NCBI GenBank assembly: GCA_018267955.1
Contig: JAFDXL010000008.1
Span: 186,001-250,000 of the forward strand
Direction of reading: 5' to 3'
DNA: 64,000 nucleotides
Source of the DNA: Bacteroidota bacterium
GTDB lineage: Bacteria; Bacteroidota; Bacteroidia; Chitinophagales; Chitinophagaceae
Part shown: piece by piece, positions 1-64,000 of the stretch
Position numbering within the stretch: position 1 is the stretch's first letter
Layout of the letters: each line of letters begins with the position of its first letter
The notes under the pieces: model-generated
The model's database searches: none
Told to the model about the DNA's origin: nothing
The model's input: the letters and a program-made list of their open reading frames with translations, nothing else
Program-made: the position numbers and the translations under genes

Positions 1-227
1 GATGTAAAATCACTATTACTGAATACTTCCGTACTTGGAGACTGTAACACCGTAGAATAATGCAACGCAGTATCCATAAGTGTATTTATATCGCGTGTTT
101 TGCACTGCGCATAAATATGTTCTTTAAGATGTACCAGAACTTCTCTCTCATAGCTCCAGTCGTTAAAGAAATTTAACGTGAGCATTAGTAAGAAGCCCGA
201 AACAAATGCGTAAGCAAATCGAAGCAT
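1..227 (-). CDS. Unrecognised membrane-anchored protein, N-terminal part only
   Basis: The reverse strand is open from an ATG at 227 to the window edge, giving 75 codons without a stop; the C-terminus lies outside the window. The N-terminus (MLRFAYAFVSGFLLMLTLNF) is one hydrophobic segment of about 18 residues that would act as a signal anchor. It is followed by a polar stretch rich in charged residues (NDWSYEREVLVHLKEHIYAQ). I do not recognise a family from this fragment. An untranslated gap of about 145 bases separates it from the next gene, which is also on the minus strand. Confidence 0.6.
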   Translation of the reverse strand, partial: MLRFAYAFVSGFLLMLTLNFFNDWSYEREVLVHLKEHIYAQCKTRDINTLMDTALHYSTVLQSPSTEVFSNSDFT

Positions 228-373
228 TGATGTCGGGTTTGTTTTACGTAGGTTAAACCTCTATACGTTACTTAAAGTGCAAAGATAATCGGAAAAAAAG
301 TATATTTTCCAAACAAATATTATAATTAACTGCTAGTTACAATTGCCGCTGAGAGCAATGAGATTTCAAAATA

Positions 374-649
374 TTATTCTTCCCGCAATCGCCCGGCGTA
401 GCTATACAGCAGTCCTTTCGTGTAGTTAAAGATGATCGTATCACCGGCTTCATCATTGATCGATATCATTTTATCTCCATCGGCGTTCACAAAAAAATCA
501 TCCTCATCTATTTCGCCCGAAGCAATTAAATTATCAATACCTGACTTAATTTGCTCGTCTATCCGGCGTTTATAAAGTTCATTTTCTTCGATACTGTCCA
601 TAGGCAAATATATACATATTGATGCCTCGTCACCTGCTATCTGTAGCAA
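374..649 (-). CDS. Small unrecognised protein (up to 91 aa)
   Basis: The frame opens with TTG at 649, only two codons after the stop of the upstream 88-aa gene, so the two are probably co-transcribed and translationally coupled. An ATG at codon 17 is an alternative start and would give about 75 aa. The protein is acidic in the middle (ASGEIDEDDFFVNADGDK) and ends in DTIIFNYTKGLLYSYAGRLREE. The pattern of gDtIIfN resembles the gDtIIiN segment of its upstream neighbour, so the two may share a small beta-rich fold. No known family is recognised, and the start is uncertain. Confidence 0.55.
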   Translation of the reverse strand: MLQIAGDEASICIYLPMDSIEENELYKRRIDEQIKSGIDNLIASGEIDEDDFFVNADGDKMISINDEAGDTIIFNYTKGLLYSYAGRLREE

Positions 650-655
650 TGATCA

Positions 656-922
656 TTAAAGCGCAAGCAACCGGCGGTTCACTTCCAATACATCGTTGGG
701 TCCATTAATGATAATGGTATCTCCCAGACCGAAAATAAACATTAGCTTAATGGGCAGGTTCCTAAGATTGCCAAACAAGGTTTCAAGAGTTTGTATTCCC
801 GATTTGGAATCATACTCCATCCTGCGATGAATAATAACATTATTGTCTTTTTCGGTAAGTACAAGTTCTTTTCCCGAAACTGGCCGGCAAATTACAGCCA
901 TGACGCGTTCGCTTGTAATCAT
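656..922 (-). CDS. Small protein, tandem paralogue 1 (88 aa)
   Basis: This 88-aa protein is clearly homologous over its whole length to the 88-aa product at 1090-1356. Shared blocks include VMAVICRPVSGKEL, NNVIIHRR, PIKLMFIFGLGDTIIIN and the identical C-terminus RRLLAL. There is no signal peptide or membrane segment, so it should be cytoplasmic. It lies directly upstream of the 91-aa gene. The family is not one I recognise. Conservation of the basic and aromatic positions between the copies supports a real gene rather than a chance frame. Confidence 0.7.
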   Translation of the reverse strand: MITSERVMAVICRPVSGKELVLTEKDNNVIIHRRMEYDSKSGIQTLETLFGNLRNLPIKLMFIFGLGDTIIINGPNDVLEVNRRLLAL

Positions 923-1089
923 TGTAGTTTGTTTTAACGATTACGCTACATTAGAAGAGGATACCTCTAAGATAGAGCATCAATATGTATTATGCAATGA
1001 TATTTATGCTATTATATTGATGATTTTTATCTCTTCGTTTTGAGTGTAACTACATAGAGCCAGCCGTTTAGCTATTGTAAATGATTGAT

Positions 1090-1356
1090 TTACAATGCCA
1101 GGAGTCTACGGGTAACTTCATTGAAGTCTTCGGGATGATTTACTACTATGCTATCTCCAAACCCGAAGATGAACATAAGTTTTATTGGAAAGCGTTTCAG
1201 GCCGGCGAGGAATGACTCCACAGCCTGTTTGGTGTTTTTCCCGTCAAATTCAATACGACGGTGAATAATTACATTATTTGCTTTTTCTGTTTGCAGCAGT
1301 TCTTTGCCGCTAAGAGGCCTGCACATGATGGCCATTACCAGTTCCCGTGCGTTCAT
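1090..1356 (-). CDS. Small protein, tandem paralogue 2 (88 aa)
   Basis: This is the second copy of the 88-aa family, with the same length and the same C-terminal RRLLAL as the product at 656-922. The two copies have diverged mostly in the middle (KNTKQAVESFLAGLKRF against SGIQTLETLFGNLRNL). No domain is recognised. It is separated from copy 1 by 167 bases and probably has its own promoter. The tandem arrangement indicates a local duplication followed by divergence. Confidence 0.7.
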   Translation of the reverse strand: MNARELVMAIMCRPLSGKELLQTEKANNVIIHRRIEFDGKNTKQAVESFLAGLKRFPIKLMFIFGFGDSIVVNHPEDFNEVTRRLLAL

Positions 1357-1447
1357 TACCTATCATTTTTTTAATGAATGATACAAATAGTAGTACAATA
1401 ATTTTTTAGAACGATTCTCTCTATTTTGGGTTGTAGCCAGGTAATGG

Positions 1448-1672
1448 TCAATAAGGCATCTTGTGTTTACTCCTGTCATAAGCGCCGTAATATTCCGTTT
1501 TTAACGAATCGCCTAATGGTAGTATAAGGTAATTGTTCTCTTTCTTGCTGATTTTAAACTCCTCTTTATAATTAATAACGATCACTCCGCTATGTACTTC
1601 CACCCATCCTATATGTTGATCCTTATCTCCCCCAAGGTATAGTTCATACCCTAACTCTTTTCCCGCTTGCAT
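1448..1672 (-). CDS. Small unrecognised protein
   Basis: The frame has an ATG at 1672 and a GTG two codons earlier at 1678; I prefer the ATG. The product of about 74 aa has no signal peptide and reads as a small beta-rich protein (WVEVHSGVIVINYKEEF, ENNYLILPLGDSL). No family is recognised. It has the same orientation as the 88-aa genes downstream and may belong with them, but a gap of 91 bases argues for separate expression. Confidence 0.5.
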   Translation of the reverse strand: MQAGKELGYELYLGGDKDQHIGWVEVHSGVIVINYKEEFKISKKENNYLILPLGDSLKTEYYGAYDRSKHKMPY

Positions 1673-1872
1673 GTTCACGTACTTATTGTTTTTTAAAGAA
1701 AATCCCTACGTAAACAAATATAAGGGGAAAATACCCTCAACAATCACCTGTAAATTAATATTATTCTGCATTATGTATAACACTTGGAGCATAATTTATT
1801 TAAAAAATAAATTACCCTTTGCAAAGCCCAAAATCATCTTAGGCAACGTATTTTGCCGGTAAATTCCAGGTT

Positions 1873-2196
1873 ATGAAAAATAGATTCTTATCCATAGCAT
1901 TATTAGCAGGTATGTTTACAGCTGCAATAAATGTTTCTGCCCAAACAAATAAAGCTGTTACTCCGCCGTCACAACAGGATCAAACCGATAAGGCTGATGG
2001 CGTTTATATAATGAATAATAAGCCAATGATAATGAAAGGCGGTAAAGCAGAGCCATTGCAGCATGATATAAAACTGGCTAATGGCACAGTTGTAAAATCA
2101 AATGGTGTGATCAAGCGCCCGGATGGCTCTGAAGCTAAGTTGAAGAATGGAGATGTGATTAATATGCAGGGCCAGGTATCTAAAAAAAATAAATAG
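1873..2196 (+). CDS. Secreted DUF6799-like protein
   Basis: The 107-aa product starts with a clear Sec signal peptide (MKNRFLSIALLAGMFTAA, cleaved after NVSA). The mature part carries short repeats of the form DGVYIMNNKPMIMKGGKAEP and NGTVVKSNGVIKRPDGSEAK, ending in KNGDVINMQGQ. This is the pattern I associate with DUF6799 proteins of Bacteroidota. The protein is probably periplasmic or exported and its function is unknown. A strong bidirectional terminator follows and separates it from the convergent lipoprotein gene. Confidence 0.75.
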   Translation: MKNRFLSIALLAGMFTAAINVSAQTNKAVTPPSQQDQTDKADGVYIMNNKPMIMKGGKAEPLQHDIKLANGTVVKSNGVIKRPDGSEAKLKNGDVINMQGQVSKKNK

Positions 2197-2206
2197 TCTG
2201 ATATTA

Positions 2207-2241
2207 AAAGAGCATGAACTATAAAATAGTTCATGCTCTTT
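2207..2241. terminator. Bidirectional intrinsic terminator
   Basis: A 15-bp perfect stem (AAAGAGCATGAACTA with its complement) encloses a 5-base loop. It lies between two convergent genes and has A/T runs on both sides, so it can end both transcripts. Confidence 0.85.
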
Positions 2242-2259
2242 CTATCCTATACCTACAGG

Positions 2260-2790
2260 TTATCGTTGTTGTTGCTGTTGTTGTTCTTTTTTCTTTTTAT
2301 TGGCATCAATAATAGCGCCAGTACCTAGGCCAGCCGCGGCGCCTGTAAGCCCACCAACTATGGCACCTTCGCCTTTACGGCCATCTATCATAGCACCTGT
2401 TATAGCGCCTGCGCCGGCTCCTATAAGTGCGCCTGTTGCTTTAGCGCTCCAGCGTTTCTTTTGTGGCGGAGCAGGTTGTGTATTAGGTGTTTGTGGTGCG
2501 GTATTGTAAGTATTATTGGTTACGTATGTAGGATGGCTGGATCTGGTACCTCCGCTATGATGCGTAGTTGAGTGAGATGTAGCTGTTGCAGCTTGTTGTG
2601 TTGCTGCATCCTTTTGTACAGCAGCTGCTTCTGCACTTGCCTGGTTCATGGAATCTATGACTTGTTGTTTGGCCATCTCCATTTTCATGGAATCTATTGT
2701 TCTCTGCTGAACGTCAGATACGTCGTTATTTTTATTACTGCATGATGCCATCACGGCTGCTATTGCTATAACTGAAAATGCTTTTTTCAT
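2260..2790 (-). CDS. Lipoprotein with glycine-zipper domain
   Basis: I place the start at the ATG at 2790 because it gives a compact lipoprotein signal (MKKAFSVIAIAAVMASCSN) with a lipobox Cys; an upstream in-frame ATG at 2814 would add eight polar residues. A low-complexity Ala/Gln/Thr/Ser/Pro linker follows. The C-terminal third is a glycine-zipper domain of the YMGG/Gly-zipper type (GALIGAGAGAITGAMI, GAIVGGLTGAAAGLGTG), able to insert into or pack against a membrane. The protein ends in a KKKKEQQQQQQR tail. It is probably an envelope lipoprotein; its exact role is unknown. Confidence 0.75.
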   Translation of the reverse strand: MKKAFSVIAIAAVMASCSNKNNDVSDVQQRTIDSMKMEMAKQQVIDSMNQASAEAAAVQKDAATQQAATATSHSTTHHSGGTRSSHPTYVTNNTYNTAPQTPNTQPAPPQKKRWSAKATGALIGAGAGAITGAMIDGRKGEGAIVGGLTGAAAGLGTGAIIDANKKKKEQQQQQQR

Positions 2791-2916
2791 AACGTCTGTC
2801 TTTAGTTTAATCATGTTTGTTTAAAACTGTGCCAACATCGGTATAGGGTAGCGATATTTAACAACAATAGTTGTTGACGGCACAACATTTACACCATAAC
2901 TAGTAAAGAAATAACT

Positions 2917-3111
2917 ATGCAATCCCGATACCACAATAAAATTGAGAATCAATCGCTTAAGCGAGATGTAGATTTACCAATGACACTACCTCCGAATGCA
3001 AACTGGGATATTTATTCCACAGTGAAAGAGCCTGATGCTCCCAACAGCGGCAAACAACCCGAAAATGTAGAAGATGAAATATATAACCAGTGGGAAAACA
3101 ACTATAACTGA
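2917..3111 (+). CDS. Small unrecognised polar protein (64 aa)
   Basis: The gene is divergent from the glycine-zipper lipoprotein. The product is highly polar (QSRYHNKIENQSLKRDVDLP, PENVEDEIYNQWENNYN) with no signal peptide or membrane segment and looks intrinsically disordered. No family is recognised. Support is limited to a clean ATG frame and a coding-like composition. Confidence 0.45.
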   Translation: MQSRYHNKIENQSLKRDVDLPMTLPPNANWDIYSTVKEPDAPNSGKQPENVEDEIYNQWENNYN

Positions 3112-3134
3112 TCCCACCGGTTTTTAGTTTCCCA

Positions 3135-3404
3135 TTATTCTTCTCCAAGAAATTTGTGAAGCAATTCATACTTTACTCTGCGACTTTCGGCATAGGCGCC
3201 CAGGTGAAAGGAGGCATACGCCAGTTCGTTCGCATTTTCAAGCTTATAAGAGGCTGCCGCTAATGCATCGGGAAATGTTTCTGTTAGCTGATAACAATTC
3301 TCTATTATTTCATCTATTTCCGCTTCGCGATCAACTGTAATGTTCATAGCTCTTGCAAAGCTTTCTTCTGTAGTCTCTACTACTGTAATGAGGATGTTTT
3401 TCAT
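3135..3404 (-). CDS. Small unrecognised helical protein (about 89 aa)
   Basis: I place the start at the ATG at 3404 (MKNILITVVETTEESFARAM); the longer frame from 3440 would run into the hairpin upstream. The product is alpha-helical and acidic (DREAEIDEIIENCYQLTETF, SRRVKYELLHKFLGEE), cytoplasmic, and unrecognised. It is the last gene of a run of small minus-strand genes (4667 to 3135) that leads away from the S24 repressor switch. Confidence 0.6.
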   Translation of the reverse strand: MKNILITVVETTEESFARAMNITVDREAEIDEIIENCYQLTETFPDALAAASYKLENANELAYASFHLGAYAESRRVKYELLHKFLGEE

Positions 3405-3443
3405 GATTATATGAGATTTATATTTTAATGATGCTTTCAAAAG

Positions 3444-3467
3444 GCAGGTGCCATTTTAGGCACCTGC
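3444..3467 (-). terminator. Hairpin between small genes, probable terminator or attenuator
   Basis: GCAGGTGCC and GGCACCTGC form a 9-bp perfect stem around a 6-base loop. Read on the minus strand, it is followed by TTTTG. It may end part of the transcript from the 125-aa gene before the next gene starts. Confidence 0.6.
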
Positions 3468-3538
3468 TTCTATTTCTTCGTTCGTTTGTTTGCCCGCAGG
3501 TTTTATAGTCTGTTCAATGGTGATAGGACTGAATGCGG

Positions 3539-3916
3539 CTACGCGGCCACACCAATACTATTTACAGGGGCAGGTTCTGAAAGGATTATATAAAAAAGAT
3601 GATTGTTTTGCAGCAATTCTACACTGTAACTTTTAAGTGTAAGTTCTGCAAGTTTGCACACAGCGCTAAACCTCGAAGCATATACCCTTGGTTGTCCACT
3701 TTCGTCAGCCAGGAAAGTATGCTCTTCCGTTACTACAAACGTAGGTTGCCGTCTGAGGATAGATTCTTTATAGGCGATCTCCCTGTAAAGTTTTTCTTTA
3801 ACTTCTGCAGGCTGCAAGGCCTTGTCCACAAAGTTGCGAAGTGTTTCCATCGTTTCAGGGTTGCGATGAGATCGTACCCAGTTACTTACGTGATTGTAAA
3901 AGATGTTCTGTTCCAT
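3539..3916 (-). CDS. Unrecognised 125-aa protein
   Basis: The 125-aa product has no signal peptide. It contains a helical N-terminal half (NWVRSHRNPETMETLRNFVD) and a segment with basic and acidic alternation (EKLYREIAYKESILRRQPTF). No family is recognised. An open stretch in the -1 frame just past the stop encodes 26 coding-like residues that end at a TAA inside the hairpin at 3444-3467. The annotated end may therefore reflect a frame disruption. The gene belongs to the minus-strand run divergent from the S24 repressor. Confidence 0.6.
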   Translation of the reverse strand: MEQNIFYNHVSNWVRSHRNPETMETLRNFVDKALQPAEVKEKLYREIAYKESILRRQPTFVVTEEHTFLADESGQPRVYASRFSAVCKLAELTLKSYSVELLQNNHLFYIILSEPAPVNSIGVAA

Positions 3917-3942
3917 ATATAACTCTGTTTTTTTGTGACTGA

Positions 3943-4407
3943 TTAAATGATTTTGTACAAAAGGTTTTGTTCAATAATAAAAGTCATGAGGTTGCTGACG
4001 GTTATGCCATATGCCTCATACGGCCATTTATTTTTGTTGGCATATTTACGCGGCAATTCTGTTATGCACCAATCCAGCCGGCAGGTTTGGTATAACCATA
4101 ATTCAAAATCTGCTCTATTGATACGTAAACATGTGTTTTGTGGAATGCCTGTTGAATAACCTATAAGGACAGAGATGGTAGAGGTAGAAAAATCTTTGAT
4201 TTGTATAATTTTTGTTAGATTTGACACGTGTTTTTTATTTTTTGTTTTGAAAGGCCCGTAGTTTCTACTATGGGCATTTTTATTTACGGGCCTTTCAACC
4301 TGCAAAACACCATAAGGCCATGATTTACAACAAACTGTACCATTGTTGAATGCTTTTTGAAGTAGCATTTCAACATTTTTCCTAGCCAGTTCTTTTGTTG
4401 TAATCAT
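3943..4407 (-). CDS. Unrecognised 154-aa protein beside the S24 switch
   Basis: This basic protein of 154 aa has no signal peptide and no recognised domain. It is rich in Lys, Asn, Cys and Tyr (VNKNAHSRNYGPFKTKNKK, YQTCRLDWCITELPRKYANK), and its composition is more AT-rich than the housekeeping genes nearby. It lies 44 bases downstream of the 71-aa gene and is probably expressed from the same divergent promoter. Its place behind a repressor-controlled promoter suggests an accessory or phage-like origin, but that is inference from context only. Confidence 0.6.
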   Translation of the reverse strand: MITTKELARKNVEMLLQKAFNNGTVCCKSWPYGVLQVERPVNKNAHSRNYGPFKTKNKKHVSNLTKIIQIKDFSTSTISVLIGYSTGIPQNTCLRINRADFELWLYQTCRLDWCITELPRKYANKNKWPYEAYGITVSNLMTFIIEQNLLYKII

Positions 4408-4451
4408 TTTAATTTTATTGTGTTTTTGTTGTCTGTTTAATTAAAGCAATT

Positions 4452-4667
4452 TTATGCTGCGCTTTCTATAAACAACTTTGATCTCTTATAATTGATGTAA
4501 ACCCTCAGCTTTCCGATAGCATATAAATCGCCGCTCCCGGTTTTAGCGATATTGCGAAGTGAATTAACAGGTAAGCCAGTCTTATTGCTGCAATCCTTAA
4601 TAGCATCGCTGTTATTTACCAACGCTACCAGCTTTTTATGCTCTCTAAAAGAAATTTTCTCTACCAT
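4452..4667 (-). CDS. Small putative DNA-binding protein divergent from the S24 repressor
   Basis: The 71-aa product is basic and contains a possible helix-turn-helix (AIKDCSNKTGLPVNSLRNIA). No firm family match is claimed. It starts at the ATG at 4667, directly across the 130-bp intergenic region from the S24 repressor, with a good TTTG-N19-TACATTTG promoter on the minus strand. The geometry of a small gene facing a repressor recalls the cro side of a phage switch. It could equally be an unrelated regulated gene. Confidence 0.6.
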   Translation of the reverse strand: MVEKISFREHKKLVALVNNSDAIKDCSNKTGLPVNSLRNIAKTGSGDLYAIGKLRVYINYKRSKLFIESAA

Positions 4668-4668
4668 G

Positions 4669-4765
4669 ATTGTTTGTTTTAAACAATTCTATACATTTGT
4701 GCAACAAAGAATGTGCATTTGCTACTTTGTTATACAAATGTACAATAATTGCACAAATGTCCAAA
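4669..4765. promoter_or_regulatory. Divergent promoters with repeated ACAAATGT operators
   Basis: Two Bacteroidota-type -7 boxes reading TACATTTG lie head to head: 4692-4699 on the plus strand (weak ATTG 19 bases upstream) and 4735-4742 on the minus strand (TTTG at 4762-4765, 19-base spacer). ACATTTGTGCAA at 4693-4704 and TTGCACAAATGT at 4749-4760 form a 12-bp inverted repeat. A third ACAAATGT core overlaps the minus-strand -7 box. The cores overlap the -7 boxes, which fits repression of both promoters by the S24 protein. Confidence 0.65.
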
Positions 4766-4797
4766 TGTTTTCTTGAAAAAATTATAAGACTTTAACT

Positions 4798-5517
4798 ATG
4801 GCTCATTTACATGAAGGGGAAGCGCTGCAAAACGCGGCAAGGATTAGCAAGTTGGGCGTGCACGGCCTGGCAGATGCCATGGGCGTGCCTCGCAGTACCC
4901 TCTACTACAATTTTAAAAAGGAATCTCTGGATGCAGAACTTAAGGAAAAAGCGGCAGAGGTGTTAGGAATAGAACCTGAACGCCTTTTTGGTGGGTCTTA
5001 TAATCCCAATTCTATCCGGACTACGGGCGATGCGCTAAGGTTTATGAAAGCATTTGGCGATGGTAGCTCTGCTCCCGAGGGCATAGGCATAGTTCCTATT
5101 ATGGCTCAGGCCGGTTACAGCCAGCATTATCTCGAGCCCACCTTCAGCAGTGAACTGCAGCAGATACAGCTTCCTAACCTTCCTTATCATGGAGAGCGCT
5201 ACCGTGTCTTTGAAGTAAGCGGCGATAGCATGGAGCCAACGCTGAAAGAACATTTTCATGTAGTATGCGAAAGAGTAGAGCCGGAGTTTTGGAACACGAC
5301 AGCACAGTTCTATATATATGTTGTAGTAACGGAAGACCGCATTATGGTAAAACGGTTGTTTAGAAAAGATAACAACACCTTCGTTTGCATCAGCGACAAC
5401 GAAGAATTTTACCCGCAATTTACATTAGATAGAAGTGAGATCAGGGAGCTATGGCTGGTAAAACGGAAAATCGATTGGGAGATGCCACCACCTAAGCGTT
5501 TCGAAATAACAGTTTGA
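4798..5517 (+). CDS. S24 family (LexA/CI-like) transcriptional repressor
   Basis: The 239-aa protein has an N-terminal helix-turn-helix (about residues 18-45, VHGLADAMGVPRSTLYYNFK) and a C-terminal S24 peptidase domain. The catalytic serine sits in SGDSMEPTL (Ser144) and the lysine in RIMVKRL (Lys185). A candidate self-cleavage Ala-Gly lies at residues 105-106 (AQAGY). The family consists of repressors that cut themselves when stimulated by RecA filaments after DNA damage. Its own promoter region carries repeated ACAAATGT motifs, so autoregulation and control of the divergent minus-strand genes is likely. It could be a host SOS-type regulator or a phage-derived repressor. It is too divergent from LexA to name. 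Confidence 0.85.
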   Translation: MAHLHEGEALQNAARISKLGVHGLADAMGVPRSTLYYNFKKESLDAELKEKAAEVLGIEPERLFGGSYNPNSIRTTGDALRFMKAFGDGSSAPEGIGIVPIMAQAGYSQHYLEPTFSSELQQIQLPNLPYHGERYRVFEVSGDSMEPTLKEHFHVVCERVEPEFWNTTAQFYIYVVVTEDRIMVKRLFRKDNNTFVCISDNEEFYPQFTLDRSEIRELWLVKRKIDWEMPPPKRFEITV

Positions 5518-5523
5518 TTTGAT

Positions 5524-5548
5524 AGCCGGACGATTGATCCGGCTTTTT
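5524..5548 (+). terminator. Intrinsic terminator of the S24 repressor gene
   Basis: AGCCGG and CCGGCT form the stem and a TTTTT tract follows. It starts seven bases after the stop codon. Confidence 0.75.
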
Positions 5549-5631
5549 GTTAACCGGTAGTTAACGGTTTGCAAATCGGAGGTTAAGCGGTCGTTTAAAT
5601 AATGCAAAGCTATTTTAGGACAATAAATTAG
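5549..5631 (+). promoter_or_regulatory. 11-bp phased GTTAA array and promoter, copy A
   Basis: Pentamers start at 5549 (GTTAA), 5560 (GTTAA), 5571 (GCAAA), 5582 (GTTAA) and, degenerate, 5593 (GTTTAA), all in exact 11-bp steps. A -7-like box TAAATTAG lies at 5624-5631, which is 42 bp from the 5582 element. The layout matches four other arrays in this window. It drives the short ORF at 5653. Confidence 0.75.
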
Positions 5632-5652
5632 AGCTCTAAACCACGCAATACC

Positions 5653-5736
5653 ATGCAACAAGGACTTTTATTTGACGATATGATCATCACAGAAGCAGAC
5701 TTTATTCTCGCAAGTATCTTTATTGATCTTGACTGA
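5653..5736 (+). CDS. 27-aa ORF, possible peptide or truncated gene start
   Basis: An ATG about 17 bases after the expected transcription start of array promoter A opens a 27-codon frame (MQQGLLFDDMIITEADFI, then LASIFIDLD). It ends by overlapping the 3' end of the convergent MFS gene by 17 bases. The N-terminus looks like that of a normal cytoplasmic protein. The most likely reading is the 5' remnant of a longer gene cut by a deletion or insertion; a genuine regulated small protein is the alternative. It is not recognised. Confidence 0.35.
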   Translation: MQQGLLFDDMIITEADFILASIFIDLD

Positions 5737-6913
5737 TATTCCCGTATACCAGGGCTTTGCGGTAAATGGAGATAAAGCCAAATATTGGGCCTATTGTCAA
5801 TACCCAGTATACATAGTCTGTTTTTATAATTTTCTGCAGCACTGCGATCAGTTGCATGCTTACTACAGTAATGGCAAAGCCTATACAGTTAACCACAGTT
5901 AGAGCTGTGCCTCTTAGTGAAGGCTCTGCAGATTGTGCTATCAGCGAAGTAAATTGAGGCGAATCTGCAACCACAGCCATTCCCCATACCAGCATAAATG
6001 GTAAAAAGATAGTAATGGGTAAGGTCATTGCAAAGGGTAGGAGCAGGCAACAGATCCCCGATAACAAAAGTGCAATAAATGCAGTTATTATATTGCCTCG
6101 TCTTAACGAAATATACCCGCCTATAACGCACCCTGCACTTCCGCTAGCAATAACAAAAAAAGATAATAATGAAGTATTGATGTTGTTGCCTGCTGAATGC
6201 TTTGAAGCAGAGTTGATTATTAATGATGGTACAAGTGCCCAAAACGTATATAGCTCCCACATATGGCCAAAATACCCGAATGCTGCCAATCTGAAATCCC
6301 TGTTACGAAAAAGTTTGAAGGCGTGTAAGAAGTCAGGTTTTGACATGCTTGTTCTATGCGGCCCATCTGGCACAGCAAATAAAATGATAGCTCCTCCTAA
6401 ACCAGACAGCACAGACACGCAAATAATTACATAATGCCAGTTAAGCGCTGCTTTAGTAGCATGTAACAGGTACGGGAAGGCAGTGCCTAGAACTAATGCG
6501 CCAACTAAATAGCCCAAAACTTTTCCTAGCCCTTGATGATGATAATCCGCAGCTATTTTCATCCCTACAGGGTAGATGCCCGCGAGAAAAAATCCAGTAA
6601 TGTAGCGGCTGGTTAGTAGTGTCATCAGGTTGCAAGCCCAGATCAGGGATAAATTAGATAATGCGCCCAGCATCGAGCAAACAAAAAATATCCTTGATGG
6701 CGAAAAACGATCGGTAATTGTAAAAATGGAAAACAGCAAAGTTCCGGTAATAAAGCCAAGCTGAACTGCTGATACTACGTGAGGTAATACATCGACCGAA
6801 ATATTCAAAGCTCCGGCAATGTCTTTTAAGACTGCATTTCCGGCAAACCAGGTAGATGTGCCGGCGAATTGCGATAACACAATGATGGGTAATATGTGCT
6901 TTTTTATATCCAC
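5720..6913 (-). CDS. Major facilitator superfamily transporter
   Basis: The 397-aa product is a polytopic membrane protein with about 12 predicted transmembrane segments and a central polar loop near residues 185-205. The N-terminal half carries MFS features: a substrate-path helix FAGTSTWFAGNAVLKDI and the inter-helix segment FTITDRFSPSRIFF in the place of the loop 2-3 signature. Transporters of this group use the proton gradient to move small solutes. The substrate cannot be deduced. The gene is monocistronic, convergent with the short ORF of array A, and ends with a 17-base overlap. Confidence 0.85.
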   Translation of the reverse strand: MDIKKHILPIIVLSQFAGTSTWFAGNAVLKDIAGALNISVDVLPHVVSAVQLGFITGTLLFSIFTITDRFSPSRIFFVCSMLGALSNLSLIWACNLMTLLTSRYITGFFLAGIYPVGMKIAADYHHQGLGKVLGYLVGALVLGTAFPYLLHATKAALNWHYVIICVSVLSGLGGAIILFAVPDGPHRTSMSKPDFLHAFKLFRNRDFRLAAFGYFGHMWELYTFWALVPSLIINSASKHSAGNNINTSLLSFFVIASGSAGCVIGGYISLRRGNIITAFIALLLSGICCLLLPFAMTLPITIFLPFMLVWGMAVVADSPQFTSLIAQSAEPSLRGTALTVVNCIGFAITVVSMQLIAVLQKIIKTDYVYWVLTIGPIFGFISIYRKALVYGNISQDQ

Positions 6914-7011
6914 GCTCCAAATTATCTACTTACTGGTAATCGTTTTGTAATATAAGCGACAAATTAGATATTTGGCACCAACTTTGTTGCTAAACAGTTT
7001 AAACTCCTTTT

Positions 7012-8349
7012 ATGAAAAAACCTATCCTCCTTATCCTGGGCTTATTGTCCCTAAGCCTTAACGTACTTGCAACAAATGTTTCCGGCTACATAGGTAGTAA
7101 CGCTACCTGGACCAAAGCTAACAGCCCTTATGTGATAACCGGTGATATAGACGTGGATACAGGGGCAACGTTGACAATAGAACCCGGGGTGACCATTATT
7201 GCTGATGGTAACCATGTACTCTATGTCGATGGCAGGATTAACGCTATTGGTACAGCATCAGACACTATTACGTTTACCTGTAAACAAGTGCCTAAAGACG
7301 TATATAGCGCCACATGGAAGGGTATAGAGGTGAGGCATGCCAGTTTTAGCGATACACTGTTTTTTGAGTACTGCCATTTTCAGTATGCTGCTAACGCGCT
7401 TTTTGTTCGTGCTAATCCTGTTGTGGTAAGCAATTGTAAGTTCGATAATAATGGAACAGCCTTTAAAAACCTTGATTTTCCTGAATCGTATGCATGGGTA
7501 GAAAAATGTAGATTTCAGCATAATTCTTATGGATTATTTATAGCTGGTAGATATGTGACAGTGTTGAACAACGTGATCAGCGATGCTGACTATGGGTTTT
7601 ATGGTAAAGGTGATGTTGCTTATAATGTTGTATATAATTGTGCATATGGTATTGCTTATGGTGTTAAGGTGCATCACAATACTGTGTTCAATTGTAACGA
7701 AGGTTTGTCCACAGGAGTAGATTCGGTAAGTTATAACCAGCTTTGGTATAACAAAATTGGCTTAACATATAATGGCAATGTTATAGTAACACATAATGGC
7801 ATTAACTACAGCGAAACAGGAATAATTTGTGCAGGCTTTTCAAATGGAAATACAATTAAGAACAATTGCATAGAAAACAGCTCTAAATTCAATTATGTCA
7901 ATGGTCGCAGCTATGCTGATATTTCAAACAACTACTGGGGTACTACAGATTCCCTGGCTATAGATGCCAAAGTATTTGATTTCTTCGACGATTTCACATC
8001 CGGTAAAACCAGGTTCATGCCTGTATTGCCCAACGAAGACCAAGGTTGTGCAGATACGCTCAATGTTACCGACACTACCATAATTACTACCGGAATTGCC
8101 CATGCAAAGGCCCTTGAAAAACTCACTATATACCCCAACCCTGTTTCGAGTATTATATATATATCGGTTGATGACAACCAGCTAATAAGGGATATCGCAG
8201 TTTTTGACATTTTGGGTAATAAAATAGAACAGGTACACGTTGATGGTAGCAAAGCATCAATTGATGTTTCTAAATGGCCTGGAGGACTCTATCTGGCAAG
8301 GGTGCAATTAAGCAATGATGTTATCCTTTCAAAAATTCAAAAGGAGTAA
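7012..8349 (+). CDS. T9SS-secreted parallel beta-helix protein, tandem copy 1
   Basis: The 445-aa product has a Sec signal peptide (MKKPILLILGLLSLSLNVLA). It then has an N-terminal block shared by all four copies (TNVSGYIGSNATWTKANSPY, followed by GDIDVDTGATLTIEPGV). Residues of about 90-310 are Asn-rich right-handed beta-helix rungs of the NosD/parallel-helix type. A type A T9SS sorting domain closes the protein (YPNPVSSIIYIS ... VSKWPGGLYLARVQL). It should be exported through the outer membrane and either released or attached to the surface. The ligand is unknown. A spacer containing DTTIITTG joins helix and sorting domain. Confidence 0.85.
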   Translation: MKKPILLILGLLSLSLNVLATNVSGYIGSNATWTKANSPYVITGDIDVDTGATLTIEPGVTIIADGNHVLYVDGRINAIGTASDTITFTCKQVPKDVYSATWKGIEVRHASFSDTLFFEYCHFQYAANALFVRANPVVVSNCKFDNNGTAFKNLDFPESYAWVEKCRFQHNSYGLFIAGRYVTVLNNVISDADYGFYGKGDVAYNVVYNCAYGIAYGVKVHHNTVFNCNEGLSTGVDSVSYNQLWYNKIGLTYNGNVIVTHNGINYSETGIICAGFSNGNTIKNNCIENSSKFNYVNGRSYADISNNYWGTTDSLAIDAKVFDFFDDFTSGKTRFMPVLPNEDQGCADTLNVTDTTIITTGIAHAKALEKLTIYPNPVSSIIYISVDDNQLIRDIAVFDILGNKIEQVHVDGSKASIDVSKWPGGLYLARVQLSNDVILSKIQKE

Positions 8350-8415
8350 GACAAGTATCAATAACCTACAGCAATACATAACATTAATTTTTGTACACCT
8401 TAAATAACTATTTTT

Positions 8416-9771
8416 ATGAGAGTTTTTTTATTATCCTTAGCCCTGGTGCTTTCGTATGCCCTGCCGGTATTTGCCACCAATGTCTCCGGCCTCATTACTA
8501 CTAATACTACCTGGACAAAATCAAATAGCCCTTACATTGTTACCGGCAATATAGATGTAGATACAAATGCAACACTCACAATTGAGCCTGGCGTTGTAGT
8601 GAAATTTGATGGGTTTTATGTTGTCTATATCGATGGAAAGATATCTATGCAGGGTACGGATTCTGATTCTATTGTAGTTACCTCAAACAAAGCTGTTCCG
8701 GGTAAAGCCGATTATGTTGGGTTTGATGTCAGAAATAGTAGATCCCTCGATACGATTAAATTTGAATACTGTCATTTTTTGTATGCCAGTCGTGGCGTAC
8801 ATGTAGAGAATATGCCCGCGATAGTAAAAAACTGTGTATTTGAATATTGCGGCGCGGCAATAGAGAATAACAACATTACCACGTCATACGCGTACGTAGA
8901 TAACTGCCGCTTTTATAATAACTCAACTGCCATTTATTCGTATGGTGCCATTATTGCTACCAATAATATTGTAGTGAATTGTATCAGCTGGGGCTTCTAT
9001 GCATCACAGTGGAATAATGCCAATTATTGCGCTAATAATGTTTTTTACAATAACTATAATGCAATTATTAAGTACAACTACGTGCTTAATAATGTTATTT
9101 ACAAATCTGGTAACATCGGTATCAGGGATTGTGGTACTATCAGCCACAACCAGGTTTGGTACTGCCAGACAGGAATATTCGCTGGCCTGAATATCCGGCA
9201 CAACGGTATAAAGTATAACCAGGTAGGTGTGATCATTAATAATAGTAGTTCGTTGGTACATCTTAATTGCTTCTCGGACAATACCACTTATGACTTCATA
9301 AATAATGGTTCAGATATAGACATCTCCGACAACTATTGGTCTGAACTCGATTCTGCGAAGATCTCCGGAAGGGTTCAGGATTTTTATGACAACTTTACAA
9401 GTGGCAAAGCATTATTTATGCCCGTGCTGCAGTCAGAGGATTCTGGTTGCTTAGATAGCTTGCAGTTGCCTGATACTACAAATATAAATCATACTAATGA
9501 TACCACGCTTAGCACTAAAGAAGTAAGCCGCGCAACACGTATAGATATATATCCTAATCCCGCAACCAATACCGTTATAATTAAAACCGGCAATGACGAT
9601 GCAATAAAAATGGTATGTCTTTATACAGTTACCGGTTCCATCGTGCAGCAGATAGAAGCAAACACAAATAAGCTGACGCTCAATATTACTTCCATCCCCA
9701 ATGGCATGTATATGGTAAAAGTCTTTACCAACGATGGCAAACCACAAGTCACCAAACTGTTAAAAGAATGA
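8416..9771 (+). CDS. T9SS-secreted parallel beta-helix protein, tandem copy 2
   Basis: This 451-aa paralogue repeats the plan of copy 1: signal peptide, TNVSGLITTNTTWTKSNSPY block, EPGVVVKFDG, Asn/Tyr-rich helix rungs and a T9SS type A domain starting at IDIYPNPATNTV. Its last 40 residues are almost the same as those of copy 3 (SIPNGMYMVKVFTNDGK), while the helix rungs differ strongly. The start is the ATG at 8416, preceded by an ACCTTAAAT element also found before copies 3 and 4. The product is probably a surface adhesin or glycan-binding or lyase-like protein; no catalytic residues can be assigned. Confidence 0.85.
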   Translation: MRVFLLSLALVLSYALPVFATNVSGLITTNTTWTKSNSPYIVTGNIDVDTNATLTIEPGVVVKFDGFYVVYIDGKISMQGTDSDSIVVTSNKAVPGKADYVGFDVRNSRSLDTIKFEYCHFLYASRGVHVENMPAIVKNCVFEYCGAAIENNNITTSYAYVDNCRFYNNSTAIYSYGAIIATNNIVVNCISWGFYASQWNNANYCANNVFYNNYNAIIKYNYVLNNVIYKSGNIGIRDCGTISHNQVWYCQTGIFAGLNIRHNGIKYNQVGVIINNSSSLVHLNCFSDNTTYDFINNGSDIDISDNYWSELDSAKISGRVQDFYDNFTSGKALFMPVLQSEDSGCLDSLQLPDTTNINHTNDTTLSTKEVSRATRIDIYPNPATNTVIIKTGNDDAIKMVCLYTVTGSIVQQIEANTNKLTLNITSIPNGMYMVKVFTNDGKPQVTKLLKE

Positions 9772-9827
9772 TAGTGCTGTGACCTATGTAATTGATGTTC
9801 ATACTACGTTTTAATCTACCTTAAATT

Positions 9828-11171
9828 ATGAAAAAGTACCTTCTTACTTTGCTGCCTTTTTTGTTATGCTCTATAGCCTGTTTAGCTACAGACGTATACG
9901 GCATTATAAGCGTTAATACAACCTGGACAAAAGCTAACAGTCCTTATAGGATAATCGGGGATCTTCGATTAGATTCAAATGTGACGCTAACAATTGAACC
10001 AGGGACTGAGATAAGGGGGAAAGCTAATCGTAACTTCTTTATATACGGTGAGATAATAGCAAAAGGAACCATTACTGATAGTATAAGATTTACGCAAGAC
10101 TCTGTTATTCAGGGGCAGTTCGGTTGGGAGGGACTATCAATTCGTGATCCGCATCCTCTCGATACGTTTACATTTGAGTATTGCCATTTTCAATACGCTC
10201 ATTATGCTATCAGTACCATAAATCATATAAAGGTTACTAACTGTTTATTTACGAATAATACCCAGGGCATCCGCACGGTGTACAATTCTGTTTATGTGTC
10301 TGATTGCTTGTTTATGAATAATGAATATGGTGTTCTCTCAGATGCAGGAGGCCATTTGCGGGTACAAAATTGTGGCTTTGTAAACAATGCAAACACGATG
10401 TATGGCGGGCATCTCAACTTCAACAATAATATGGTGTTTAATGCTAATAACGCCATCAATGGTGGAGTTGATACAATCACCAACAACCTTTTCGTAAACA
10501 GTTCTAACTACACGATACTAGGTTCTTTCAGGTACCTGGCCAATAATAAAATATGGCAGAGTAAAACAGGTATCAATTATTTTGGTGGAATAGCCGAACA
10601 TAATACTATAAAATACTGCAACACCGCTATTTACCTTAGCACAGGCGTTAATAATAATGCGATTAGAAACAATTGTATCAGCTATTCTGCCAAATACAAT
10701 ATCGATGGTCGCCAAACTGCACAAAATTCCGATGTATCCAATAATTATTGGGGCTTGACAGACTCCGCAAAAATTGATTCATTAATATTTGATTACAACG
10801 ATACACTGCTCTTTTCTGTCGGTTTTGTCAATTTTATGCCAATACTACAAAGTGCTGACCAAAGCTGCGTTGATACATTTTCTTTCCCATCATATTATCC
10901 TTTCCCATTGTCCATTCCTAAGATAGAAAATGATAAGGTACTGACCGTATACCCCAATCCCGCAACTGATGTGGTAACTATAGAAACAGGAAATCAGCAT
11001 ACAATAAAGAAGGTGACGCTTTACACACTTACCGGACTGGTTATGCAGCAGATAGAAGCAAACACGAGTAAACTGACGCTCAATATTGCTTCCATCCCCA
11101 ATGGCATGTATCTGGTAAAAGTCTTTACCAACGATGGCAAAGCACAAGTCACCAAACTGTTAAAAGAATGA
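9828..11171 (+). CDS. T9SS-secreted parallel beta-helix protein, tandem copy 3
   Basis: The 447-aa product has a signal peptide (MKKYLLTLLPFLLCSIACLA), the shared DVYGIISVNTTWTKANSPY block, LTIEPGTEIRGKA, helix rungs to about residue 330 and a T9SS sorting domain (LTVYPNPATDVVTIETG ... VTKLLKE). The 3' 125 bases match copy 2 with only a handful of differences, including the tandem stop TGATAG. That indicates a recent duplication of, or gene conversion over, the sorting domain. The spacing to copy 2 is 56 bases. Confidence 0.85.
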   Translation: MKKYLLTLLPFLLCSIACLATDVYGIISVNTTWTKANSPYRIIGDLRLDSNVTLTIEPGTEIRGKANRNFFIYGEIIAKGTITDSIRFTQDSVIQGQFGWEGLSIRDPHPLDTFTFEYCHFQYAHYAISTINHIKVTNCLFTNNTQGIRTVYNSVYVSDCLFMNNEYGVLSDAGGHLRVQNCGFVNNANTMYGGHLNFNNNMVFNANNAINGGVDTITNNLFVNSSNYTILGSFRYLANNKIWQSKTGINYFGGIAEHNTIKYCNTAIYLSTGVNNNAIRNNCISYSAKYNIDGRQTAQNSDVSNNYWGLTDSAKIDSLIFDYNDTLLFSVGFVNFMPILQSADQSCVDTFSFPSYYPFPLSIPKIENDKVLTVYPNPATDVVTIETGNQHTIKKVTLYTLTGLVMQQIEANTSKLTLNIASIPNGMYLVKVFTNDGKAQVTKLLKE

Positions 11172-11245
11172 TAGCATTTTTAGCTCTTGCGCTTTAAAGC
11201 GTTGCTGATATTATCTTTACGGCCTAACCTTAAACTACAAATTAT

Positions 11246-12574
11246 ATGAAAAAGTTTTTCTTCTCGCTGGTGCCATCTGTTTTATGTTCTATGGCCTGTA
11301 TGGCAACCGATGTATCTGGCGATATTACCACTAACACTACTTGGACAAAAGCCAACAGCCCTTATATTATGACCGAATCGGTTACAGTGGTGAGTGGTGT
11401 AAAATTAACGATAGAACCTGGAACGGTCGTTAAATCAAGCGGAGAGTTTACACTGCATGTAGTCGGTTCTCTATATGCTGTTGGAACGCTTACTGATAGT
11501 ATTTATTTCGGCTATGATAAGAACAATTCGTTAGTCAATATATGGAATGGCATTCTAATAGATGCTCCATCTACCGATACAAGTATCTTCAGGTTTTGTT
11601 GTTTCGAAGATGTTGATAAGGGTGTCTATGCAAGATCTTCAAATATCGTGATATCAAATTCAGTATTTAATAAATGTAATCATGGAATAAACGTTTCAAA
11701 CGCGAATAGCGAAATTAACAATTGCCTTTTTATGAATGCTGGCTACGGTATCTTTTGTAATAACGGATATAGCGATATAGGTGATAACGTACTACATGAT
11801 AATGGCTGGGGCATCAATGCATCTATTGGTAAAGTGCACGGAAATCTTATTTACAACAATCGGTATGGCATTAATAATGGAGACTCTGTATATGGCAATG
11901 TAATAGCATATAACGAGAACGGTGTTACCGGATATATTGTTAATTTTCTACACAATCAGGTTTGGAATAATAAGATTGGTATGGAATACTCTTATATGCC
12001 TGGCATTGTTGAGCATAATGGATTTAATTATAACGACGTAGGTGTTATATGCAGTACAACATCAACTGACAATTTCAGGTACAATTGTATTGAAAACAGC
12101 ACTTCTTATAATTTTAAAAATGGTACTTCTAACGTAAATATGTCATATAATTATTGGGGCGAGACTGATTCTGCAAGGATAGGATCGAAGATTTATGATA
12201 ATAATGACAACCATAATATAGCAACAGGTATTGTTTCCATTATGCCCGTTCTACAGTCTGTAGATTCAGGTTGCGCAGATTCTGTAAACGTGCCGGGGTA
12301 TGGGAATCCAACATCTGTTATTAATCTTGCAAAAACCACCCAATTAAACGTATATCCCAACCCGGTTAGCAACTCTGTTACCATGCAGGCTCCTGCCAAC
12401 GATAAAATAAAAACTGTGGCCATATATAACCAGTTAGGTGCTCAGGTTTATAGCGGCAATGTAAATGGCAATACTACAGTGATAGATATGTCCTCTTTTG
12501 CCAATGGTATATATTTATACCAGGTTCGCATGACTGATAATAATGCCATCACTGGTAAGTTATTGAAACAATAG
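11246..12574 (+). CDS. T9SS-secreted parallel beta-helix protein, tandem copy 4
   Basis: This 442-aa paralogue has the signal peptide MKKFFFSLVPSVLCSMACMA, the shared DVSGDITTNTTWTKANSPY block and LTIEPGTVVKSSG, a Gly/Asn/Tyr-rich helix (HDNGWGINASIGKVHGNLIY), and a T9SS domain of a different subtype (LNVYPNPVSNSVTMQAPAND ... GIYLYQVRMTDNNAITGKLL). The sorting domain is thus unrelated in detail to those of copies 2 and 3. A palindromic terminator follows and is shared with prfC, which converges from the other side. Confidence 0.85.
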   Translation: MKKFFFSLVPSVLCSMACMATDVSGDITTNTTWTKANSPYIMTESVTVVSGVKLTIEPGTVVKSSGEFTLHVVGSLYAVGTLTDSIYFGYDKNNSLVNIWNGILIDAPSTDTSIFRFCCFEDVDKGVYARSSNIVISNSVFNKCNHGINVSNANSEINNCLFMNAGYGIFCNNGYSDIGDNVLHDNGWGINASIGKVHGNLIYNNRYGINNGDSVYGNVIAYNENGVTGYIVNFLHNQVWNNKIGMEYSYMPGIVEHNGFNYNDVGVICSTTSTDNFRYNCIENSTSYNFKNGTSNVNMSYNYWGETDSARIGSKIYDNNDNHNIATGIVSIMPVLQSVDSGCADSVNVPGYGNPTSVINLAKTTQLNVYPNPVSNSVTMQAPANDKIKTVAIYNQLGAQVYSGNVNGNTTVIDMSSFANGIYLYQVRMTDNNAITGKLLKQ

Positions 12575-12597
12575 ATTTCCTGTTGAATAAAATAAAA

Positions 12598-12625
12598 AAA
12601 GGGATAGTGTCATTACTATCCCTTT
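12598..12625. terminator. Bidirectional intrinsic terminator
   Basis: AAAGGGATAGT pairs with ACTATCCCTTT across a small loop, with an A7 tract on the left and T-rich sequence on the right. It serves the beta-helix gene and the convergent prfC. Confidence 0.85.
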
Positions 12626-12646
12626 CCCGTTTATAAAGCAAGTAAG

Positions 12647-14239
12647 TTATGCCATCTGTGTTTTGAATTCGCTGGTAAAGTGGAATTCGATATCCGGGTT
12701 ATTCTGGCGTTCCGTATTCAGGAACCATTCACTCTGTGCAAGGTACACCAGGTTGCCATCCTTATCTTCCATGATGTTAGCTTGTTTAAAGCGTACAAAT
12801 TCATCTATTTTCTTTTTATCGCCCGTTATCCAGCATGCCTTGTAGAATGGCAGGGTTACAAATGCGCAGGAAGCGCCGTATTCCTGCAGCAGGCGATATT
12901 GTATTACTTCAAACTGCAGGTCGCCAACACAGCCAATAACCTTCCTGTTACCACCATGTTGGGTAAACAACTGTGCAACACCTTCGTCCGTAAGCTGGTT
13001 GATACCCTTTTCCAATTGCTTGGTCTTCATCGGGTCTTTATTCACCAGCTCCTTAAATATTTCAGGCGAGAAGGTAGGGATACCTGTAAACTGTAGTGGT
13101 TCTCCCTGTGTAAGTGTATCTCCTATTTTAAAGTTACCGGTATCAAACAGGCCAACCACATCACCCGGGTATGCTTCTTCGATCACATCTTTTTCGCGTG
13201 CCAGGAAGGAGTATGGATTACTAAATCGTATATCCTTGGCAAGACGGGTATGTTTGTAATAAGTATTGCGCTCAAATTTGCCGGAGCAAACGCGTAAAAA
13301 TGCAATACGGTCGCGGTGGCGCGGGTCCAGGTTGGCATGTATCTTAAAGATAAAGCCGGTAAATTTATCTTCACCCGGTTCTACAAAACGTTTATCGGTA
13401 GCACGCCCAAGAGGGTGGGGCGCTATACGGATGAAGGTATCCAGCAATTCCTTTACGCCAAAATTGTTCACCGCAGATCCAAAGAATACCGGGGCTACTT
13501 TGCCTTTCAGGTAGGCATCTACATCCAGGTCGCCATATACGCCTTCCAATAGTTCTACATCTTCACGCAGTTGGTTGGCATCTCGTTCGCCAATTTTCTC
13601 GTCCAGCAGGCCGTCGCTCAGGTCCGGTATAGGTACTGTATTTTCATCCGTAGCCTTTTGGCTGGCGGTAAAGAGGTTCAGGCTGTGGTCATACAGGTTA
13701 TATACTCCCTTAAATTCCTTGCCCATATTTATAGGCCAGGAAAGTGGGTGCAGGGATATATTCAGTTCTTTTTCTATCTCGTCTATCAGGTCAAACGGGT
13801 ACTTACCATCACGGTCCATCTTGTTTACAAAAACGATCACCGGGGTATCACGCATACGGCATACTTCCATCAGGCGGCGTGTCTGCTCTTCCACACCATT
13901 TACGCTGTCTATCACCAGTATTACACTATCTACCGCCGTAAGTGTACGATAGGTGTCTTCTGCAAAGTCTTTGTGGCCGGGGGTATCCAGAAGGTTTATA
14001 AGCACGTCCTTATATTCAAAGCTCATTACAGATGTTGCCACAGAGATACCCCTTTGGCGTTCTATTTCCATAAAATCGCTGGTAGCGTGCTTTTTTATCT
14101 TGTTGCTTTTTACCGCACCCGCAACTTGTATAGCGCCACCAAACAAAAGGAGTTTTTCCGTCAGCGTGGTTTTACCGGCATCCGGGTGCGATATGATGGC
14201 GAACGTCCGGCGTTTGCCTATTTCTTTTTCGTACTTCAT
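12647..14239 (-). CDS. prfC: Peptide chain release factor 3
   Basis: RF3 is a translation GTPase that recycles RF1 and RF2 from the ribosome after termination. I chose the ATG at 14239, giving 530 aa, the usual family length; the in-frame start at 14296 adds 19 residues of no similarity. Visible G-domain motifs are [16 protein letters not shown] (G1), [16 protein letters not shown] (G2), [14 protein letters not shown] (G3) and [14 protein letters not shown] (G4). The RF3 C-terminal domain contains [16 protein letters not shown]. The gene appears monocistronic. Confidence 0.97.
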
Positions 14240-14272
14240 TTTATTAAGAGAGTCGTCAGGCCTTAGTCGTTG

Positions 14273-14316
14273 GTCATGAGCAAACTCAAGACTCATGACT
14301 CATCCCTCATGACTTA
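14273..14316. repeat. Short TCATGA repeats upstream of prfC
   Basis: Three imperfect copies of CTCATGA(C) occur in about 40 bases just upstream of the prfC start. They may be a slippage-derived repeat or a regulatory site. No function is known to me. Confidence 0.4.
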
Positions 14317-14490
14317 AATTAAAGATTGCAAATTTCCGAAAACTATTGCAGTAATCCATCATAAGTACTAAAAGAGGTTCGATATTCAGTAGTTATGCAC
14401 ATATATTGGCCATAAGCGGCTAATTTTCCACTTGAGTATGACTTAACCGCTGAAGATTTTATTTTTGTCTACTCAAACCAAGTGTGACAA

Positions 14491-15042
14491 ATGTCTAAGT
14501 TGCAAGACGACCTATTGCAGGATTTTAAGGAGCAAAAAAACGTTATATATAAGCAGCTGGAGGTATTTGACCCTTTAGGCACCCTTTTAAGCAAACCGGC
14601 GGCCCAAAGGTTGGTCAATAAGACGGTACTCATTATTACAGAGATCGTCTGTTACCTGCTCAGTGCCGGCAGTATTGCCTTCGCGGTATTCATGAATAAG
14701 ATTTATCCTTTCTATATACTCAATGATCTTCAAAACAGGCCCGAGTACCTAAAATTGGGTTGGATGGATATACGGATATTCGTTATTTGCGTGTACGCAT
14801 TGCTGGGCATCATAGCTTTGCTGTTTTATGGCCTGGCAAGGGCAATGCGCCAGATCCGGCTAAAAAACAATATCCTGAGCTTTGCTGCGAAGAATATAAA
14901 AACATTGGTAAGCCAGCATCTTAAACGCAAAGCGTCTATAGATGTTATAGAACAGAGGCATTTTCTTGAGTTGCCTGATCTTCCTTATGAAAATGTAAGA
15001 GTCAACCAGGTACCTAATCCGGGTTATGAACCGGGAGTATAG
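14491..15042 (+). CDS. Two-helix inner-membrane protein, unrecognised
   Basis: The 183-aa product begins with a soluble amphipathic stretch (LLQDFKEQKNVIYKQLEVFD). It then has two transmembrane helices, at about residues 47-67 (LIITEIVCYLLSAGSIAFAV) and 92-115 (IRIFVICVYALLGIIALLFY), and a basic cytoplasmic tail (RLKNNILSFAAKNIKTLV). No family is recognised. It is divergent from prfC and ends at a strong palindromic terminator. Confidence 0.65.
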   Translation: MSKLQDDLLQDFKEQKNVIYKQLEVFDPLGTLLSKPAAQRLVNKTVLIITEIVCYLLSAGSIAFAVFMNKIYPFYILNDLQNRPEYLKLGWMDIRIFVICVYALLGIIALLFYGLARAMRQIRLKNNILSFAAKNIKTLVSQHLKRKASIDVIEQRHFLELPDLPYENVRVNQVPNPGYEPGV

Positions 15043-15047
15043 ATAAT

Positions 15048-15079
15048 AAGAAACGGGCTGCAATTGCAGCCCGTTTCTT
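15048..15079. terminator. Bidirectional intrinsic terminator
   Basis: A perfect palindrome, AAGAAACGGGCTGCAA and its complement, lies between two convergent genes, with TTTATTTATT on one side and an A-rich flank on the other. Confidence 0.85.
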
Positions 15080-15098
15080 TATTTATTCGGATAGCACA

Positions 15099-16058
15099 TT
15101 ACCATATTTTATTCCTCGAGCCTTCAAATTCCTTTGGTTTCACGATCGTAAATACCCTCGAGATGTTGAAGCCAAAACGCAACCCATCTGGCCAGCTTAC
15201 AGCGGTTTGTCCAACAAACACCCTTTCTGTAATGCCCGGAGCATTCGTAAATAATAGCTGGAATACGTGGCCGCCGGTTTCTATATCGAAGCCAAGCGAT
15301 AGTGAGTTGTAATAGGTTATACTGGAATTGCCTAATTTATTGATGCGGTAATAGTACTCCGCATTCAGCGATATACGGTTGGTGAGCTTCAGCCTGCCGC
15401 CAATACCTACAGCAAACAGGTCGTTAGGCTCTGCGGTGGTAGATACCAGGTTGTAGTGTATATGTGTTGGTGTTAATTGCAAAGACAGCGCCTGGCTTAT
15501 TTTTTTAGCAATCAAAACCTGGTTTACATAATACATCCTGTTACTGAAATGATAATCCTGTCCTGCTGGCAGCGTTGGTGCTGGCAGGCTTTGTATACTG
15601 ATGGCGCCCATATAGCTAACACTCACCGGCATAGAACCGTCTTCCGTTTGGCGCAGCAGTTTTATCTTGGTGTAGCCCTCGTATTCTTTTTCATAAGTAC
15701 CGCGGCTTACTCCTACCATTACCCGATCACTGATACCATAGTCAAAGCCGAGGCTGGTATTAGCATTGTCCAGTCCAAAGAAGCCATTGAACCCGGTGTT
15801 AAACGCTCCAAAACGGTGAGATATTTTAAAATCGAGCACACCTTTAGCTACGTTTTCAATACTCGCCCCATTAATGATGCGCGTGGTTTTGAAGGTAGCT
15901 GTAGTGTATGTTTTTTCTTTTTTACCCGCATCCTGTTGGTTCAGCATGTTCATCAATTCATCGCTATCATCTTTTTTCTTCGAATCATTCCCCTGGGCAT
16001 AGGCTGCACCGGTAGTAAATACAAGAGAGGCAATGAGAATGGTTTTGGCAAAACGCAT
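15099..16058 (-). CDS. DUF5777 family outer-membrane beta-barrel protein
   Basis: The 319-aa product has a signal peptide (MRFAKTILIASLVFTTGAAYA), a short charged linker (GNDSKKKDDSDELMNMLNQQ) and a beta-rich body with alternating hydrophobic strands, typical of an outer-membrane barrel (VLDFKISHRFGAFNTGFNGF, NANTSLGFDYGISDRVMVGV). The pattern matches the DUF5777 family. It is the last gene of a four-gene minus-strand cluster with a YceI protein, a cytochrome c-type lipoprotein and an OB-fold protein, which suggests a shared envelope or electron-transfer role. The function is unproven. Confidence 0.8.
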   Translation of the reverse strand: MRFAKTILIASLVFTTGAAYAQGNDSKKKDDSDELMNMLNQQDAGKKEKTYTTATFKTTRIINGASIENVAKGVLDFKISHRFGAFNTGFNGFFGLDNANTSLGFDYGISDRVMVGVSRGTYEKEYEGYTKIKLLRQTEDGSMPVSVSYMGAISIQSLPAPTLPAGQDYHFSNRMYYVNQVLIAKKISQALSLQLTPTHIHYNLVSTTAEPNDLFAVGIGGRLKLTNRISLNAEYYYRINKLGNSSITYYNSLSLGFDIETGGHVFQLLFTNAPGITERVFVGQTAVSWPDGLRFGFNISRVFTIVKPKEFEGSRNKIW

Positions 16059-16086
16059 ATTAAAAAGCTTGTTGTTTTGTTTGATC

Positions 16087-16632
16087 TTATTTTTTGTCTA
16101 AAGAGCTGTTTACTGTTATTTCAATTTGCTTAGCTATCTTACCTTCTACCAGTTTAGGTATCTCTATTTTGTAATCCTGCGGCACCACTTTGAATTTGCA
16201 GTTGATAGTAGCGGTATTGCCTTTAATCACCATAGTTCCCGGAACTGTTACCGTATTGGTTACGCCATGCATCGTCAGTTTGCCCGTAGTATGTACGTTA
16301 TAAGATCCATCCTTGGCAAAGTTTACAGACGAGATATCAGTAACAGTGCCCTTATATTCGGCTTTGGGGTATTTGTCACTTTCCATGTAGTTTTCGTTGA
16401 AGTGTTCCTGCATCAATGCCTTCTCGAACTTAAAGCTCTTGATCGGCGCCTGGAAGATCACCTCACCGGATTTCGCATCCATAACAGCGGCAGCCTCATT
16501 GTTAAAGGCTTCGATGTTTTCAAGTGGGGTAGCAGAGTAAAAGCTTATTTTACCTGTACGTGTCAGGTATTTTTGAGCATATACACTTTGAGTCGCGCAG
16601 AGCAGTAAAGCGCCTAAAATTATTCTTTTCAT
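16087..16632 (-). CDS. YceI family periplasmic protein
   Basis: YceI proteins are periplasmic lipocalin-like barrels that bind polyisoprenoid lipids. I set the start at the ATG at 16632, which gives a signal peptide (MKRIILGALLLCATQSVYA) and 181 aa. Characteristic segments are FKFEKALMQEHFNENYMESD, YPKAEYKG and GKLTMHGVTNTVTVPG. It sits between the cytochrome c-type lipoprotein and the DUF5777 gene and is probably co-transcribed with both. A second YceI gene at 21207 shares the QREHFNENYMET-type segment. Confidence 0.9.
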   Translation of the reverse strand: MKRIILGALLLCATQSVYAQKYLTRTGKISFYSATPLENIEAFNNEAAAVMDAKSGEVIFQAPIKSFKFEKALMQEHFNENYMESDKYPKAEYKGTVTDISSVNFAKDGSYNVHTTGKLTMHGVTNTVTVPGTMVIKGNTATINCKFKVVPQDYKIEIPKLVEGKIAKQIEITVNSSLDKK

Positions 16633-16651
16633 ATTCCTTCCTATTTCATTA

Positions 16652-17023
16652 TTAATTATTCTGAGCGCCAAGGTGCACCCAGCGCACTATTTTGTTAATG
16701 CTGCATTCATCCAGCTTAGGCATACCCTGCGGCATAGGCAGGTACCCCGCATCCTGGCGTGTTACGCCAATCAGCTTGCCATCATCCACCACCATCTTCA
16801 CACCTTCATAGGTGCCCATGTCATAGCCATTTTGTTTGGTCTGGTTGTCATGACATCCTGCAGTGGCGCATTTCGTATTCATAATGGGTAAAATGTCTTT
16901 TGCAAATGTAACCGTTGTAGTATCGCATGTAGTAGTGGGAGATGGATATAATTGGTCGGCTTTGTCGTAGTAACAACCTGTGAATATTAAAGCACAGGCA
17001 AAAACTCCTATTATTTTTCTCAT
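16652..17023 (-). CDS. Cytochrome c-like lipoprotein
   Basis: The ATG at 17023 gives a 123-aa protein with a lipoprotein signal (MRKIIGVFACALIFTGCYY). The body holds one possible haem site, TKCATAGCHDN. This is a C-x4-CH arrangement rather than the usual CxxCH, as seen in some predicted cytochromes of Bacteroidota. A distal Met-rich segment follows (LPMPQGMPKLDECSINKIVR). If haem is bound, it would be a periplasm-facing electron carrier. The gene overlaps no neighbour and lies within the OB-fold / cytochrome / YceI / DUF5777 cluster. Confidence 0.75.
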   Translation of the reverse strand: MRKIIGVFACALIFTGCYYDKADQLYPSPTTTCDTTTVTFAKDILPIMNTKCATAGCHDNQTKQNGYDMGTYEGVKMVVDDGKLIGVTRQDAGYLPMPQGMPKLDECSINKIVRWVHLGAQNN

Positions 17024-17073
17024 GTTATTTTTTTCGCTAAACTTCTTGTATTGTTTGATCTTTCGGGATGAAT

Positions 17074-17472
17074 TTACTTTTCCAGTACGCAATCTGTAAG
17101 CGTAACATCAGATAATATGTATCCGGTACAGATACCTTTAATGATGACAGTTTTACCGGTTTCTGCTTGTACATTTTTATCGCGCATGGTACATTGCACA
17201 GAGCCGCCATTACCACCATCAAGGGCTATGACAATGCCCCCGTCCTGGTTTTTAGAAACATCATTGATAACGCCTTTCGTTTCTAATGCTTTATTAAGGT
17301 AAGTGCTGTTGGCTTTATTTTCATCGGCGGCAAAGTCTGCGCATAATTTAGATGCATCTATCGCCACGCCCTTCATATCTTCTACTTTTTCATGAGGCTT
17401 ATTCCATTGATAATACCCGATAATACCTCCTGCAACTACAAGGGCCAGCATTATCCATAATAACTTCTTCAT
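17074..17472 (-). CDS. Membrane-anchored OB-fold (tRNA_anti-like) protein
   Basis: The ATG at 17472 gives 132 aa with one N-terminal transmembrane helix (MKKLLWIMLALVVAGGIIGY). The external domain has the features of the tRNA_anti-like OB-fold group: ALETKGVINDVSKN, IVIALDGGNGGSVQCTMRD, GKTVIIKGICTGY. These domains fold like nucleic-acid-binding OB domains, but in this context they are envelope proteins of unknown role. It is the first gene of a four-gene minus-strand cluster, with a 110-base gap to the upstream LytTR gene. Confidence 0.75.
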   Translation of the reverse strand: MKKLLWIMLALVVAGGIIGYYQWNKPHEKVEDMKGVAIDASKLCADFAADENKANSTYLNKALETKGVINDVSKNQDGGIVIALDGGNGGSVQCTMRDKNVQAETGKTVIIKGICTGYILSDVTLTDCVLEK

Positions 17473-17582
17473 ATTGCCGTATAATAATCCTAATATAAAA
17501 GTAGGATTTTTGCAACCGGAACCATTTCCTAATTTGATGAAACGGGAAAAAACAGGGACGAAATTGTAGGTACAAGAGTAGA

Positions 17583-18344
17583 TTATCCGTTCGGCAATTC
17601 GCCGCCCAGCCATTGTTTAAAATCAGCTGCCCTTTCAGAGCTGACAACCGGGGCGTCCTTAACCGCCGGTTTTAAGGTCACGATCACGCGTGCCTTCGTG
17701 TAGGTTTTCATTTCTTCTATAGCTTTCAGGTTTATCAGGTATTGCCTGTTAATCCTAAAAAACTGGATGGGGTCGAGCATATCCTGCAGTGCGTCCAGGT
17801 TGTGGTCCATTGGATAAGTTCTGCCTTCAAAGGTCCTGGCAAGTGTAGCCTTGTTCTCGCTATAACAATAAGCTATTTCTTCGGCAGCCAGCGTCTTAAT
17901 GTGTTCCCCGAATCTTATCACAAACCTTTTTTTGTATTCAGGTTGTGTTGTAGCCAATGTTGCCTGTTCGGTCTTATCGGTAAAGAGTCTTTTAAACTGG
18001 TTCAGCTTTTGAAGCGCCGTTTTCAGTTCCTCTTTTTTTACCGGTTTCATCAGGTAGTCAATGCTTGATGCTTTGAACGCGTCAATGGCATACTGGTCAT
18101 ATGCGGTGGTGAATATAATAGGGCTATCTATTTTTATGAGCTTCAGCAGGTCAAATGCAGATCCATCGGCCAGGTGCACGTCCATAAACACAAGGTCGGC
18201 CAGTTTGTTGTTTTCAAACCATTTCCGGGCATCAACCACGCTATCTACATGCGCCACTATCTCTGCTGACGGTATTGTTTCGTCAATCAGCTTGGCAAGC
18301 CTTTTAAAAGCAGGCATTTCGTCTTCTATAACTACTATTTTCAT
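17583..18344 (-). CDS. LytTR-type response regulator
   Basis: The 253-aa protein has a receiver domain: acidic pocket IEDE at residues 7-9, phospho-acceptor Asp55 in VFMDVHLADG, Thr in FTTAYDQYAI, Lys100 in YLMKP. A C-terminal LytTR DNA-binding domain follows (about residues 150-250, FVIRFGEHIKTLAAEEIAYC, FFRINRQYLINLKAIEEM). LytTR domains bind direct repeats spaced about two helical turns apart. The start overlaps the kinase stop by four bases, so it is translationally coupled to the sensor kinase. The target genes probably include the adjacent YceI and OB-fold clusters; that is inference. Confidence 0.93.
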   Translation of the reverse strand: MKIVVIEDEMPAFKRLAKLIDETIPSAEIVAHVDSVVDARKWFENNKLADLVFMDVHLADGSAFDLLKLIKIDSPIIFTTAYDQYAIDAFKASSIDYLMKPVKKEELKTALQKLNQFKRLFTDKTEQATLATTQPEYKKRFVIRFGEHIKTLAAEEIAYCYSENKATLARTFEGRTYPMDHNLDALQDMLDPIQFFRINRQYLINLKAIEEMKTYTKARVIVTLKPAVKDAPVVSSERAADFKQWLGGELPNG

Positions 18345-21202
18345 AACAATGGTAGTATCACTATATATTCGGTATCGCTGACACCGATGTAAATATTCTT
18401 ATCAGTTAGCAAATTATACCGTTTTTTAATATTAACAAGCCCCAATCCCGAACCTTTTTCTTTACTCATTTTAAGATTAAGGTTGTTCCTTACGGTTATC
18501 TTATCATCGGTGGCGGTTATAGATATGGTTAATGGTGCGGTTTTGGAAACGATGTTATGCTTAATGGCATTTTCCACCAACAGCTGCAGCGATAGGGGTA
18601 CTATGCGCTTGGTTTGCATTAACCTTTCAGGCACATCGGTTACTAATATCAGGGCATCACCAAACCTGCTTTTTTGTATGTACAGGTAGTTTTGCAGTAT
18701 CTCCCATTCTTCGCCCAGCGCTACCAGGTCCCTGTTCCTGTATGCCAGCATGTTGCGGTAAAAGTCAGATAAATGCGTGGTATAATCAGATGCCAGTTTC
18801 TTGTCTTCCTCTATCAGGCTTGCCAGTGTATTAAGGCTGTTGAACAAAAAATGCGGGTTCACCTGGCTTTTCAGATGCTCGTATTCAAACAGCATACGCT
18901 CGCTCTGCAATGCTGCCAGTTTTTTTAAATTGCGTTCTCTGAGGTACACATACATATATACAATAGCGAATACTGCGCCGATAATCAAAGCAAAGAACCA
19001 TCCGCGCCTCCAAAAAGGGCTGGCAATAGTAAAGCTGTAAGATGCGTCCGAAGCGTAGTTAAAGCTATTGTTAAGGGATGCCTGTACGAGAAATGTATAC
19101 TTGCCGGGTGGCAGTTGAGGAAAGGTAACGAGTTCGTCACCTGTTTCCGTCCAGTCATTGCTATATCCAATAAGTTTATATCGGTAATGTAACTTATCTG
19201 GATTGGCAAAATTAATGCCCTCGTATTTGAAGCTTAGCTGATTTTCGTTATAGCCGAATCGCGTTGTGCCGGGCTTCACATGCTCAAAAAAGACTTTTAT
19301 AGACTGTAAGATCACATTAGGTTTGATGTCATAGCCCTGATATATGTTTTTGATGATTAAAAATCCTTTTCTGAAAGGAATATAGACATTGCCGCCGGCA
19401 TCGTTTGCGGATAGTTTCAGTATAGTAGAGGTGGAGTCTATATCAAAGGATTGATGGTTGGTATAGCTTCTGAATTGCCTGCTTTTGGGATACCATACAT
19501 CAAATCCTTTATTATGTACTGCAACTACCTGCCCGGTAGCATTAGCGGCAACAGTATATACATTGGCATCCTGCAATCCCTGCGGTATAGATATCTGCTG
19601 CCATTCTTTATTGTTATAATAATAGAGCCCGCTGTTCAGCGCCGCAACCCATATTTTGCCTATAGCGTCTTCTGTAATAGAATAGATCACCTTACCGTTA
19701 GTTGTTTTTGATGGGTTCCAGTTCGTGTATTTACCATCCTGGTACATGCTTATACCGCCGCCGTCAGTCGCCATCCATATCCTGCCTTCCTTATCAGGAT
19801 ACACCTGGTAGACATAGTCGCTGCCTACGCCGGTATGTTTGTTATGAAGCTTTATCAGGCTCAGATGGTTGTCCTCTCCGGTAGGGTAAGACAACTGCTG
19901 CACTCCGTTGAGGCCCGATACCCACAGGTCTTTTTTCGTTCCGGTTACATCAAGAACACTTTCGTTTTCAAGTTCTGCTATGCCTGTTACTTTAATGACT
20001 TTCTTCTTTATTGCATCCATGTAGCACAGCCCTTGCCCAAAGGTGCCGATCCATAACCTGTTTTCCTGGTCTGTAAAAAGGCTGGTAATATTTGCCGGCG
20101 CACGGTATGCTAGTTTTTGACCGGATGGTTCACAGAGAGAAATGCAATAAAGCTTGTCATCGAGCGAATACCACAAATTGCTTTGCTTATCTATCGACAT
20201 AGCCCGCACATCAGATAAGCTATATGGCGGTTCCAGTGGAATGTATTGCATGTATTCGTCTGATACCATGCTGATCCCCTGGCTGGTAGCACACCATATT
20301 ACACCAGATCGGCCAAGGGTTAGTTTATTAAGTTTCTTGCCGGGAAATGCATATTCTTTGATGTGCAGTGTGTCTTCATCATCGGTTGTTACCTTTAATA
20401 AATAGCCATTTTCTGTTGCTACCCATGCTTTGCCACCTGGCATGGTAACGATATCGTTGATAGGTCCCCAGCGCCAGCCTCCTTGAATATATGGGGTCCA
20501 TACTTTCCGGGCTTTTCTGCAATAAAATGCGAGCCCTCCGTCTTCAGTACCCAGCCAGCATGCAGTATTGTCCGGCATAGGTTTTATCACGCGTACAATA
20601 TTGTCCGGTAATCCTTTCTCTGTATTAAGTGTTGTGATGGTTAAATCCCTTTTATTAAAATATACTTCATTGATGCCCTGGTCTGTGGTGGCCACAATAC
20701 GCTTATTGGGAAAGATGAAGAGGTTATACACATAATCATCAGACAAGCCTTTTTGTTTATTGCAGGATACACCGACATTATTAAGTATCATGATGAATCC
20801 CTGCCCCTCTGTTGCTACCCAGAGTAAATTATCGCTGGTTGCAGCCATGTCTGTAATGGCAGTTGCTGGTATCACTCCCATTACCTTCATTGGATGAACT
20901 TCGTCACCTTCAACCCATCCTATATTTCCATTTTTATACCCGGCATATACCCGGTTGCCCGATAATGTTAGCGCTGTTACAGGCCGATGTACCGCATCTT
21001 TTATTAAAACAAAACTGCGGCCGTTAAACCGGTAAACGCCGTCATCCGTTCCAAGCCATATATAGCCATTATTGTCTTGCAATATGGCATTCGTTTTTAC
21101 CGGCAGTGAGGCATCATTATACCAGAGGTCACGTACAAAAGGCTCCTGCGCATTTGCAGATATGCACCATGTAAGCAATATGAAGATCAAAAATACACGC
21201 AT
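18341..21202 (-). CDS. Sensor histidine kinase with two-component propeller and Y_Y_Y domain
   Basis: The 953-aa protein carries a signal sequence and at least ten beta-propeller repeats of the WxGTxxG type (YIWLGTDDGVYRFNG, RLWIGTFGQGLCYMD, RIWMATDGGGISMYQDG) over residues of about 30-620. A Y_Y_Y domain (LHYRYKLIGYSNDWTETGDE), one transmembrane helix (FFALIIGAVFAIVYMYVYL) and a LytS-type kinase core follow, with phosphorylated His in LKSQVNPHFLFNSLNTLASL, ENAIKHN and GSGLGLVNIKKRY. The sensor part faces the periplasm. It phosphorylates the LytTR regulator encoded directly downstream. A YceI gene lies five bases upstream, so the signal may be a lipid or envelope cue. Confidence 0.93.
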   Translation of the reverse strand: MRVFLIFILLTWCISANAQEPFVRDLWYNDASLPVKTNAILQDNNGYIWLGTDDGVYRFNGRSFVLIKDAVHRPVTALTLSGNRVYAGYKNGNIGWVEGDEVHPMKVMGVIPATAITDMAATSDNLLWVATEGQGFIMILNNVGVSCNKQKGLSDDYVYNLFIFPNKRIVATTDQGINEVYFNKRDLTITTLNTEKGLPDNIVRVIKPMPDNTACWLGTEDGGLAFYCRKARKVWTPYIQGGWRWGPINDIVTMPGGKAWVATENGYLLKVTTDDEDTLHIKEYAFPGKKLNKLTLGRSGVIWCATSQGISMVSDEYMQYIPLEPPYSLSDVRAMSIDKQSNLWYSLDDKLYCISLCEPSGQKLAYRAPANITSLFTDQENRLWIGTFGQGLCYMDAIKKKVIKVTGIAELENESVLDVTGTKKDLWVSGLNGVQQLSYPTGEDNHLSLIKLHNKHTGVGSDYVYQVYPDKEGRIWMATDGGGISMYQDGKYTNWNPSKTTNGKVIYSITEDAIGKIWVAALNSGLYYYNNKEWQQISIPQGLQDANVYTVAANATGQVVAVHNKGFDVWYPKSRQFRSYTNHQSFDIDSTSTILKLSANDAGGNVYIPFRKGFLIIKNIYQGYDIKPNVILQSIKVFFEHVKPGTTRFGYNENQLSFKYEGINFANPDKLHYRYKLIGYSNDWTETGDELVTFPQLPPGKYTFLVQASLNNSFNYASDASYSFTIASPFWRRGWFFALIIGAVFAIVYMYVYLRERNLKKLAALQSERMLFEYEHLKSQVNPHFLFNSLNTLASLIEEDKKLASDYTTHLSDFYRNMLAYRNRDLVALGEEWEILQNYLYIQKSRFGDALILVTDVPERLMQTKRIVPLSLQLLVENAIKHNIVSKTAPLTISITATDDKITVRNNLNLKMSKEKGSGLGLVNIKKRYNLLTDKNIYIGVSDTEYIVILPLL

Positions 21203-21206
21203 GCAA

Positions 21207-21761
21207 CTATTGAGCCGTTTGGTTTAGTATTCCATCAACAGATACTTTTATATCGGGGGCTAATTTATCATAAACTACGCGCGGAATTTTAATGGAATGG
21301 TCGATCAGGGAAATAATAAAGCTGGAGCGGAATGTCATTTCTCTTCCCTGATTATTTATTTCTACATTAATGATGCGTTCCTGTACTATACCATGTATTT
21401 GTAGCCGGCCTTTAGCTCTTACCTTATAAACGCCCTCCTTGCCAATATCCAGGTCTTCGATGATCTTTCCGCTGAAAGTTGCAAAAGGGTACGTCTCGGT
21501 TTCCATATAATTTTCATTAAAATGCTCCCGCTGCAAGGGGCTGTTGAAACCTTTGAAAGAAGCAATAGGCAGTTTAAAGGCAAAGCTTTTTTTTCTGCTG
21601 TCCAATGCCCCTTTTAGCTCTTTGGATTCTGCCGTAATAAGTTCATGTGGCGCCACAGACGAAAAGCGCACAATTCCCTTGTTAACTTCAAAAAGGCTTT
21701 GGCCGGCAGCGCCTGTAACAGTAAAAAAACAAGCCAGAATTACATATAAGTATTTTGCCAT
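21207..21761 (-). CDS. YceI-like periplasmic protein heading the sensor operon
   Basis: The 184-aa product has a signal peptide (MAKYLYVILACFFTVTGAAG). It resembles YceI over most of its length: FKLPIASFKGFNSPLQREHF, NENYMETETYPFATFSGKI, KGRLQIHGI. It is a paralogue of the YceI protein at 16087. It stands first in an apparent operon with the propeller kinase (gap of 5 bases) and the LytTR regulator. A lipid-binding barrel next to a periplasmic sensor could present or remove the sensed ligand, but no direct evidence exists here. Confidence 0.85.
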   Translation of the reverse strand: MAKYLYVILACFFTVTGAAGQSLFEVNKGIVRFSSVAPHELITAESKELKGALDSRKKSFAFKLPIASFKGFNSPLQREHFNENYMETETYPFATFSGKIIEDLDIGKEGVYKVRAKGRLQIHGIVQERIINVEINNQGREMTFRSSFIISLIDHSIKIPRVVYDKLAPDIKVSVDGILNQTAQ

Positions 21762-21874
21762 TCCCGTAACTTAAAATTAATCAAGATTATGTAACTCGAT
21801 AGCCCTTTCTGTGATTTAACATTTTTCTGGCTATAGAATTGTTCTCTTTGGCATAAGGCTTGATATATCAAGGT

Positions 21875-22468
21875 ATGGCTAAGGCTAAATTGGTATTTAT
21901 AGTTCTATTATTCGTTTCCTCCGCTGCACTTGCCCAAAACGAAGATACTCTCATCGTTTATAAATTGCCACAGGTAAATGTAAACAGTACGCGTAACTGG
22001 AGCAATGATACCGTGAGATACCGTTACAACCAGATGAAATATTACGTTACCACCATCCTTCCTTACCTGGATGCTGCAAATAAAGTTATGGCAGAGCTGG
22101 ATAAACAGGAACACGATCCGTCTGTGTCGAAACGGCAGCGAAAGGACTACCTGGATGAGCAGGAACAAATAATACATCAACGTTTCGATACAGAAATAAG
22201 TAAGCTGAATGAAACCCAGGGTGTATTGCTCATCAAGCTGATTGCCCGCCAATCGGCCACCAATATTTACGGTAAGCTATCTGAATACAAAAGTACTCTG
22301 TACGCGCTTAGATGGCAGGCCTGGGCCAAATTGCACGGATTTAACCTGAACAGGAGGTATGATCCGGATGATGAGCCCATGCTGGAGCACATCATGGTAA
22401 GTTTAGGATATCCCTTACCTGCAGCCTATGGCGATAGAGAACCTGTAACGCAGCTTACGGCGTATTGA
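21875..22468 (+). CDS. DUF4294 family protein
   Basis: The ATG at 21875 is chosen over the upstream TTG because it directly precedes a signal peptide (MAKAKLVFIVLLFVSSAALA). The 197-aa protein matches the DUF4294 pattern: YRYNQMKYYVTTILPYLDAA, SKLNETQGVLLIKLIARQSA and a C-terminal NRRYDPDDEPMLEHIMVSLG. It is an exported or periplasmic helical protein of Bacteroidota without assigned function. It is divergent from the YceI/kinase operon and convergent with the hydrolase gene. Confidence 0.8.
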   Translation: MAKAKLVFIVLLFVSSAALAQNEDTLIVYKLPQVNVNSTRNWSNDTVRYRYNQMKYYVTTILPYLDAANKVMAELDKQEHDPSVSKRQRKDYLDEQEQIIHQRFDTEISKLNETQGVLLIKLIARQSATNIYGKLSEYKSTLYALRWQAWAKLHGFNLNRRYDPDDEPMLEHIMVSLGYPLPAAYGDREPVTQLTAY

Positions 22469-22514
22469 CAAGGCTTAATAAAGAAACAATCGTTTCGGCA
22501 TTATTCTTTATCTA

Positions 22515-23438
22515 TCATTTATTCACTTCATCAAGAAACTGCATTACCGTTCTGTTGTATTTATCTGTTTCTTCAATAAACGGGAAGTGCCCCGATTTGT
22601 CAAACACTACCAGGCGAGATTGAGGCAGGCTTGCTTTTAGCTTTTCGCTGGCTGCCAGCGGTACATTATCCGCTTTTCCGTGTAAGATGAGTGTAGGTAC
22701 TTTTATGGCCTTTAATTCTGTGTAGTAATCCCGGTCGTATGTTTTTATCTCACTCATCATGCCATTGTAAAGTGAGTTTTGCGCATCAGCATATTTCTGT
22801 GGTATGATTACATGAATGCTGTCAATATATTTCACATTGTTCATAGCAGTTAAGAATGCAAGCCGCATACGGATTTCTATAACCGATGAATTGGCCATTT
22901 TCAGTTCCTTTGCCTTAGATGCCACCGTCGTATCCTTCCACCTGTCTTTGATAGATTTCTGCTGTTGCAGGTCAAACTCATGATTCAGATTAATGGGATC
23001 ACTGAATATCAGGGATGCTACCCTGTTAGGATGCTTTTCCGCATAATTGATGGCCAGGATGCTTGCCCAGGAATGTGCCAGGATATTTATTTTATTCAGT
23101 CCAAATGCTGCCCGTATGCTGTCTATATCATTTATCATATTGGTATAGCTCGATCCCAGGCTGTCTTCAGGTATCTCAGATCTGCCGCTTGCGCGCTGAT
23201 CATAAAATATCAGTTTATATTTTTTAGCTAATGGCTCCAGGTAGGGAAGAAAATAGTCATGGCTCATGCCGGGGCCTCCATGCAATACCAGTAAAGGCTT
23301 GCCCTCACCAATAACAGTTACATGCAAAAAAATACCGTTTATCTTTTTAACCCCATCAAATGATGGTTGTATCGGTTGTGCGCCAACGCCCATGCTTAGC
23401 AGCATCAGCATTGCAAAATAGATCAGTCTTTTAGTCAT
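22515..23438 (-). CDS. Alpha/beta hydrolase, prolyl-aminopeptidase-like
   Basis: The 307-aa protein has a signal peptide (MTKRLIYFAMLMLLSMGVGA) followed by an alpha/beta hydrolase fold. Key elements are the oxyanion region VLHGGPGMSHDYFLPYLEP, the FYDQRASGRSE segment typical of proline iminopeptidases, nucleophile Ser123 in ILAHSWAS, the acid Asp in LILHGKADNVPL and the His in DKSGHFPFIEE. The catalytic triad is complete. It is likely a periplasmic peptidase or esterase; the substrate is unknown. It follows the efflux/LytTR operon on the same strand after a gap of 112 bases and probably has its own promoter. Confidence 0.85.
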   Translation of the reverse strand: MTKRLIYFAMLMLLSMGVGAQPIQPSFDGVKKINGIFLHVTVIGEGKPLLVLHGGPGMSHDYFLPYLEPLAKKYKLIFYDQRASGRSEIPEDSLGSSYTNMINDIDSIRAAFGLNKINILAHSWASILAINYAEKHPNRVASLIFSDPINLNHEFDLQQQKSIKDRWKDTTVASKAKELKMANSSVIEIRMRLAFLTAMNNVKYIDSIHVIIPQKYADAQNSLYNGMMSEIKTYDRDYYTELKAIKVPTLILHGKADNVPLAASEKLKASLPQSRLVVFDKSGHFPFIEETDKYNRTVMQFLDEVNK

Positions 23439-23550
23439 AACGTTTGTCTTAGACAGATGATTTGATACAAAAAGTAGGGTATAAAAATATAAAACCTTCT
23501 GCTCTTCTGTTAAAACTGTCTTAACAAGATAGGATAAGGGTTGTGCCCGC

Positions 23551-24312
23551 TTATCCTTCCACCCATTTACGGAATTGCGCTGCTTTTTCCTTACTGATAA
23601 TTATTTCCGGTGGAGATGATATTTTCAGTTTCAGTAATATTTTGCCCGTTTCATCACTGCGCATCATATCTATATACTGCAGGGAAATAATGTATTGCCT
23701 GTTAGCTCTGTAAAAGACAGCTGGGTCTAGTAGTTCTTCTATTTCGTCCAGCGAGCGATAGTCTGTAATGTATTTTTTGCCCTCCCCGGTTACCAGGTAT
23801 ATTACTTCTTCCTTGGCAAAGCAGGCTATATCATCTATATGCACCAGCAAGGTATTGCGTCCGTAATGGGCGGTAAACCTTTCTTTATATTTTTTGCTGT
23901 TGCCAAAGTTGGCAAATAGTTCATTGATCTGTTGCAGGTAGGCTTCATTGCCAAATTTGCTTTGTATCTGGTGGTATTTTTCAAAAGCGGTTTGCAGTTC
24001 TTTTTTGTCTATAGGCTTTAGCAGGTAATCAATGCTGTTTACTTTAAATGCCCTGATGGCATACTCGTTGTAGGCCGTGGTGAAGATAATGGGGTAAGTG
24101 ATCTTACGTTCTGTAAATACATCCAGGCTGATGCCGTCTGCCAGTTGTATATCAGAAATGATCAGGTCAGGTGTATATTTTTCCAGTTTTTCTTTTGCTT
24201 CCTGCACACTTGCGATAGGGCCTTCTATTTCGGCCCCGGGCTCCAGTTGCCTTATCAGTTTCATAAGGCTTTCTGCAACCAAATGCTCATCTTCCAATAC
24301 CAGTATTCTCAT
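23551..24312 (-). CDS. LytTR-type response regulator of the efflux operon
   Basis: This 253-aa protein has a receiver domain with LEDEH (acidic pocket), Asp54 in IISDIQLADG, FTTAYNEYAI and Lys99 in DYLLKP, followed by a LytTR domain (RFTAHYGRNTLLVHIDDIAC, FYRANRQYIISLQYIDMM). It is the last gene of the six-gene TolC / adaptor / permease / ATPase / kinase / regulator operon and lies 9 bases after the kinase. It most likely controls its own operon. It is also a candidate activator for the phased GTTAA arrays found just beyond the other end of this operon. Confidence 0.93.
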   Translation of the reverse strand: MRILVLEDEHLVAESLMKLIRQLEPGAEIEGPIASVQEAKEKLEKYTPDLIISDIQLADGISLDVFTERKITYPIIFTTAYNEYAIRAFKVNSIDYLLKPIDKKELQTAFEKYHQIQSKFGNEAYLQQINELFANFGNSKKYKERFTAHYGRNTLLVHIDDIACFAKEEVIYLVTGEGKKYITDYRSLDEIEELLDPAVFYRANRQYIISLQYIDMMRSDETGKILLKLKISSPPEIIISKEKAAQFRKWVEG

Positions 24313-24321
24313 AAGCCTGAT

Positions 24322-25401
24322 TTATATAAGTGGGATTTTTATAGTGTATGATGCTTCTGTTTCTTCTGCAGTAATATCCTTTTTTGTAAGATAGCTATAC
24401 AGCTGACGTAGCTGGATGAGGCCATGTTTGTTAGAGCTTTCTACTTGTTTGCGCAGCTGTTTATTGTTGTGCACTATTAAGAAATCTCCTTCGTCTTTTA
24501 TTACGATAGTCAGTGGTGTGCTTGCCTGCACTATATTGTGCTTGATGGCATTGTCTATTAGCATTTGCAGCGTTACCATCACTATGCCTCGTTCCTTCGC
24601 CTCGTTCGAAACCTTTACCTCGATCGCTAACCCGCTGGCATATCGTATGTGCAGCAGTTCTATATAATGTTGTATAAAATCCAGCTCTTCTTCCAGGCTC
24701 ACTATTTCACTTTCCTTATGTTGTAAAACATACCGATACACTTTTGCCATATGGCGGACGAACTCTGATGCAAGTTCCGGATCAGTATGTATCAACCCAT
24801 CCAGCGAGCTGAGTGTATTAAACAGGTAATGAGGATTTACCTGGTTACGCAGTTGATGGTATTGCAGTGTTAGTTTTTCTTTCTGCAGCTCTGCAGCTTC
24901 TATTTCTATATCAGCTTTGTCCTGTACGGTTTCCTGCCAGTGCTTGAAGAAATAGCCGGTGTAGAAGCTAAAATTAAATAGGCAGATCAATATGGTGAAA
25001 AGCACAAATCCAATTGCCAGGAACTGGTTGTTTACATAAACCGGCATATATGGCCTGGCAAAGGTGACAACCAATACCAGTATCGGTAGCATGATGCTGA
25101 GGCATATCAATACTTGTGTTACGATCCGCTTCACTGGCCCGTCCTCAAACGGCATTCTTCTGTCCAGTCTTTTGTTTACCGCCTTCACCAGGTGCCACAG
25201 TCCTATCATCGTTGTGGTCTGTCCCAGGAAACCTAATATATGATAACCTATGCCCCATTCAGGTACCAGGTAGGCGCGTACAAAAGACATACCGAAGGTA
25301 AACAGGATGATCACAACATATGGTGTCAGCCGGTATTGTACAAAGTTGACACCACTTTGTTTTGAATTTGGTTTGTTTGATATGTCTGTTTCTAGCGTCA
25401 A
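24322..25401 (-). CDS. LytS-type sensor histidine kinase of the efflux operon
   Basis: The 359-aa protein starts with a TTG at 25401, three codons after the ATPase stop in the same frame; the next ATG lies inside the first membrane helix, so TTG is the likely start. About four transmembrane segments occupy residues 28-165. The kinase domain has the phospho-acceptor His in YHQLRNQVNPHYLFNTLSSL, the N-box DNAIKHNIV and a shortened G-region (SSNKHGLIQLRQLYSYL). It lacks a large extracellular sensor, so it may sense membrane state or the transporter itself. Confidence 0.88.
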   Translation of the reverse strand: MTLETDISNKPNSKQSGVNFVQYRLTPYVVIILFTFGMSFVRAYLVPEWGIGYHILGFLGQTTTMIGLWHLVKAVNKRLDRRMPFEDGPVKRIVTQVLICLSIMLPILVLVVTFARPYMPVYVNNQFLAIGFVLFTILICLFNFSFYTGYFFKHWQETVQDKADIEIEAAELQKEKLTLQYHQLRNQVNPHYLFNTLSSLDGLIHTDPELASEFVRHMAKVYRYVLQHKESEIVSLEEELDFIQHYIELLHIRYASGLAIEVKVSNEAKERGIVMVTLQMLIDNAIKHNIVQASTPLTIVIKDEGDFLIVHNNKQLRKQVESSNKHGLIQLRQLYSYLTKKDITAEETEASYTIKIPLI

Positions 25402-25410
25402 AAAAGAGAA

Positions 25411-26112
25411 TTAAGAATGTTCGCCGTTGGGAAAGTGAGTGCCTATGATATGGCCGTCTTCCATTTCAATAATACGGTCACTGCCATTTGCAAAGTCCGG
25501 GTCGTGTGTAACTGTAATGATCGTCTGTTGGTTCTCTGTAGCCAGTTGTTTAAATATCTCAAATACTCTCTGAGAATTTGCTTTGTCAAGATTGCCCGTT
25601 GGCTCATCACCCATGATCACGGTCGGGTCATTAATGAGTGCTCTTGCAATAGCTACACGTTGTTGCTGTCCTCCCGATAGTTTTGAAGCATGCTTCATGG
25701 CATACTCATCCATACCTACGAGCCTTAGTTTTTCAATAGCGCGATGCTCTATCTCGTCTGGGCTGTATTTTGCCAGTTTCAATGCCGGCATCATCACGTT
25801 TTGCAATGCGGTGAATTCCGGTAGCAGGTAGTGAAACTGGAAAACGAATCCCATATGCTCGTTCCTGAAATGTGCCAGCTGGTTTTGTCCCTGTCCTGTT
25901 GTCTTCTGCCCGTTTATTTCTAACGTCCCTTCATAGTCGGTATCCATTGTAGAGAGGATATACAGCAGCGTACTTTTGCCGCAGCCGCTTTTGCCAATAA
26001 TGGATAAGAACTCCCCTTTATTCGCATCAAAGCTGATGCCTTTGAGTACCTGGAATTTCTCAGGTTCGTAAAAGTATTTTACTATGTTGGTCGCTTTCAG
26101 TATCGTTGACAT
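25411..26112 (-). CDS. ABC transporter ATPase, MacB/LolD type
   Basis: The 233-aa ATPase has Walker [14 protein letters not shown]-loop [12 protein letters not shown], signature [15 protein letters not shown], Walker [13 protein letters not shown] and the H-loop TVTHDP. This sequence pattern places it with the ATPases that drive FtsX/MacB-type permeases, as in lipoprotein release or MacAB-TolC efflux. The permease, adaptor and TolC-like genes of the same operon support a tripartite export system. The gap to the permease is 10 bases. Confidence 0.93.
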
Positions 26113-26122
26113 ACTTGTTGTT

Positions 26123-27385
26123 TTAACCCCTGATGATGAGTACAGGGTCTACTTTTGCCGCTCTCTTTGACGGGAAATATCCCGCAAACAATGTGGTCAG
26201 AAAACCAAAGAACAATCCCGACATGTAATGGAATAGCTTGAAATTTACCGGGAAGGTACTGATGCGGAAAAACTCACCCGCAGGAAACGGTGTACGCGAT
26301 AGCAGGTAGCTAAAGAACCATCCTATGGCCAAGCCTGCAATACCACCTGCTATACCAATCATCAACGATTGCAGCAAAAAGATCGCTGTAATATCATTCC
26401 CCTCAAATCCTGTAGCCTTTAGTATCGCTATATCCTTCATCTTGTTGATGATGTTCATGTTCATGATGTTGTAGATGCCAAATCCTGCAACTATCAGCAG
26501 GGTTATGCATACTACACCTGTCATAATGTTGCGTATTTTGGTGCCTGCCAGTATAGATGCATTCGCTGTTTCCCAGTCTTCCATATATACATTAGGATAT
26601 AAGGCCTGCAGTTTCTTTTTAAATTCCACAGCACCGGTTTTATCCTTCAGTTTCATGTTCAGATCGGTGATGTAAGACGGGTCTACACCCATTATCTTTT
26701 GTACCGTCGCCAGTGTTGCGTAGCTCTTGGTTTCGTCCCATGCGGCAATGCCAAAGGAAAATATGCCTACTACACGTACATTCAGGTTGTTTCCAGATGG
26801 AGTAGTAACGCTCACACGGTCGCCCACCTTAGCATTCATTTTTTTAGCCAGCCCTTTACCTATAACAATAACGTCCGATCCTTTTTGCAATTCTTCCAGC
26901 GAGCCTTCATCCATTTTCTTATCCAGGCTGAATAACTTTTCTTCGCTGGGTATATCTATTCCCGATATGGTACCCGGTATTTGCACGGGTCCATTGTTAA
27001 AGAATACTTGTGATGACACTTCGGGTGCTACACCAAGCACTTCCGGCATTTCCTCTATACGTTGGCCCATTATCAGGCCATTCTTTATTTTAGATAGCTC
27101 ATTTTTGGGGCGTTGATGTTCCAGCACATACCATGTTTTATCCGTTTGTTGCTGTCCTTCAGCAATGATCTTTTCCTCACGCAGTTCTATGGGTTTGTAG
27201 ATGCGGATATGGGGTGTATTATCCATAGCCATATCTTCCAGGAACTGGTTTACGCCTGTCATAAAGCTGATCATGATGATGAACATCGATATCCCGAAGG
27301 TCACACCCAGCATCGCAATGATACTCTGCTTCTTTTTGCTCAGCAGGTGTGTAGATGCTATTGTAAATGCTAGTTTCCAGTTCAT
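26123..27385 (-). CDS. FtsX/MacB-type ABC permease
   Basis: The 420-aa protein has one N-terminal membrane helix (SIIAMLGVTFGISMFIIMIS), a periplasmic MacB_PCD domain (about residues 50-270) and three C-terminal helices in an FtsX domain (GVVCITLLIVAGFGIYNIMN, IFLLQSLMIGIAGGIAGLAI, FKLFHYMSGLFFGFLTTLFA). It ends with AAKVDPVLIIRG, the usual close of this family. These permeases do not carry substrate across the inner membrane; they use ATP to move periplasmic substrate outward by mechanotransmission. The stop and start overlap with the adaptor by four bases. Confidence 0.92.
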   Translation of the reverse strand: MNWKLAFTIASTHLLSKKKQSIIAMLGVTFGISMFIIMISFMTGVNQFLEDMAMDNTPHIRIYKPIELREEKIIAEGQQQTDKTWYVLEHQRPKNELSKIKNGLIMGQRIEEMPEVLGVAPEVSSQVFFNNGPVQIPGTISGIDIPSEEKLFSLDKKMDEGSLEELQKGSDVIVIGKGLAKKMNAKVGDRVSVTTPSGNNLNVRVVGIFSFGIAAWDETKSYATLATVQKIMGVDPSYITDLNMKLKDKTGAVEFKKKLQALYPNVYMEDWETANASILAGTKIRNIMTGVVCITLLIVAGFGIYNIMNMNIINKMKDIAILKATGFEGNDITAIFLLQSLMIGIAGGIAGLAIGWFFSYLLSRTPFPAGEFFRISTFPVNFKLFHYMSGLFFGFLTTLFAGYFPSKRAAKVDPVLIIRG

Positions 27386-28473
27386 TTTGTAATGATTACT
27401 GTTGACGTTTCCGATAATCCACTGCGCACCTCTACCCAGGTATCATCTTCTACGCCCTTGGTTATCTTTATCTTTTTCTCTTTGCCATTTTCTTTTATCA
27501 GCACGCTGTCGCCTTTCAGCAAGGCAGTGCGTGGTATTGCCAATGCATTCTTTTTATCTGCTACTACAATATTTGCTTCCAGGTTTAGTCCATACATAGA
27601 TACGGGTATAGGTTCATCCAGCAACGCATCTACGCGAAAAGACTGTTCTACTTTGTTCAGCAAAGGATATATTTTGCTGATGTGCGCTTTGAATACATGG
27701 TCGGGAAAAGCATCCATGGTGATTACTACATGTTGCCCTTCATAAATTTTGTCCAGGTCATCTTCGTCTACCAGCAGCTTAGCATACATGATGCCTGCTC
27801 CTATCAGGGCAATAGGCTGGTTGGGGTTTACAAGATCACCTTCTTTCTTATACACATCATACACCACACCATTTACAAAGCTTTTTAACTTACCTACATC
27901 TGCTTGTGCCGCTGCAATTGCCAATTGGTTTTGTGCTTCCTGCAGTTGCAGGTTGCCTGTTAATCGCTGCTGCTCATAGTTCTGTTTCAGATTTTGATAA
28001 TCCTTCAGGGAGCTTTGGTATGCCAGGTAGTATTTTTCGTAACTGCTTTGCGATATGGCATTCTGCTCATAAAGGTTTTTATACCTTATATACTGCAGGC
28101 TGTCCTGCTGTAATTTTATGCGTGCCACTTCCAGCCTGCCCTGCAATTCACGAAATACAGGAGCATTATTGGCTACAGATGGTATCGTTCTTTGTACAAC
28201 GGCTTCCGCACCTTGTGTTTGCGCTGTTCTTACATCATTGCTTACTACAAATAACAATTGCCCTTTTTTTACGGTATCGCCTTCTTTCACCAATGCCTGT
28301 GATAAGTAACCATCTACCGTGGGTATTACTTTATATTCTTCTTCCGGTACGAGAGAACCTGACGCATACACGGCCGAAGTAAGCTGTTTCATTTCCGGTT
28401 TCACCTCTTTTTGTTTGCTGCCACAGCTTGCTGCTGCAATAGCCGGCAATAACCAGTATAGTGATCGCTTCAT
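27382..28473 (-). CDS. Periplasmic adaptor (HlyD/MacA-like) lipoprotein
   Basis: The 363-aa protein has a lipobox near residue 17 (LLPAIAAASCGSKQK), so it is anchored to a membrane by lipid rather than by a helix. It then shows the biotinyl-lipoyl half (VDGYLSQALVKEGDTVKKGQ), a long alpha-helical hairpin (residues of about 95-190) and a beta-barrel with the DAFPDHVFKAHISKIYPL segment. It would bridge the FtsX-type permease and the TolC-like channel. It overlaps the permease gene by four bases. Confidence 0.9.
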   Translation of the reverse strand: MKRSLYWLLPAIAAASCGSKQKEVKPEMKQLTSAVYASGSLVPEEEYKVIPTVDGYLSQALVKEGDTVKKGQLLFVVSNDVRTAQTQGAEAVVQRTIPSVANNAPVFRELQGRLEVARIKLQQDSLQYIRYKNLYEQNAISQSSYEKYYLAYQSSLKDYQNLKQNYEQQRLTGNLQLQEAQNQLAIAAAQADVGKLKSFVNGVVYDVYKKEGDLVNPNQPIALIGAGIMYAKLLVDEDDLDKIYEGQHVVITMDAFPDHVFKAHISKIYPLLNKVEQSFRVDALLDEPIPVSMYGLNLEANIVVADKKNALAIPRTALLKGDSVLIKENGKEKKIKITKGVEDDTWVEVRSGLSETSTVIITK

Positions 28474-28480
28474 TACTATA

Positions 28481-29773
28481 TTAGAATTTTTGAGTGCTTA
28501 AAAGATAATAGAGTATTCCATCTGCAAGGTTTTGTAAGTAGTCGATCTTCGCCCTGTTATACTCTATATATATATTGTTGAATTCATCAAATTCCATCAC
28601 ACCTTCTTTAAGGTTAAGCTTGGCAATACGCAGGTTCTCCGATGCATTCTTCACTTTTTCTTTCATCAGGTTTTGTTTCATAAAGGCAGCATTGTATTGA
28701 TCGTACCACGCCTGCTGTTGCTGGGTAAGCATATCCCGGGTTTTATCAATATCTATCTTCGTCAGTTCATACTGTAGCTTGCTCTTATTGCGTGCAGACC
28801 TGTAATAATTGCCCTGGAATAAAGGAAAGTCTAATCTCGCCCCGATATTGGCTACATCAAACTGTACGTTGCCGGTATTGTTGAATTTACTCTGGAAATT
28901 ATAGGCATACCTGCCGGCAAGGGCTATTTTAGGCAATACACTATCCTTGCTTGCGCGTAAGGCATATTGTGCTACCTGTAATTTATAATCCGCTTCTTTC
29001 CATCCTGCCCTTTCTGCAGGGTTTCCTGCTTCTGTTAATAAAGGCCAGGTAAATGCAGTGATATCTTCAGTAACAGCTATGGAGTCTTTGGTATGAAGCA
29101 GGGAATCGAGGGCAATGTGCGACAATTGCACTTGCTTGCTGGCATTGATGCCCGATACCTGCACGTCAAGGTTCAGGTTGATGGTCCTGTTATAGTCCGA
29201 TGGATTTACTACACCGTTTTTATACCGTGCTTCCATGATACGGCTCAGCTCCGTGGCAGTTTCCGTATTCTCCTGGTTCAGTTTCAGTACTTCTTTGCTT
29301 ATCAGGGCCTGGTAATAGGTTTGTATCAGTTGTATATGAAAAAGCTCCATGCCTGCTTTGTAGCTCCATTCAGACTGTCTGTAGCTGGCCCTTGCTTTGG
29401 CCACCTGTGCCCATTTATCAAAGCTTATCAGTGGCATACTGATCTCTGCACCCGAAGTAAATATATATGGCAGGCCAAACTGGGCCTTAAGATAGGTGCC
29501 GGGCTTGCCGCCTAATACTTCTGCCGGTATCACCTGGGTGGCTATAATAGGGTAGTAATCTGCCGTGCCAAAAACATTGATCTTGGGATACAATCCCGAT
29601 GCCTGTACCCGCATATCCTGCTTAGCCATCTTGGGCAGGATCTTTGCCTGTAAAGATGCCGGCGCATGGCTATCGGCATACTGCAATAGTTCATCCAGGT
29701 TGTTGAGTTGTAACTGTGCCTTGCTTTCAAGTGTTGCTGTAAATAGTAGTACCAACACCAGGTATAAACGCAT
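28481..29773 (-). CDS. TolC family outer-membrane efflux channel
   Basis: I place the start at the ATG at 29773, which opens a signal peptide (MRLYLVLVLLFTATLESKAQ) and gives 430 aa; an in-frame start at 29812 would place 13 extra residues before it. The protein has two repeats of long helices typical of the OEP family, with NYYRSARNKSKLQYELTKID and MFSL-free C-terminal coiled segments (NLKEGVMEFDEFNNIYIEYN). It begins the six-gene efflux operon and is divergent from the phased array B. The substrate of the system is unknown. Confidence 0.9.
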   Translation of the reverse strand: MRLYLVLVLLFTATLESKAQLQLNNLDELLQYADSHAPASLQAKILPKMAKQDMRVQASGLYPKINVFGTADYYPIIATQVIPAEVLGGKPGTYLKAQFGLPYIFTSGAEISMPLISFDKWAQVAKARASYRQSEWSYKAGMELFHIQLIQTYYQALISKEVLKLNQENTETATELSRIMEARYKNGVVNPSDYNRTINLNLDVQVSGINASKQVQLSHIALDSLLHTKDSIAVTEDITAFTWPLLTEAGNPAERAGWKEADYKLQVAQYALRASKDSVLPKIALAGRYAYNFQSKFNNTGNVQFDVANIGARLDFPLFQGNYYRSARNKSKLQYELTKIDIDKTRDMLTQQQQAWYDQYNAAFMKQNLMKEKVKNASENLRIAKLNLKEGVMEFDEFNNIYIEYNRAKIDYLQNLADGILYYLLSTQKF

Positions 29774-29920
29774 TCCTAATAATTTTGTACAAATTGAATA
29801 TAATATCTCCATTTATTAAAGCAATTGTCAGCCAGGCGGAATAAAATAACATCAAGGCAAAACTTATGTATATATAAATGCCTGTAGGTCTTGCAACTCA
29901 CTTTGGTACCATTTTTGATT

Positions 29921-30004
29921 GTAAACTGATTGTTATCAGCTTACAAATTCGCTGTTAAGTAGGCGCTATTATTTTGATTAAGCAGGTTTGCAGGGGCATA
30001 TTTG
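29921..30004 (+). promoter_or_regulatory. 11-bp phased GTTAA array and promoter, copy B
   Basis: Elements start at 29921 (GTAAA), 29932 (GTTAT), 29943 (ACAAA) and 29954 (GTTAA), in exact 11-bp steps. A -7 box CATATTTG lies at 29997-30004, 43 bp after the last element. A TTTG 20 bases before the -7 box could serve as a weak -33 element. The predicted transcript starts near 30010 and leads into the 95-aa gene. Confidence 0.8.
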
Positions 30005-30052
30005 CATTATCAAAACGAGCAATACTAAACACAATTAAAAAAATAAAACACC

Positions 30053-30340
30053 ATGTCTATTACACACAATGCAGTTGCAGTACTTTTTCCGGGTGCACAA
30101 ACACAAGATGTTATCAGCGCTTCAGAAAAATACCATATCAATATAGTAGACCAGGAAGCCTACAGCCTGCAAAAAGATTATGAAAGGTATTTTAAGCCTT
30201 CAAGGCATATTTTTCATAAAGATGATGTGAATGTCCTCTTTGTTTTTGCTGATGGTACTGCAAGCCTTATTGAGGATGGCAATAGCATGAGGTCTACGCT
30301 AAGAGATCTTCGCGACCTGATTGGTATGACCTTTAACTAA
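30053..30340 (+). CDS. Small array-controlled protein, paralogue 1 (95 aa)
   Basis: The 95-aa product has no signal peptide. It is homologous over its whole length to the next gene product: NAVAVLFPGAQTQDVISAS, LQKDYERYFKPSRHIFHKDD, VNVLFVFADGTASLIED. The fold looks like a small alpha/beta domain. No family is recognised. It is expressed from array promoter B and its last codons overlap the first element of array C, so the two genes form a duplicated promoter-plus-gene module. Confidence 0.7.
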   Translation: MSITHNAVAVLFPGAQTQDVISASEKYHINIVDQEAYSLQKDYERYFKPSRHIFHKDDVNVLFVFADGTASLIEDGNSMRSTLRDLRDLIGMTFN

Positions 30341-30414
30341 TTGTAAATGGCTTGTAAATAGCTTGTTAAACGGGCCTCGAAATTCGTCAAACGCTTAAAC
30401 ACCGCCTTACCTTA
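30331..30414 (+). promoter_or_regulatory. 11-bp phased GTTAA array and promoter, copy C
   Basis: Elements start at 30331 (TTTAA, inside the last codons of the 95-aa gene), 30342 (GTAAA), 30353 (GTAAA) and 30364 (GTTAA). The -7-like box TACCTTAG lies at 30407-30414, exactly 43 bp from the last element. It drives the 94-aa paralogue and its hairpin-rich leader. Confidence 0.8.
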
Positions 30415-30429
30415 GCACCACAAACACAA

Positions 30430-30474
30430 CCTGTACTAACAGGACAAACAAACAAACCTGCGGTTTTCGCAGGT
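30430..30474 (+). ncRNA. Two-hairpin 5' leader of the 94-aa gene
   Basis: The leader of about 80 nt contains CCTGT-ACTA-ACAGG (30430-30443) and ACCTGCG-GTTTT-CGCAGGT (30456-30474). They are joined and flanked by A/C-rich linkers such as ACAAACAAACAAA. The linkers resemble those of the CCGTAA-loop RNA at 35.3 kb. The hairpins may stabilise the message or bind a regulator. Confidence 0.55.
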
Positions 30475-30500
30475 CAAAACAAAACATAAAAAACACAAAA

Positions 30501-30785
30501 ATGAATGCACTTACTAATGCCGTGGCAGTAGTATTCCCCGGTGTCAATACCACAGATGTAGTAAACGCCTCCGTTACGCACACTGCAAATGTTCTGATAA
30601 AAGAACCCTTCAATCCTTTAAAAGATTATACCAAATTCTTTAAACGCTCCCGCAAGCTCATCACTACCGATCTGATGAACCTGTTGTTCATTTACCCTGA
30701 TGGCAGCTCTGTAATGGTACAAGACCTGGTGGCTTTAAAGAATGCGCTGAAGAAAGCAGCCATAGCAAATGGCGCCTTCGCATAA
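30501..30785 (+). CDS. Small array-controlled protein, paralogue 2 (94 aa)
   Basis: This 94-aa product is the second member of the family: NAVAVVFPGVNTTDVVNAS, PLKDYTKFFKRSRKLITTD, MNLLFIYPDGSSVMVQD, then a basic, Ala-rich helix at the end (LKNALKKAAIANGAF). It is cytoplasmic by composition. The N-terminal NAVAV(L/V)FPG and the central KDYxxxFKxSR segments are the best conserved. The function is unknown. It has its own array promoter, a structured leader and a strong terminator. Confidence 0.7.
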   Translation: MNALTNAVAVVFPGVNTTDVVNASVTHTANVLIKEPFNPLKDYTKFFKRSRKLITTDLMNLLFIYPDGSSVMVQDLVALKNALKKAAIANGAFA

Positions 30786-30807
30786 AAAGATGTTGTTTTG
30801 TTGTAGT

Positions 30808-30843
30808 AAGCAGCCTTCGTATTTATACAGGGGCTGCTTTTTT
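30808..30843 (+). terminator. Intrinsic terminator
   Basis: AAGCAGCC pairs with GGCTGCTT and is followed by a T-rich run. It ends the 94-aa gene transcript. Confidence 0.8.
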
Positions 30844-30916
30844 AATCTTTACTATTTCTAAGGGAATGGCCAGTTATTATAGCAAAAAATGTTATATTGT
30901 GTGAAATACCTCCTAT

Positions 30917-31597
30917 ATGCGTAAACTAAGCATGCTTATTTGCTTTATCTTATCGGGTATCCATGTATTTGCCGATGATGGTGATGCATCCCGGAAAAAG
31001 GTAACTACTAGCATAGGCTTTATGATCGGCCCTACTGCCATTCATGTCGATAGGCCGATGGGTTCTATGTACAACAACTATTATGGCCCTACAGACGCCC
31101 CATGTTTCAATGTAGCCTTCGCATTCGAGCATTATTTTAATGCGCACAGGAAGCCATTGTATTTCTCTGTTGGTGGCAGGTTAGCCACTACCTATATCGA
31201 AACTTACTACGAGTGGAATTATTATAATGGCTATAATTATAACTATAATTATTCCGATTACAACCACATGATCATCGGTAGCCTTGGTGTTTCTGCCGCG
31301 CTTAATTGGGATATTGTCAGGGGGCGGAACGCAGCGCTTACAGCGCAAGCCGCTATTGTACCAATGGTGGAAGCGGGCCAGTTCCGCGGAGATGTTCAGC
31401 CCAATGCTGCCGGAGAATTATACCTGGGGGGCACATTTATGAATAAGGTATCGCTCGGGTTACGTGGTTCCACTCGTGTTATGTATTATCAGTACGATCT
31501 CGATAGAACGTTTGATAACTCTCGTTATACACTAACCAACATCTCTATCGACGTCAGGTTCAGGCTTAATGAAGGCAAGTCACGCATGGCACGATAA
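30917..31597 (+). CDS. Probable outer-membrane beta-barrel protein
   Basis: The 226-aa product has a signal peptide (MRKLSMLICFILSGIHVFA) and a beta-rich body with Tyr/Asn-rich loops (YEWNYYNGYNYNYNYSDYNH) and an amphipathic C-terminal strand (LTNISIDVRFRLNEGKSRMA). This is typical of small outer-membrane barrels of Bacteroidota. No specific family is assigned. It stands alone between two terminated genes. Confidence 0.7.
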   Translation: MRKLSMLICFILSGIHVFADDGDASRKKVTTSIGFMIGPTAIHVDRPMGSMYNNYYGPTDAPCFNVAFAFEHYFNAHRKPLYFSVGGRLATTYIETYYEWNYYNGYNYNYNYSDYNHMIIGSLGVSAALNWDIVRGRNAALTAQAAIVPMVEAGQFRGDVQPNAAGELYLGGTFMNKVSLGLRGSTRVMYYQYDLDRTFDNSRYTLTNISIDVRFRLNEGKSRMAR

Positions 31598-31647
31598 TTA
31601 TTTAACTCCTATAAACCCATGGGATATGGTCACATTTACTTCTATAT

Positions 31648-31794
31648 ATGAAAAACACCCTCTACTTGATCGCAGTCGTCTTAACGGTATGCTGGCTATT
31701 GGGGTTTGCACAGTTCAACTCAGGTAGTCTTATTCACATTCTTTTGATCCTGGCAATCATTACTTTTGTGCTTGGATTTTTTAGCAAAAACTAA
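31648..31794 (+). CDS. lmo0937-like small membrane protein (48 aa)
   Basis: This 48-aa frame has two hydrophobic helices: TLYLIAVVLTVCWLLGFAQF and SLIHILLILAIITFVLGFF. The layout and the LLG-x-GSLIHILL-type core match the small lmo0937/DUF5670 membrane proteins, often associated with stress responses. The start is the ATG at 31648 and an intrinsic terminator follows 16 bases after the stop. Confidence 0.75.
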   Translation: MKNTLYLIAVVLTVCWLLGFAQFNSGSLIHILLILAIITFVLGFFSKN

Positions 31795-31810
31795 CCTAAC
31801 TGCTCTATAC

Positions 31811-31838
31811 AAAAGCTCCTTAACAGGGAGCTTTTGCT
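31811..31838 (+). terminator. Intrinsic terminator
   Basis: AAAAGCTCC pairs with GGAGCTTTT and is followed by GCTTTTTAG. It ends the small membrane protein gene. Confidence 0.75.
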
Positions 31839-31955
31839 TTTTAGCCCTTTCTGTTAATAAAAAGCAAAACAGAAAAAAACTTGTAACCTTTTCTTTCCAT
31901 CCGCGATTAACTAATAACAACCACAATTACTGTTAATCAAAAAAATCCAAAGGTT

Positions 31956-32273
31956 ATGAAAAACATACTCATCCTGTTTGCAATTCTCGTTTCCGGTATC
32001 TCTTGTTTAGCCGCAGAGCCCCAGCCACCAGTAGCTACCGCTACTGCAACACCTGCCTGTAGTGTTTATGTATCTAATAACAACATTGTGATCTGCAATA
32101 ATGGAAGCACGCCCGCGGTAGTAACCATGTTCGGGAAATTTGGGACGCCCATCGTAAAATCCAGTATCGCGGATAAGCAAATGGTTCCTGTAAAAGACCT
32201 GCCGGAAGGCAAATACATCATTAAGGTAAAAACTCAGAATGGTGAGCAGAATATCAAATTAAGTATTCTGTGA
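31956..32273 (+). CDS. Secreted small protein resembling a stand-alone T9SS C-terminal domain
   Basis: The 105-aa product has a signal peptide (MKNILILFAILVSGISCLA), a Pro/Ala/Thr linker and then about 70 residues that look like a type A sorting domain: VYVSNNNIVICNNGS, VTMFGKFGTPIVKS, VKDLPEGKYIIKVKTQNGEQ. There is no passenger domain. It may be an orphan or decoy sorting domain, or a small protein that shares only the fold. It is followed by a terminator. Confidence 0.6.
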   Translation: MKNILILFAILVSGISCLAAEPQPPVATATATPACSVYVSNNNIVICNNGSTPAVVTMFGKFGTPIVKSSIADKQMVPVKDLPEGKYIIKVKTQNGEQNIKLSIL

Positions 32274-32285
32274 TCAAACCTGCTG

Positions 32286-32314
32286 CGGGCAGCTATTCCT
32301 GGCTGCCCGTTTTA
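32286..32314 (+). terminator. Intrinsic terminator
   Basis: CGGGCAGC pairs with GCTGCCCG and a TTTTA tract follows, overlapping the end of the convergent DUF6526 gene. Confidence 0.8.
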
Positions 32315-32749
32315 TACGCGCATAGTATCTGCTGTCCATACTCTTATTCGCTTTTTCATCTCATCAGGCGATAGGTTAGTATCAATCGCCTGCTGTAACA
32401 ACTCCACAAATTGATCGTCGCTTGCAAATCTTGCGGCAGCCAGTTGTTTAAAGCTCAGTTTCGATTCCAGTTCTTCCAGTCTTTTGCCCGTGAGCTGGTA
32501 ATAACGCAATCTCAGTTCCAGCCGCACTATCCGGTCCTGGTTAGTTAAGGCATAATGTTGGCGCAGCATAAAGGAGAGCCACGCTACTAAAACGAAGCAT
32601 CCTGCCAATAGCCCAAATTCCAATTTCTTCTCAGGATACTGCGTCATGTAATAAATGCACAATACCACGCAGGCGGTTGTTACCGGGTAAAAGATAAAAT
32701 GGTGCGGTATATAATACCGTATATGATTCTTATAATTCTGTTTTTCCAC
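32312..32749 (-). CDS. DUF6526 family membrane protein
   Basis: The 145-aa protein has two transmembrane helices near residues 18-35 and 44-62 (FLAGCFVLVAWLSF-type). A soluble tail with the DUF6526 pattern follows: TNQDRIVRLELRLRYYQLTG, LSFKQLAAARFASDDQFVEL and a C-terminal KKRIRVWTADTMRV. The function is unknown. Members are inner-membrane proteins of Bacteroidota. Confidence 0.8.
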   Translation of the reverse strand: MEKQNYKNHIRYYIPHHFIFYPVTTACVVLCIYYMTQYPEKKLEFGLLAGCFVLVAWLSFMLRQHYALTNQDRIVRLELRLRYYQLTGKRLEELESKLSFKQLAAARFASDDQFVELLQQAIDTNLSPDEMKKRIRVWTADTMRV

Positions 32750-32780
32750 GTTCTATAATGCCTAAAAACTATGCCTTGTA

Positions 32781-33599
32781 CTAATCCAGGCCCAGCGGAT
32801 GTTTTATCATCTTGTAGAACGCTGGGTTGCCCGGTATTACAAGAAACAAAGTATCAGTTGATTTTGTTGAGAGTTTCGGCCACGAAGGAGAAATTCGTAT
32901 GAGATCATTAGTCAATACCAGCCTGTAATTATCATGTATAGAGGTATCGGCAGAATTGTAATAGGTGCTGAATGCGGTTATGCTTTTAAATACCACGTCA
33001 TCCGTAAAGTCGTAGTAGAAATGATCTACTATGTTCGCTCCTATATAGTTTGATCTTCTGTGGGAGCCGGTTTTATCGTAATTAATTATAACAACGTGGT
33101 TTTTCTTTGAATTGTTCAGTGTATCCCATACGCTTTTGCCCGTAGAATCGTAGGCATCAATAGCCTCCCATTGTGTAGACCCATCTATGCCAAAAAGAAA
33201 ATAGCGCATCCTGTCGCTGGTAGACACTGGTTCAATAGGTATATTGTAGCTGATCCTGTTTTGCAGATAGCCAAAGCTTGGCCTTACATTAAAGTAGCCG
33301 GGTATATACCAGTTAGACATCGTAAAATCTGTCGACGCCCAATAATAAGTAAACCCCGCCACCTGCTCGCCGTCTTTCATTTGGTGGTAAGGGAAGTAAT
33401 ATAATTGGCCGGGCTGCAGGTTTATAAGAGATACTTTGTGCCCAACGGTATCGTTCAGGCGAATGATGATGGGCTTACCCGTTTTATTTTGGAATGTATA
33501 ATTTTCATACTGGCTCACAACATCCGGGGTAACATCTTTTTTCTTACAGGCTATCAAACTTGTTACCAGCAGCAGCGGTAAGATCCACAAACGCTTCAT
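32781..33599 (-). CDS. Unrecognised lipoprotein
   Basis: Two in-frame ATGs (33605 and 33599) precede a lipoprotein signal (MKRLWILPLLLVTSLIACKK); I use the second. The product of about 272 aa is beta-rich, with YTFQNKTGKPIIIRLNDTVG and aromatic-rich segments (GFTYYWASTDFTMSNWYIPG). No family is recognised. It is probably an exported lipoprotein. It lies 31 bases upstream of the DUF6526 gene on the same strand. Confidence 0.65.
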   Translation of the reverse strand: MKRLWILPLLLVTSLIACKKKDVTPDVVSQYENYTFQNKTGKPIIIRLNDTVGHKVSLINLQPGQLYYFPYHQMKDGEQVAGFTYYWASTDFTMSNWYIPGYFNVRPSFGYLQNRISYNIPIEPVSTSDRMRYFLFGIDGSTQWEAIDAYDSTGKSVWDTLNNSKKNHVVIINYDKTGSHRRSNYIGANIVDHFYYDFTDDVVFKSITAFSTYYNSADTSIHDNYRLVLTNDLIRISPSWPKLSTKSTDTLFLVIPGNPAFYKMIKHPLGLD

Positions 33600-33673
33600 T
33601 TGCATAAATTTAGGAGTATGAAGATAAAAACTTGTTGGCTGTGAAGCAATTAACCATTGATTAAACAGTATGG

Positions 33674-34108
33674 CTAATGCCGGTAAGGTTGCTTTACCAG
33701 CGCATCCTGTTCCATTTCTTCCAGCAACTCAGCCATATACAGTGCATCATTTACAATGGCAGGTTCCGGCTGGGTCATGATCATCGCTAATCCCTGTTCT
33801 GTACGCACATACATCGGGTATTTTCGCTCCCCCCTGATGATCTTGTACAAAAAATCTTTCTGTTCTTCTGTAGTTACAGGCGCTATTTCAGGTATTTCAA
33901 TGTCCTCGAAGCAATCTTTATAGAAGTAAAGGATCCCCGCATTTATGCGGTGGCGTATTTCGGGGTCGGCCATCATGTAGGCTATCGCATCTTTCAGGTA
34001 ATAGTCCTGCATTTTGGGGAAAGCCATCCTTATGGCAGCCTTAGGCTTGCCATGCAGTATCATTTCACGAACAAAAATATCTTCGGTGGTAGAAGGTATT
34101 TTTTTCAT
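33674..34108 (-). CDS. Unrecognised 144-aa protein, faintly terminase-small-subunit-like
   Basis: The N-terminal part (IFVREMILHGKPKAAIRMAF, then YLKDAIAYMMADPEIRHRIN) recalls the helix-turn-helix pattern of phage terminase small subunits: FVREY...A..RAG followed by a LL.NP.V motif. The C-terminal half is acidic and unrecognised. No other phage packaging gene is nearby, so the similarity may only reflect a shared DNA-binding fold. It is cytoplasmic and monocistronic. Confidence 0.5.
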   Translation of the reverse strand: MKKIPSTTEDIFVREMILHGKPKAAIRMAFPKMQDYYLKDAIAYMMADPEIRHRINAGILYFYKDCFEDIEIPEIAPVTTEEQKDFLYKIIRGERKYPMYVRTEQGLAMIMTQPEPAIVNDALYMAELLEEMEQDALVKQPYRH

Positions 34109-34194
34109 TTATCTTTTAGTTAGCAAGTAAATATAATCAGCTTATTATGTATGTGGTATTATAATAATATCCACATATCCACATTTGGCAGGTT

Positions 34195-34860
34195 TTATTG
34201 TCGCTTGCTGTACAGGTACATGAGTATGCAAAGTGCAACAGATATGATGGCTATAAAATAGGGTAGGAAAGACGCCCACTGTTTCCGATGCCGGCTTGCC
34301 TTCACCTGGCTTAGTATATCACTGGTCAGTTTTGTATCCTGTTGTGATAGTTGTTGTAGCATGGGCGCTATCGCCTGCATATATTCATATCTCAGGTGGC
34401 GGGTGCTTTGTAGTATTTCCCGCACAATCAGCAGGTCTTGTTCACGGTCGGTGCTTTGCTCTAGTATGGCCATATGGCTGTCTTGCAGCAATAGCATGAT
34501 GTAATCATAAAGTGCGCGATGGTTCATACGGTAGGTATCTACCGTATCCATGTGATGATGCAGTTTTTTTGCTTCCCTGTATATCCACTGCGGCGTTACC
34601 GTTACCTGGTCTTTCGCGCGCTTGCTCATGCCGCTCAGCCAGCGTTCTTCATCATATTTTTTCCGCTTCTGATGGTCGCTGAGTACAGAGTATGCTTCTT
34701 GTATTTCCAGGAAGTGCGCTATGGCATACTGGCTGTCGGGGTTTGTATCGGGGTGGTATTGAAATGCCAGGGCCCGGTAAGATTTTTTGATCTGCTCTTG
34801 TGTTGCATTGGCAGGTACCTCCAGTATTTTATAATAATCCTTTAATGCTTGGGCAGGCAT
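34195..34860 (-). CDS. Membrane-anchored J-domain protein
   Basis: The 221-aa protein has an N-terminal J domain (residues of about 7-70) with the catalytic HPD in LAFQYHPDTNPDSQYAIAHF and the DYYKILEVPANATQEQIKKS start. A middle helical region and a C-terminal transmembrane helix follow (FLPYFIAIISVALCILMYLY). J domains stimulate Hsp70 ATPase. This one would recruit DnaK to the inner membrane. It lacks the zinc-finger and C-terminal domains of DnaJ, so it is a type III J protein. Confidence 0.85.
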   Translation of the reverse strand: MPAQALKDYYKILEVPANATQEQIKKSYRALAFQYHPDTNPDSQYAIAHFLEIQEAYSVLSDHQKRKKYDEERWLSGMSKRAKDQVTVTPQWIYREAKKLHHHMDTVDTYRMNHRALYDYIMLLLQDSHMAILEQSTDREQDLLIVREILQSTRHLRYEYMQAIAPMLQQLSQQDTKLTSDILSQVKASRHRKQWASFLPYFIAIISVALCILMYLYSKRQ

Positions 34861-34910
34861 ATGTAAATGTAAAGGCTATCCTTTACATCAGCAAAAGCCG
34901 GCAGGCAATA

Positions 34911-35096
34911 TCAGTTTTTAGAACCTGCGTTGATGTCGCGTACATTATTTTGTAGCAGCCATTCATAGAAAGCATCCCTGTCGTCAGGGTTATGTCTTAC
35001 GATCTCTCCGTTCTTAAGCGAAATGATGAAGATGCCAATGGTTTCTGTGAAAGCGGATAATTCATGAGGTTGATACGGAAACTTGGTGCTGGACAT
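34911..35096 (-). CDS. Small unrecognised protein (61 aa)
   Basis: The ATG at 35096 is preferred over an upstream GTG at 35126. The product (MSSTKFPYQPHELSAF, then ETIGIFIISLKNGEIVRHNP) has a strand-turn-strand that resembles a KGxIV-type beta hairpin, followed by a short acidic helix (DRDAFYEWLLQNNV). It has no signal peptide and no recognised family. It is divergent from array D. Confidence 0.55.
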   Translation of the reverse strand: MSSTKFPYQPHELSAFTETIGIFIISLKNGEIVRHNPDDRDAFYEWLLQNNVRDINAGSKN

Positions 35097-35164
35097 AAAT
35101 GAAAGGTTAAATTGGAATTGGGCCACAATATTACTGCAATGGTTTTTACCGCTGATTGACCTCG

Positions 35165-35270
35165 GTTAAGAAATAGGCCGATTCCTGTTAACCGTTAGTT
35201 AAGCACTTGCAAACCGAAGGTTAAGTATGTGTTTTAATTTTTTTTCTGCACCACCTGCGATGCATATTTG
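35165..35270 (+). promoter_or_regulatory. 11-bp phased GTTAA array and promoter, copy D
   Basis: Elements start at 35187 (GTTAA), 35198 (GTTAA), 35209 (GCAAA) and 35220 (GTTAA), with one more in-phase GTTAA at 35165 (22 bp upstream). The -7 box CATATTTG lies at 35263-35270, 43 bp after the 35220 element. No proper -33 box is visible. It drives the CCGTAA-loop RNA. Confidence 0.82.
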
Positions 35271-35275
35271 TATCA

Positions 35276-35530
35276 CCAACCAAACGAAATAAAATGCTCC
35301 GTAAAGCATTTTAATAGTAGAACAGGTGGCCCCGTAAGGCCTGACAAACAAACGAAATACCTGCTCCGTAAAGCAGGCAAACAAAAAGAAGCCCCGCACC
35401 GTAATGCAGGCATTTTAAAAAGAAAGCCCTGGCCCGTAAGACAGGCAGTTATATAGATCTAAAAGACAATCCCGTAAGATTGTATTGTTAGAGAGCAGAA
35501 GCCGCAGTTTTATAACTGTGGCATTTTTTA
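35276..35530 (+). ncRNA. Candidate regulatory RNA with six CCGTAA hexaloop hairpins
   Basis: Six stem-loops follow the array D promoter, each with the same CCGTAA loop but a different stem. Loop positions are 35299-35304 (8-bp perfect stem AAAATGCT/AGCATTTT), 35332-35337 (GGCC/GGCC), 35366-35371 (CCTGCT/AGCAGG), 35399-35404 (GCA/TGC, extended with one mismatch), 35434-35439 (one mismatch) and 35472-35477 (ACAATC/GATTGT). A/C-rich linkers, two containing CAAACGAAAT, separate them. A 9-bp terminator stem (GCCGCAGTT/AACTGTGGC, 35501-35522) with T6 ends the RNA. No convincing ORF is present. The covarying stems with an invariant loop point to an RNA whose loops are bound by a protein or pair with UUACGG-containing RNA. 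Confidence 0.75.
35501..35529 (+). terminator. Intrinsic terminator of the CCGTAA-loop RNA
   Basis: GCCGCAGTT pairs with AACTGTGGC across a TTAT loop, and a run of six T follows. It sets the 3' end of the RNA near 35530. Confidence 0.88.
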
Positions 35531-35546
35531 TGTTCTTTCAAATTTT

Positions 35547-35630
35547 GTTAATCGCTGGTTAACGGCTTGTAAACAGGTTGTTAACGATTAACACTTATTA
35601 TTGTTAACGCCGGTTTGTGTTTCATATTTG
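35547..35630 (+). promoter_or_regulatory. 11-bp phased GTTAA array and promoter, copy E
   Basis: Elements start at 35547 (GTTAA), 35558 (GTTAA), 35569 (GTAAA) and 35580 (GTTAA). The -7 box CATATTTG lies at 35623-35630, 43 bp after the last element. It follows the RNA terminator by about 17 bases and drives the secreted protein gene that begins at 35663. Confidence 0.82.
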
Positions 35631-35662
35631 CTTAACAATTGACTAACAAAAACAGGACAAAA

Positions 35663-36223
35663 ATGAAAAACATCATCGCTACTCTAACAATGTTATGCTG
35701 CGCGATCTGCACTTTCGCAGGAGATGGTCCGGCAGTTAGTCAATCAGCTGCCAGTGCCGGTGCTTCACAGACAATACAGCTGGTACTTGCCGATGGCATC
35801 GAAATAGGATTTGCCAACGGGGGTAACAATGGTGGTACCATTCAGCTGGCGTTTGCCAACAATAGCAACTATGCTACGGGCATGGAAAGTGCAGATCAGC
35901 AGCTGGTGGTGCGCAGCAATCGCAAGTTCGAAGTAAAAATGCAGCCTGCGTCAGAAGTGTTTTCCTACAGCGGCGGCACTAACAACGCACCTGCTATGCG
36001 TGTAGAAGATGTATTGTCGCTGATGGTTTCTGATAATGCTACAGGCGGACAAAACGGTTATCCGCAATATCATAATGTAAGTGGCGCTAATACCCGCATA
36101 CTTACCAATTGCAGCAATGGTTCTAACCAGACATTTTCAGTTCGCTACCGTGCTAATCCCGGTATGCGCTACGCTGCAGGCACATACACCGTAAATATGG
36201 TGTACACGGCAACTCAAAGCTAA
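35663..36223 (+). CDS. Secreted beta-sandwich protein, pilin/spore-coat U-like composition
   Basis: The ATG at 35663 gives 186 aa with a signal peptide (MKNIIATLTMLCCAICTFAG). The mature part is beta-rich with QTIQLVLADGIEIGFANGG, two NGGTIQLAFANN-like strands, and ends with MRYAAGTYTVNMVYTATQS. That last edge strand recalls fimbrial or spore-coat U-type modules. It could be a surface fibre subunit or a small adhesin, but no firm family is claimed. It is expressed from array promoter E with a leader of about 27 nt. Confidence 0.7.
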   Translation: MKNIIATLTMLCCAICTFAGDGPAVSQSAASAGASQTIQLVLADGIEIGFANGGNNGGTIQLAFANNSNYATGMESADQQLVVRSNRKFEVKMQPASEVFSYSGGTNNAPAMRVEDVLSLMVSDNATGGQNGYPQYHNVSGANTRILTNCSNGSNQTFSVRYRANPGMRYAAGTYTVNMVYTATQS

Positions 36224-36267
36224 TACATATAGAGGAGGATAGACCATAACACCCGACATTAATAATT

Positions 36268-36325
36268 GGCGCTCGTAGCGCCCTTTATTATACGAAACGA
36301 AGGTACTTGTGCCTTCGTTTTTTCT
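36268..36325 (+). terminator. Two consecutive intrinsic terminators
   Basis: GGCGCT-CGT-AGCGCC at 36268-36282 is followed by AAACGAAGG/CCTTCGTTT at 36295-36320 with a T6 run. Both read in the plus direction after the secreted protein gene. Confidence 0.8.
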
Positions 36326-36340
36326 TTATTGTATGGGCAT

Positions 36341-36365
36341 AAAAAAAGAAGGCCTGAAGGCCCTC
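36341..36365 (-). terminator. Intrinsic terminator on the minus strand
   Basis: On the minus strand, GAGGGCC pairs with GGCCTTC (one G-U) and a run of seven T follows. It would end the lipoprotein transcript that stops at 36497. Confidence 0.7.
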
Positions 36366-36496
36366 CTCTCTAATTGTAGTCTTACCATTTGGCAATAAGG
36401 AAACAGGTTAAGTACAAAATATTACGGGATATGGTGCATAACGGGTCGTACACAAATATAGACGTAATCTTTATGTAAAACGTTTGTGTCGGTAAA

Positions 36497-37318
36497 TTAT
36501 TTTTTGATCAGGGTATATTTTAATGACCCTTGTTCCAGTTTGGTACGTTCTGCATTTTCCTTAGCCTGGTACAGACGCACCGTATCTTTTCTTATCTGGA
36601 ATATATAAGGTTTCTGGTCCTTGGTTTGTTCATCAAAGCAAAGCTCATCTATCTTATAGCCATCGCCTTCTCCCAGGAAATCGGTGAATATATAATAGGT
36701 TTTATGTCCTTCAACGCCTTTTACCAGGCCATCTTCTGTAAATTCTATAGTACTGGTTTTGCCTGCGTCATCTGTTGCATTGTACGTGCCTGCCAATAAT
36801 ATTTTATTAACCATATACTGCAGCCCATAGGGCTCGCTATCATCTGTTTGCGGGCCGGTTACTTTAGAGAAATAGTGCTTGCCTACTTCTTTATGATCTT
36901 TGTTGTATTCTATCAATACGGCAGATGTGTCTTTACCGGCATCATAGCCTATTTCATAATAGTTCCCGGTGCTGTTATCTGCAAGGTCAGTTTTTAATTG
37001 ATGCTCATTTGTCCCTTGCAGCAGAAAGATGTTAAAGGTGGTTCCTTCATGGTTGTTAAGGCTTCCTGGTACCGGCAGTGTATCGTTTTGAGCTACATCT
37101 TTATTAATGGTCATAGATACAATGCCGGTCAATTTTCCGGATGATTGCAGCGGCGATCCCGTAGCCTTCAGTTCGTTAATATAGTCTGTCATTACCCAGG
37201 TTCCCTGCAGGTAGGGCAATACAGCGTCTTTTGTGCCGGCTTTTTTGTTTTCATTGCTCCCTTGCTTGCAGGAAGCTATAAGCGATACGCCGGCTATAAT
37301 TAAGATTAGTTTCCTCAT
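36497..37318 (-). CDS. Unrecognised lipoprotein (273 aa)
   Basis: The product has a lipoprotein signal (MRKLILIIAGVSLIASCKQG). A beta-rich body follows with YLQGTWVMTDYINELKATGS, reminiscent of lipocalin-like or META-type domains that begin with a GTW motif, and a repeated IEYNKDHKEVGKHYF / VEGHKTYYIFTDF pattern. It may be an envelope lipocalin-like lipoprotein. No family is assigned with confidence. Confidence 0.65.
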   Translation of the reverse strand: MRKLILIIAGVSLIASCKQGSNENKKAGTKDAVLPYLQGTWVMTDYINELKATGSPLQSSGKLTGIVSMTINKDVAQNDTLPVPGSLNNHEGTTFNIFLLQGTNEHQLKTDLADNSTGNYYEIGYDAGKDTSAVLIEYNKDHKEVGKHYFSKVTGPQTDDSEPYGLQYMVNKILLAGTYNATDDAGKTSTIEFTEDGLVKGVEGHKTYYIFTDFLGEGDGYKIDELCFDEQTKDQKPYIFQIRKDTVRLYQAKENAERTKLEQGSLKYTLIKK

Positions 37319-37415
37319 GTTTTCAAAAATAAAAAATTATGCTGCACAGCGTATTATCTGTAAAAAATACTATTAAATGTAAGAATTGTTCCATTCAAAA
37401 GCATGGTACTGTTTG

Positions 37416-37423
37416 TAACTTTG
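37416..37423 (+). promoter_or_regulatory. -7 promoter box of the AraC-type gene
   Basis: TAACTTTG matches the Bacteroidota TAnnTTTG consensus. It lies only five bases before the GTG start at 37428, so the transcript should be almost leaderless. Confidence 0.5.
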
Positions 37424-37427
37424 TATT

Positions 37428-38330
37428 GTGCCCAATAAGGTAAAAAATACCATCCCGGTATACGATATAGTTACTATAAACGGTAATACTCAAATGCAAT
37501 CAAAGATTATTGCAGATGAGCTGGCGCCTTATTCGCGTATTCATCCTTACCTGAATACTGCCCATAAGCACGATTTTTACCATTTGTTGTTTTTTACCGC
37601 CGGCAGTGGCCATCACACTATCGATTTCGAACGTTTCCCGGTAAAAAAAGGCCAGGTATATTTTATGGTGCCCGGCCAGGTGCATAGCTGGAGCTTTAGT
37701 GTCGATACGGATGGCTATATCATCAATTTTTCAGAAGCCGTCTTTCAGGAATTACTCATTGACAGCCAATACCCCGAACGTTTCTTTTTCTTCAAGGGTA
37801 TTGCGAAGGATAGTGTGTTACAATTGTCTGCTAATGCTGCTGACGAAGTGGAAGAGCTAATGCGTCGGCTAACAGCGGAAGTGAAGCATCCTGCCGATAA
37901 CAATTGCGATATGGTGGTGGCATTACTGATGCAGCTTTTCATAACTGTGCAAAGAGATGCGGGCGCTGCCGGGCAGCATAGTCAACCCCAGCAAAACCAG
38001 TTGCTTCTGCTCAGTTTCCGCAAGCTGGTAGAGCAATATTATACGCATAAACATCTGCCTAAAGAATACGCGGCTATGCTATATATCACCCCAAATTACC
38101 TGAACGGTATCTGTAAAGATATGTTGGGTAAGTCTGCCGGGCAGGTAATAAGAGATAGGATATTACTGGAAGCAAAGCGTTTGCTGGTAAATGCAGAGAT
38201 GAATGTGGAGGAGATAGCAGCAAAGCTTCATTTTTCAGACAATTCCTATTTCACGAAATTCTTTAAAAAATATACAGGCTATACACCTGATGCGTTTCGA
38301 AGGCAGTCGTTAAAAGCCCTCATAAATTAA
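37428..38330 (+). CDS. AraC family transcriptional regulator
   Basis: The 300-aa protein has a cupin-type sensor domain (YHLLFFTAGSGHHTIDFERF, VKKGQVYFMVPGQVHSWSF) and a C-terminal pair of helix-turn-helix motifs (YAAMLYITPNYLNGICKDML; NVEEIAAKLHFSDNSYFTKF, KKYTGYTPDAFR). The GTG start is kept because the N-terminal IPVYDI segment is typical of this AraC group in Bacteroidota. The family binds small aromatic or sugar ligands. It is 7 bases upstream of a DUF983 gene, and the two probably form an operon. Confidence 0.9.
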   Translation: MPNKVKNTIPVYDIVTINGNTQMQSKIIADELAPYSRIHPYLNTAHKHDFYHLLFFTAGSGHHTIDFERFPVKKGQVYFMVPGQVHSWSFSVDTDGYIINFSEAVFQELLIDSQYPERFFFFKGIAKDSVLQLSANAADEVEELMRRLTAEVKHPADNNCDMVVALLMQLFITVQRDAGAAGQHSQPQQNQLLLLSFRKLVEQYYTHKHLPKEYAAMLYITPNYLNGICKDMLGKSAGQVIRDRILLEAKRLLVNAEMNVEEIAAKLHFSDNSYFTKFFKKYTGYTPDAFRRQSLKALIN

Positions 38331-38337
38331 ACGAAAC

Positions 38338-38790
38338 ATGTGTGCAAAAAACAATCAAACGGACAAACCATCGCTCATAAAGAGCGTTCTCACCAGTCGC
38401 TGCCCTCACTGTCGCGAAGGCGCTTTATTTATTTATCCTAATCCCTACAAGCTAAAGACTACCATGCGCATGTATGAGCATTGCCCGGTCTGCGGCCAGA
38501 AGTATGAGATTGAAACAGGATTTTTCTTTGGTACAGGGTATATCAGTTATGCTTTATCAGTAGCATACCTGTTTACATTCTTCCTTGCCTGGCACCTGGT
38601 TTTCGGCCTGTCTGTGATGGATAGCTCTATCTTCCAGTGTCTGGCTGCAGGTGCTTTCACTATTGTATTGCTGCAACCGCTGTTGCAAAGGCTATCGCGC
38701 AGCATCTGGATAGCGATCTTTGTTCATTACGATCCTGAATGGAGGAATAAACCGGCACAACCCAAAACAATAGAACCGGCTGCCAATTGA
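38338..38790 (+). CDS. DUF983 family membrane protein
   Basis: The 150-aa protein starts with a zinc-ribbon-like pair of Cys motifs (TSRCPHCREGALFIYPNPYK, MYEHCPVCGQKYEIETGFFF). It then has two transmembrane helices (YISYALSVAYLFTFFLAWHL, AGAFTIVLLQPLLQRLS). That is the DUF983 layout. The family is linked by context to haem-copper oxidase biogenesis in some bacteria, but its role here is unknown. Confidence 0.88.
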   Translation: MCAKNNQTDKPSLIKSVLTSRCPHCREGALFIYPNPYKLKTTMRMYEHCPVCGQKYEIETGFFFGTGYISYALSVAYLFTFFLAWHLVFGLSVMDSSIFQCLAAGAFTIVLLQPLLQRLSRSIWIAIFVHYDPEWRNKPAQPKTIEPAAN

Positions 38791-38839
38791 GTTTTGCAGC
38801 GCGGTTAGCTTCCGGTATCTTTACTACATCGGTATTGAT

Positions 38840-40207
38840 ATGAAAAAGCTCACCATCCTTTCCCTGTTAGCGGTATTGCCCATATTGCTATCGCTTCGTT
38901 ATACACCTGCTGCGGAAGATCTTATACCGGTGCCTGCATCCGTGCAGCAGCCGGGTGATGCAGCACTTGGTTATGAATATCTTACTACCGGCGATTTTTT
39001 AAAGAGTGGCGTGCCTTATAGCTATTTTATAATGGCTAATGGCAAGAACACTACTAATTACCTCAATCGCTCAGACCGCAATGCTAATGTAGGCCCGGGG
39101 TATAATGTCATTACACACGATGGTGTAGATATGGTGATACCCACTTGCCTGCAATGCCATGCAGAAACTTTTGAAGACAAGTTAATAATAGGCCTGGGTA
39201 ATACCCGGCTCGATTTCTCTAGCACTAGTAAGATCGATGTATCCTCACAGATAAACGTATTGCGCACGCTATCGCCGAAGCAATACAATAAAGCCCGTCC
39301 TTTCTTCGATGCGTTTACTGCTACTTATCCGTATATGGAAACGGAAGTACGGGGTGTAAATCCTGCCGACAGGCTGGCGATGGTACTGGTTGCGCATCGC
39401 GATCCGCAGAGCCTTAGGTGGAGTGATGCGCCCATGATCATGATACCCGAACAGGTAATACCTACTGATGTGCCTGCGTGGTGGCTGATGAAGAAAAAGA
39501 ATGCCATGTTTTACAGTGGCTTTGGCCGTGGCGACCTGGCTAAGTTCCTGATGTTATCAAACCTGCTGACTGTCTCGGATACTTTAGAAGCCCGCGAGGT
39601 CAGCAGCCATTTTGGTAATGTTCTCGCATACATCCGTTCGCTCGAGCCGCCAAAATATCCCGGCACGATTGATAAGGTAAAAGCAGAAAAGGGTAGAGTA
39701 GTGTTCAACGATAATTGCAGCCGTTGCCATGGTACTTATGGTGCTGATGGTCAATATCCCAATTTGCTCGTGCCTCTAAGTACTATTGCTACTGATTCAT
39801 TGTTGTGTTATGGCGTGCAGCAGAGCAAACCGTTTGTCGATTGGTTCAACCAGAGCTGGTTTGTACAGGGCGATAACCCTGCTCAGTTAGTTCCGTTCAA
39901 CGGATATATCGCACCGCCGCTTGATGGTGTATGGATCACCGCACCTTATTTGCATAATGGTTCCGTGCCCACATTAGAGGCAGTGCTTAATAGCAAATTG
40001 CGCCCTCAATACTGGCAGCGCAATTTTAGCCATGATGAATATGATATCAATAAGCCCGGAATAAAATACACTGCATTAACGGTGCCAGAAGCTAAACATT
40101 GTTATAATACCACACTCCCCGGTTACGGTAATATGGGGCATTATTTTGGTGATGCACTTACAGATGACGAACGAAAGAATGTTTTAGAATACCTCAAAAC
40201 GCTATAG
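38840..40207 (+). CDS. Di-haem cytochrome c (peroxidase-like) periplasmic protein
   Basis: The 455-aa protein has an N-terminal signal (MKKLTILSLLAVLPILLS) and two CxxCH haem sites, TCLQCHAET near residue 105 and NCSRCHGTYG near residue 297. The second belongs to a cytochrome c domain with a late GSVPTLEAVL segment typical of di-haem cytochrome c peroxidase-like proteins (APYLHNGSVPTLEAVLNS). It should sit in the periplasm and transfer electrons or reduce peroxide. It is monocistronic or loosely linked to the AraC-DUF983 pair. Confidence 0.85.
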   Translation: MKKLTILSLLAVLPILLSLRYTPAAEDLIPVPASVQQPGDAALGYEYLTTGDFLKSGVPYSYFIMANGKNTTNYLNRSDRNANVGPGYNVITHDGVDMVIPTCLQCHAETFEDKLIIGLGNTRLDFSSTSKIDVSSQINVLRTLSPKQYNKARPFFDAFTATYPYMETEVRGVNPADRLAMVLVAHRDPQSLRWSDAPMIMIPEQVIPTDVPAWWLMKKKNAMFYSGFGRGDLAKFLMLSNLLTVSDTLEAREVSSHFGNVLAYIRSLEPPKYPGTIDKVKAEKGRVVFNDNCSRCHGTYGADGQYPNLLVPLSTIATDSLLCYGVQQSKPFVDWFNQSWFVQGDNPAQLVPFNGYIAPPLDGVWITAPYLHNGSVPTLEAVLNSKLRPQYWQRNFSHDEYDINKPGIKYTALTVPEAKHCYNTTLPGYGNMGHYFGDALTDDERKNVLEYLKTL

Positions 40208-40326
40208 ATTTTGTCATAATAATAACTACCGGTTAAACCGATTGTCATTTCTTGAAAATATCCTGCAAACGCAAGAATATTTGCACAATTATTGCGTTCA
40301 ATAATTCTTATTACACTTAACACTTT

Positions 40327-41760
40327 ATGAAGAAAATTTTATTACTGTTTCCCTTCATGGCTCTTGCTATCGCCGGCCATGCACAATCTATTGCCAATCC
40401 CGATTTTGAAAATTGGCAGATCATCCCTTACCAGGATGCTTCGGCTAGTTACTGGATTACATCCAATTATCTGGATCTTCCCGATTATCGAACGGTAACA
40501 GCAACTAAGGTTGCCGGTAATGCCAGCCCCAATGCCATCCATCTCGAAACGCACAAGATCAATTCAGATTATGCTTTTGGCTTTATTACCAATACCCTGG
40601 ATGATGTGGAAAGCGGAGAGGGCGGACAGCCATACCACACACTTCCCACTACTATTAATGGTTACTACCGCTATGATCTTCCGAATAACGATACGGCTAT
40701 TTTGATGGTCATCCTGAAGAACAATGGTAATATCATCAGCAGCAATGTGTTCAAGATAAAAGGCACAGGTTCCCAATCAACATTTACTTCTTTCAGTTTT
40801 ACTTTAGCGCCAATGACGATGGTGCCGGATAGCGTGATCATCGTCGCGGCATCCAGCAATGTTTTTAACAACAATATGTCTCTTATGGAAGATGGCAGCT
40901 GGCTGGAGCTGGACGATCTGCAGTTTCAGGGCACAGGTGCGATGGATCCTATCCTCAATGGCGATTTTGAAACATGGGGATCGTATAGTTTTGAAACCCC
41001 GGACAGCTGGTCGCGCGGTGATGAGTTTTCCTTGGGCATAGAACCAACTATCAAAAGAAGTGCTGATAAATATACAGGCAGTTATGCATTACAACTGGAG
41101 AGCACAGCGGATCATGCAAACCATGATTATGTAGAGACCGGTATTGTTACAAAAAATATCGTTTTAAATCAAAATGGCATCGATACCATTAAAGGCTTTT
41201 ACAAATATACCAGCCCGGGTGGCGATACAGCAGCTGTAAGCGCACAATTTATGGATGCAAGCGGCAACCTGCTTGCATACACATACGTATATCCCATAGG
41301 CCCGGCAACCAGTTATCAGCCATTTTTCTTTGTAATGGACCCTGCAGATTTTCCTCCTGGTGCAGATTCTATCCGGTTAGAATTTATGTCCTCGTATGGT
41401 GTTGGTCCATTCTCCGGTCAGACCATAGACCCTATTCCCGGCAGCACTCTGTTAATAGATGGCCTTACCATTGCACAGGGCCCTGTCGGTATTAAAAAGA
41501 TCGCAAAAGAAAATAGCGTCTATACCGTTTATCCCAATCCCGCTATATCTGCGTTAAATATCAAATACGCATCAGATCAGGAATCTGATGCTATGATCAC
41601 AATACGCGATGCAAAAGGAAGTGTGGTGTACTCTAAAAAGTCAAAAATGCAAACCGGCTCCAATCTAACTATACAAGTAGGTAATCTTACTCCCGGTGTG
41701 TATTTCTATACCATTAAAGATGCAAGCGGTGTGGTGAATGATAAGTTTTACAAGCAATAG
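40327..41760 (+). CDS. T9SS-secreted protein with two carbohydrate-binding-like domains
   Basis: The 477-aa product has a signal peptide (MKKILLLFPFMALAIAGHA) and two similar modules that begin with a PDFENW / GDFETWGSYSFETPDSW pattern, each about 190 residues with jelly-roll-like strands (IKGFYKYTSPGGDTAAVSAQ). It ends in a T9SS type A sorting domain (YTVYPNPAISALNIKYASDQ ... GVYFYTIKDASG). The modules are of a PCMD/CBM-like kind. It probably binds glycans at the surface. It ends at a strong terminator. Confidence 0.82.
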   Translation: MKKILLLFPFMALAIAGHAQSIANPDFENWQIIPYQDASASYWITSNYLDLPDYRTVTATKVAGNASPNAIHLETHKINSDYAFGFITNTLDDVESGEGGQPYHTLPTTINGYYRYDLPNNDTAILMVILKNNGNIISSNVFKIKGTGSQSTFTSFSFTLAPMTMVPDSVIIVAASSNVFNNNMSLMEDGSWLELDDLQFQGTGAMDPILNGDFETWGSYSFETPDSWSRGDEFSLGIEPTIKRSADKYTGSYALQLESTADHANHDYVETGIVTKNIVLNQNGIDTIKGFYKYTSPGGDTAAVSAQFMDASGNLLAYTYVYPIGPATSYQPFFFVMDPADFPPGADSIRLEFMSSYGVGPFSGQTIDPIPGSTLLIDGLTIAQGPVGIKKIAKENSVYTVYPNPAISALNIKYASDQESDAMITIRDAKGSVVYSKKSKMQTGSNLTIQVGNLTPGVYFYTIKDASGVVNDKFYKQ

Positions 41761-41784
41761 TTTTTCCAATATAGATAGTAATAT

Positions 41785-41814
41785 GGGGCAGGTTTTCCTG
41801 CCCCTTGTTATTTT
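41785..41814 (+). terminator. Intrinsic terminator
   Basis: GGGGCAGG-TTTT-CCTGCCCC is followed by TTGTTATTTT. It separates the T9SS gene from the convergent methyltransferase. Confidence 0.85.
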
Positions 41815-42476
41815 ACTACGGCTATGGCCATGCCATCCCAGTCTTTTAAGCCCACAGTTTGTAAGATGTTGGCATATACGTCTTCGTTATAAGATAGCAT
41901 GTGGTTAAAGCGTTGTACTCCTTGCACTGCGGCATCTTCACTCGTTTCGTCCAGCACTTTACCACCCCGTACTACATTGTCGGCAATAATAATGCTCCCT
42001 TTCCTGCACATCTTCAGCGCCAGTTCAAAGTATTCAGCATAAGGTGGTTTATCTGCGTCGATAAAAACCATGTCAAATGGTTCTGCATTATTTTCACTTA
42101 GTTCCTGTAACACATCTATTGCCTTCCCTTGTTTTATTTCTATGCGGTCGTTTAGCCCTGCCATTTCAAAATGCTTTTTTGCTACTCCAATATGCTTTTC
42201 ATCATACTCAATGGTTACAAGTTTACCATTAGAGGGTAGCGCCCTTGCCATCCAGATAGTACTATACCCGCCTAGTGTGCCAACTTCCAGTATGCGTTTG
42301 GCTCCGCACATATGGGCAAACAATTGCAGCAGCTTTCCCTGCGCAGGCGATACGCTGGCAAATGCCAGCGACGAACCTGCGGCAACAAGTGCAGGTTCGA
42401 TGGATAATAATATCTCGTCTTCCGGTGCAAATAGCTCGCTGATGTATGCATCAACTTCGGCAAATCTTGGTTTCAT
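41808..42476 (-). CDS. Class I SAM O-methyltransferase (family 3)
   Basis: The 222-aa protein has the CCoAOMT-like fold of family 3 O-methyltransferases: motif I in AKRILEVGTLGGYSTIWMAR, then KLVTIEYDEKHIGVAKKHFE, metal-binding FDMVFIDADKPPYAEYFELA and IIADNVVRGGKVLD. It methylates small catechol-like hydroxyls with S-adenosylmethionine and a divalent metal. The substrate is unknown. It is divergent from the TPR protein gene. Confidence 0.9.
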   Translation of the reverse strand: MKPRFAEVDAYISELFAPEDEILLSIEPALVAAGSSLAFASVSPAQGKLLQLFAHMCGAKRILEVGTLGGYSTIWMARALPSNGKLVTIEYDEKHIGVAKKHFEMAGLNDRIEIKQGKAIDVLQELSENNAEPFDMVFIDADKPPYAEYFELALKMCRKGSIIIADNVVRGGKVLDETSEDAAVQGVQRFNHMLSYNEDVYANILQTVGLKDWDGMAIAVVK

Positions 42477-42552
42477 ACTCTTAAGTTAGGCATTTATATG
42501 CATCGTTGCATTTATGAAAGTTTCTATGTATGTTTCAGACAAACTACCTAAC

Positions 42553-43575
42553 ATGAACCGTAAACTATTGATTGCTATTGCCTTTTGTTTGGCAGCCTCT
42601 CTTTCTTTTAGCCAGGACTTACATAGTATCGCCGATATCATTCATATTATAGACACTTCTAAGCTTGTCTATTCTATTGGAATTGATACAACGCCCATAT
42701 CTGAAAACTGCCCCGATTACAGTGCAAACACACTCGATCATTTTTATTATCAGGAAGTAAAAAACTCATCAAAAACCGTTGGCGAATATAAGCTGTCTTA
42801 CGAAGCCGAAATTGTGTTCGGATTAGCCGAGTCAGCATTTATGCATGAGAATTATGATTCTGCCTTATATTACTATAATAAGGTAGCCACAATGCAACCC
42901 GGCTTTAGTCCTGCCATTACCTATGCAGGGCAGGTTTATGAAAAAAAGCATAACGATCAGGCCGCCATAGCTCAATACAAAAAAGCTATCGGTGCTAACT
43001 ATTTCGACTATATGGCGCATTGGTTTCTTGCAGATGCTTACGACGCAATAGGCAATAATAAAGATGCCGTGTCAGAGATAACTATAGCAAGCATTCTTAA
43101 CCGCGATAATCCAAGATTAAAAGAGGCTCTTCAGCGCATTTATAAAGCCGCTTATTCTGTTTACAGGGATTGGTGTTTCGTGCCGCAATATCAGTTGTCA
43201 AAAATGGACAATGGCGACCTTTCTGTGAAATTTGCAGAACCATGGATGTCTTATGCCCTGGTAAAAGCAGTATGGAAATATCAACCCGGCTACCGCGAAT
43301 CAATGGGTGGAAAATTAGGAGATTATTCACTAACGGAAGATAGAGAGGCCCTTTATGCCATGGCTGCTTACCTTTATGCTGATAGTAGTCAGAAATGGAA
43401 AAGCTGCCGTTCCCTTGTGGGACTTGACATGGCGGTGAAGAAAAAAATGTTTAATGAATATTTGCTGTACGAAGTGATCCTGCCAAAATATCCTAAGATA
43501 GTTTTTGCTTTTGATCGGGAATCGATTGATCAAATAAAGGATTATGTGATGTATGCGCATACCCATGACCAATAA
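42553..43575 (+). CDS. TPR-containing exported protein
   Basis: The ATG at 42553 opens a signal peptide (MNRKLLIAIAFCLAASLSFS); an in-frame start at 42514 would add 13 residues. The 340-aa protein has two to three TPR-like repeats (LAESAFMHENYDSALYYYNK, AITYAGQVYEKKHNDQAAIA, QYKKAIGANYFDYMAHWFLA). The C-terminal third is unrecognised. It is probably periplasmic, with protein-binding repeats and no assigned partner. Confidence 0.7.
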   Translation: MNRKLLIAIAFCLAASLSFSQDLHSIADIIHIIDTSKLVYSIGIDTTPISENCPDYSANTLDHFYYQEVKNSSKTVGEYKLSYEAEIVFGLAESAFMHENYDSALYYYNKVATMQPGFSPAITYAGQVYEKKHNDQAAIAQYKKAIGANYFDYMAHWFLADAYDAIGNNKDAVSEITIASILNRDNPRLKEALQRIYKAAYSVYRDWCFVPQYQLSKMDNGDLSVKFAEPWMSYALVKAVWKYQPGYRESMGGKLGDYSLTEDREALYAMAAYLYADSSQKWKSCRSLVGLDMAVKKKMFNEYLLYEVILPKYPKIVFAFDRESIDQIKDYVMYAHTHDQ

Positions 43576-43670
43576 TTTAACCTTTATTTTTTCCACAAAC
43601 CTCAATTGTTTCACGAAATACAACTGTGGAACATTATTTTTGTAAAGTACCCGTTTTACATATAGAATTT

Positions 43671-44348
43671 ATGCGTTTTACTTACTATGGCCATGCCTGC
43701 TTTATGATAGAAACAGCAGGTAAAAAACTGCTTTTCGATCCCTTCATCACCGGGAATGATAAAGCAAAACACATAGATATCAATAGCATACAGGCCGATT
43801 ATATCCTTTTGTCGCATGGACACGGAGATCATATAGCTGACCTGGTTCCGATAGCTAAAAACACAGGTGCCACGGTCATTGCTATGGCAGAAATCGCCCA
43901 TTGGGCAGAAGAGCATGGCATCAAAAACGTGCATCCTATGAATTATGGGCCAAAAGCATTTGAATTTGGTAAAGTACGCATGGTTCCGGCTGCGCACAGC
44001 AGCAGCCTGCCCGATGGCAGCTATGGCGGCAACCCCGGCGGTTTCATCGTTACTACTTCAGATGGTAGCTTCTATTACACCGGTGATACCTGCCTTACTT
44101 CTGATCTGAAGCTGGTACCGCACTACGGCAAGCTCGATTTTGCAGTGATGCCTGTCGGAGGCAACTACACCATGGATCCCGAGGATGCCATGATCGCGTC
44201 AGACTTTATCCAGTGCAACAGGGTAGTAGGGGTACACTATAACACATGGCCTATCATCGGCATAGATACCAATAAAGCACTGGCCGCCTTTAAAGCCGCA
44301 GGAAAAGAATTACATTTACCTGCAATAGGCGAAACCATAGAATTGTAA
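43671..44348 (+). CDS. UPF0173 metal-dependent hydrolase
   Basis: The ATG at 43671 gives the usual 225 aa; the GTG at 43626 would add 15 residues. The metallo-beta-lactamase motif is LLSHGHGDHIADLVPIAKN, with more ligands in AAHSSSLPDGSYGGNPGGF, YYTGDTCLTSDLKLVPHYGK and VVGVHYNTWPIIGID. The family is widespread and its physiological substrate is not known. It lies 46 bases upstream of parA and may share its transcript. Confidence 0.92.
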   Translation: MRFTYYGHACFMIETAGKKLLFDPFITGNDKAKHIDINSIQADYILLSHGHGDHIADLVPIAKNTGATVIAMAEIAHWAEEHGIKNVHPMNYGPKAFEFGKVRMVPAAHSSSLPDGSYGGNPGGFIVTTSDGSFYYTGDTCLTSDLKLVPHYGKLDFAVMPVGGNYTMDPEDAMIASDFIQCNRVVGVHYNTWPIIGIDTNKALAAFKAAGKELHLPAIGETIEL

Positions 44349-44394
44349 TAAAAAACGTAACTTATACTTTAATAGGGAATAATATAAAGTGAAA

Positions 44395-45219
44395 ATGGCT
44401 AAAGTAATTGCGATAGCAAACCAAAAAGGGGGAGTAGGGAAAACAACCACTGCCATTAACCTGGCAGCCAGTCTTGCCGTGTTGGAGTACAAGACGCTGC
44501 TGGTGGATGCAGATCCGCAGGCAAACAGCACCACGGGCAACGGGTTTGATCTTAAGAACATACAGGTAAGCTTGTATGATTGTATGGTGAATGATACCCC
44601 TGTATCGCAGGTGATATTGGAGACAGAAACCCCTAACCTGCACCTGATACCTTCTCACCTCGACCTAGTAGGTGCGGAAATAGAATTGATTCATCACCCC
44701 AATCGCGAGCATGTAATGCGCAACGCGCTGGAGGAACAACGCAAGAATTATGATTTCATCATCATAGACTGCTCTCCTTCATTGGGTTTGATCACCGTAA
44801 ATGCACTCACGGCTGCAGATAGCGTGGTAATACCGGTTCAGTGCGAATACTTCGCCCTGGAAGGACTGGGCAAATTGCTCAATACCATCAAGATCGTGCA
44901 GACACGCATCAATACCGATCTGCAGATAGAGGGTATTTTGATGACCATGTACGATGGCCGCCTGCGCCTGAGCAACCAGGTAGTGGAAGAGATCAAAAAC
45001 CACTTTGGCGAACTGGTATTCAATACCATTGTGCACCGCAACACACGTTTGGGCGAGGCGCCAAGTTTCGGTACCCCTGCGCTGATGTATGATGCGGAAA
45101 GTACAGGTGCGGTAAACTACCTGAACCTAGCTAAGGAAATATTACAGAAAAACAACCTGACCAAGATAAAGAACGAGGACAGAATATTTGAAACAGGAGA
45201 CCATGTCGCAGATCAATAA
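44395..45219 (+). CDS. parA: ParA/Soj chromosome-partitioning ATPase
   Basis: The ATG at 44395 (MAKVIAIANQKGGVGKTTT) is chosen over a GTG two codons upstream. The 274-aa protein has the deviant Walker A KGGVGKTT, the KTLLVDADPQANST switch and DFIIIDCSPSLGLITVNALT. It binds DNA non-specifically as an ATP dimer and moves ParB-parS complexes. The 3' end overlaps parB by 17 bases. The chromosomal parAB pair has the usual order and orientation. Confidence 0.96.
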   Translation: MAKVIAIANQKGGVGKTTTAINLAASLAVLEYKTLLVDADPQANSTTGNGFDLKNIQVSLYDCMVNDTPVSQVILETETPNLHLIPSHLDLVGAEIELIHHPNREHVMRNALEEQRKNYDFIIIDCSPSLGLITVNALTAADSVVIPVQCEYFALEGLGKLLNTIKIVQTRINTDLQIEGILMTMYDGRLRLSNQVVEEIKNHFGELVFNTIVHRNTRLGEAPSFGTPALMYDAESTGAVNYLNLAKEILQKNNLTKIKNEDRIFETGDHVADQ

Positions 45220-46150
45220 GAAACAAGCACTCGGTAAAGGTATCCGTGCACTGCTCAATACCATAGACGATGAGATGAAAGGAACCGAAAGTGGTAATGG
45301 CAATGCGCCTGTACCTCCTGCTGTTTCGGGCCAGGCGCCGGCAGCAGGTGCTATTCTTCGTGTACCTGTAGAGCAGATAGAGGTAAACCCCAAACAGCCC
45401 CGCCGCGATTTTGATGAGCAGGCTTTAAAGGAACTTTCAGAGAGCATCAAGCTCCACGATATCATACAGCCTATTACGGTAGTAAAGACAGGCCCCACAT
45501 CTTACCAGCTCATATCGGGCGAGCGTCGTTTGCGTGCTTCCAGGATGGCAGGCCTCAAAGATATCCCTGCATACATACGTACGGCAGATGATCAGCAGAT
45601 GCTGGAAATGGCATTGCTGGAGAACCTGCAGCGCGAGGACCTGAATGCAATAGAAATATCGCTCAGCTACAAGCGCCTGATGGATGAATGTGATCTTACA
45701 CAGGAACAGGTGGCCGAGCGTATGAAAAAAGACCGTACTACGGTTACCAACTACCTGCGCTTGCTAAAACTGCCACCTGATATACAGAAGGCCGTTCGTG
45801 ATGGCAGAATTGCTATGGGCCATGCGCGTGCTATCATTGGCCTCGATAAGGTAGATGAGCAACTGTATGTATTCCGCGAGGCGATCGAAAAAGATCTTTC
45901 CGTGCGTGCGGTAGAGCAACTGGTAAAGAACATGCTCACGGCCGATAAGCCTGCTGCTGTCAACAGCGCGCCATCTGCTGCAGCATCCAACAAACTGCCG
46001 CCTGCATACAAGCGTATAGAAGACAATATGGCTTCTCACTTCAGCACTAAAGTAAAGCTGGATAGGAAGAAGAATGGTAAAGGCCAGATCATCCTCGAAT
46101 TCTACAGCGATAGCGATCTTGAGCGCATCATGGAGAAGATGAATCTCTGA
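45203..46150 (+). CDS. parB: ParB/Spo0J chromosome-partitioning protein
   Basis: The ATG at 45203 gives 315 aa starting MSQINKKQALGKGIRALL, the conserved ParA-stimulating N-terminus. The CTPase/ParB domain has VEQIEVNPKQPRRDFDEQAL and the GERRLRASRMAGLKDIPAYI arginine patch. The helix-turn-helix is LTQEQVAERMKKDRTTVTNY. The C-terminal segment FYSDSDLERIMEKMNL is for dimerisation. It binds parS sites and spreads. No obvious parS palindrome was found in the window. Confidence 0.96.
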   Translation: MSQINKKQALGKGIRALLNTIDDEMKGTESGNGNAPVPPAVSGQAPAAGAILRVPVEQIEVNPKQPRRDFDEQALKELSESIKLHDIIQPITVVKTGPTSYQLISGERRLRASRMAGLKDIPAYIRTADDQQMLEMALLENLQREDLNAIEISLSYKRLMDECDLTQEQVAERMKKDRTTVTNYLRLLKLPPDIQKAVRDGRIAMGHARAIIGLDKVDEQLYVFREAIEKDLSVRAVEQLVKNMLTADKPAAVNSAPSAAASNKLPPAYKRIEDNMASHFSTKVKLDRKKNGKGQIILEFYSDSDLERIMEKMNL

Positions 46151-46177
46151 TAAGGGACGATAAAATACTTAGAATAT

Positions 46178-46209
46178 AACAAAGAGGCTACACCAGTAGC
46201 CTCTTTGTT
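46178..46209 (+). terminator. Intrinsic terminator of parAB
   Basis: AACAAAGAGGCTAC pairs with GTAGCCTCTTTGTT across an ACCA loop. It directly precedes the repeat block. Confidence 0.88.
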
Positions 46210-46221
46210 GTTTATAGTACT

Positions 46222-46810
46222 CGTCATGCCTTGCCTCGACAAGGCATCTACTATCCCCGCGCAAAGCGGGAAACCCACAACCACGCAACTCCCGGCGATA
46301 GTCCTCCCCTTCAGGGGAGCTAGAGGGGCTATCCATGTCATCATTTTTTTACCGTCATGCCTTGCTTGACAAGTCATCTACTATTCCCGCGCAAAGCGGG
46401 AAATCCACAACCACACATCTTGCTCGCGTGATGCACAATAATCCTCCCCTCCAGAGGAGATAGAGGGGCTACTCGCGCTGCGCAAGAAGCCCTTCGCAAC
46501 CCCCACATGGCTACCGCCATCAGTAGATTGCGGGTCAAGCCCGCAATGACAATTTTTTTGTTGTGGCTCTTTTTTTCGCAGCTGTTCTTTTTCTCTCCGT
46601 CATGCCTTGCCCCGACAAGGCATCTACTATTCCCGCGCCGAGCGGGAAACCCACGACAACGCACTTTACTCGCAAGATGCGTAATACGTAATCCTCCCCT
46701 TTAGGGGAGCTAGAGGGGCCGCGACACACATTGCTGATGCCATCAGTTGATTGCATGTCAAGCCCGCAATGACAAAGGAAAATGAAGGAAGTCCTCCCTT
46801 TAGGAGAGCA
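46222..46810. repeat. Composite palindromic intergenic repeats, block 1
   Basis: About three copies of a composite unit fill this gene-free stretch. One part reads GTCATGCCTTG...CAAGGCAT, followed by TTCCCGC-GCAAA-GCGGGAA; another is CTCCCCTTTAGGGGAG with CTAGAGGGG; a third is TTGCGGGTCAAGCCCGCAA. Each part is an inverted repeat able to form a hairpin. The second block at 49.9-51.2 kb uses the same parts. Apparent frames here encode repeated nonsense such as AGIVDALSGQGMT and are not genes. I read the units as REP/MITE-like elements. Confidence 0.85.
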
Positions 46811-46814
46811 AGAT

Positions 46815-47531
46815 CTACCTTGCGACGTATACCGAATAGTAGTTTCTGAAAAAATCAGATATACTCTTTCGGTAACTTTTACCCACGGCTATCGAATGCC
46901 CCTTGATCTTAAAGATGTGGTTCTGTATCAGGTCTACCTTATCAATGTTCACGATGTAGGAGCGATGTATGCGTATGAAATTGTATTGCAGCAATACTTC
47001 TTCAATACTTTTTAAAGTGCAGTAAGAGATCAGTGCCCTGTCCTCGCAATGTATCTTCACATAGTTCTCTAGTCCTTCTATGAACAGTATGTCCTTAAAT
47101 TCAATCTTCACCAGGTCCTGGTCTATTTTTATGAAGATGTACTTCTTATCAGCTGTAGGGCTGCTCATTATTCCAACGCCGCGCTGATGTAGTCTGTTTA
47201 TCGTTTTCAGGAATCGCTCTGTGGAGATGGGTTTCAGTAAATAATCTACAGCATCCAGTTCAAAACCGGTATGTGCATAGTTTGGGTACGCAGTAGTGAA
47301 CACTATAGCAGGCGGCTCTTTCAGCGATTTTATCAACTCCATCCCTGTTATCTCCGGCATTTGTATGTCAATGAACAATACATCTATACGTTGCCGGCGT
47401 AGCACAGTCATGGTTTCAATAGCATCCTTGCACCTGGCCACAAGGTTTAGCTCCGGCACCATGCGTATATAATCTTCCAGTATCTCCAATGCCACCGGTT
47501 CGTCGTCGGTGATCACACAATTCAGTATCAT
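46815..47531 (-). CDS. LytTR-type response regulator
   Basis: The 238-aa protein has a receiver domain (ITDDEP, Asp55 in VLFIDIQMPEITG, FTTAYPNYAH, Lys100 in YLLKP) and a LytTR domain (KYIFIKIDQDLVKIEFKDIL, FIRIHRSYIVNIDKVDLIQN). It is translationally coupled to the upstream kinase by a four-base overlap. Compared with the two other LytTR regulators in the window it is shorter and has a different LytTR sequence, so its targets are probably different. The stop codon abuts repeat block 1. Confidence 0.93.
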   Translation of the reverse strand: MILNCVITDDEPVALEILEDYIRMVPELNLVARCKDAIETMTVLRRQRIDVLFIDIQMPEITGMELIKSLKEPPAIVFTTAYPNYAHTGFELDAVDYLLKPISTERFLKTINRLHQRGVGIMSSPTADKKYIFIKIDQDLVKIEFKDILFIEGLENYVKIHCEDRALISYCTLKSIEEVLLQYNFIRIHRSYIVNIDKVDLIQNHIFKIKGHSIAVGKSYRKSISDFFRNYYSVYVAR

Positions 47532-48571
47532 GATAATTGTATGTTTAGTTGTACAATGTAATGCGATGGATCATCTGTTATCCTTAGATTATGGCTTTCA
47601 GGGTATAATAACTCCAGTCTTCTTCTTACATTTTTAAGCCCTATGCCTTTATTGCCGTCGGTGGCAATATGCCTGTTATAATTGCTGTTCGCACATTTAA
47701 ACATGAGGGTGTTTTCAGATATCTGTAACTGCACATCCACCCAAGAGTTTTGCGAATGTTTGCCCAGCCCGTGCTTGATGGCATTTTCGATGAAAGGCAT
47801 TAATAGCAGGGGCGCTATTGTATGCCCGTTGGGTTCGCCTTGTATGTTCAGGTGTACATTTTCTTTGTTGTGTACCCGCAGTCGTACAAAGGCCATATAT
47901 TGTTGCAGGTGTTCTATTTCCTTTTCCAGCCTGATGTCGTCGTCGTTGCAGTCATACAATACATAGCGTAGTATATCAGACAGTTTCATTACAGCATCTG
48001 CGGTTTCCATATTCGTTCGCCTCGCCATGCCATAGATGGTGTTCAGTGCGTTAAACAGGAAGTGTGGGTTTATTTGCGATTTCAGGCTTTCAAGTTCACT
48101 GGCCATTTTTTGGTTTTGCAATTCTTCTATTTTTCGCTGGTTGGCAAGTACATCGGCTAGGTATTTGCCAAACGCTAACATCATAAACACCCATAAGCAT
48201 GGGAATGCATGGTAGAAGATAGACTTCGGGGAATCGCCCATGAAATCAATGCCGGGATACAGCTTGTTAAGGATAGCAGTTGTATAAACGGAAATACCAG
48301 CGGTTATAAATAACAACGTAGTAAATAAGAGCAGGTATATGATATACCTTCTTTTATACAAAAACTTCGGTATCAGCCACAGGTTATTTACATACGCCGG
48401 CACACCATACACCAGCACTATGTCTATAAACATGGGCAGGAAAAATTTCCCGATATGGTCGCGGTCCATAAAATGCCACCATGTAAAGAGCAGCCAGAAT
48501 ACCAGGTTCCGGATGATGCGGCTTAAAAGCGGCGGCATGCGCCATGCAGATCTTAGAGCAGATAGGTCCAT
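47528..48571 (-). CDS. LytS-type sensor histidine kinase
   Basis: The protein of about 347 aa starts at GTG or the following ATG (48571). Four transmembrane helices lie in residues 15-145 (FWLLFTWWHFMDRDHIGKFF region; IYLLLFTTLLFITAGISVYT). The kinase domain has the phospho-acceptor His in LKSQINPHFLFNALNTIYGM, the N-box ENAIKHGLG and GIGLKNVRRRLELLY. No extracytoplasmic domain is present. It pairs with the LytTR regulator downstream. The signal is unknown. Confidence 0.9.
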   Translation of the reverse strand: MDLSALRSAWRMPPLLSRIIRNLVFWLLFTWWHFMDRDHIGKFFLPMFIDIVLVYGVPAYVNNLWLIPKFLYKRRYIIYLLLFTTLLFITAGISVYTTAILNKLYPGIDFMGDSPKSIFYHAFPCLWVFMMLAFGKYLADVLANQRKIEELQNQKMASELESLKSQINPHFLFNALNTIYGMARRTNMETADAVMKLSDILRYVLYDCNDDDIRLEKEIEHLQQYMAFVRLRVHNKENVHLNIQGEPNGHTIAPLLLMPFIENAIKHGLGKHSQNSWVDVQLQISENTLMFKCANSNYNRHIATDGNKGIGLKNVRRRLELLYPESHNLRITDDPSHYIVQLNIQLS

Positions 48572-48908
48572 CACTATCTAAGACAGTAAATTCCAACTGT
48601 TAGTTAGTTTTTATGAGTGGTTTAAACGCCTTGAAGTAGCATGCAGATGTTTATAGCATCGTTTGTCATCAATTATTGTTCATTCACCTTGCTATGCCAT
48701 CCATTCGTCAGCAAAAAAATTTTTACTGTTTTTTATTTTTTGGGCAGCATTCTTTCACCTGCAAAATATTTGCCTTTATCAGGCATTATCCCGCCTTGGT
48801 CAAATACGGGCTTTTTTTGCAAACGCCTGCCTATACTGCATTGTCTTGTTTATCAGTATTCGAATACAGGACTAAACAATCATTTTTTTTAAAATCAAAA
48901 ACTACTTT
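48572..48908. other. Gene-free stretch between kinase and T9SS gene
   Basis: No convincing gene lies here. The stretch is T-rich and carries the divergent promoters of the kinase and the T9SS gene. A small GCC-TTTATCA-GGC hairpin and a CAAAATATTTG string (near 48760-48770) that may be a -7 box are visible. Nothing else stands out. Confidence 0.5.
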
Positions 48909-49787
48909 ATGAAAAGTAACTTGACAAGCACGCATTCCGGTAAGATCACGTTTGCCGTATTGCTCGGTTTATTTATGGTGGCCGCAGTAGCTGCTTCTGC
49001 TCAGTACAAACCAATTGTTACCAATGATCCCTCCGGCGACGCAGGCATGATGGGGATAGATGTAAAGAATCTTTCTTACCAGCTTTCTTCTGACAAGAAG
49101 AATGTAACGTTTAAGTTCGAAACCTACAATGCAGTATCCAGCTGGGCTGATGGTGGCTTCATGATCTATGTAGATGAGGATAATAATCCCGCAACCGGTA
49201 TGACGCCTTCATGTAATAATAAATCAATGAAGGCAGACAGGTCTATCACATGTATGAATATGATGGGTATGTGGATGTCTCAGCTCACACTCTCATCCGC
49301 ACCGTCATCAGGTACAGATATTTCTTCATCTGTAACCATTACTACCCCTGATAGCAAAACTGCTTTGGTAACAATACCCCTGGCAAAGCTGGATGGTGAT
49401 GCTGATGGTAAATTCAATTTGTTGATAGGTACTGCCGTAGCAGGTTCCACCAGCTATTATGTAGATGATCTTCCTAATACTGGCTACTCAGCAATGAACG
49501 TGCTTAATACAAGTGCCACATCCGTATCCAATATTTCTTTCGGCAATGCAGACATCAAAGTATATCCAAACCCTGCAGTGAATACGATCAATTTCAGTAG
49601 CAAAGAGCCATTGAATGGTTCTGTAGCATTGTACGATCTGTCTGGTAGGGTAGTGCTGCAACAAGTAGTGAACAGTACTGCCGTATCAGTTGCATTAAAC
49701 AATGTAGCACCTGGTACATATATATATCGGGTATCAGATGCACAAGGTCAAGTATTGAAAAACGGTAACCTCTCTGTAATTCGCTAG
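48909..49787 (+). CDS. T9SS-secreted protein (292 aa)
   Basis: The product has a signal region (ITFAVLLGLFMVAAVAASAQ) and a beta-rich domain of about 185 residues (NLSYQLSSDKKNVTFKFETY, GGFMIYVDEDNNPATGMTPS) that resembles DOMON-like or Ig-like surface modules. It ends in a T9SS type A sorting domain (VYPNPAVNTINFSSKEPLNG ... GTYIYRVSDAQGQVL). A Met-rich segment (TCMNMMGMWMSQLTL) is unusual. The function is unknown. A strong terminator follows. Confidence 0.8.
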   Translation: MKSNLTSTHSGKITFAVLLGLFMVAAVAASAQYKPIVTNDPSGDAGMMGIDVKNLSYQLSSDKKNVTFKFETYNAVSSWADGGFMIYVDEDNNPATGMTPSCNNKSMKADRSITCMNMMGMWMSQLTLSSAPSSGTDISSSVTITTPDSKTALVTIPLAKLDGDADGKFNLLIGTAVAGSTSYYVDDLPNTGYSAMNVLNTSATSVSNISFGNADIKVYPNPAVNTINFSSKEPLNGSVALYDLSGRVVLQQVVNSTAVSVALNNVAPGTYIYRVSDAQGQVLKNGNLSVIR

Positions 49788-49816
49788 GCCAACAAAGGGC
49801 AGCAAACATGGGCGAC

Positions 49817-49845
49817 ATCCCCGCATTTTTGCGGGGATCTTTTTT
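49817..49845 (+). terminator. Intrinsic terminator
   Basis: ATCCCCGCA pairs with TGCGGGGAT and a T6 run follows. It ends the T9SS gene transcript. Confidence 0.88.
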
Positions 49846-49876
49846 ACGTATAGTCCTATTACTCATTTTATCGGTC

Positions 49877-51180
49877 ATACCTTGCTCTTCCCCCACCGTC
49901 ATGTTTTGTTCTTCATCTCCGTCATGCCTTGCCCCGACAAGGCATCTACTATTCCCGCGCAAAGCGGGAAACCTACAACCACACACTTTGCTCGCGAGAT
50001 GCACAATAAGTAGTCCTCCCCTTTAGGGGAGCTAGAGGGGCCAACTCCCGCCGCGTCTCTTTTTTCTGTCATGCCTTGCCCGACAAGGCATCTACTATTC
50101 CCGCGCAGAGCGGGAAACCCACAATAACGCTCCGTACTCGCGTGATGCACAAAAGTAGTCCTCCCCTTCAGGGGAGCTAGAGGGGCCACACTCGCGCAAC
50201 AAGAAAACCATCCGCAACACCCACATGACTACCACCATCAGTAGATTGCGGGTCAGGCCCGCAATGACTTTTTTTATTATGGCTCTTTTCTCGTCATACC
50301 TCTTTTTTTCCCCGTCATGCCTTGCCCCGACAATGCATCTACCATTCCCACGCAAAGCGGGAAACCCACAACAATGCACCTTGCTCGCGAGATGCACAAT
50401 AAGTAGTCCTCCCCTTCAGGGGAGATAGAGGGGCCACACTCGCGCAACAAGAAAAACCCTCCGCAACACCCACATGGCTACCACCATCAGTAGATTGCGG
50501 GTCAGGCCCGCAATGACAAAGAAGAATTGTGTTCGTCCCCCCATTTAGGGGAGTTAGAGGGGGCAACTCGCGCCGCGCCTTTATCACCGCCGCCTCTCTT
50601 TTTCACCGTCATGCCTTGCCCCGACAAGGCATCTACTATTCCCGCGCCGAGCGGGAAACCCACAACTACACACTTTACTCGCAAGATGCACAAAAAACTA
50701 GTCCTCCCCTTCAGGGGAGATAGAGGGGCTACTCGTGCCAAGCAAGAAGCCCTCCGCAACACCCACATGGCTACCACCATCAGTAGATTGCGGGTCAGGC
50801 CCGCAATGACAAAGAAGAATTGTGTTCGTCCTCCCCTTTAGGGGAGTTAGAGGGGGCAACTCGCGCCGCGCCTTTATCACCGCCGCGCCTCTTTTTTTTC
50901 CCCGTCATGCCTTGCCCCGACAATGCATCTACCATTCCCACGCAAAGCGGGGAACCCACAACAATGCACCTTGCTCGCGAGATGCACAATAAGTAGTCCT
51001 CCCCTTCAGGGGAGATAGAGGGGCCACACTCGCGCCAAGCAAGAAGCCCTCCGCACACCCACATGGCTACCGCCATCAGTAGATTGCGGGTCAAGCCCGC
51101 AATGACAAGAAGAATTGTGTTCGTCCTCCCCTTTAGGGGAGATAGAGGGGCTACTCCCGCCGTTCCTCTCCTCCAGGGGA
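49877..51180. repeat. Composite palindromic intergenic repeats, block 2
   Basis: At least five copies of the same composite unit as in block 1 occupy this 1.3-kb stretch (GTCATGCCTTG units near 49920, 50068, 50309, 50607 and 50901). They are interleaved with CTCCCCTTTAGGGGAG palindromes and the TAGATTGCGGGTCAGGCCCGC segment. Copies are close but not identical, and some carry an intact repeat order longer than 240 bases, so the block has grown by local duplication. No gene is present; frames here are by-products of the repeat. Function, if any, is unknown. Confidence 0.88.
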
Positions 51181-51200
51181 GGACGAACGGCAAAAACACC

Positions 51201-51208
51201 TAAATTTG
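51201..51208 (+). promoter_or_regulatory. -7 promoter box of the YkgJ-type gene
   Basis: TAAATTTG matches the TAnnTTTG consensus ten bases before the ATG at 51218. The transcript should be nearly leaderless. Confidence 0.5.
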
Positions 51209-51217
51209 CAATCCATA

Positions 51218-51703
51218 ATGATACCGGCGAATTGGGAAAAAGAAAGTGAAGCGCACCAGAAGGCATATAAACGCCTGCTGGAGAAAGGCAATAAGAACAA
51301 GATTCTGAAAGCCCTGCCTGAATTGCATGAAGAGGCATTTGAAAAGATCGATTGCCTGGAATGTGCCAATTGCTGTAAGAACTATTCTCCCCGCTTTAAG
51401 AACCCCGATATCAAACGCATCGCCAAACTGCTGAAGATGAAGGAAGGTGATTTTGTGGCTAAGTACCTCTACCTCGATAAGGACAATGACTACGTATTAC
51501 AGCAAAAGCCATGCCCCTTCCTCGCGGCAGATAATACCTGCGATATCTACGAAGACCGCCCCAGCGACTGTCGCCGCTATCCTTATACCGATGAAGATGT
51601 GATCATCAAACGTGTACCGCTTACCTTAAAGAATGCCACCGTTTGCCCCATCACCTTCACAGTCCTAGAGCGGTTGCTGGAGGTGGAAGGTAAAAGATTG
51701 TGA
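51218..51703 (+). CDS. YkgJ family cysteine-cluster protein
   Basis: The ATG at 51218 is chosen because a -7 box ends ten bases before it; the in-frame TTG at 51206 overlaps that box. The 161-aa protein has the family Cys cluster: IDCLECANCCKNYSP, QQKPCPFLAADNTCDIYEDR and PSDCRRYP. It is thought to bind a metal or Fe-S cluster in the cytoplasm. The 3' end of this gene is duplicated 1954 bases downstream (53595-53651). Confidence 0.88.
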   Translation: MIPANWEKESEAHQKAYKRLLEKGNKNKILKALPELHEEAFEKIDCLECANCCKNYSPRFKNPDIKRIAKLLKMKEGDFVAKYLYLDKDNDYVLQQKPCPFLAADNTCDIYEDRPSDCRRYPYTDEDVIIKRVPLTLKNATVCPITFTVLERLLEVEGKRL

Positions 51704-51713
51704 TAATAAAAAA

Positions 51714-51740
51714 ATAAAGGCCTGCATTGCAGGCCTTTAT
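51714..51740. terminator. Bidirectional intrinsic terminator
   Basis: ATAAAGGCCTGC pairs with GCAGGCCTTTAT, with A-rich and T-rich flanks. It serves the YkgJ-type gene and the convergent T9SS gene. Confidence 0.85.
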
Positions 51741-51744
51741 TTTT

Positions 51745-53487
51745 TTAATTGATTTTGGAAACTTTAAAGGTTTTGCTATAGTTATCGGTAATCACTTTTA
51801 CTACATAATTTCCCATGTTTAGCGGTAATGTGTATTGATTTAAAATTCTATTTACACATCTTCCATTGGTTGTAAACTGATTAATGTTTCTACCAAGCAT
51901 ATCAGTGATGGAAACTTGTACATCTTTATTTAAAAAAGATTCAGGTACAATAATATTCAATTCTTTAGTAAATGGAACAGGATACACATTCCATTCATCC
52001 AAAGGTAGCTTCGATAGGATTCCTGTACTTTTGTAACTGGTTGTAGGATTTGTTAGAGATTCTTTCTTATGAATCATAGTATTATTGCTAGGGTCTATTT
52101 GCGAATAAACCATAAAAGTGGTAGAATAACCGGAGCTTTTTAGGTCATAACCCCTAAAGAAGTCTATTGATGGGGTTGTTGACGTTTTATAATTAAGATC
52201 CGTTGGAATCGACAAATAATCACTTGGGGACGTTATTGAGCCATTTGACATCATCTTTAATCCCACATAGTTACCATTAGTTGCTGGGCCAAAGGATGGT
52301 GTATTTGGGGTATTGTCAAAAGCTGTATACCATCCGATGTCAAAGTAAAATATGGCTTGATAAGGCACATATCTTATAGTAGGTCTATCGTTGGTTACCG
52401 GATGGCCGGATTGAAAATCAATTCGTGGAATTCCCAGGGATCCATCGTTGAGAATGTAAGTTGTGGCAGATGGCGAAACAGTAGGGTCAAACATCCTTAA
52501 ATTTATTTGATTATGTGTATAATCTGTATAGGCATAAGCCCATGGGCCTGGATGAGACAATGCAGCAATACATACACGTAGGTCAGGAAGGTTTCCTGCA
52601 TAAGCTGGGAGTATGTTGACGTCGTCTACAACGGGGGTTACACTGGTTGCCGTTGAAGGGGGAACTATCGACGCTGTTAAAAAGTTTGATTTAATAATTC
52701 TGGACGTACCTGAATTATTCTTATAATAAACTAATTCCGCGGTTGTTCCGTTGTATGGATCTTGAGATAAACAGACATCGGGTTTTTGTTCTCCGGATGT
52801 ACCGGATAAAGTTACTGTCGGGCCAAATGGAGAAATCATTGTCGGGCTACTCCAGTAGCCTGCTTTCGCTTTTAATTCACCATCCGGTGTTTCCCAAACC
52901 AATACGATGTCTTCTTGATTGCCATCTGAACTTATACGGGTATATTGGTTAATGGATGATAGTTGCTGAGTAGTTACGTGACTTAGTGAACCCCATGTCC
53001 ACTCGTATATGTCGAAATAGTGTCCCACATTAAGTTTTACGCCATTCCACAATGTGCCTGGTGTATTATTATAATAAGCGACAGTTATTTTAGGACGATA
53101 AAAATAAGCCGTATTATTTACAACAACTTCAAGATTTTGAACTCCTGCGGGATACCTTAAAACGCCTTGGTCATAAACCGTTCCCAAATTCTGATCAACA
53201 CATTGATAGGCTATGCCGGAGGTACTACTTGGATCATCCCAGCTGTGTACGGTCCAATTACATACAACATTACATACTGAAAAACCGCATGCCCCAGGGG
53301 CAACGGTAGCAGTAGAATGTAACAGAGAATGACATGATGTATGGGTGACATTATTAACTGGATTGGGCGTAAGTGTCGGAGGAACTGGAGGATATACTAC
53401 CTCCGGGTCGGTTCCTTGCTGAAATGTTTGAGAAAAGGCAGAAATGTTGATTGCTATGCAGAACATAGCGATTAGGATTTTTTTCAT
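51745..53487 (-). CDS. T9SS-secreted protein (580 aa), possible insertion
   Basis: The product has a signal peptide (MKKILIAMFCIAINISAFS), a Thr/Ser/Pro-rich linker (YPPVPPTLTPNPVNNVTHTS), a long beta-rich body of unrecognised type (TYILNDGSLGIPRIDFQSGH, VTNDRPTIRYVPYQAIFYFD) and a T9SS type A sorting domain (WNVYPVPFTKELNIIVPESF ... GNYVVKVITDNYSKTFKVSK). It looks more AT-rich than the flanking genes. It lies exactly between the YkgJ-type gene and a second copy of that gene's 3' end, so it may have been acquired by integration. Confidence 0.78.
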   Translation of the reverse strand: MKKILIAMFCIAINISAFSQTFQQGTDPEVVYPPVPPTLTPNPVNNVTHTSCHSLLHSTATVAPGACGFSVCNVVCNWTVHSWDDPSSTSGIAYQCVDQNLGTVYDQGVLRYPAGVQNLEVVVNNTAYFYRPKITVAYYNNTPGTLWNGVKLNVGHYFDIYEWTWGSLSHVTTQQLSSINQYTRISSDGNQEDIVLVWETPDGELKAKAGYWSSPTMISPFGPTVTLSGTSGEQKPDVCLSQDPYNGTTAELVYYKNNSGTSRIIKSNFLTASIVPPSTATSVTPVVDDVNILPAYAGNLPDLRVCIAALSHPGPWAYAYTDYTHNQINLRMFDPTVSPSATTYILNDGSLGIPRIDFQSGHPVTNDRPTIRYVPYQAIFYFDIGWYTAFDNTPNTPSFGPATNGNYVGLKMMSNGSITSPSDYLSIPTDLNYKTSTTPSIDFFRGYDLKSSGYSTTFMVYSQIDPSNNTMIHKKESLTNPTTSYKSTGILSKLPLDEWNVYPVPFTKELNIIVPESFLNKDVQVSITDMLGRNINQFTTNGRCVNRILNQYTLPLNMGNYVVKVITDNYSKTFKVSKIN

Positions 53488-53594
53488 TGGGTTTTGATTT
53501 AAGTGATTGTTGATATGAAAATAATTACTAATTTTTTAATTTACAAGCGTTAAGGCTTGATTTATTATATAGCATTTTATCTTCAGACTGTTCT

Positions 53595-53651
53595 GTTTGC
53601 CCCATCACCTTCACAGTCCTCGAGCGCCTGCTGGAGATGGAAGGGAAGTAG
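53595..53651 (+). pseudogene. Duplicated 3' end of the YkgJ-type gene
   Basis: Nineteen codons read VCPITFTVLERLLEMEGK and a stop. They match 51641-51697 with about six mismatches; the first 26 bases are identical. The fragment has no start and is preceded by unrelated sequence. It is the left-over of either an integration at the gene's 3' end or a tandem duplication. Confidence 0.75.
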
Positions 53652-53689
53652 TCCTCCAATATTTTTTCTCCACCACACCAAAAAAAGCG

Positions 53690-53909
53690 TAATTTTGTAT
53701 CAAGTTCTTTGACCTATTGCTATGAAAAACAATTACCACCCGTGTAATAATACCACCCCGCAAAAAAAGGTTAACAAAGGTTAGCAAAAGTTAACAATTC
53801 GCTCCCAAACGCTTTATTATCAATGCTTTCGGCCTTTTAACAAAAGTTAGCAGCCGGTTATCAAAGGTTAGCAAAAGTTAGCATTATTGCTAATTTAGGT
53901 TAGCAATTT
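53690..53909 (+). repeat. Transcribed GTTA(A/G)C repeat array with a 20-aa ORF
   Basis: A -7 box TAATTTTG (53690-53697) precedes a 20-codon ORF (53722-53784, MKNNYHPCNNTTPQKKVNKG). Within and after it, GTTA(A/G/T)C hexamers start at 53770, 53780, 53790, 53846, 53857, 53867, 53877 and 53899, with a TTTAAC at 53836. The spacings are 10 or 11 bases or a multiple. This differs from the five promoter arrays, because here the repeats lie downstream of the promoter. It may be a protein-binding DNA site or a leader RNA. Confidence 0.6.
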
Positions 53910-53939
53910 CAACCGGTACTGCCTCAAAACGTTCATGAC

Positions 53940-53969
53940 AAAAAAATCCCCCATCCTTGCGGATGAGGG
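53940..53969 (-). terminator. Intrinsic terminator of metK
   Basis: On the minus strand, CCCTCATCC-GCAA-GGATGGGGG (one G-U pair) is followed by a T run of seven. It lies 24 bases after the metK stop. Confidence 0.82.
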
Positions 53970-53993
53970 ACATTTATCTTTGTCAGTTTTGGC

Positions 53994-55307
53994 TTACATA
54001 GCCATTACTGCTTTCTTCTTGGTGGTTGCTTTCTTGCCGGCAGCTTTAGCAGCGCCACCCAGCCCAAATGCTTTTTTCACCTGTGCTACATAGTCCAGTT
54101 TCTCCCATGTAAACAGTTCTACCTTAATGTTCTTGGTCTTGCCATCACCTGATTTAAAGCTCTTGGTAACTGTTTCAGGGTTGCGGCCCATGTGTCCGTA
54201 AGCAGCACATTCGCTATACATAGGTTGGCGCAGTTTCAGGCGCTGCTCTATGAAGTAAGGGCGCATATCAAATACGCTGTCTACTATTTTAGCTATCTGG
54301 CCATCGGTCATGTTTACTTTAGCCGTGCCGTAAGTGTTTACATAAATACCCATTGGCCTAGCAACACCTATCGCGTAAGATACCTGTACCAGTACCTCAT
54401 CGCATACACCTGCAGCTACCAGGTTCTTGGCTATGTGGCGGGTAGCGTATGCAGCAGAGCGGTCTACCTTACTAGGGTCTTTACCGCTAAAAGCACCACC
54501 ACCATGCGCGCCTTTACCGCCATAAGTATCTACGATGATCTTGCGGCCTGTAAGCCCTGTGTCGCCGTGCGGTCCGCCTATCACGAATTTACCCGTTGGG
54601 TTTACGTGGTAGTTGATATTGTTGTTGAACAGGTGCTTGTATTGAGGATAAGCTTTGATAACCCTTGGTATCAGGATGGTCTTCACATCCTTAGTGATCC
54701 TTTCCTGCATTTTTTGTTCGTCCGCAAAGTCATCGTGCTGTGTAGAGATAACGATGGTATCGATGCGTACAGGCTTGTTATCGTCGCTGTATTCCAGTGT
54801 TACCTGGCTCTTTGCATCCGGGCGCAGATACTTCATCTGCTTGCCTTCACGGCGTATAGCAGACAGTTCGCGCAGCAGCAGGTGTGCCATATCCAATGCC
54901 AGGGGCATGTAGTTATCGGTTTCGTTGGTTGCATAACCAAACATCATACCCTGGTCGCCGGCGCCTTGTTCTTCTTTCTTCTTTTTATCTACACCCTGGT
55001 TGATGTCAGGAGATTGCTCGTGTATGGCAGAAAGCACACCGCATGAATTGGCTTCGAACATGTATTCGCTCTTGGTATAACCGATCTTGGCGATCACATC
55101 ACGTGCTATGCTTTGCGCATCTATGTATGTATTGCATTTTACCTCACCGGCAAGTACTACCTGGCCGGTGGTTACCAATGTTTCGCAAGCTATCTTAGCC
55201 TGTGGGTCCCATGCAAGGAAGTTATCTACTAATGCGTCAGATATCTGGTCTGCTACTTTATCAGGGTGTCCTTCTGATACGGACTCTGATGTGAATAAAT
55301 AAGGCAT
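53994..55307 (-). CDS. metK: S-adenosylmethionine synthetase
   Basis: MetK makes S-adenosylmethionine from ATP and methionine. The 437-aa protein has the substrate and metal signature [18 protein letters not shown], the ATP motif [17 protein letters not shown], the flexible [20 protein letters not shown] segment and the P-loop-like [19 protein letters not shown]. It is longer than the common length because of a Lys/Ala-rich tail ([18 protein letters not shown]). It is transcribed after glmS with a 57-base gap. Confidence 0.97.
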
Positions 55308-55364
55308 TGTTTAGTTGTACTTTTTATGTTATTAGGAAGACAGCAAATATAATACTTCAGTATG

Positions 55365-57203
55365 TTATTCTACTGTCACAGATTTGGCAAGGTTGCGGGG
55401 CTGATCTACGTTACAGCCACGAAGTATAGCTATATGATAAGCCAGCAGTTGCAGCGGTACTATGGTTATCAGCGGAGATAATACTTCCTCTGTTTCCGGT
55501 ACTTCTATGATATGATCTGCCAGGTGGCGGATATGTGTATCACCTTTGTTCACTACTGCTATGATCTTACCCTTACGCGCTTTTACTTCCTGCACGTTCG
55601 ATACGATCTTCTCATAAGCGCTTTGGTTGGTAGCCAGGAACACCACAGGCATTTCCTCATCTATCAGCGCTATCGGGCCGTGTTTCATTTCAGCGGCAGG
55701 GTAGCCTTCTGCGTGGATGTAAGATATCTCTTTCAGCTTCAGCGCGCCTTCCAGTGCTACCGGGAAGTTATAACCGCGGCCCAGGTACAGGAAGTTGGTG
55801 GCATCTTTATATATCTCCGCCAGTTCCCTTATCTGTGCATCCAGCTTCAGTGTTTCTTCTATTTTCTTAGGGATGTTCTCCAGTTCATAGAGTATCTCAC
55901 GAAGTTTAGATGTAGATATAGTGCCTTTTTGCTGTGCTATTTGCAATGCTATCAGCGTCAGCATGCTTATCTGTGTAGAGAAAGCTTTGGTAGATGCCAC
56001 ACCTATTTCAGGGCCGGCATGGGTATAAGAACCTGCATGAGATGCACGCGCTATAGAGGATCCTATCACGTTGCAGATGCCATAGATAAGCGCCTGGCGT
56101 TCTTTGGCCAGTTCTATTGCAGCCAGTGTATCAGCCGTTTCACCCGATTGAGATATTGCCAGCACTACATCCGATTCATTAATGATCGGGTTGCGGTAGC
56201 GGAACTCTGAAGCATATTCTACTTCAACAGGTACTCTTGCAAGGTCTTCTATCAGGTATTCGCCTATCAGGCCGCTGTGCCACGATGTACCGCAGGCGGT
56301 AACGATAAAGCGTTTAGCCTTGTCTATACGGTTGATGTATTCGCTGAGGCCGCCCAGCTTTATCCAGCCTTGTGATGCGCTCATACGGCCGCGCAGGCTA
56401 TCTGCTATCGCTTTAGGCTGTTCGTATATCTCCTTCAGCATGAAGTGCTCAAAGCCACCTTTCTCAATGTTCTCCAGGCTCATCTCCAGCTTCTGTACCG
56501 CCGGTGATTTCTGCACATTGCCCAGGGTTTTAATGGTAAAGCTGCCGTCACGGTTCACTACCGCATATTCCTGGTCATCGAGGTACACTACGTTCTTCGT
56601 GTATTCTATGATCGGGGATGCATCTGATGCTATGTAAAATTCGTCCTCACCTACGCCTATTACCAGCGGGCTGCCTTTACGGGCAGCTATCAGGTGGTCG
56701 GGGTTCTTTTTATCAATGATCACGATCGCATAAGCGCCTACAACTTCGTTCAATGCCGTGCGTACAGCATCTTCCAGCGTAGAGCGATCTTGTTTCCAAA
56801 CCTCTTCTATCAGGTTGATCAGTACTTCGGTGTCAGTATCAGAATGGAAGGAATAACCACGTTTGGAGAGCTCTTCTTTAATAGCAGCATAGTTTTCTAT
56901 GATGCCGTTATGTATAATAGCCAGGCTCCCTGATTGCGAAAGATGCGGGTGGGCATTGGTATCATTAGGTTCGCCGTGCGTAGCCCAGCGGGTATGGCCT
57001 ATGCCTATATTTGCTGTCAGGTGTTTTCCGTCAGTGATCTTTTCCAGTTCACTTACCTTGCCTGCTTTTTTATATACACTAAGATCGCCGTTAAGTAATG
57101 CAATACCGGCGCTGTCATAGCCGCGGTATTCCAGTCGCTTCAGGCCCTTAATTAATATTGGGAAAGCTTCTCTTTTACCAATGTAGCCAACAATACCGCA
57201 CAT
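55365..57203 (-). CDS. glmS: Glutamine-fructose-6-phosphate aminotransferase
   Basis: GlmS makes glucosamine-6-phosphate for cell-wall synthesis. The 612-aa protein begins with the nucleophile Cys2 (MCGIVGYIGKREAF), has the amidotransferase segment GHTRWATHGEPNDTNAHPHL, two SIS domains (VTACGTSWHSGLIGEYLIED; LYLGRGYNFPVALEGALKLK) and the C-terminal DQPRNLAKSVTVE. The length is normal. The gene is 14 bases after a DUF4270 gene and is probably co-transcribed. No glmS ribozyme is expected in this phylum, and none was seen. Confidence 0.97.
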   Translation of the reverse strand: MCGIVGYIGKREAFPILIKGLKRLEYRGYDSAGIALLNGDLSVYKKAGKVSELEKITDGKHLTANIGIGHTRWATHGEPNDTNAHPHLSQSGSLAIIHNGIIENYAAIKEELSKRGYSFHSDTDTEVLINLIEEVWKQDRSTLEDAVRTALNEVVGAYAIVIIDKKNPDHLIAARKGSPLVIGVGEDEFYIASDASPIIEYTKNVVYLDDQEYAVVNRDGSFTIKTLGNVQKSPAVQKLEMSLENIEKGGFEHFMLKEIYEQPKAIADSLRGRMSASQGWIKLGGLSEYINRIDKAKRFIVTACGTSWHSGLIGEYLIEDLARVPVEVEYASEFRYRNPIINESDVVLAISQSGETADTLAAIELAKERQALIYGICNVIGSSIARASHAGSYTHAGPEIGVASTKAFSTQISMLTLIALQIAQQKGTISTSKLREILYELENIPKKIEETLKLDAQIRELAEIYKDATNFLYLGRGYNFPVALEGALKLKEISYIHAEGYPAAEMKHGPIALIDEEMPVVFLATNQSAYEKIVSNVQEVKARKGKIIAVVNKGDTHIRHLADHIIEVPETEEVLSPLITIVPLQLLAYHIAILRGCNVDQPRNLAKSVTVE

Positions 57204-57217
57204 ATATGTGAGTGGTT

Positions 57218-58633
57218 TTAATTTATTTTAGTGTACGAAATATTCAGTCTTACCCGGTAGGCACTTCCCTTTCCTGCTGCCATCAGTCGATAAGCGCCGG
57301 GATATGTTACCGTACCGTTGATACGCAAATGTAATTCATTAACCTGGTTCAGTATAGCCTTCTGCACCTCCCTTGGTATGTTAATGTAGTACTGGGTAAT
57401 AACGGCTCCGTTTGGTAAGATGGTCGTGTTCTTATTGCCATCTATAAACGCCAGCGGTCCATCATTATCAGTAGGGTACCTGTCCTGTATAGTATAGGCA
57501 CCTCCTGAAGCATCAACACCTACAGGATATATCCTTGGTGGTGCGCTAAAGGTATCCGTAGCAGTTGCGCTCCTCGGATCACCATTATAGTCTACCTGGG
57601 TAATTACCAGTTGCGCCTTATTAATAACGCCTTTGGGCAGGTATTTGATATACGGTATGCGAATATCTATAGCTGCACCGGGTTCGTTTTGCAGGAATAC
57701 GCGGTCATCAGACTGGTTGGCCGACAACAGATAGTTGTTTAGCTGAGATCCGTTGTAGTTGTGGGTAATATAGTTATTGTGCGCACAGTCGTTTGCAGTG
57801 AAATTAAAGAATATAGTCTGAACACTATCCGGGTCGAGCTTAGGATTGGTAGTAGGGTTATTATAATATAACGCTATAGCAGATCTTTGGTAGTCCGCAG
57901 TACCACTCAGGTAAAAATAAGGAATCGTACGGAGCGTATTATTATTAGTGTCCTTTGCAACGATGTAGAAACCTTTTATCTGGCCAAGGAATGAAGCGTT
58001 GTCAGTAGTAGTGTGCGCAGCGTTATATAAGGTTTGCATAAAAGCATTGGTAAGCTTTATACGCAGGTGAGGTGCCCTGTTGGCCCCGGCTACTTTTATA
58101 GAGTCTGTTTTTACTCTAAATATATCAGCATTCACTACTTCTCCTATCGGTGTAGGATCGTATTTGAAAGAGGTCTTGGTAAAGTAGGTACTATCCTTGT
58201 ACATGTCTTCCGTTACAGCATACACACTAAAACTCTCAAGATGTGGCGCAGACGATGTAGTATCGCCCCAGCTAAAATTTGCATAAGGTAATATCAGTAC
58301 GGCAGAGTCTATCGTGTTAGGACTTTCTATGGTAATGGTATTAGCCGTAGGTATGAATTGAGTGAAGATGCTCCAGTTGGTTCTGCCAAAGAATGGATCG
58401 TTCAATGTACCAAGTCCCTTTATAACGTCATAGCTGCTGTTATTATACCTTACAGCGATAGAGTCATCGTACACGGTTTTGGTGTATATGGTCAGGGTAT
58501 CGCCAATCGGGTTCGAAATAATGAAGTCAGAAGAGGGGGTTACATTTGCTTTAATAATAGTATCCTCTTTGCACCCTGTATTTATTGCATACAAAAGGAT
58601 TAGCGATGCAAATGCTAAAAAACGGTTTTTCAA
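57218..58633 (-). CDS. DUF4270 family lipoprotein
   Basis: The 471-aa product has a lipoprotein signal (MKNRFLAFASLILLYAINTG followed by a lipobox Cys). A beta-rich body shows the DUF4270 pattern: DSIAVRYNNSSYDVIKGLGT, DPFFGRTNWSIFTQFIPTAN, VLILPYANFSWGDT. The family is surface or periplasmic in Bacteroidota and often lies beside glgA-like and panC genes, as here. The function is unknown. Confidence 0.88.
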   Translation of the reverse strand: MKNRFLAFASLILLYAINTGCKEDTIIKANVTPSSDFIISNPIGDTLTIYTKTVYDDSIAVRYNNSSYDVIKGLGTLNDPFFGRTNWSIFTQFIPTANTITIESPNTIDSAVLILPYANFSWGDTTSSAPHLESFSVYAVTEDMYKDSTYFTKTSFKYDPTPIGEVVNADIFRVKTDSIKVAGANRAPHLRIKLTNAFMQTLYNAAHTTTDNASFLGQIKGFYIVAKDTNNNTLRTIPYFYLSGTADYQRSAIALYYNNPTTNPKLDPDSVQTIFFNFTANDCAHNNYITHNYNGSQLNNYLLSANQSDDRVFLQNEPGAAIDIRIPYIKYLPKGVINKAQLVITQVDYNGDPRSATATDTFSAPPRIYPVGVDASGGAYTIQDRYPTDNDGPLAFIDGNKNTTILPNGAVITQYYINIPREVQKAILNQVNELHLRINGTVTYPGAYRLMAAGKGSAYRVRLNISYTKIN

Positions 58634-58669
58634 TCTGGCAAATTTTGCACTAAAATGATAAAAGATATT

Positions 58670-59494
58670 CTAAGACTCTGTTAAGCTTTTATACATGTCC
58701 AGGAGTTCTGATACATCTTCCTTCCATGCTTCGTCGTACTTCACCACTTTTTTATAGCGGCTCGGCTTCACTTCGTCCAATATCTGTTTTTCCAGGTTAT
58801 CGGATGCATGTACTACCACATCCGCGTATTTGCTGGCGCCCAAAGTAAGAGCAAGATTTGTGCCGTCTTTAAAAGCGTCCAGATCTTTTTCTTTAATATC
58901 ATTGCTGATAAGGGCTTTCTTTACGAAAGAATCACCCAGCTTTTCTGTGAATTGCTCGTTTTGAGCGCTATATACCACTTTGGAATAGCCAAAAACCGGT
59001 TCTTTTTTATAAGCGGTTTTAAGATAAGCAGGTACAAGAGAGGTCATCCAGCCGTGGCAGTGTATAACGTGCGGAGGCCAGCCAAACTTTTTCACTGTTT
59101 CCAGGGCGCTTTTGCAGAAGAAGATCATGCGCTCTGCATTATCCTCAAAAAATACATCACTATCATCGCGGAAAACATGCTTACGTTTGAAATAGTCGTC
59201 ATTATCCATAAAATACACCTGTAAACGTGCATTAGGCAACGATGCTACTTTGATTATCAGGGGATAATCGTCTTTATCGATAATGACGTTGATACCAGAA
59301 AGGCGTACTACTTCGTGCAGGCGATGGCGGCGTTCGTTGATGATGCCAAATCGTGGCATAATTACGCGCACTTCCAATCCGGAATCAAATGTTTTGACAG
59401 CCAGTTTATTAAGAATATGCGCGAAATCCGTAAACTCAATATAAGGCGACAGTTCGTTAGCTACAATTAAAACACGTTTTTTGTCTGCTGACAT
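58670..59494 (-). CDS. Short glycogen/starch synthase-like protein
   Basis: The 274-aa protein corresponds to the N-terminal half of GT5 glycogen synthases: KKRVLIVANELSPYIEFTDF, SGLEVRVIMPRFGIINERRH, PHVIHCHGWMTSLVPAYLKT. The C-terminal nucleotide-binding half is absent, and the usual KxGGL at the start is replaced by a divergent sequence, so catalysis as a normal GlgA is doubtful. Such short forms are conserved next to panC in Bacteroidota. It may be a regulatory or non-catalytic homologue. It is divergent from panC and precedes DUF4270 and glmS. Confidence 0.8.
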   Translation of the reverse strand: MSADKKRVLIVANELSPYIEFTDFAHILNKLAVKTFDSGLEVRVIMPRFGIINERRHRLHEVVRLSGINVIIDKDDYPLIIKVASLPNARLQVYFMDNDDYFKRKHVFRDDSDVFFEDNAERMIFFCKSALETVKKFGWPPHVIHCHGWMTSLVPAYLKTAYKKEPVFGYSKVVYSAQNEQFTEKLGDSFVKKALISNDIKEKDLDAFKDGTNLALTLGASKYADVVVHASDNLEKQILDEVKPSRYKKVVKYDEAWKEDVSELLDMYKSLTES

Positions 59495-59608
59495 GCGTAA
59501 GTGTTAGATTAACAAGAAAAAAAATTATACTTGCCGGGAAATTGACTGCAAAATTACGAAAATATTAAATTCAAACCTTGGTTTGATTGTTTTGATTAAA
59601 ATATAGAC

Positions 59609-60448
59609 ATGGTTATTTTTAAAAAAGTCATTGATATTCAGTCTTTTATATCTGACTTGAAAGCCAGGGGAGAGGTAATTAGCTTCATCCCAACGATGGG
59701 AGCCCTGCACAAAGGGCATATTTTTTTAGTTGAAAATGCACGCAAGGCAGGAGGTATAACCGTCGCCAGCATTTTTGTAAACCCCACACAATTCAATGAC
59801 AAGGAAGATTTTAAGCATTACCCTATATCTGTAGAGGCTGATATTGACATGCTCACAGAAGCAGGTTGTGATATATTGTTTTTGCCTGATGTATCTGAAG
59901 TGTACCCTAATGGAACCGAAAATATGCCTACGCACAATTTCGGATACCTGGAAACCATATTGGAAGGTGCACACCGCCCGGGGCATTTTAAGGGGGTGGG
60001 GCAGGTGGTAGCCCGGTTGCTTGACATTGTGAAGCCCGACAGATTATATATGGGGCAAAAGGACTACCAGCAATGTATGGTAATTAAAGACCTGCTTCGC
60101 CAGACAAATAGTACCACCCAAATGGTGGTATCACCTACGGTGAGAGAAGATGATGGCCTTGCAATGAGTAGCCGCAACCGCAGGCTGAATGAACTGCAAA
60201 GGGAAGTTGCAGGTGTTATTTATCAATGCCTTGTATCTATTGTTGCCAAAAAAGGAAGCGACTTTGCGGTGGTTAAAAAAGAATGTGAGGATATTCTGAA
60301 AGCCAAAGGCTTTGATCCGGAATATATAGAACTGGCTGACGCAGATACATTGCAACTGAACAACAGTTACACGAACGGCAGGCAGGTAGCTTTGATTGCG
60401 GCAAAGCTTGGCAGCATACGGCTTATTGATAACATGCTCATCGAGTAG
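59609..60448 (+). CDS. panC: Pantoate--beta-alanine ligase
   Basis: PanC condenses pantoate and beta-alanine with ATP to make pantothenate. The 279-aa protein has the HIGH-type motif FIPTMGALHKGHIFLVENAR, FVNPTQFNDKEDFKHYP, HRPGHFKGVGQVVARLLDIV, YMGQKDYQQCMVIKDLL and the KMSKS-like SSRNRRLNELQRE. The start is the ATG at 59609. It is followed after 20 bases by an SDR gene. panD is not in the window. Confidence 0.97.
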   Translation: MVIFKKVIDIQSFISDLKARGEVISFIPTMGALHKGHIFLVENARKAGGITVASIFVNPTQFNDKEDFKHYPISVEADIDMLTEAGCDILFLPDVSEVYPNGTENMPTHNFGYLETILEGAHRPGHFKGVGQVVARLLDIVKPDRLYMGQKDYQQCMVIKDLLRQTNSTTQMVVSPTVREDDGLAMSSRNRRLNELQREVAGVIYQCLVSIVAKKGSDFAVVKKECEDILKAKGFDPEYIELADADTLQLNNSYTNGRQVALIAAKLGSIRLIDNMLIE

Positions 60449-60468
60449 GATGGTTAACCGTTTCATGT

Positions 60469-61188
60469 ATGAATTATTATTTTATTACAGGAGCGTCCCG
60501 GGGAATTGGTAAGGCATTAGTCAATTGCCTGCAGGAAGACAGTAATAACCATGTAACCGGCATATCGCGGACCCCAGTACCGGACCATGCTGGGTATCGT
60601 CATATTATACTAGACCTAGCTGATACTACGGCTGTAGCTGATTTTAAATTTGCAGCCCTGGAAGATGCCCGGAAGATCGTTCTGATAAACAACGCAGGCG
60701 CTATCTCAGAGATAAAGCCTCTTGGCAGGCTCGATAATAGCCAGGTGGCGAGGGACTTTCATATAAACCTTGTTGCTCCTGCAATACTTATGAACAACTT
60801 TATTGCCGCTTATAGCTCTTATGAAGCAGAAAAGATCACCGTAAATGTAAGCAGTGGCGCAGGAAAGAATCCTGTTGATGGGTGGAGTACCTATTGTGCC
60901 TCTAAAGCAGGGTTAGATATGTTTACAAGAGTAGCAGATAAAGAGGCTGTTCTAAACAGATATTCAGAGTTTAAAATGCTATCGATAGCACCGGGTGTTG
61001 TTGATACGCAAATGCAGGAGGAGATCAGGGCGAGTAACGAGGCTGATTTTAGCCATATTGCCGATTTCGAAAACTATAAGAAATCGGGCAAACTGGCCAA
61101 TGCCGAAGCGGTAGCACGTAAGTACTTGTATTTGATAGACAACCCTGAAAAGATACCCGGAGTAGTTTTTTCTGTGAATGATATTTAG
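60469..61188 (+). CDS. SDR family oxidoreductase, sepiapterin-reductase-like
   Basis: The 239-aa protein has the short-chain dehydrogenase features: nucleotide-binding TGASRGIGKALVN, NNAGAISEIKPLGR, catalytic Ser in VNVSSGAGK and the YCASKAGLDMF triad (Tyr and Lys). The LINNAGAISEI and SMLSIAPGVVDTQMQEEIRA segments recall sepiapterin reductases and related yeast-type aldehyde reductases. It uses NADP(H), but the substrate is not known. It is probably co-transcribed with panC. Confidence 0.9.
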   Translation: MNYYFITGASRGIGKALVNCLQEDSNNHVTGISRTPVPDHAGYRHIILDLADTTAVADFKFAALEDARKIVLINNAGAISEIKPLGRLDNSQVARDFHINLVAPAILMNNFIAAYSSYEAEKITVNVSSGAGKNPVDGWSTYCASKAGLDMFTRVADKEAVLNRYSEFKMLSIAPGVVDTQMQEEIRASNEADFSHIADFENYKKSGKLANAEAVARKYLYLIDNPEKIPGVVFSVNDI

Positions 61189-61784
61189 TTTAAGGCGTAG
61201 CGAAAGCCAATACCGTTACCGGTAACACATATTCCCTGCAGTAGCTTGTACCATTTCTTATCCTGTTTTTTATGTAGCGTATACATGGTGCCATCAAACA
61301 ATATCAACGCTATACCCTGCATTGCTATCGATTTCCCAAAACCGTGGATCATCGCCGGGTTATTAAAATCATTGGCATAAGAATTCAAAACCAAGCCTGT
61401 ACCAATATAAGCTACATCGAGCCCGGCATTTAGCAGGAACAGGTTTTTATAGAACTCATGTTTTTCCACTAGCTGATCGCAGGAGTATTGCATTTTCTTT
61501 TCGCGATTGGCACCCCAATAACCCATCACCGCGAAGCCTGTATTTACAGCACCCCAGATGGCATTCATACCCAAAAACGCTTTTGCCTCTTTGTCTGTAG
61601 AAACAGCAAGTCCGGTAACGCCCCCCACAACATTGGCAACTGCCCAGCTACCCAGGATGGTCATGCCGGTCTTATTCAAGTTCATGTCATGAACATATAA
61701 TTGCCGATAGCTTTCTACATCTGCCCTCTGTGCAAATGACAAATGGGCTGTTAAAATCATAATGATCAATATTTTCAGTCTCAT
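61185..61784 (-). CDS. DUF6992-like membrane protein
   Basis: The 199-aa product has a signal peptide (MRLKILIIMILTAHLSFA) and about four hydrophobic helices (ILGSWAVANVVGGVTGLAVS, AIWGAVNTGFAVMGYWGANR, LLNAGLDVAYIGTGLVLNSY, IAMQGIALILFDGTMYTLHK). The plan fits the DUF6992 group of Bacteroidota membrane proteins. The function is unknown. Its 3' end overlaps the SDR gene by four bases in the convergent direction. Confidence 0.7.
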   Translation of the reverse strand: MRLKILIIMILTAHLSFAQRADVESYRQLYVHDMNLNKTGMTILGSWAVANVVGGVTGLAVSTDKEAKAFLGMNAIWGAVNTGFAVMGYWGANREKKMQYSCDQLVEKHEFYKNLFLLNAGLDVAYIGTGLVLNSYANDFNNPAMIHGFGKSIAMQGIALILFDGTMYTLHKKQDKKWYKLLQGICVTGNGIGFRYALN

Positions 61785-61836
61785 AGCTGTTGTTTAAATA
61801 ATAAACGAATGAACGAGATAAAAAGTTCAGTAGCTG

Positions 61837-63258
61837 TTACACCACGCGGGAGATCTTCAGCATATTGGTTGGCAGATGTTCCTGCACAGGAGTGCTGCCC
61901 GTATTAACCACAATATCACCGCTTTTCAGCAGGTTTTTGTCCTTAAGAACGCCTATCTGGTCTGTGATGATCTCATCCATGCTTTCTTCTTTATCGTAGT
62001 AGAAAGCCTGTACACCCCAGCTAAGGCTCAACTGGTTTACCAGTGTCTGCGTTTTTGTGAATACAAACAAAGGCGAGCGGGGACGGTAACTCGAAAGCAT
62101 AAAACCGGTATAGCCAGATTGGGTCATACCGATGAGTGCATGCGCGTTAATATCCTTAGCTATTTCGCAGGCATTATAGCACAGCGCATCGCTGAGGAAA
62201 GATGGAGAATGGGGTTGAGGCACCAGGTTGCGGTTATACACGATCTCTTCTTTTTCTACCTCGCCTATGATGCTTACCATCGTTTTAATAACCAGTTCCG
62301 GGTATTGACCCATAGCTGTTTCGCCACTTAGCATCACTGCATCTGCACCTTCCAGCACAGCATTGGCGACGTCGGTTATCTCGCTGCGGTTGGGGCGGGG
62401 CCTGTCTATCATGCTCTCCATCATCTGGGTAGCAATAATCACCGGCTTGGCACGGTGTATGCATTTGCGGATGATATTCTTTTGAATCATTGGAATCTGC
62501 TCCAGCGGCAGTTCTACGCCCAGGTCGCCACGCGCCACCATAACAGCATCTGACGCAAGTATTATTTCACGTAAATGCTCCAGCGCTTCGGGCTTCTCTA
62601 CCTTGGCTATGATCTTGGCTGGGCTGTTCTTTGATTTAATGATCTTACGCAGATTGTGCACATCCTCAGGTTTGCGTACAAAAGAGAGTGCTACCCAGTC
62701 TATCTTTTGGCTGATTATAAAATCGAGATCATCGAGGTCTTTTTCTGATAAAGAGGGCAGGGATATATTTGTCTGTGGGAGGTTTACCCCTTTTTTGGGC
62801 AGGAGAATGCCCGGAGTAAGCGCTTTTACTTTAACACGATGGTCAGGAGTGATCTCCATGACTTCTACCTCTATCTTACCATCATCCAGCAGTATTTTTT
62901 CGCCTACACGTACATCTTCATAAAATGCAGGATAGGATATATACACTCCGTCCACATTGCCCATTCGTTTTTCTGTAGTGAAATAGAATTCGCTACCCAG
63001 CGCTAAGGCCAGGGATCCATTCTCCAGGTCGCCCACACGTAGTTTAGGGCCCTGGAGATCTGCCAGTATGGCTATATTTAAAGGAAAATCGTGATTGATG
63101 CGGTTGATATGGTTGATGACCTCTAAGTGCTGAGCATGGGTACCATGCGAAAAATTGAGTCTGAATACATTAACACCGGCGTTTACAAGGGCTAATAATT
63201 TTTCGTACGTATTGCATGCTGGTCCTACTGTCGCTATAATTTTGGTTTTGTGTAACAT
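61837..63258 (-). CDS. pyk: Pyruvate kinase
   Basis: Pyruvate kinase makes pyruvate and ATP from phosphoenolpyruvate in glycolysis. The 473-aa protein has TKIIATVGPACNTYEKLLAL, VFRLNFSHGTHAQHLEVINH, the active-site AKVEKPEALEHLREI, ASDAVMVARGDLGVELPLEQ and the ATQMMESMIDRPRPNRSEIT motif. The C-terminal domain ends in VNTGSTPVQEHLPTNMLKIS. It lies 53 bases upstream of the DUF6992 gene on the same strand, and they may be transcribed together. Confidence 0.96.
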   Translation of the reverse strand: MLHKTKIIATVGPACNTYEKLLALVNAGVNVFRLNFSHGTHAQHLEVINHINRINHDFPLNIAILADLQGPKLRVGDLENGSLALALGSEFYFTTEKRMGNVDGVYISYPAFYEDVRVGEKILLDDGKIEVEVMEITPDHRVKVKALTPGILLPKKGVNLPQTNISLPSLSEKDLDDLDFIISQKIDWVALSFVRKPEDVHNLRKIIKSKNSPAKIIAKVEKPEALEHLREIILASDAVMVARGDLGVELPLEQIPMIQKNIIRKCIHRAKPVIIATQMMESMIDRPRPNRSEITDVANAVLEGADAVMLSGETAMGQYPELVIKTMVSIIGEVEKEEIVYNRNLVPQPHSPSFLSDALCYNACEIAKDINAHALIGMTQSGYTGFMLSSYRPRSPLFVFTKTQTLVNQLSLSWGVQAFYYDKEESMDEIITDQIGVLKDKNLLKSGDIVVNTGSTPVQEHLPTNMLKISRVV

Positions 63259-63462
63259 TTTGCCGGTGTTTTATTAACTATACAAAAATCAGCGTTTTAG
63301 CTGACAATATTCAGGCGGATAAATTAAATATGTATCACCAATCCTTATTTGCCTGGAAATGTATAAAAGGCTGACTGCCACGCCATTTTTAATCCACACT
63401 GTATGGAAACACCGTTTTTAAACCTACTTTTATTTCCTAATTTTTCTTCAAAATCTTACTGT

Positions 63463-63975
63463 ATGAACACGCAAAAACTGTTGGTAACCGGCCTGTTATC
63501 TATGGCCACATTAGCATCGTGCCAAAACAATGCTAACCAGGAAAACACTCAAAAAGAACAAGTAAAAACGGAATTGGCGGCTACGACGGCGGACTCGCTG
63601 GACACCCTAACTACTTCAATACCGGTAGATTCAGCCAATAAGATGATCAACAGTTATCTTACCAGTATCAGCGGCCAAAGTAACCAGTTAAACTCACTGA
63701 TTGTAGATGCAGGCAGCCTCAGGAGGTACCTGAGCAATACAAATATCAAGCATGTGAAGCTGATGTTTGCACATACGTTGAATTACATTAACAACGGGCA
63801 TAGCGGGCAAAATGCTGCCTATACAAGCGGAGCACTAACACTCATCATAGCAGGATATGATGCTAATGGCAACTATGTACTGGATTCGAAGGGTGGGGTT
63901 GAGGATTATATGATGCCATGTCCTCAACAGTGCCCGACCGCCGGCAGTGCTGCCAACAGTACAATTACGCAATAG
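63463..63975 (+). CDS. Unrecognised lipoprotein (170 aa)
   Basis: The ATG at 63463 gives a lipoprotein signal (MNTQKLLVTGLLSMATLASC with lipobox Cys); a start at 63403 would place 20 residues before it. The mature protein has a polar Gln/Thr linker and a helical domain (INSYLTSISGQSNQLNSLIV, HVKLMFAHTLNYINNGHSGQ). The C-terminal part has GALTLIIAGYDANGNYVLDS and CPQQCPTAGS. No family is recognised. It is likely an outer-membrane lipoprotein. Confidence 0.65.
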   Translation: MNTQKLLVTGLLSMATLASCQNNANQENTQKEQVKTELAATTADSLDTLTTSIPVDSANKMINSYLTSISGQSNQLNSLIVDAGSLRRYLSNTNIKHVKLMFAHTLNYINNGHSGQNAAYTSGALTLIIAGYDANGNYVLDSKGGVEDYMMPCPQQCPTAGSAANSTITQ

Positions 63976-64000
63976 TGTCTATGATCTCATACAACGAAGG

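Follow-up and report, generated by a model that had tools for sequence, protein, structure and literature searches.

A candidate decoy RNA with six CCGUAA-loop hairpins and its possible link to pilin-like genes in a genus of Chitinophagaceae

The small RNAs CsrB and CsrC, and RsmX, RsmY and RsmZ, are sponges of the proteins CsrA and RsmA. Other hairpins, the UUCG-type stable hairpins and the REP-type elements, are found at the ends of mRNAs and between tandem genes. Hexaloop hairpins read by a protein are described for the ANTAR targets, which have dual hexaloops with A at position 1 and G at position 4, and the RNA EutX is a sequestering decoy with ANTAR-target hairpins; overlap with terminators is described as well (excerpts of PMC8934654). 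Work on Bacteroides, as far as excerpts of it go, has dealt with sRNAs that act by seed pairing and with a protein of the RRM type. In the FopS sRNAs (GibS/FopS) the 5' seed is single-stranded and a lone terminator hairpin comes after it, and the RNA-binding protein RbpB prefers single-stranded regions, according to excerpts of PMC11697453. In the open PMC literature we found no description of an RNA built as an array of CCGUAA hairpins.

Here we analyse such an array in a window of 64,000 nucleotides from a Chitinophagaceae genome (assembly GCA_018267955.1, contig JAFDXL010000008.1, positions 186,001 to 250,000); unless a locus is named, coordinates are those of the window. Six hairpins with the hexaloop CCGTAA and unlike stems span 35290-35483, with a repeat-rich promoter region before them and a terminator after. 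A sequence-only reading had proposed this arrangement and each of its parts is borne out: all six stems are different, the direct repeats before the array are an exact match to a promoter box (35187..35224), and a 9-pair stem with T6 is present at 35501-35529. Hairpin 1 (35290..35313) has nine pairs and its loop at 35299-35304, hairpin 2 (35328..35341) four pairs and its loop at 35332-35337, and hairpin 3 (35360..35377) six pairs and its loop at 35366-35371. Hairpin 4 (35393..35410, loop 35399-35404) and hairpin 5 (35428..35445, loop 35434-35439) have five of six pairs each, with the mismatch at pair 4 and at pair 2 from the loop, respectively, while hairpin 6 (35466..35483, loop 35472-35477) again has six. 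The pairs are thus continuous over 6-9 positions in hairpins 1, 3 and 6 and over four in hairpin 2. In the intrinsic terminator, nine pairs (35501-35522) are followed by A and T6. All these features are on the + strand, which is taken as the array strand because the promoter box and the terminator lie so. The - strand also gives hairpins, with the loop TTACGG (n=5 in the blind scan described below), and the strand count over the array hairpins is 11 G-U cells vs 18 A-C cells. At the level of sequence, this supports the hairpin array as an RNA-gene-like unit with a promoter region and a terminator.

Like CsrB and RsmY, the array has a number of hairpins that share a loop motif while their stems vary, its own promoter and terminator, and the same element on target mRNAs, which are candidate targets here. 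Unlike in those RNAs, the loop is CCGUAA in all six window hairpins and not GGA, and the array RNA would be under the same promoter box as its supposed targets. The CsrA family (PF02599) is matched in 0 of 15 genomes of the genus, while 3 of 14 control genomes match. Due to this absence and to the different loop the CsrA system is excluded, and the earlier statement that CCGTAA is not a CsrA loop holds. The best reading is that the array RNA would act in the manner of CsrB without being one. A match to a known Rfam family had been named in the sequence-only reading as an outcome that would speak against it, and a search against Rfam 15 gave 0 window matches over the curated threshold. Eight array loci from other lineages gave 0 matches, and four loci of the genus a single sub-threshold match (RF02837, E 0.65, 20 bits vs 49.5 needed).

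In a blind scan of the window for hexaloop hairpins with one common loop (at least three continuous pairs, 260-nt span), CCGTAA ranks first on the + strand with five hairpins, and the runner-up loop has three. The hairpin with its loop at 35434 is missed because of the mismatch at pair 2. The largest number of same-loop hairpins was 3 in 60 shuffles of the whole window and 2 in 2000 shuffles of the segment. Counted simply as a word, CCGTAA shows no enrichment in the window (32 found vs 25.35 expected, sd 5.19). The array fold is better than that of shuffles (z -3.12, 2 of 200 shuffles equally good), although not all of the hairpins appear in the minimum-energy fold in the form given above.

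The proposal that stems change around a constant loop is upheld by an alignment across arrays. The hairpin set holds 78 hairpins from ten arrays, some further copies being omitted; 72, of which five are from G004, a genome of another genus, were aligned after six duplicates were dropped, and the statistics are based on 68 distinct rows and six pairs. Paired cells make up 89.7%, compared with 68.0% in shuffles; for covariation the score is 0.579 vs 0.219, and 0 of 500 shuffles reach the observed value. Two-sided changes are found at all six pairs, and pairing is at most 44.6% if the partner is shifted by 1-3 columns. The mismatch at pair 4 from the loop recurs, as 20 of the 68 rows are unpaired there. 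Among the 72 loops 65 are CCGTAA, six CTGTAA and one CAGTAA, a constancy that is inflated because most hairpins were chosen with a loop rule. One hairpin matched by position in seven genomes reads CCGTAA in six and CTGTAA in one, with three pairs changed on both sides; in one further array hairpin the loop is not kept in every species. In G301 all loops and stems are the same as in the window, apart from a single pair of hairpin 2 (35327-35342) in which both bases differ, T.T in the window and C-G in G301. The other differences between the two transcripts are linker substitutions and three single-base indels, which lie in linkers only.

A DNA search of 99 relatives gave matches in 12 genomes, own genome counted, all of one genus. 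Arrays are found in nine of the 15 genomes of this genus (G000, i.e. the own genome, G301, G300, G295, G298, G303, G169, G265 and G299). Loss of the stems or loops in relatives was the outcome that the sequence-only reading had named as speaking against it, and both are kept in these nine genomes. No array was found in the other six (G094, G221, G294, G296, G297, G302); G296 has one pattern match that resembles coding sequence, and the G294 genome is 84% complete. The genus arrays contain 6-11 hairpins each, with loops of the kind C/T-N-GTAA. Outside the window the usual unit is approximately AAAAGACC-NNNN-CCGTAA-NNNN-GGCAAA, repeating every 30-35 nt, compared to which the window array is shorter and more diverged. 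A 61-aa gene (34911..35096, - strand) has a homolog adjoining the array in all nine array-bearing genomes. As a candidate loop reader this neighbour was rejected: its model (pLDDT 87) has the FtsH N-domains as best fold match at E 0.03, which gives no support.

The promoter box, GTTAAN6GTTAAN4TTGYAAAN6GTTAA, consists of four half-sites in 11-bp steps. Between the window box and the first hairpin lies a -7-like element, CATATTTG (35263..35270, + strand), identified by eye; its position is conserved, and most relatives have CATCTTTG in its place. The element is named against what we take to be the promoter consensus of the phylum. A scan for E. coli-type promoters found no + strand site here and two sites, both on the - strand, vs 1.9 expected. 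The exact box pattern gives 113 sites in 13 of the 15 genus genomes and 0 in the reversed control. It precedes all nine genus arrays, 112-246 nt before the first loop, and is then followed by CATCTTTG or a CATATTTG-like element. Thirty of the 113 sites were read: 19 lead 18 distinct pilin-like genes, seven lead six other genes, one leads an array, and three have no ORF of at least 60 aa within 420 nt. The other genes belong to an 89-aa family (MNNQERK.., MNPQERA..; loci L364, L365, L367, L369, L378) and to a lipoprotein-like family of 193-194 aa (L370, L372). In the window, a second copy of the box (35547..35584, + strand) precedes a pilin-like gene. A further exact copy at 5549-5586 has no ORF of at least 60 aa within 420 nt; a 27-aa ORF begins near it at 5653, and this box is present in G301 too.

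The gene behind the second box encodes a secreted pilin-like protein of 186 aa (35663..36223, + strand), a member of the family linked to the hairpin. Pfam gives nothing over cut-off for the pilin-like proteins, this one included. The AlphaFold model of the 186-aa protein, made with 25 sequences, has a mean pLDDT of 81.2, and its best fold match is TLP-1a (E 2.4e-4), followed by FimI and FimA, pilins of the chaperone-usher type (~1e-3); normalised by query, the TM-scores are 0.40-0.49. We infer the label "pilin-like" of this family at the level of the fold.

Single hairpins were searched with a covariance model, the E-values of which are rough. At E < 0.1 the own genome contains the six array copies and three more matches, all three after the stop codon of secreted proteins. 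Two of these proteins are clear members of the pilin-like family, and the third, 196 aa long, resembles the family weakly (25% identity with the window pilin-like protein in the alignment) and was also used as a separate seed. At one own-genome locus (L101, G000:C4) part of the pilin-like gene reads as N. In the genus, hairpin matches at E <= 0.3 are found in 14 of the 15 genomes. Some genomes in which no array was found (G221, G302) have single hairpins at pilin-like genes. Among the 50 non-array hits at E <= 0.02, 33 are at pilin-like genes, six in leaders of a 93-95 aa family and 11 elsewhere, two of the latter at contig ends. The 33 are divided into 16 at 3' ends, 16 in leaders or gaps before genes and one G169 leader assigned by hand. 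In the terminators of pilin-like genes the stems differ from gene to gene and the loop is the same.

For the loci chosen by the hairpin, 25 of 69 genes have a 3' end hairpin and 18 of 69 a leader hairpin, but these counts are ascertained by the hairpin itself and the box-led genes are the fairer sample. There, the terminator loop is CCGTAA at 5 of 18 pilin-like genes, the next most frequent loop being found at 2 of 18, and a CCGTAA leader hairpin is found at 0 of 18. The hairpin counts are also not independent, because tandem paralogs inherit hairpins by duplication. At the window pilin-like gene no CCGTAA hairpin was seen at either end. The proteins of the 93-95 aa family (MATQ..AVAVLVPGAE) have one or two leader hairpins with CCGTAA or CTGTAA (L138, L142, L147, L154). 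By eye, the window ORFs 30053-30340 and 30501-30785 resemble this family; a weak hairpin-model match lies near them (30806-30841, - strand, E 0.058), and Pfam gives nothing over cut-off for the 94-95 aa window proteins.

That a single promoter box, a single recognition hairpin and a single gene family go together suggests a regulon, and a multi-copy hairpin RNA inside that regulon suggests a decoy or hub. The reading that we prefer, with middling confidence, is that the array RNA would be a multivalent decoy or hub for a putative factor recognising the CNGUAA hairpin in mRNAs of surface proteins. The locus would make a short RNA of ~255 nt, displaying six copies of one C-N-G-U-A-A hexaloop hairpin and made from the same promoter box as the pilin-like genes. 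The same hairpin would be carried singly by the mRNAs of secreted pilin-like proteins, in leaders, in gaps between tandem genes and in terminators. A putative trans-acting factor, most likely an RNA-binding protein, would read it on these mRNAs, and the array RNA would compete for that factor, the array dose rising with the regulon. The conserved hairpins, the shared box and the shared element can be read off the compared genomes directly, whereas we infer that the RNA is transcribed, that there is a reader and of what kind, that titration takes place and in which direction it acts. The proteins with an RRM domain, present in all 15 genus genomes with 1-6 matches each, do not track the arrays; because of this ubiquity they are non-discriminating candidates for the reader. 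Against a decoy speak the window pilin-like gene, where no hairpin was seen, the counts at the box-led genes, the genomes that keep single hairpins at pilin-like genes while no array was found in them (G221, G302), the spread of hairpins by gene duplication and the patchy family. If the decoy reading is right, the array hairpin could serve as a short bait in the search for a new RNA-binding factor, and the pilin-like gene set would be a small regulon for testing the decoy mechanism, in a phylum that is important in gut, soil and water.

Such a system would share features with the others described. Like the ANTAR targets and EutX it has hexaloop hairpins, a decoy RNA (proposed here) that carries target hairpins, and overlap with terminators; unlike in the ANTAR targets, as presented in the excerpts of PMC8934654, the array loop is C1, C/U2, G3, U4, A5, A6 and not A1/G4, and the arrays contain 6-11 hairpins. 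With GibS/FopS and RbpB it shares that it is a small-RNA system of Bacteroidota, with RbpB as the RNA-binding protein there, but the array is not built from a 5' seed and one terminator hairpin as the FopS sRNAs are in the excerpts of PMC11697453.

The CCGTAA hairpins also resemble the UUCG-type and REP-type hairpins, as they are found at mRNA ends and between tandem genes; unlike in REP-type palindromes, the stems differ copy by copy, the loop alone is constant, and the array is a separate unit. The best surviving alternative to a decoy, although an unlikely one, is structural: CCGUAA would be a stable or nuclease-resistant hexaloop, UUCG-like, that ends or protects abundant mRNAs, and the array would be a protected leader, trailer or stable RNA with no specific reader. 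In agreement with this, many single copies are terminators, 16 of the 50 non-array hits being such copies at pilin-like genes, and terminator copies are also found in other genera. However, CCGTAA has to be rejected as the usual terminator loop of the genus, since only five of the 90 terminator-like calls made in the window, in L097 and in the 30 box loci are C(CCGTAA)G; six further calls read T(TACG)G, as such a hairpin would if viewed from the other strand. In addition, the few own-genome matches are all at pilin-like or secreted-protein genes, and the array hairpins have no T runs after them. Viral contigs also bear on the structural alternative. The pattern of a CCCCGTAAGG pair gave 34 stretches in them, and 13 contigs (L385, L387, L389-L392, L399, L408, L409, L411, L414, L417, L418), some near-identical, have two hairpins, the second of them a terminator, that share the loop CCGTAA and differ in their stems, directly after the major capsid gene, the end of which resembles T4-like major capsid proteins. 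The capsid protein of L390 has as nearest named phages one with a Flavobacterium host (61.4% identity) and then one of Microcystis (50.3%). Both have other terminators at that site, and in the related Flavobacterium phage it is a TTCG terminator, the strongest single fact in favour of the structural alternative.

Beyond the genus, a scan of a genome collection for two nearby CCCCGTAAGG gave at least 119 stretches, 80 of them as loci. Clusters of at least three hairpins are found, among the matches listed, in 20 of 38 Bacteroidota loci vs 0 of 42 others, two of the 38 being assigned to Bacteroidota by inference. Of these 20, five belong to the window genus, and L265 has the look of a simple tandem repeat. 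Two of 296 phylum genomes contain the strict two-hairpin pattern, in one case as the G004 array. A looser pattern matches in 20 of 248 order genomes and its reversed control gives 24 by row count, so that single looser-pattern matches are noise; these figures rule out a phylum-wide ubiquity of the array. From the order-scan matches listed, we judge that arrays are present in five genomes of three genera (G000, G004, G332, G627, G657). The triple-CCGTAA pattern is found in 90 of 294 family genomes, many through simple repeats or coding sequence, and the reversed pattern is widespread too. With the RNA model, 10 of 102 family genomes have matches at E <= 0.001; those read outside the genus and G004 are single and mostly terminator-like, and in G050 two such hairpins follow pilin-like genes. 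Array-like loci thus occur patchily in other Bacteroidota, at a low prevalence in the genomes sampled. Their neighbours, judged by eye, vary: truA and tatD with a 39-aa ORF (L224, L256), atpG (L283), and thyA in Flavisolibacter longurius (L225) and in G004 (L091). Small clusters of CCGTAA hairpins are also seen near a sugar-phosphate mutase-like gene (MTLIKSISGIRGTIGG..) in L221, L266 and L267, with Parabacteroides and two Bacteroidetes genomes as hosts.

An extension of the decoy reading, which we put forward tentatively and with more doubt than belief, is that parts of the Bacteroidota would have a post-transcriptional code of their own. It would consist of the C-[C/U]-G-U-A-A hairpin, a putative RNA-binding reader, multi-hairpin decoys in several lineages, and hairpins on surface-protein mRNAs and on the capsid mRNAs of T4-like phages that perhaps infect such hosts.

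A second alternative, in our judgement distinctly improbable, is that the loops pair with an RNA bearing UUACGG, so that the array and the mRNA hairpins compete for a small RNA and not for a protein. In its favour, the most frequent change in the loop, C2 to U (6 of 72), would still allow G-U pairing. On the other hand, changes of A5 or A6 to G, likewise compatible with wobble pairing, fell outside the hairpin rule of the loop tally, one loop has A at position 2, and the word count in the window revealed no UUACGG partner RNA. The idea that UUACGG strings in mRNA leaders are the targets, put forward in the sequence-only reading, finds no general support, as neither CCGTAA nor TTACGG words are enriched in the window. 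From the sequences, copies of the array hairpin on pilin-like mRNAs appear to be better candidate targets for the proposed decoy.

The coding potential of the array RNA differs between the relatives. A 62-aa TTG ORF in the window (35268-35456, + strand) was rejected as coding sequence, since single-base indels break the reading frame in the closest relative, G301. The claim that the RNA contains no convincing ORF is right for the window but does not carry over to six of the nine array-bearing genus genomes, where a conserved 31-aa ORF with the pattern M-L/I-T-..R-R-x-S-x-Y-P lies just after the array, on the same presumed RNA (L092, L093, L094, L095, L096, L188; e.g. L096:7568-7660). Since the window and G301 have no tblastn match to this ORF, a purely noncoding RNA fits these two, not every relative. 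That the array would act only in cis, as leader or trailer in an mRNA that encodes a short peptide of membrane type, is very improbable: the 31-aa ORF 3' of the array and, both seen by eye, the 39-aa ORF before the arrays of L224 and L256 and other short ORFs at the G299 array favour it, but no match to the 31-aa ORF is found in the window and in G301, where array, box and terminator are all kept, and the ORF and its position vary between lineages while the loop is constant. In the six relatives with the 31-aa ORF after the array, the RNA may have two functions.
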